The position numbers and the translations under genes were made by a program. The notes beneath the pieces are model-generated. The model did no database searches, was not told the DNA's origin, and worked only from the letters and a program-made list of their open reading frames with translations. Shown here piece after piece: positions 1 through 13,390 of a stretch of DNA of 13,390 nt. Position 1 is the first letter of the stretch. Each line of letters opens with the position of its first letter. This DNA comes from Blautia sp. (GTDB lineage Bacteria > Bacillota > Clostridia > Lachnospirales > Lachnospiraceae): the NCBI GenBank assembly GCA_017515945.1, contig JAFWDX010000048.1, positions 1 through 13,390 of the forward strand, in the 5' to 3' direction.

Positions 1-60
1 CATCCTGGAATCGGCCAACATCAAGACCGTGGAGCAGCCCCAACCCCTAAGAATAGCTAC
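1..60. other. Unassigned edge sequence, possible end of a neighbouring gene
   Basis: The first 60 bases lie outside any gene I can define. Plus frame 2 reads with plausible codon use (ILESANIKTVEQP) but stays open through the REP-like hairpin and the terminator to a stop at 161-163, inside the 3' end of the convergent gene. Plus frame 1 stops at 91-93 inside the hairpin, and plus frame 3 stops at 48-50. A minus-strand gene running off the left edge is also possible. I do not assign a product. Confidence 0.2.
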
Positions 61-68
61 CTTCAGAA

Positions 69-97
69 TGAGTCAAGGAACCTGTCCCCGTGACTCA
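69..97. repeat. REP-like repeat, 'CCTGTCCCC' type, copy 1
   Basis: A 29-bp unit bounded by TGAGTCA (69-75) and TGACTCA (91-97), which are inverted repeats, around a core AAGGAACCTGTCCCC. The same 29 bp occurs exactly, in reverse orientation, at 13038-13066, and with one mismatch at 13159-13187. It abuts the terminator of the downstream gene. This resembles the REP-type repeats mobilised by Y1 (RAYT/TnpA_REP) transposases in many Firmicutes; that family link is from general knowledge. Confidence 0.8.
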
Positions 98-128
98 AAA
101 AAGCCGCAGGATCCCTCCCGCGGCTTTC
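97..128 (-). terminator. Rho-independent terminator of the phosphoribosyltransferase-like gene
   Basis: On the minus strand an 8-bp stem AAAGCCGC/GCGGCTTT (120-127 paired with 100-107) with a 12-nt loop is followed by a run of T. It begins 14 bases after the stop codon at 142, the expected place for a terminator. Confidence 0.85.
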
Positions 129-141
129 TCTCAACCGAGCC

Positions 142-786
142 TCAAAGCTTTGAATACCCATAGCTGTTGATGATCGCGTCAATCTTCTGATTGGCTGCAC
201 ACATCGGGCAGTTGTTAAAATCATACGTCTGATAATCCGCAATATCGCCCTTTGTAAACAGCGATGTCACCTCGATCCCATCGATCTCCGGCGGAGCGGC
301 GCAGAAAAGTGTGGCCACGCCTTCCATTATGCCGCCATAGTACTGGACACATTCCACAGCGCTGGAAATGGTACGGCCGGTGGTGGCATTGGCCAGCAGG
401 AGCAGGCAATGCTTGCCGCGGATCATCATCTGCGCATTGTCACGGAAGATCATCTGTCCGCTCGCATTCGACTCCGGGGAAACGACATACATCGTCTGAT
501 GACGGTTAAGGGACATGATACCGGATTTTGTAAGCTCGTCAGCCAGATATGCGCCGACCACTTCACAGCCATCTATACAGATAATCGTGTCAATGTAGGT
601 GCTGGTGGAGTATTTACTGGCCAGGACTGCCGCTGCAGCCTCGGCTTCACTCTTACGGGATTTCATGATCGTCATGTCCACATAATAATTTACATGTGAA
701 TGAGTTGTCGCGAAATGCCCTGGTATAATACGGATTTTTGCGATCGGGTTAACCTTGGACTGGATCGTAAGCGCTCTGGACTCCAT
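142..786 (-). CDS. Phosphoribosyltransferase-fold protein (orotate PRTase-like), degenerate PRPP loop
   Basis: A 214-residue protein resembling type I phosphoribosyltransferases annotated as orotate PRTase-like in Clostridia. The start at 786 is chosen because CGGAGGTG lies about 7 bases upstream of that ATG; the longer open frame to 891 reads through a mobile repeat and is rejected. Residues 66-86 (DTIICIDGCEVVGAYLADEL) look like the strand-helix before the active site. Residues 128-142 (LLLLANATTGRTISS) align with the PRPP loop, normally (D/E)DxxTTGxT, but the two acidic residues are replaced by Leu-Ala. A CPMC pair (193-196) near the C-terminus could bind a metal. Because the acidic pair is missing, ordinary PRPP catalysis is doubtful; a ligand-sensing or altered role is possible. 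It is a single-gene unit with its own promoter (897-925) and terminator (97-128). Fold fairly sure, function not. Confidence 0.7.
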   Translation of the reverse strand: MESRALTIQSKVNPIAKIRIIPGHFATTHSHVNYYVDMTIMKSRKSEAEAAAAVLASKYSTSTYIDTIICIDGCEVVGAYLADELTKSGIMSLNRHQTMYVVSPESNASGQMIFRDNAQMMIRGKHCLLLLANATTGRTISSAVECVQYYGGIMEGVATLFCAAPPEIDGIEVTSLFTKGDIADYQTYDFNNCPMCAANQKIDAIINSYGYSKL

Positions 787-839
787 AAAATACACCTCCG
801 TTTTTCGATAATGCGATCTGAATGAGAACCGTATATAAA

Positions 840-889
840 GACTTCTCGTAACTGTGAAGGAACTTGTGACCAAACAGTTACGACTTCTC
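840..889 (+). mobile_element. 34-bp IS66-type mini-element, copy A1, with 8-bp direct repeats
   Basis: The element itself is 848-881: it starts GTAACTGT, ends ACAGTTAC, and differs from the consensus copy (13252-13285) at three positions. It is flanked by a perfect 8-bp direct repeat GACTTCTC at 840-847 and 882-889, as expected of a target-site duplication. It lies in the 5' leader of the gene at 142-786, between promoter and ribosome site. GTAA ends with 8-bp duplications are characteristic of the IS66 family (established knowledge); the assignment here is inference, since no transposase is in the window. Confidence 0.75.
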
Positions 890-896
890 ATCTATT

Positions 897-925
897 AAAG
901 TACACAATTTTCCGTACTTTTTCAA
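897..925 (-). promoter_or_regulatory. Promoter of the phosphoribosyltransferase-like gene
   Basis: On the minus strand TTGAAA (920-925) and TACTTT (897-902) are 17 bases apart. The predicted start near 890 gives a leader of about 100 nt that contains the 34-bp element. Confidence 0.5.
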
Positions 926-954
926 GCTTTTTTCACAGTTCTTGTGTTTTATGT

Positions 955-1096
955 ACAAAACAACCATCCCCTTGGTCTTTGCAGTTCCTGTATTTTATAC
1001 ACAAAAGGGCCGTCCCCTTGATCTGCCCTTGATCTATTTTTAAACACAAAAGGACCGTCCCCTTGATCTTCCACAAAAGGACCGTCCCCTTGATCT
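955..1096 (+). repeat. REP-like repeat cluster, 'CCGTCCCCTTGATCT' type, four units
   Basis: Four related units of about 25 bp lie at 955-978 (diverged), 999-1024, 1044-1069 and 1072-1096. The last three share ACAAAAGG(A/G)CCGTCCCC followed by TTGATCT. The first three recur every 44-45 bp; the last is 28 bp after the third. An extra CCCTTGATCT at 1026-1035 is a partial unit. On the minus strand each unit can form a small GGAC/GTCC hairpin followed by T-rich sequence just after the patatin-like gene's stop codon, so the cluster may also dampen transcription there. Related cores occur near 8530 and 13004. Apart from this cluster, element A1 and the promoter, nothing else is seen in the 314-bp gap 787-1100. 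Confidence 0.8.
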
Positions 1097-1100
1097 TTTC

Positions 1101-1937
1101 TCATAAGAAATCCAGCAGTTTCTGCGCGTCTTCCATGCCCAGGTCATACATATGAAGGATCTTCCCCCTGTCCCGGGTGAGCGTGTCCATCCCGTCTATA
1201 CTGTAAGGCGCAAGGATCCGGACTTTCCCTTCTTTTTCCAGCCGGATCGCCTGATCAAGCTGATGATTATAGATATATGCCCGTCCGGCCATGACCTGTG
1301 CCGTTGCCGGGAACTGACGGCGGATCAGTTTGGCCAGCTTTTCGTCTTTGAGCGCGCTGCGGCGATAGTCCTTCGGTCTGGTGAGAATGATCACGACCTT
1401 TTCACAGCCGGCATCCAGCGCGTACTGAAACGGAATCGGATCACTGAGCCCGCCGTCATACAGCCTGCGGCCCTTCCATTTATAGGCTTTTGAAGCAAGC
1501 GGAACACAGGACGACCCCTTGACCGCGCCATAATCATCCTGAGCCATATCATGCATATCATAATAGACAGCTTCGCCGGTGTCCGCATCCGTGGCCACAA
1601 TCTTGAAGGTCTTTCCGGAACGCAGCATAGTCTGAAAATCCAGCGGGTCCTCTCCGCAGGAATTTGTCAGCCCGTCTCCATATATGTATTCCAGATCGAG
1701 GTAACTGCCGGTACGCAGCAGATTACGCTTGCTCATATACTCCTTGCGGAAGCTGTATTCGGAATATGACCGCAGGTTCCTGCCACGCTGACGCGAGATA
1801 TAGGAACAGCAATTCGCCGCACCGGCAGAGACGCCGATCAGATAATCAAATTCGATTCCCTTATCCAGGCAGTAATCAAAGATCCCTGCCCCGTATGCGC
1901 CTCTCATGCCACCGCCCACATCCACGACTCCGATCAT
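1101..1937 (-). CDS. Patatin-like phospholipase / acyl hydrolase
   Basis: A 278-residue patatin-family serine hydrolase, expected to hydrolyse acyl esters of lipids with a Ser-Asp dyad. The oxyanion loop is DVGGGMRG (residues 6-13), the nucleophile elbow is GVSAG with Ser37, and the catalytic Asp is in DGG at residue 161. There is no signal peptide or membrane segment, so it is probably cytoplasmic or membrane-peripheral. Length and motif spacing fit the bacterial YjjU-like group. The start at 1937 is preferred because AAAGGGATGA sits about 8 bases upstream; an ATG at 1949 has that motif touching it, and a TTG at 1992 lies inside a repeat. It follows the AAA+ ATPase gene on the same strand, but the 98-bp gap holds a 54-bp repeat that may act as a terminator, so co-transcription is uncertain. 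Native substrate cannot be read from sequence. Confidence 0.88.
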   Translation of the reverse strand: MIGVVDVGGGMRGAYGAGIFDYCLDKGIEFDYLIGVSAGAANCCSYISRQRGRNLRSYSEYSFRKEYMSKRNLLRTGSYLDLEYIYGDGLTNSCGEDPLDFQTMLRSGKTFKIVATDADTGEAVYYDMHDMAQDDYGAVKGSSCVPLASKAYKWKGRRLYDGGLSDPIPFQYALDAGCEKVVIILTRPKDYRRSALKDEKLAKLIRRQFPATAQVMAGRAYIYNHQLDQAIRLEKEGKVRILAPYSIDGMDTLTRDRGKILHMYDLGMEDAQKLLDFL

Positions 1938-1968
1938 ATATTTTTTCATCCCTTTCTGGCTGTTTATT

Positions 1969-2039
1969 GATTCTATGTATACTCGCGCGATCAAATAAAA
2001 GAAAAGTGTACCTGCTTTTCCGCGCGGTATAGATTCTAT
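1969..2039 (-). repeat. 54-bp inverted-repeat element B, copy 1, with 8-bp direct repeats
   Basis: The element spans 1978-2031, from TATACTCGCGCG to CGCGCGGTATA, near-perfect inverted ends. Inside is a hairpin GAAAAG (2001-2006) / CTTTTC (2015-2020). Read on the minus strand this stem is followed by TTTTATTT, so it is terminator-like, and it begins 5 bases after the AAA+ ATPase stop codon. The unit is flanked by an 8-bp perfect direct repeat GATTCTAT (1969-1976 and 2032-2039), suggesting insertion. Related copies are at 4753-4806 and 11143-11190. Confidence 0.65.
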
Positions 2040-3274
2040 TCCGAAAGATCCGGAATGACCTCGATCACGGGAGCATCATCCTCCTGTGTGCGGATCTCCT
2101 CCTCCGGATCCGGGACAGGCTCATCCGCCCTCATCTCAGGCAGTTCATCCTTGAGCACATCCGCGTTTGTGATCAGCCTGAGCTGATCCGGATCAGGGGA
2201 TGTCATCCGCGCAATGCGGGTGGCCTGATTGGTGATAATGACTTCAAACAAATTGCGGACATCCCGCGCATTCGCGAAGTTTTCCCCTTTCTGCTCCTCC
2301 ATCTGCCTGATCTTTGAAAGAACAGTCCGGCGTGCCTCCTCATCCAGCCTGTAATCATATTTTTTACATTGAAGCTCAAAAATGCCGATGAGTTCTTCCT
2401 GTGTATAGTCCGGGAATTCAAAATATTTGTTAAATCTCGATTTCAGACCCGGATTACTGTTGATAAATTTTTTCATCAGCTCCGTGTAGCCGGCGACGAT
2501 GACCACCAGATCATCCCTGTTGTCCTCCATAGCCTTCAGGATCGTGTCGATCGCCTCCTGTCCGAAGTCGTTTCCTTCTTTGGCAAGGGTATAGGCTTCA
2601 TCGATAAACAGGATCCCCCCCATGGCCTCGGCTATCTTTTCCTGTGTCTTTGCCGCAGTCTGGCCGACAAAACCGGCCACAAGGCCGGAACGATCCACTT
2701 CCACCAGCTGGCCCTTTGAAAGGGCTCCGATCTCTTTGTACAACCGGGCGAGGATCCTCGCCACCGTCGTCTTGCCGGTTCCCGGATTACCGGAAAAGAC
2801 AAGATGCTTGGAAACCGGCACGGCGCGCATACCCTGATCCGAACGGAGCTTTTGTGTCTTCACCAGCGCGATCAGCTCTTTCACATCATCCTTGATGCTC
2901 TCAAGCCCGATCAGTTCCTCCAGCTCTTGCATGGCGGTTTTTTCCGGTACAGGTTCCTTTTGCTGAACGGCCGTGTCGTGTGTTGCTTCATGTTCAGGCT
3001 GTTCTTCAGTCTCCGGGGCATGTACACCGTTTTGTATTGTATCGCCGGTATCAGTATCCGTCTTTTTGGTCTGCTGATCCTTATCCCGTACGATCGTAGA
3101 ACTGACCGCCTGAGTGATGGCATCAAAATCAGACAAGGCCATATTCTTTATCTTTTCAATATCATCCAGGAGATCCTCCGGCAGACCTTTTTCTTTCTCC
3201 TGCACAGGTTCATCTGAAGGCCCTTCTCCAAAAAAATCATCATATATCCTGCCAATATTCTTTAATTCCGGCAT
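2036..3274 (-). CDS. AAA+ ATPase of the CbbX/CfxQ-SpoVK family
   Basis: A 412-residue ATPase. Walker A is GNPGTGKTT (residues 162-170), Walker B ends ILFIDEA with Asp225-Glu226, a GFVGQT loop at 201-206 is the likely pore loop, the arginine finger is in NPGLKSRFN (Arg280), and sensor 2 is FANARDVRN (Arg337). Residues 1-115 are acidic and low in complexity, followed by the linker typical of CbxX proteins (ELIGLESIKDDVKEL). The C-terminal 35 residues are also acidic. Such ATPases form hexameric remodelling machines; known relatives act on RuBisCO, in sporulation (SpoVK) or in type VII secretion (EccA). None of those partners is present, so the client is unknown. The start at 3274 follows GGAGGAAGGG; the frame extends to a TTG at 3292 but that overlaps the ribosome site. 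It lies 32 bp after the phosphatase-like gene, probably one transcript. Confidence 0.9.
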   Translation of the reverse strand: MPELKNIGRIYDDFFGEGPSDEPVQEKEKGLPEDLLDDIEKIKNMALSDFDAITQAVSSTIVRDKDQQTKKTDTDTGDTIQNGVHAPETEEQPEHEATHDTAVQQKEPVPEKTAMQELEELIGLESIKDDVKELIALVKTQKLRSDQGMRAVPVSKHLVFSGNPGTGKTTVARILARLYKEIGALSKGQLVEVDRSGLVAGFVGQTAAKTQEKIAEAMGGILFIDEAYTLAKEGNDFGQEAIDTILKAMEDNRDDLVVIVAGYTELMKKFINSNPGLKSRFNKYFEFPDYTQEELIGIFELQCKKYDYRLDEEARRTVLSKIRQMEEQKGENFANARDVRNLFEVIITNQATRIARMTSPDPDQLRLITNADVLKDELPEMRADEPVPDPEEEIRTQEDDAPVIEVIPDLSE

Positions 3275-3306
3275 AGCCCTTCCTCCCTGCAAGGATCTCT
3301 ATATGC

Positions 3307-4725
3307 TCAGTTCAGTTCACCATAGGCAGAGGGATCTGTTTCGCCGCCCGCGTCTCCGCCGTATTGCTCTTCGCCGCCTGTATAACCCGTATAATCTGAA
3401 TAATCGGTATAATCCGTATCGTCTGTATAGTCCGTATAATATCCACCGTCTGAGTAATCGGTATAATACCCGCCGTCAGAATAATCGGTATAATCCGTGT
3501 AGCCGCCGTCTCCATACCAGTATTCGTCCGTGCCATACCCATACGTATCATCATAGTATGCGTAATCGGTAAATGTCTCGTATTCAGCCACATAGGCGTT
3601 GGCCAGGTATTCCTGCGTTGCCTGCGCCAGCTGCTCTTCTCCGCCGGCAACCGTGCCGGGATCCATACGCATCTCCAGATAACGTCCCCTCAACGCGGCA
3701 AAATCATCATCTGTAAGTCCTATGGCAGTCCGCAGATATCCTTCCACAGACCCATAGTCGCGCCCCAACACATCGGCAGCGCCGTCCAGCCAGGCAGTCT
3801 GTGCACTGTACGCGGCAGTCAGTTTCTCCTGCATGCTGCTGTCCGATACTTCCTCCAGGCCCTGGGCCAGCTTTTCCTGCAGAGCCGCTTCAGAAGACGC
3901 GTAATCCGTCCGGATCGTGTCTATGTTCACGCCAAGGGCTGCGAGGATCAAAAACGACGCCACGCCCGTGCGGTCCTTACCCAGAGAGGAATGGATCAGC
4001 ACAGACCCCTCCGCTCTCTTAAGCAGCTGGAACATAAGCTGGTATTCACGGATCGCCTGCTCTCCGAGGAGATAATCCGACGTATACCTTTCCTGAAGCC
4101 ACTCAGAAACCCCGACGCCTTTTTCATCCGCGGCATAGACCATCTGCATAGGAAAAGACGCATCCTCATCCGCGAGGGCCAGTACTGTCATTCCTGCACC
4201 TGAATTGCTGCCCAGGATCTCTTCCAGGCGGTAATTGTACACGCCTGTGATCGGCGGATCCGGACTTTTAGTGATCTCCAACGGATCACGCAGGTCTATG
4301 ATCATCGACAGATTCATATCCTGTGTGAGCTTGTTGAGATCCTCTTCCGAGATATGTGTCAGATCCCCGCTGCGCAGCAGAGTTGCCGGCTTGACAGGGC
4401 AGTCAAGATAGTCGACCAGCCCTCCCAGATCACGGAAATTGACCACGGAAGGGAGCACGACACTCTGTGTCTGTGTATCTGCAGCAGTATCGCTTTCTCC
4501 CGCAGCTGGTGTCTGCTCTTCCTGAGCTGCAGGGGTACCGGGATCCGACGTCACATCCGCAGCAGCCGTCACGGAATTATCACCCGCAGGCACAGAGCTG
4601 TTGGCCTCCGGTGATGAAGCAAAAAGCTCCTCCTGCGCGGATACAGACTGAACGATCGGTGCCGGAAGCAGCTGCAGCAGCGCAAGAGTACCACCGATCA
4701 ATGATGCCATATATTTCTTTTTCAT
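3307..4725 (-). CDS. Secreted tyrosine-phosphatase-like protein with catalytic Cys replaced by Ser; Tyr-rich tail
   Basis: A 472-residue protein preceded by GGAGGA six bases before its ATG. Residues 1-30 form a signal peptide with probable cleavage at SVSA/QE. Residues 31-90 are an Ala/Thr/acidic linker. Residues 91-355 match the bacterial tyrosine/lipid phosphatase family (PF13350 type): SVVNFRDLGG (93-102), LLRSGDL (116-122), MIIDLRDPLE (141-150) and the P-loop IHSSLGKDRTG (244-254). In this family the P-loop is HCxxGKDRTG; here the nucleophile position is Ser246 (codon TCC) while Arg252 and the rest are kept. It is therefore predicted to be inactive as a Cys phosphatase, perhaps a binding or substrate-trapping protein. 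Residues 373-468 hold 25 tyrosines in YTDY/YSDGGYYTDY-type repeats with Asp and Gly; no LPXTG sorting signal follows. Upstream of, and probably co-transcribed with, the AAA+ ATPase. Confidence 0.85.
   Translation of the reverse strand: MKKKYMASLIGGTLALLQLLPAPIVQSVSAQEELFASSPEANSSVPAGDNSVTAAADVTSDPGTPAAQEEQTPAAGESDTAADTQTQSVVLPSVVNFRDLGGLVDYLDCPVKPATLLRSGDLTHISEEDLNKLTQDMNLSMIIDLRDPLEITKSPDPPITGVYNYRLEEILGSNSGAGMTVLALADEDASFPMQMVYAADEKGVGVSEWLQERYTSDYLLGEQAIREYQLMFQLLKRAEGSVLIHSSLGKDRTGVASFLILAALGVNIDTIRTDYASSEAALQEKLAQGLEEVSDSSMQEKLTAAYSAQTAWLDGAADVLGRDYGSVEGYLRTAIGLTDDDFAALRGRYLEMRMDPGTVAGGEEQLAQATQEYLANAYVAEYETFTDYAYYDDTYGYGTDEYWYGDGGYTDYTDYSDGGYYTDYSDGGYYTDYTDDTDYTDYSDYTGYTGGEEQYGGDAGGETDPSAYGELN
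3361..3590 (-). repeat. Short tandem repeats encoding the Tyr/Asp-rich tail
   Basis: Within the phosphatase-like gene the DNA is a patchwork of short repeats with the theme TATAAT-CGG/CCG (plus-strand reading), encoding TDY, SDY and YSDGGYYTD units; TDYSDGGYY occurs twice in succession (residues 413-421 and 422-430). Such repeats can change length by slippage. The many TATAAT strings on the plus strand follow from the Tyr codons and are not taken as promoters. Confidence 0.7.
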
Positions 4726-4752
4726 AAATAGTCCTCCTGCCGCCCTTTGCCT

Positions 4753-4806
4753 TATACTCGCGCGATTAAATAAATGAAAAGAGTACCTGGACTTCCGCGA
4801 GGTATA
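4753..4806 (-). repeat. 54-bp inverted-repeat element B, copy 2
   Basis: Runs from TATACTCGCGCG to CGCGAGGTATA. The internal stem on the minus strand is GGAAG with CTTTT, which pairs with two G-U wobbles and is followed by ATTTATTT. It begins 12 bases after the stop codon of the shikimate-kinase-like gene, so it could end that transcript. The sequence TGCAGAG directly beyond (4807-4813) is shared with copy 3, so the conserved unit may be about 61 bp. No flanking direct repeat is seen. Confidence 0.6.
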
Positions 4807-4817
4807 TGCAGAGACGA

Positions 4818-5411
4818 TCAGGCAGTCAGTGCTTCAGTCAGAAAACGGACCACTTCCTCCACAGGCAGATCTCCCTCTCTGACCGTAATATCCGCATACC
4901 TCTCGTACAGTACGCTTCGTTCCGTGTATAGTTCGCCAAGTGACTGTCCCGGGCGCAGAACCACACCGCGCGATTTCATATCGCGCAGTCTCCTCTCAAG
5001 GTTTTCAAAAGGCACTTCGAGATAAACGATCCTGCCGATTTCTCTGAGATGCCTCATCGCTTTTTCACTGTAAACCACACTGCCGCCTGTAGCGATCACC
5101 GTCCCGGTATCAAACGGACCGATTTCAGAAACAATATCCCCCTCCAGGCAAAGAAAACCTTTGAGGCCCTCCGATTCGATCAGCTCCGGAAGGCGCCTGC
5201 CTGTCCGCCGCTGAATGACCAGATCCGTGTCCACAAAATCATAACCAAGGATCTTTGCGAGAATGACGCCGATCGTACTCTTTCCGGAAGCAGGCATGCC
5301 TGTAAGAACGATATGTTTTTGAACTGGCTGTGATTGTTCAGTCACAACAGGCTCAATTATTCCATTACAGCTATATATACTAGCACATTCGGTTCCTTTT
5401 CCTGTATTCAT
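4818..5411 (-). CDS. Shikimate kinase-like P-loop kinase
   Basis: A 197-residue P-loop kinase of the shikimate kinase group (shikimate + ATP to shikimate-3-phosphate in the aromatic amino acid pathway). Walker A is GMPASGKST (38-46), the substrate Asp is in DTD (61-63), the glycine motif is ATGGSVV (107-113), and the lid and substrate arginines appear in VLRPG (Arg153) and YTERSVLYERYAD (Arg165). The motif that normally reads FR with a shikimate-binding Arg is FLCLE here (86-90), and the GGG triplet is TGGS; the substrate may therefore differ. The domain starts only at residue 33; residues 15-28 are encoded by a degenerate copy of the 34-bp element (5330-5367). No start codon with a good ribosome site is found closer to the domain, so the ATG at 5411 is kept, with only weak support (AGG 13 bases upstream). 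It lies 19 bp after the small membrane protein gene, probably one operon. No other aro gene is nearby. Confidence 0.78.
   Translation of the reverse strand: MNTGKGTECASIYSCNGIIEPVVTEQSQPVQKHIVLTGMPASGKSTIGVILAKILGYDFVDTDLVIQRRTGRRLPELIESEGLKGFLCLEGDIVSEIGPFDTGTVIATGGSVVYSEKAMRHLREIGRIVYLEVPFENLERRLRDMKSRGVVLRPGQSLGELYTERSVLYERYADITVREGDLPVEEVVRFLTEALTA
5330..5367 (-). repeat. Degenerate 34-bp element inside the shikimate-kinase-like coding sequence
   Basis: Bases 5330-5347 match the reverse complement of the consensus element at 16 of 18 positions, including a 12-base exact match GTTCAGTCACAA. The rest is diverged with a small insertion (CAG then GCTC) and ends ATTAC. It is in frame and gives residues 15-28 of the protein; VTEQ is the same peptide that intact copies encode in this frame. 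Confidence 0.55.
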
Positions 5412-5430
5412 AAGTACTCAGACCTGTTTT

Positions 5431-5871
5431 TCATTCATCCGTCTGTGACTCCCCTGCTCCGGAACCGGTCTGCTCTGCTTCGTCAGGACCATTTTCCAGA
5501 GTCTGTGCGAGTCTTGCACGTTCTGAGATCGACATCTTTTCAGCTTTTTCCTGAATTTTTTCTTTATTCATTCTGTTTTTCTTTTCTTTGTCTTCCTTTG
5601 CAAGGCCTCTGGTCGCTTTTATGACGAGAAAAACGCCAAATCCGATAAAACCGGCCCCCACCACGAAAAAGCCAAGCGCAGAGCCCTCTTCCTTAAGGAT
5701 ATAGCCTCTGCAGAGCTGGTACCCGGTGTACGCCAGGAAAGCGCCGGCCACGAGCCAGAGCGTCAATGAACGCTGGTCGTTCCGGACAGTTTCGGTTTCT
5801 TTTTCTTCCGCGGAGGCTTCTGGTCCGTCAGTGATCCTCTGCGTATCCGGTTCTTTGATCTCTTTATGCAT
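5431..5871 (-). CDS. Small membrane protein with two transmembrane helices, function unknown
   Basis: A 146-residue protein I do not recognise. The start at 5871 is chosen because GGAGGAGATT immediately precedes that ATG. The frame extends to an ATG at 5997, but that lies only about 8 bases from the predicted transcription start and has no ribosome site, and the intervening DNA holds a degenerate copy of the 34-bp element. Residues 1-35 are charged, helix 1 is about residues 37-57 (LTLWLVAGAFLAYTGYQL), helix 2 about 64-86 (ALGFFVVGAGFIGFGVFLVI), and the rest is a Lys/Glu-rich tail likely to be coiled coil and cytoplasmic. It heads the operon with the shikimate-kinase-like gene (19-bp gap), but nothing in its sequence points to that pathway. 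Confidence 0.75.
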   Translation of the reverse strand: MHKEIKEPDTQRITDGPEASAEEKETETVRNDQRSLTLWLVAGAFLAYTGYQLCRGYILKEEGSALGFFVVGAGFIGFGVFLVIKATRGLAKEDKEKKNRMNKEKIQEKAEKMSISERARLAQTLENGPDEAEQTGSGAGESQTDE

Positions 5872-5896
5872 AATCTCCTCCATATCAGCTGCTGCA

Positions 5897-5930
5897 GCAA
5901 CTGTTCCGGCACAGACTCCTTCGCAGGCTC
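5897..5930 (-). repeat. Degenerate 34-bp element in a 5' leader
   Basis: On the minus strand 23 of 29 bases match the consensus element (GAAGGAG, TGTG and GAACAGTT blocks kept). It lies in the leader between the promoter at 6012-6040 and the start codon at 5871. No flanking direct repeat remains, as expected of an old copy. Confidence 0.5.
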
Positions 5931-6011
5931 CTTTTGTTTCAGGCTCTGGCAGGGTCCTGCCGTGAATGACACCACTCTGATATATAACGTGATCCATATC
6001 ACTCTGGTATA

Positions 6012-6040
6012 ATTATAGAAGCAGGATTGAAAGTTGTCAA
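6012..6040 (-). promoter_or_regulatory. Consensus promoter of the small membrane protein / kinase operon
   Basis: On the minus strand TTGACA (6035-6040) and TATAAT (6012-6017) are both perfect and 17 bases apart. The expected start is near 6005, giving a leader of about 130 nt before the ATG at 5871. Confidence 0.85.
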
Positions 6041-6062
6041 TGAAGCCGGGATATGTTAATAT
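6034..6062 (+). promoter_or_regulatory. Divergent promoter of the acidic membrane protein gene
   Basis: TTGTCA (6034-6039) and TAATAT (6057-6062) are 17 bases apart. Its -35 box overlaps that of the opposite promoter, because TTGTCAA reads TTGACAA on the other strand. The predicted start near 6069 places both 34-bp elements in the leader. Confidence 0.6.
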
Positions 6063-6066
6063 ATGA

Positions 6067-6116
6067 TGCAAAGGGTAACTGTGAAGGAGCTTGTGACTGA
6101 ACAGCTACTGCAAAGG
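6067..6116 (+). mobile_element. 34-bp IS66-type mini-element, copy A4, with 8-bp direct repeats
   Basis: The element (6075-6108) differs from the consensus at one position. A perfect 8-bp repeat TGCAAAGG flanks it at 6067-6074 and 6109-6116. The last base of the right repeat is the first base of the next element (6116-6149), so this copy seems to have inserted across the edge of an older one. Confidence 0.78.
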
Positions 6117-6149
6117 TAACTGTAAAGCAGCTTGCGGCTGAGCAGCCAC
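6116..6149 (+). mobile_element. 34-bp mini-element, copy A5, diverged
   Basis: Starts GTAACTGT but ends GCAGCCAC, with seven differences from the consensus, so the terminal inverted repeat is broken. It lies directly beside copy A4 and 35 bases upstream of the start codon at 6185. No flanking duplication is recognisable. Confidence 0.6.
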
Positions 6150-6184
6150 AGCATTTTATATATCAGGAAGGAGACGATTAACCT

Positions 6185-8503
6185 GTGAGCAGAAAAAAGC
6201 GCAAATCAAGGCCGAACAATCCGCAGGCGCGGAATATGCCGACCGATAAAAAAGATCCGGTCATTCCCGGAGCGCCGACAGACAGTCCGGACACGGACGG
6301 TACCGAGGATGATGTGGTGATGGAGGGCTGGTATCAGGATCCCGAACCTTCCGATTCACCTGAACCCTGGGATAATACGGAACCTGTCACAGACGAGACG
6401 CCCGCATCCGCCCCTGATGACTGGACACAGGATGAAGTGGAGCCGGCAGGCGACTGGGCGCAGGCCGATCCAGAGCCGGCCGACGACTGGACGCAGGCTG
6501 ATGCAGAACCGGCCGATGACTGGGCACAGGCTGATGCAGAACCGGCCGATGACTGGGCGCGGGCTGACGCAGAGCTGGTTGATGACTGGACTCAGACAGA
6601 TGCAGAGCCGACTGGCGACTGGGCACAGGCCGATGAAGAGAGCTTAAATGCTCCGGATGACGTTTCGGAGGAAAGCACCAGCTTTACAGAATCCATATCC
6701 ACGGATGATGATCCCTCAGCGGAGACAGATTCCGGAGAAGACCATATCCTTGAAGAAACGGATTCCGCCGAGGTTGGATCCGTTGCAGAAACGGATCCCG
6801 CTGAGGATAACTCCTTTGCGGAAGTGGATTTCTCTGAAGATAATTCCATTGCCGGAGCGGATTCCGCGGAAGATGAGCCCGTTGCGGAAGCGGATTCCGC
6901 GGAAGATGGATCCGTCACGGAACCGGATCCCGCAGAGGATGAAGCCTTTACAGAAACGGATTCCACTGAGGATGAATCCGTTGCAGAAGCAGATCCCGCA
7001 GATGGCGATACTGATGCGGAAGCGGATTCCGCAGAAGGCGATACCGATGCGGAAGCGGATTCCGCAGAAGGCGATACCGATGCGGAAACGGATTCCACAG
7101 ATGGCGATACCGATGCAGATTTCTCAGGAGATGATGCATCTGCTTCCGATCAGGATATCGCCTCCGGAGAATACCATACCGCAGCTTCTGACCCGGATGC
7201 ACCGGAAAACCCGCTGGTCTCTTTCCTCAGCACCAACAAGCAGCGTCTGATCGCGCTTGGTGCACTCGCCGCACTGGTGATCGCCATGATCGTCGTCTCC
7301 AACTGGGTCACGCTCCTTCGTGAGAAAAAGAAACCGGTCGACGCCGCCAAGGAGTACCTGGCCTGTATGAAAGCCATGAACTTCGACGGCATGCAGTCTC
7401 TGCTGGTCAGCGAAGATCTCTCCGCCCTGGAGAACACGGACCTCAGCAATCCGGTCTACAGGAGCTTTTTCCGTGAGATCAACGCAAAGATGACTTATCA
7501 GATCAAGGAATCCGAGATCGATCTTTCCCAGGGCACCGCACGGGTCAATACTGAAATCACCTATGTTGACGGTACTGAGATCTACAAAGAGACCGTCAGC
7601 GATTTTGTACGTGATGTCGTAGATTCCGCCTTTACCGGCGAAAGCCTGAGTCAGGATGATATTCAGGTCAAACTTGCCGAGCTCCTGACCAAAAAATCCG
7701 CATCACTGGAAAGCGACAACTACGCGACCGCACAGATCGCATATCCGCTCTCCCGCACGGAGGAAGGCTGGAAAGTGGTTTCACTCGATGACGCAACCGT
7801 CCGGGTCATGTCCGGTAATTTCAAGAGCATCGAGGAGGAGATCCGCAACTCCCTTCCCACCTCAAGAGAAGTGGCGATCGAGGCTGAAGAGATCGAAGCA
7901 CCGGCAGAGGAAGAAGCTGCGCCGGCCGTTCCTGTTCCGGAGGAAGGGGCAGTCGTTCAGGAGGACAATGGCATCGCCAGCCTTGCCACCCCCAATTTCA
8001 TCTATCTGGAGAACGACCAGTTCCGCATCACCTTTGACAGCTCGCGCCTGGCCCAGGACTATGCCGGCAGGGACTGCCTCATTTTCTACTACAGCTATAC
8101 AAACCTGCGCGACGAGTCCTCCTGTCCGATGACGGATGTGCAGATCCAGGCCTTCCAGAACGGCGAAAGGCTCGAAGAAGCACTTCCGAACGACAGGGAA
8201 AAACCGCTGGATAATTACATGGCTCAGATCAAAGCCGGTGATACCGTAACCGTCGCCCAGGCTTTCATCCTTTCTGACAGCAGCACAGTGACGATCCAGG
8301 CCAATGCCTACGGTCTGTCGGGTGAAGTCACCACACAGATGCTTCAGCTTTCCTCAGATCCTGAATCGCCAGAGACTGATGAATCAGCACAGGAAGCTGC
8401 TCCGCAGGAGACTGAAGTTCCGGCAGAGGAAGCTCCGGCGGAGGAAGCCCCGGCAGAGGAAGCCCCGGCGGAAGAAGACTCGGCAGAGTCCACTGACGCC
8501 TGA
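6185..8503 (+). CDS. Large acidic repeat-rich single-pass membrane protein with DUF4878-like and DUF5067-like domains
   Basis: A 772-residue protein starting at GTG, with AGGAAGGAG about 11 bases upstream. Residues 1-25 are basic. Residues 78-150 hold about seven 11-residue repeats of the form DDWAQADAEPA; residues about 190-314 hold a second set of acidic repeats (DSAEDxSVAEA, then GDTDAEADSAE). One transmembrane helix lies at 354-374 (LIALGALAALVIAMIVVSNW). Residues 384-560 resemble the DUF4878/NTF2-like fold of lipoproteins (VDAAKEYLACMKAMNFDGM). Residues 603-720 resemble DUF5067 (IFYYSYTNLRDESS, QAFQNGERLEEALPND). The last 45 residues are AEEAP repeats. By analogy the folded domains should be outside, leaving the 350-residue acidic part in the cytoplasm, but the charges around the helix do not settle this (REKKK after it, NKQR before it). 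Function unknown; domain names are from memory of family motifs. Confidence 0.85.
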   Translation: MSRKKRKSRPNNPQARNMPTDKKDPVIPGAPTDSPDTDGTEDDVVMEGWYQDPEPSDSPEPWDNTEPVTDETPASAPDDWTQDEVEPAGDWAQADPEPADDWTQADAEPADDWAQADAEPADDWARADAELVDDWTQTDAEPTGDWAQADEESLNAPDDVSEESTSFTESISTDDDPSAETDSGEDHILEETDSAEVGSVAETDPAEDNSFAEVDFSEDNSIAGADSAEDEPVAEADSAEDGSVTEPDPAEDEAFTETDSTEDESVAEADPADGDTDAEADSAEGDTDAEADSAEGDTDAETDSTDGDTDADFSGDDASASDQDIASGEYHTAASDPDAPENPLVSFLSTNKQRLIALGALAALVIAMIVVSNWVTLLREKKKPVDAAKEYLACMKAMNFDGMQSLLVSEDLSALENTDLSNPVYRSFFREINAKMTYQIKESEIDLSQGTARVNTEITYVDGTEIYKETVSDFVRDVVDSAFTGESLSQDDIQVKLAELLTKKSASLESDNYATAQIAYPLSRTEEGWKVVSLDDATVRVMSGNFKSIEEEIRNSLPTSREVAIEAEEIEAPAEEEAAPAVPVPEEGAVVQEDNGIASLATPNFIYLENDQFRITFDSSRLAQDYAGRDCLIFYYSYTNLRDESSCPMTDVQIQAFQNGERLEEALPNDREKPLDNYMAQIKAGDTVTVAQAFILSDSSTVTIQANAYGLSGEVTTQMLQLSSDPESPETDESAQEAAPQETEVPAEEAPAEEAPAEEAPAEEDSAESTDA
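6416..7126 (+). repeat. Two sets of 33-bp coding tandem repeats
   Basis: Set one (6416-6634) encodes the Trp-containing 11-mer repeats. Set two (about 6752-7126) encodes Trp-free acidic repeats; its most uniform part, 7004-7102, has three nearly identical 33-bp units encoding GDTDAEADSAE. Both sets share the 11-residue period although their sequences differ. Confidence 0.8.
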
Positions 8504-8531
8504 GCGGAAAAAATACAGCAGAATTTAAACA

Positions 8532-8581
8532 GGGGACGGCTCTGCGTGTAGACACACGCAGAGCTGTCCCCTTGTTTTTTT
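8532..8581 (+). terminator. Terminator of the acidic membrane protein gene, built from a REP-like sequence
   Basis: An 18-bp stem, GGGGACGGCTCTGCGTGT (8532-8549) with 8554-8571, has a single G-U pair and a 4-base loop AGAC, followed by TTG and seven T. It starts 28 bases after the stop codon. Both arms carry the GGGGAC(G/A)G core of the REP-like family seen at 955-1096. Confidence 0.9.
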
Positions 8582-8588
8582 AATACAT

Positions 8589-8622
8589 ATAACTGTGAAG
8601 GAGCTTGTGGCTGAACAGTTAC
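8589..8622 (+). mobile_element. 34-bp mini-element, copy A6
   Basis: Two differences from the consensus, one being A for the first G. No flanking direct repeat. A further, weakly similar stretch follows at about 8629-8662 (GGAG, CTGAACAGT blocks) and may be a decayed copy. Both lie between convergent transcription units. Confidence 0.7.
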
Positions 8623-8673
8623 CTCCAGTATAGATACGGAGGACTCGTAGCTGAACAGTCCATCCCAGGAATA

Positions 8674-8704
8674 TAAAAAAACCAGATCCCCGGAGGAATC
8701 TGGT
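8674..8704 (-). terminator. Terminator of the tRNA-Gly operon
   Basis: On the minus strand ACCAGATTCC (8695-8704) pairs with GGGATCTGGT (8681-8690) around a 4-base loop, with one G-U pair, then a run of seven T. The wobble pair is only stable in the minus-strand RNA, supporting that direction. Confidence 0.88.
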
Positions 8705-8711
8705 CTGCAGA

Positions 8712-8783
8712 GCGATAGACGGGGCTCGAACCCGCGGTCTCGACCTTGGCAAGGTCGCGCGTTACCAACTACGCCACTATCGC
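8712..8783 (-). tRNA. tRNA-Gly (anticodon GCC)
   Basis: A 72-nt cloverleaf: acceptor GCGATAG/CTATCGC, anticodon stem CGACC/GGTCG with loop TTGCCAA, and T arm with GGTTCGAGCC. The 3' CCA is not encoded. It is the second gene of a two-tRNA unit. Confidence 0.95.
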
Positions 8784-8788
8784 ACAGA

Positions 8789-8858
8789 GCAGGTGATGGG
8801 AATCGAACCCACGTGTCCAGCTTGGAAGGCTGGTGTTCTACCATTGAACTACACCTGC
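8789..8858 (-). tRNA. tRNA-Gly (anticodon TCC)
   Basis: A 70-nt cloverleaf: acceptor GCAGGTG/CACCTGC, D arm GTTCAATGGTAGAAC, anticodon stem CCAGC/GCTGG with loop CTTCCAA, and T loop TTCGATT. The 3' CCA is not encoded. It is first in the unit, 5 bases before the other glycine tRNA; together they read all four glycine codons except possibly GGG by wobble limits. Confidence 0.95.
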
Positions 8859-8900
8859 GATTTTATTGCTTAAGTTTTATAACTTTTTGCAACAAAATGA

Positions 8901-8929
8901 ATTATACACTCGTCGTTACTGTTTGTCAA
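8901..8929 (-). promoter_or_regulatory. Consensus promoter of the tRNA-Gly operon
   Basis: On the minus strand TTGACA (8924-8929) and TATAAT (8901-8906) are perfect and 17 bases apart, as in strong stable-RNA promoters. It lies just after the HD-GYP gene's stop, with no terminator between. Confidence 0.9.
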
Positions 8930-8947
8930 ACACTTTTTTTATTTTTT

Positions 8948-11074
8948 TTACTCCCCGCCTTCAACCACTTTACGTACCTGGTCCTCAGCCTTGAGGAAAG
9001 CCTCCGCCACATACGGATCAAAATGCGATCCTGATCCTTCACGGATGATATCCAGTGCTTTTTCGACCGGGAAGCCATCTTTATAGCTTCTTTTGGATAC
9101 AAGGGCGTCAAAAACATCCGCCACAGCCATGATACGTGCCGACAGGGGGATCTGTGTCCCGGACAGTCCGGTCGGATATCCGGTTCCGTTCCACTTTTCA
9201 TGATGGAATTCTGCCAGATTTCTGGCCTCCTCCAGATAGGTGGAACCCTCTTCTGAGATCAATTCAATGGCGCGGGTAATGATCTCGCCTCCGGCAGCCG
9301 CATGTCCCTTCATCTGTTCAAACTCTTCAGGCGTCAGCTTACCGGGCTTGTTAAGGATCGCATCGGCTACGCTGATCTTTCCCACATCGTGGAGCGGCGC
9401 GGAATGGATCACATCGGAAATGAATTCATCCGTCATCTGTTCCTTATAGATGCCTTTTTTCTTAAGTTCCTCCATAATGATCTGCACATAGAGGGCCGTG
9501 TTGCGGATATGGTTGCCTGTGCACTGGTCACGGCTCTCAACCAGATCAGCCAGCACCATGATCAGACCATCCTGCATCCGGGAAATGGTATTGTTTTTTT
9601 CCTCTACCTGCACGATGTGACTGGCTGTATCCTCTGCATTCTTGATCATGGCATAATACAGATTTTCAATCTCATCGCCGGTGCTGATCTTCAGCTCCTT
9701 CAGAAAGCCGATCGTCTCTTCGCGGGCTTTCTCAGTGTCGTATGCAAGTCTGGATGAAGCATAAGCCATTGAGTTGATCGGCATCAGAATACTGTATTTT
9801 ACCAGCCACAGCCCTACGGCCAGGATGATGGCAAAAAAGCCGAGGAACATGGCTATAACACGGGTCAGGAAAATCTGTTCCGTACTGCGCAGTCTGTCCA
9901 TGGAAATATCCGCGCAGGCATAGCACTGGCAAACTCCATTTTCGTCATAGACCGGACGATATACACTCAGCAGCCACCCGTATGTTTCATCGGAGATCAC
10001 AGGTTCGATCTCCTTTCCGGCCAGCAGGTCGGGCAGCTGCTCCTCAAAGGCCTCGTCAAAAGGAACCACCGTACCGGGCGGCAGCCCTTCGACCTCTGCC
10101 GTATCCGGATCAAAGACCACATGACAGCCGTCCTCCTCGATTCGGTAGACATAGACAAATTCAATATCAGGTGTGCTCCTGATGATGGCGGCAAGCCTTG
10201 CCTTGGTCTGCCGGTATCCCTCGGCTTCCTCCCCTTTTTCCAGATATTCATCAACCATTTCCGCTTCAAAATTGGACGCCACCACATTTGTCACGCCATA
10301 AGCGAGCCGTGACTGGGTTTCGATCGTGGAATTATGGAACAGCAGATAGCTGATCCAGGTCACCACAAAGGCGATCAGCAATGACGCCAGTGCGATCACG
10401 ATCAGGACCTTTGTTCCCAGTGAAAGGCGTCCCGCCCGATCAAAGCGGCTTTTCTGAATCGTTTCCTCAGACAGCGGCGTCTGTTTCCAGCCGTAAAAGC
10501 GCAGACGGCGGCGCAGGCCCGCCGGCATCAGCCGCATCACGCAGATGGCAGTCAACAACGTAACGCCTTTGTCCGCAATATCGATCAGCATATCCGCCGA
10601 AAACTGCGACCAGAACTTGCTCAGATGAACTGTCCTGTATATCCAGAGCGCCAGCGGAGCCGAGATACCTGTGGCAAAGTCAAAGCCATAAAGCGCCCAG
10701 GTAAGCACCGAGCCGATGCCTCCACCGATCAATGCCATCACCAGGATCCCGAGCAGAATCGTCCGGATCTTTTTCAGCCAGCCTCTCTGGGCAAACCAGG
10801 CCACGGCCAGCGCGATCAGCACGCTGATCACGCCATAATACATCGTGGTATAATCGCTGATACCGTTGATCAGATTAGACAGGAATCCTACCATGATGCC
10901 GGGTATATAGCCTCCCAAAACAGAGGCCAGGACGATCCCGATCCCATCCAGATACAACGGGAGCGAAAATCTCAGCGCCAGACGCACACCCAGAAAATTG
11001 ATAAGAAGGCAACCGGCACATAACAGGATAAATGTCACCCATGGGGTCAGTTTCCGTTCTTCTTTGTTGACCAT
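8948..11074 (-). CDS. Membrane-bound HD-GYP cyclic-di-GMP phosphodiesterase with extracellular sensor
   Basis: A 708-residue receptor-type enzyme predicted to hydrolyse c-di-GMP. Residues 10-185 carry about five hydrophobic helices; LPLYLDGIGIVLASVLGGYIPG resembles the start of ECF-transporter S-component folds. A helix at 222-246 leads into an extracellular region 247-402, probably a Cache-type sensor, then a helix at 403-427 and a HAMP-like linker. The HD-GYP domain fills about 495-705: His522, HDVGK (562-566), HHEKWNGTGYP (624-634) and VADVFDAL (651-658, Asp653) are the metal and substrate residues, all intact; GYP is 632-634. No GGDEF domain is present. The start at 11074 follows GAGG at 9-10 bases, modest but with no better choice. 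It is followed by the tRNA promoter and no terminator, so some read-through into the tRNAs is likely. Ligand of the sensor unknown. Confidence 0.92.
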   Translation of the reverse strand: MVNKEERKLTPWVTFILLCAGCLLINFLGVRLALRFSLPLYLDGIGIVLASVLGGYIPGIMVGFLSNLINGISDYTTMYYGVISVLIALAVAWFAQRGWLKKIRTILLGILVMALIGGGIGSVLTWALYGFDFATGISAPLALWIYRTVHLSKFWSQFSADMLIDIADKGVTLLTAICVMRLMPAGLRRRLRFYGWKQTPLSEETIQKSRFDRAGRLSLGTKVLIVIALASLLIAFVVTWISYLLFHNSTIETQSRLAYGVTNVVASNFEAEMVDEYLEKGEEAEGYRQTKARLAAIIRSTPDIEFVYVYRIEEDGCHVVFDPDTAEVEGLPPGTVVPFDEAFEEQLPDLLAGKEIEPVISDETYGWLLSVYRPVYDENGVCQCYACADISMDRLRSTEQIFLTRVIAMFLGFFAIILAVGLWLVKYSILMPINSMAYASSRLAYDTEKAREETIGFLKELKISTGDEIENLYYAMIKNAEDTASHIVQVEEKNNTISRMQDGLIMVLADLVESRDQCTGNHIRNTALYVQIIMEELKKKGIYKEQMTDEFISDVIHSAPLHDVGKISVADAILNKPGKLTPEEFEQMKGHAAAGGEIITRAIELISEEGSTYLEEARNLAEFHHEKWNGTGYPTGLSGTQIPLSARIMAVADVFDALVSKRSYKDGFPVEKALDIIREGSGSHFDPYVAEAFLKAEDQVRKVVEGGE

Positions 11075-11094
11075 AATAAAAACCTCATGAACGA

Positions 11095-11103
11095 TTTATA
11101 CCA
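11095..11103 (-). promoter_or_regulatory. Possible extended -10 promoter of the HD-GYP gene
   Basis: On the minus strand TGGTATAAA reads as an extended -10 (TG, one base, TATAAA at 11095-11100). The -35 region 17 bases further up (TGGAAT) is weak. The predicted start near 11088 leaves a short leader that still includes the GAGG ribosome site. Confidence 0.4.
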
Positions 11104-11142
11104 GGGACTCTGACTTAATTCCACGTATTTGGAGCCTCTGCA

Positions 11143-11190
11143 TATACCGCATGGAAAATCAGGCAGATTTTCCATTTATTTAATCGCGCG
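11143..11190 (+). repeat. Inverted-repeat element B, copy 3, truncated
   Basis: Read on the minus strand, CGCGCGATTAAATAAATG matches copy 2 exactly for 18 bases, and the other end keeps GCGGTATATGCAGAG. The internal stem is different but stronger: TGGAAAATC (11152-11160) with GATTTTCCA (11166-11174). The terminal TATACT is missing, replaced by the start of a 34-bp element at 11190. Its orientation is opposite to copies 1 and 2. It occupies most of the gap between the HD-GYP and acyl-CoA synthetase-like genes. Confidence 0.6.
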
Positions 11191-11223
11191 TAACTGTGAA
11201 GGAGGTTGTGACTGAACAGTTAC
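11190..11223 (+). mobile_element. 34-bp mini-element, copy A7, overlapping a gene's stop codon
   Basis: One difference from the consensus. Its right end, GTTAC, contains on the minus strand the TAA stop codon (11220-11222) of the acyl-CoA synthetase-like gene. Flanks are AATCGCGC and GCAGCTTC, so no duplication is visible; GC on both sides extends the inverted repeat. Confidence 0.75.
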
Positions 11224-12935
11224 GCAGCTTCTTTTTCAGCCTCCTGCATAAGCTTGCGGTAATCCGTTTTTCCCACCAGTGTCCGTGGCAATGCATCTTT
11301 AAAGATGATCTCCTTCGGCAGCGCGTAACGCGCAACTTTCTTCTCCAGATAAGCCAGGATCCGGTCCTTGCACTCCTGTGAAGGCTCCACGCCCTTCTTC
11401 AGGACCACATAGGCCTGTACCCGCTGCATGCGCCTGGGATCCGGTACACCGATCACACAACTCTCCACCACCTCCGGGATCGAATCGAGGGCATTCTCGA
11501 TCTGACCCGGGTATACATTGTATCCGTTGGTAATGATCATACGCTTCGCGCGCTGAATGAAGTAGACGAAGCCGTCTTTATCCATCCGGCCAAGATCGCC
11601 TGTATAAAGCCAGATATGTCCGTCTGACAGCTTGCGCAGTGTCTGGGCGGTTTCTTTTTCATTTTTGAGATATCCCGTCATGACTGTCGGGCCGCGGAGA
11701 ATGATCTCCCCTTCTGCTCCCGGGGCAAGCAGTTCATCAGTCCCCGGTCTGACAATCGCGTAAAAGGTGTCTTTAAACGGAATGCCGATGCTTCCCTCCC
11801 TGTACTCATGCAGCGGCGTCAGGCAGCTGGCGGTCACGCATTCCGTAAGGCCGTAACCCTCTCTGACCTGAATGTCAGCTCCGTGCTCCTTCAGGAAGGC
11901 ATCAATCCTCTTTTTGAGCTCTACAGGAAGGCTGTCCCCTCCGCTGTACATTCCCTTCAGGAAGGACAGATCCACACCGTCAAGCTGGGGCAGATGCAGC
12001 AGTGCCTCAAAAATAGTCGGTACGCCGGCGATAAAGTTCGGGCGTTTCTTTTTCAGCATTTGTGCATAGCTTTTGCTTGTAAAGGTGGGCATCAGAATGC
12101 AGCAGGCTCCGTGGATCAGGATCGTATGCAGATTGATGCCAAGGCCGAAGCCGTGGAACATGGGCATGCAGCTAAGCATGGTCTGGCCGTACCCAAGCTC
12201 CACCCCTATGGCCTCCCTGGCCTGCATCGCACAGGCGTTAATGTTCAGATCCGTCAGACAGATCCCCTTGGGTGTGCCGCTGGTGCCTCCGCTGTAGAGA
12301 ATGACCGCCGTGCGCCCGTCTTCAAATGAAGGCTCCGGCAGCGTGATCGACGCAGCGCCTTTTTTAAGGAATGCCTTCCATGTCATATCCTTAAGGCCTG
12401 CTGCCTGACCCGCTTTTTTTCTATCCGGACAGTGCAGGTATTTCCTGCCTGTCTTCAGTGTATAGGCCAGTCCCATGTGAACCGGCAGCTCCTCCTGCAT
12501 CCGCGCAGTCAGGATCGTTACAGGATGATCAGCCCTGTCCCGGGCCGCGGCTGCTTTTTCATAAAACATATCCATAGTCAGGATGAGGCTGCTCTCTGAG
12601 ATATTCAGATAGAATGTGATCTCCTCTTCTGCAGAAAGCGGATGGACCATATTGGCGACGGCCCCGATCCTGTTGACCGCGTAAAAGCAGACAAGCCCCT
12701 GAGGGGTGTTGGGCATGCAGATCGTGATCACATCGCCCTTACCCAGTCCCGCAGAAGTAAACGCGCGGGCTGCCTGTTCAATTTTGTCCACAAAGCTGCG
12801 GAATGTCGTTTTCTTCCCAAAAAATTCGTATGCAGGCGCCTGCGGATGTGCCTCCGCCATCCTGTTCACCATCTCAAACATGGTAAGACGGGGGTAGTCC
12901 AGTTCAAATGCCTGCATCTTAGACTCAGTTTCCAT
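11220..12935 (-). CDS. Acyl-CoA synthetase-like AMP-forming ligase
   Basis: A 571-residue member of the adenylate-forming (AMP-binding) superfamily, which activates a carboxylate with ATP to an acyl-AMP and usually passes it to CoA. Visible motifs: P-loop YSGGTSGTPKG (214-224), GVPTIFE (304-310), YGLTE (361-365), the ribose-binding Asp in YTGDLGR (Asp447), the hinge region VYFIQRAKRMI (457-467), GYNVYPGQIE (471-480) and the C-terminal catalytic Lys in GKTDY (Lys556). Length and motifs suit a long-chain or medium-chain fatty acyl-CoA ligase, but the substrate pocket cannot be read. No signal peptide or membrane segment is seen. The start at 12935 follows TGGAGAAAACC; a good promoter lies at 12968-12996. 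The stop codon lies within a 34-bp element, which may have trimmed or replaced the original C-terminus. Confidence 0.9.
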   Translation of the reverse strand: METESKMQAFELDYPRLTMFEMVNRMAEAHPQAPAYEFFGKKTTFRSFVDKIEQAARAFTSAGLGKGDVITICMPNTPQGLVCFYAVNRIGAVANMVHPLSAEEEITFYLNISESSLILTMDMFYEKAAAARDRADHPVTILTARMQEELPVHMGLAYTLKTGRKYLHCPDRKKAGQAAGLKDMTWKAFLKKGAASITLPEPSFEDGRTAVILYSGGTSGTPKGICLTDLNINACAMQAREAIGVELGYGQTMLSCMPMFHGFGLGINLHTILIHGACCILMPTFTSKSYAQMLKKKRPNFIAGVPTIFEALLHLPQLDGVDLSFLKGMYSGGDSLPVELKKRIDAFLKEHGADIQVREGYGLTECVTASCLTPLHEYREGSIGIPFKDTFYAIVRPGTDELLAPGAEGEIILRGPTVMTGYLKNEKETAQTLRKLSDGHIWLYTGDLGRMDKDGFVYFIQRAKRMIITNGYNVYPGQIENALDSIPEVVESCVIGVPDPRRMQRVQAYVVLKKGVEPSQECKDRILAYLEKKVARYALPKEIIFKDALPRTLVGKTDYRKLMQEAEKEAA

Positions 12936-12967
12936 TGGTTTTCTCCATTCTTTATATGGTAATTTCT

Positions 12968-12996
12968 ATACTAGCATCTTTATGCTTTTGAGTCAA
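12968..12996 (-). promoter_or_regulatory. Promoter of the acyl-CoA synthetase-like gene
   Basis: On the minus strand TTGACT (12991-12996) and TAGTAT (12968-12973) are 17 bases apart; the predicted start gives a leader of about 25 nt that includes the GGAG ribosome site. Confidence 0.7.
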
Positions 12997-13037
12997 ACAG
13001 GAAAACAAGGGGACGGGGTAGAAACACGGACGCCGGA

Positions 13038-13066
13038 TGAGTCACGGGGACAGGTTCCTTGACTCA
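13038..13066. repeat. REP-like repeat, 'CCTGTCCCC' type, copy 2 (reverse)
   Basis: TGAGTCA (13038-13044) to TGACTCA (13060-13066); exact reverse complement of copy 1 at 69-97. It forms an inverted pair with copy 3, 92 bases away. Confidence 0.85.
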
Positions 13067-13158
13067 TTCGCCCGCATTCCAAGAGAGCCATGCGCCTCGT
13101 ACGTTTTTTTGCCGATGGTCAACCGGGGGATACATCCGGCGTTGCCCGCCGTGAAGGA

Positions 13159-13187
13159 TGAGTCAAGGAACCTGTCCCCCTGACTCA
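13159..13187. repeat. REP-like repeat, 'CCTGTCCCC' type, copy 3
   Basis: Same orientation as copy 1 with a single G to C change just before TGACTCA. With copy 2 it could fold a long hairpin, the arrangement called a REPIN. Confidence 0.85.
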
Positions 13188-13217
13188 CCCTGAGGTAGTC
13201 CGTAACATAACTTGTGA

Positions 13218-13246
13218 TTGCCGTCTATACGCAAAATGAATATAAT
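13218..13246 (+). promoter_or_regulatory. Plus-strand promoter before the last 34-bp element
   Basis: TTGCCG (13218-13223) and a perfect TATAAT (13241-13246) are 17 bases apart. The predicted start, about 13253, coincides with the first bases of the 34-bp element. No gene follows before the window ends. Confidence 0.5.
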
Positions 13247-13251
13247 ATTAT

Positions 13252-13285
13252 GTAACTGTTCAGTCACAAGCTCCTTCACAGTTAC
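13252..13285 (-). mobile_element. 34-bp mini-element, copy A8, consensus sequence
   Basis: This copy, on the minus strand, has the majority base at every position and is used here as the reference. Ends are GTAACTGT and ACAGTTAC. Flanks AATATTAT and GAGGCCAG show no duplication. No coding capacity of its own. Confidence 0.75.
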
Positions 13286-13381
13286 GAGGCCAGGCGCGGG
13301 CTCCTTTCGTCGCATTGGAAGTGCGCCTGGCCTTGACTGTTCATCTTTTGATCCACGCACCTCGCAGTAAATGCGAGGTGC
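13286..13381 (+). other. Two strong hairpins in a possible structured leader or small RNA
   Basis: Hairpin one pairs AGGCCAGGCGC (13287-13297) with GCGCCTGGCCT (13323-13333) around a 25-base loop. Hairpin two pairs GCACCTCGC (13357-13365) with GCGAGGTGC (13373-13381) around 7 bases. Neither is followed by a T run on the plus strand. Both lie downstream of the promoter at 13218-13246. I match them to no known RNA class. The last bases, TGACTGAAC, look like part of another 34-bp element cut by the window edge. Confidence 0.4.
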
Positions 13382-13390
13382 TGACTGAAC

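What the first reader, a model, noticed from the sequence alone, without database searches (positions are those of the whole stretch)
840..6149. A 34-bp mini-transposon-like element with GTAA ends and 8-bp target duplications
Clear 34-bp copies sit at 848-881, 6075-6108, 8589-8622, 11190-11223 and 13252-13285, with a diverged copy at 6116-6149 and degenerate ones at 5330-5367 and 5897-5930. Boundaries are sharp: flanks share nothing. Two copies carry perfect 8-bp direct repeats (GACTTCTC, TGCAAAGG), each about a 1 in 65,000 coincidence. IS66-family elements have GTAA termini and make 8-bp duplications (established). A non-coding 34-bp passenger with only 8-bp terminal repeats would be among the shortest MITEs known. 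Assignment to IS66 is inference.
Basis: partly seen in the sequence, partly recalled or inferred. Interest (0 to 1): 0.8.

Follow-up and report, generated by a model that had tools for sequence, protein, structure and literature searches.

The report
Ultra-short 34-bp IS66-type mobile DNA
A bacterium of the Lachnospiraceae carries hundreds of copies of a 34-letter DNA element that looks as if it was inserted by an IS66-type transposase, and sister species carry 26- to 28-letter versions, which would put them among the shortest mobile DNA units known if they move by themselves.

Summary
The window has five 34-mers at <=3 mismatches (none in 200 shuffles); the genome has 279. Of 56 free-standing copies 14 have a perfect 8-bp direct repeat and none a 9-bp one; of 96 copies embedded in a larger repeat none has one at the inner border. 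Sister species have short forms with 8-bp duplications: 28 bp in G358, 27 bp in G352, 26 bp in L193. Full-length IS66-family elements in the genus end in GTAACAGTTCAG or GTAACTATTCAG and make 8-bp duplications, as do Geobacillus elements and an active Deinococcus one of the ISBst12 group (passages). The IS66 inference is therefore supported, at subgroup level. No such transposase was found in the host genome. Not settled: whether the 34-mer moves by itself, or is what remains after the larger element inserts and loses its middle. New variant of a known kind.

The parts
840..847 (.). left copy of 8-bp target duplication GACTTCTC
   Evidence: read directly
848..881 (+). free-standing 34-bp element, 3 mismatches to consensus
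882..889 (.). right copy of GACTTCTC
5330..5363 (-). degenerate copy, 12 mismatches without gaps
   Evidence: 60 shuffles: mean 0.03 at <=12
5897..5930 (-). degenerate copy, 9 mismatches
   Evidence: 60 shuffles: mean 0.00 at <=9
6067..6074 (.). left copy of target duplication TGCAAAGG
6075..6108 (+). free-standing 34-bp element, 1 mismatch
6109..6116 (.). right copy of TGCAAAGG; base 6116 is also the first base of the older copy
   Evidence: sequence
6116..6149 (+). older diverged 34-bp copy, 7 mismatches; the copy at 6075 inserted at its border
8589..8622 (+). free-standing 34-bp element, 2 mismatches, no direct repeat
11190..11223 (+). free-standing 34-bp element, 1 mismatch, no direct repeat; its end supplies the TAA stop of the ORF 11220-12935 (-)
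13252..13390 (-). larger hairpin element (144-187-bp class), cut by the end of the contig; bases 13252-13285 are the 34-mer, an exact consensus copy

Best explanation
The 34-mer is an ultra-short non-autonomous transposable unit with ends of the IS66 family, ISBst12 group (one transposase ORF, ends close to GTAAC[AT][AG][TC]TCAG, 8-bp target duplication). A transposase of that group, acting in trans, recognises GTAACTGTTCAG-type ends and inserts the bounded DNA into a staggered 8-bp cut in AT-rich, mostly intergenic DNA. Two non-autonomous classes use these ends in this genome: a 144-187-bp hairpin element, and the 34-bp unit formed by that element's right end, which carries a second, inward copy of GTAACTGT and so has both ends of a transposon within 34 bp. 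Shown: the repeats, the duplications, the size classes, the near-identical ends of full-length IS66-family elements in sister species. Inferred: that the transposase acts in trans, that it is gone from or unassembled in this genome, and that the 34-bp unit itself is moved.
For: Genome: 279 copies at <=3 mismatches against 0 for the reversed pattern. 14 of 56 free copies have a perfect 8-bp repeat, 1 a 7-bp one, 0 a 9-bp one; 0 of 96 embedded copies have one at the same border. Search for GTAACTGT...ACAGTTAC pairs with perfect 8-bp repeats in 571,262 bases: 60 pairs, against 5 summed over six shifted controls; 15 of the 60 are exactly 34 bp and 42 are 144-224 bp. Age trend: repeats with <=1 mismatch in 16 of 23 free copies identical to the consensus, 5 of 10 with one change, 4 of 35 with two or more. 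Sister species: 28 bp in G358, 10 of 12 free copies with duplications; 27 bp in G352, perfect in L371, L373, L374, one mismatch in L228; a 34-mer in G324 with perfect GAAATGTC (L093) and a 26-bp unit with perfect TCGTTATC (L193). Full-length IS66-family elements with perfect 8-bp duplications: GTAACTATTCAGAACC (L249), GTAACAGTTCAGATA (L255), GTAACAGTTCAGCC (L259), GTTACTGTTCA (L257, L268, L271); Geobacillus plasmids GTAACTATTCAGCC; active ISDge4, ISBst12 group, one end GTAACTGCTCAGCA, repeat CCTCGATG (passages of PMC12898284). Pfam gives the L259 and L255 proteins as DDE_Tnp_IS66, E 2.7e-18 and 3.9e-18. Nested insertion of one 34-mer into another with duplication AAAGGAAC (L080:2930).
Against: No ISBst12-type transposase was found in the host genome (79% complete) or in G358, G326 or G352, which also carry copies. 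The host's only IS66 hit (contig C266) shows an end-like GTAAGCGTCA (read by eye) and no GTAACTGT. At 47 of 152 ends of 76 contigs such a motif lies near the contig end; read by eye, not translated, none ran into transposase-like sequence. The NCBIfam IS66 model matches the three proteins below its cut-off (136.8-156.6 against 180 bits). 34 bp leaves little room for two transposase-bound ends on one duplex. Each free 34-mer could also be a remnant of the larger element, and short internally deleted forms that keep both outer ends and the duplication are not rare in sister species.
Confidence: 0.55

Rival explanations
1. Only the 144-187-bp element is mobile. A free 34-mer is its scar: after insertion the middle is lost between the two copies of GTAACTGT (8-bp direct repeat, hairpins between), as a solo LTR remains after loss of a retroelement. 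The 26-28-bp forms arise likewise.
For: The larger element carries the needed direct repeat and folds into strong hairpins, which favour slippage (established knowledge, recalled). Internally deleted forms flanked by duplications exist: 61, 100 and 128 bp in the host. In sister species 42-50-bp forms keep an outer end of the large element at one side and GTAACTGT or its like at the other: L181, L211, L192 with perfect and L209, L214, L218 with one-mismatch duplications, against seven 27-bp forms in the same set (those loci were brought in by searches for such ends, so the ratio is biased). Free copies are on average more diverged (23 of 68 identical to consensus against 73 of 107 embedded). 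No subfamily of free copies with private variants stands out.
Against: The direct repeat available is 11 bp in G358, 8 bp in the host and only 6 bp in G352 (AGTTAC), yet the share of free forms among free plus large copies with duplications of <=1 mismatch is 10 of 18, 24 of 75 and 4 of 6, with no rise with repeat length; numbers are small. In the host other deletion end points are rarer (3) than exact 34-mers (15) among perfect-duplication copies. First base of the duplication differs in the host (G in 8 of 30 free, 33 of 55 large, p=0.006, exploratory) but not in G358 (5 of 10 against 2 of 8, counted from the rows), so this point does not carry weight.
Confidence: 0.4
2. The 34-mer is a REP/REPIN-like palindrome spread by a RAYT (HUH) transposase.
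For: Short, palindromic, hundreds of copies, mostly intergenic.
Against: 8-bp duplications are not expected of HUH transposases (recalled), and near-identical ends sit on IS66-family elements.
Confidence: 0.03
3. A functional repeat (regulator site, terminator or RNA) spread by selection or chance.
For: Hairpin-forming; mostly intergenic (26 of 77 sites inside mechanical ORFs of >=120 aa against 82% of 1540 control positions).
Against: No Rfam match to it at gathering level in the window, none at E<=1 over it in three loci; exact 8-bp duplications, nested insertions, abundance in one genome.
Confidence: 0.02

Closest known systems
ISBst12 group of the IS66 family (ISDge4; the IS66-like ISGka4-family element of Geobacillus plasmid pHTA426; L249, L255, L259 here)
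   Same: Ends close to GTAAC[AT][AG][TC]TCAG and 8-bp duplications
   Different: The full-length ones measured here are 1.5-2.4 kb and carry a transposase gene; these carry none
Bacterial MITEs
   Same: Non-autonomous, inverted ends, target duplications, many intergenic copies
   Different: 26-34 bp, below the 50-1000 bp given in PMC4596501 (passage); the short form is nested in a longer one that is mobile too
REPINs
   Same: Short palindromes in high copy number
   Different: 8-bp duplications and IS66-type ends
Classic IS66 elements (L240, L272; contig C266 of the host)
   Same: GTAA start; 8-bp duplication shown for L240 and L272
   Different: Ends GTAAGCGTCA, not GTAACTGT

Membership tests
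MITE | no transposase ORF, inverted terminal repeats | tested here: met
   34 bp, 8-bp perfect inverted ends; 15-bp in the larger form
MITE | target-site duplication of fixed length | tested here: met
   8 bp
MITE | high copy number, dispersed | tested here: met
   279 at <=3 mismatches
MITE | size 50-1000 bp in usual descriptions | tested here: not met
   34 bp; the 144-187-bp form meets it; size is descriptive, not mechanistic
IS66 family, ISBst12 group (as origin of the ends) | ends GTAAC..TCAG shared with full-length members | tested here: met
   11 of the first 12 bases of GTAACTGTTCAG match L249, L255, L259 and the Geobacillus left ends; ISDge4 one end 11 of 12
IS66 family, ISBst12 group (as origin of the ends) | 8-bp duplication | tested here: met
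IS66 family, ISBst12 group (as origin of the ends) | parent element with identical ends in the same genome | tested here: not met
   none found in G000 by PF03050 or by alignment A1; genome 79% complete
IS66 family, ISBst12 group (as origin of the ends) | transposase moves it in trans | not testable with these tools
   needs an assay
REPIN/RAYT | no target duplication (recalled) | tested here: not met
   8-bp duplications

The most novel reading that the evidence does not exclude
An IS66-type transposase synapses and moves a complete transposon of only 26-34 bp, about 12 bp of recognition sequence per end. It would be a natural minimal transposon, arisen in at least three forms (27, 28, 34 bp) in one genus by capture of a second end inside a larger hairpin element.
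Probability: 0.45. Interest if true: 0.82.

Novelty: new variant of a known kind. Interest (0 to 1): 0.62.

Why it matters
If the 26-34-bp units move by themselves, they set a lower bound for what a DDE transposase can treat as a transposon and give a ready-made minimal donor for the IS66/ISBst12 mechanism, which PMC12898284 calls insufficiently characterised (passage). If they are scars, they show a route, as with solo LTRs, from MITEs to small palindromes left in genomes without a visible transposase. Either way they account for one repeat family that often lies at contig ends of this assembly, and they show that IS66-type ends can be recognised from orphan palindromes.

Tried and rejected
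Rfam scan of the window and of three loci: two tRNAs at gathering level, and one sub-threshold match outside the element. Host's own IS66 (C266) as parent: rejected. Search for a transposase copy at contig ends: 47 of 152 ends of 76 contigs have a motif; by eye none was transposase-like, and none was translated. Promoter-targeting idea from the first flanks seen: the profile of 77 sites shows AT-richness upstream and a purine-A start of the duplication, but no positioned -10 motif; rejected. Difference in duplication first base between free and large copies: p=0.006 in the host, not repeated in G358; not used. Orthologous empty site for the copy at 848: the matching regions of G329 and G333 lack the element but the intergenic parts are too diverged to align. 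Viral contigs scan with the transposase alignment: 77 stretches matched a peptide pattern, none confirmed. Phages: one remote match in an unverified record, no ends found. Literature: nine searches gave, in the held library, no title or passage reporting such elements; I saw passages of seven papers (PMC12898284, PMC8024623, PMC4596501, PMC9769881, PMC3189936, PMC3281130, PMC6053426) and the others as listings only. The end sequences occur in 16 papers, 15 listed, all on other subjects by title; where in them was not read.

Not done: strain-level occupied/empty comparison (no second genome of the species was at hand); tree of IS66 transposases; structure prediction.

After the filing check I added and mended counts; because one search showed more internally deleted forms than I had counted, I lowered the self-moving model from 0.62 to 0.55 (novel reading 0.5 to 0.45) and raised the scar model from 0.33 to 0.40.
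Full report
WHAT IS THERE. The window holds five copies with 0-3 mismatches of GTAACTGTGAAGGAGCTTGTGACTGAACAGTTAC; 200 shuffles gave none. A sixth at 6116 and degenerate ones at 5897 and 5330 also exceed 60 shuffles. The window is contig C304 of a 2.63-Mb, 518-contig, 79% complete assembly, which holds 279 copies at <=3 mismatches, with 0 for the pattern read backwards. A named contig with an exact copy is titled uncultured Lachnospiraceae bacterium RUG14852; by length and position it is the same contig as G324:C457, a genome of the host's genus. The host's own name is not known to me.

IT INSERTS WITH AN 8-BP DUPLICATION. In the loci fetched by then I found 152 different copies at <=5 mismatches: 96 behind a conserved hairpin arm and 56 free. 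Of the free ones 14 have a perfect 8-bp direct repeat and 7 more have one mismatch; among perfect repeats of 3-12 bases the only others are one of 3 and one of 7. Of the 96 embedded ones none has fewer than 4 mismatches at the same place, which is an internal control. Most contigs were chosen because they hold an exact copy, so densities and ratios are biased; a later set of 132,711 bases from 32 contigs, seven of them picked for known copies, has 12 copies at <=3 mismatches. Repeats decay with the age of the copy: <=1 mismatch in 16 of 23 free copies identical to the consensus, 5 of 10 with one change, 4 of 35 with more.

THE LARGER ELEMENT. A search for GTAACTGT...ACAGTTAC pairs (<=2 mismatches in the pair) 20-6000 bp apart with a perfect 8-bp repeat outside, in 571,262 bases of 89 loci, gave 60 pairs: 15 of 34 bp, 21 of 144-145, 14 of 165-166, 4 of 186-187, and one each of 61, 100, 128, 153, 204 and 224. 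Six shifted controls gave 5 in sum. The 145-bp class begins GTAACTGTTCAGTCAGCACCTCGC, has two hairpins and ends in the whole 34-mer; it folds far better than shuffles as single-stranded DNA (-44.8 kcal/mol, z -8.4). The steps of about 21 bp come from optional extensions of the hairpin stems. The window's copy at 13252 is the end of one such element, cut by the contig end. 47 of 152 ends of 76 whole contigs have a terminal motif within 260 bp.

EMPTY SITES. The clear ones are paralogous repeats: L091:1384 (93% over 85 bp), L065:3397 (96% over 68), L039:2047 (88% over 102), and L080:2930, where a 34-mer sits inside another 34-mer with duplication AAAGGAAC. Strain-level empty sites could not be tested.

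SISTER SPECIES. Of 298 other genomes drawn across the family none has the 34-mer at <=3 mismatches; in the genus 4 of 59 others have one or two. One of these, in G324, has a perfect duplication (L093); another in G324 has two mismatches (L092). The looser form GTAACTGT-N8-30-ACAGTTAC is in 35 of 64 genomes of the genus including the host; the reversed control rings in 3. The forms differ by species. G358 has a 28-bp unit GTAACTGTTCATGGTTCTGAACAGTTAC, 10 of 12 free copies with duplications of <=1 mismatch (8 perfect), and a 135-bp element ending in it, 8 of 9 with duplications. G352 has a 27-bp unit GTAACTGTTCAGTACCCTCACAGTTAC. Of nine such copies examined there, three have perfect repeats (L371, L373, L374), L228 has one mismatch, two (L372, L223) belong to a 141-bp element, and three (L375, L376, L378) run into the larger element's inner sequence without a matching far end. 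In G339 two of eight free 27-bp units have a repeat of <=1 mismatch (L174, L380); the rest have 2-7 mismatches. A scan of the non-host loci held gave 29 different short elements of 26-50 bp with repeats of <=1 mismatch, 17 perfect; no shifted control was run for that scan. They include a 26-bp unit (L193), 43 bp with an unrelated interior (L184), and six of 42-50 bp that keep an outer end of the large element at one side (L181, L192, L209, L211, L214, L218).

WHAT MOVES THEM. PF03050 (IS66 transposase) is in 31 of 64 genomes. Of the loci read, these have both ends and a perfect 8-bp duplication: L249 (1696 bp, GTAACTATTCAGAACCCC; transposase broken), L255 (1893 bp, GTAACAGTTCAGATA, 515-aa ORF), L259 (1835 bp, GTAACAGTTCAGCC, 485-aa ORF), L256, L257, L268, L269 and L271 (GTTAC...), L273 (GTAAATGG...), and classic IS66 L240 and L272 (GTAAGCGTC); most other loci, many of them cut or partial, showed no such pair. 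L297 and L308, further copies of the G299 element (L268), have different duplications. Outside the genus, two Geobacillus plasmid elements begin GTAACTATTCAGCC and a Planococcus one GTAACTACTTAGG, each with a perfect 8-bp repeat; a Deinococcus plasmid locus and a phage-labelled contig showed none. PMC12898284 (passages) describes ISDge4, ISBst12 group, caught transposing, with ends GTGACTACTCAGCA and GTAACTGCTCAGCA and the repeat CCTCGATG. The right end of the large elements in G352 and G326, GTAACTATTCAG, equals the first 12 bases of L249's end. I therefore file the ends under the ISBst12 group; that group name rests on PMC12898284's single-ORF criterion and on recall, not on a curated model (the NCBIfam IS66 model scores these proteins below its cut-off). 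Against a simple parent story: an alignment of the L255 and L259 proteins finds relatives in 17 of 64 genomes but not in the host, G358, G326 (2 contigs, 99% complete) or G352. The parent is lost, unassembled, or more distant than these searches reach.

SELF-MOVING OR SCAR. Two models fit the free short units. In one, the transposase uses the inner copy of the end. In the other, only the large element jumps and its middle is later lost between the two copies of GTAACTGT. For the scar model: internally deleted forms with duplications exist (61, 100, 128 bp in the host; six of 42-50 bp in sister species), free copies are older on average, and they show no private subfamily. Against it: the repeat available for slippage is 11 bp in G358, 8 in the host and 6 in G352, yet the share of free forms among free plus large copies with duplications (10 of 18; 24 of 75, the 100- and 128-bp forms left out; 4 of 6) does not follow it, and in the host exact loss to the inner end (15) exceeds other deletions (3) among perfect-duplication copies. 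A difference in the first base of the duplication was seen in the host (8 of 30 against 33 of 55, p=0.006, one of several positions looked at; the whole 8-mer did not differ, permutation p 0.19) and not in G358. I put the self-moving model at 0.55 and the scar at 0.40. Geometry speaks against the first: 27 bp must hold two bound ends.

WHERE IT LANDS. In 77 sites the duplication starts with a purine followed by A (A in 79% at the second base), preceded by AT-rich, C-poor DNA. 26 of 77 sites lie inside mechanical ORFs of >=120 aa against 82% of control positions. One window copy supplies the stop codon of a neighbouring ORF (11220).

STATUS. Ends, duplication and family are well supported; trans action and the mobility of the 34-bp unit are inferred. 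Usual descriptions give MITEs as 50-1000 bp (PMC4596501, passage) or generally under 300 bp (PMC3189936, passage). My searches turned up no report of IS66-type or sub-50-bp MITEs in what I saw of the held library, which lacks most subscription journals.

Noticed in passing
window 961-1110; 60-100; 13020-13190: Other short repeats in the same intergenic regions (ACAAAAGGACCGTCCCCTTGATCT several times; GAGTCAAGGAACCTGTCCCC(G/C)TGACTCA), a different family.
   Followed up: no
window 1977-2035, 4755-4805, 11175-11189: A further interspersed repeat (TATACTCGCGCGATYAAATAAA...); in other contigs related repeats are interrupted by the 145-bp element and give paralogous empty sites.
   Followed up: partly
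L027:1331-1534, L106:8581-8767, L022: Stem extensions of about 21 bp (CACCGAAGGCGTCCCTTGGG) present on one, both or neither arm of the hairpins of the large element.
   Followed up: partly
L184:1501, L175:1501, L231:1501, L190:1501: Short elements of 36-44 bp in sister species with the same ends, 8-bp repeats of <=1 mismatch and different interiors.
   Followed up: partly
L091 first 71 bases, L060 near 9842 (-), L007: Tandem partial units (GAAGGAGCTTGTGACTGAACAGTTAC, 26 bp) next to 34-mers.
   Followed up: no
L181:1501, L192:1478: 42- and 50-bp internally deleted forms with perfect duplications TATTTTTC and GAAAGAAT.
   Followed up: partly
G306 contigs C32, C54, C55 first 84 bases; C20 119433-119516: Contigs begin or end 84 bp inside the same IS66-type transposase gene, as expected of a multi-copy element.
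   Followed up: no
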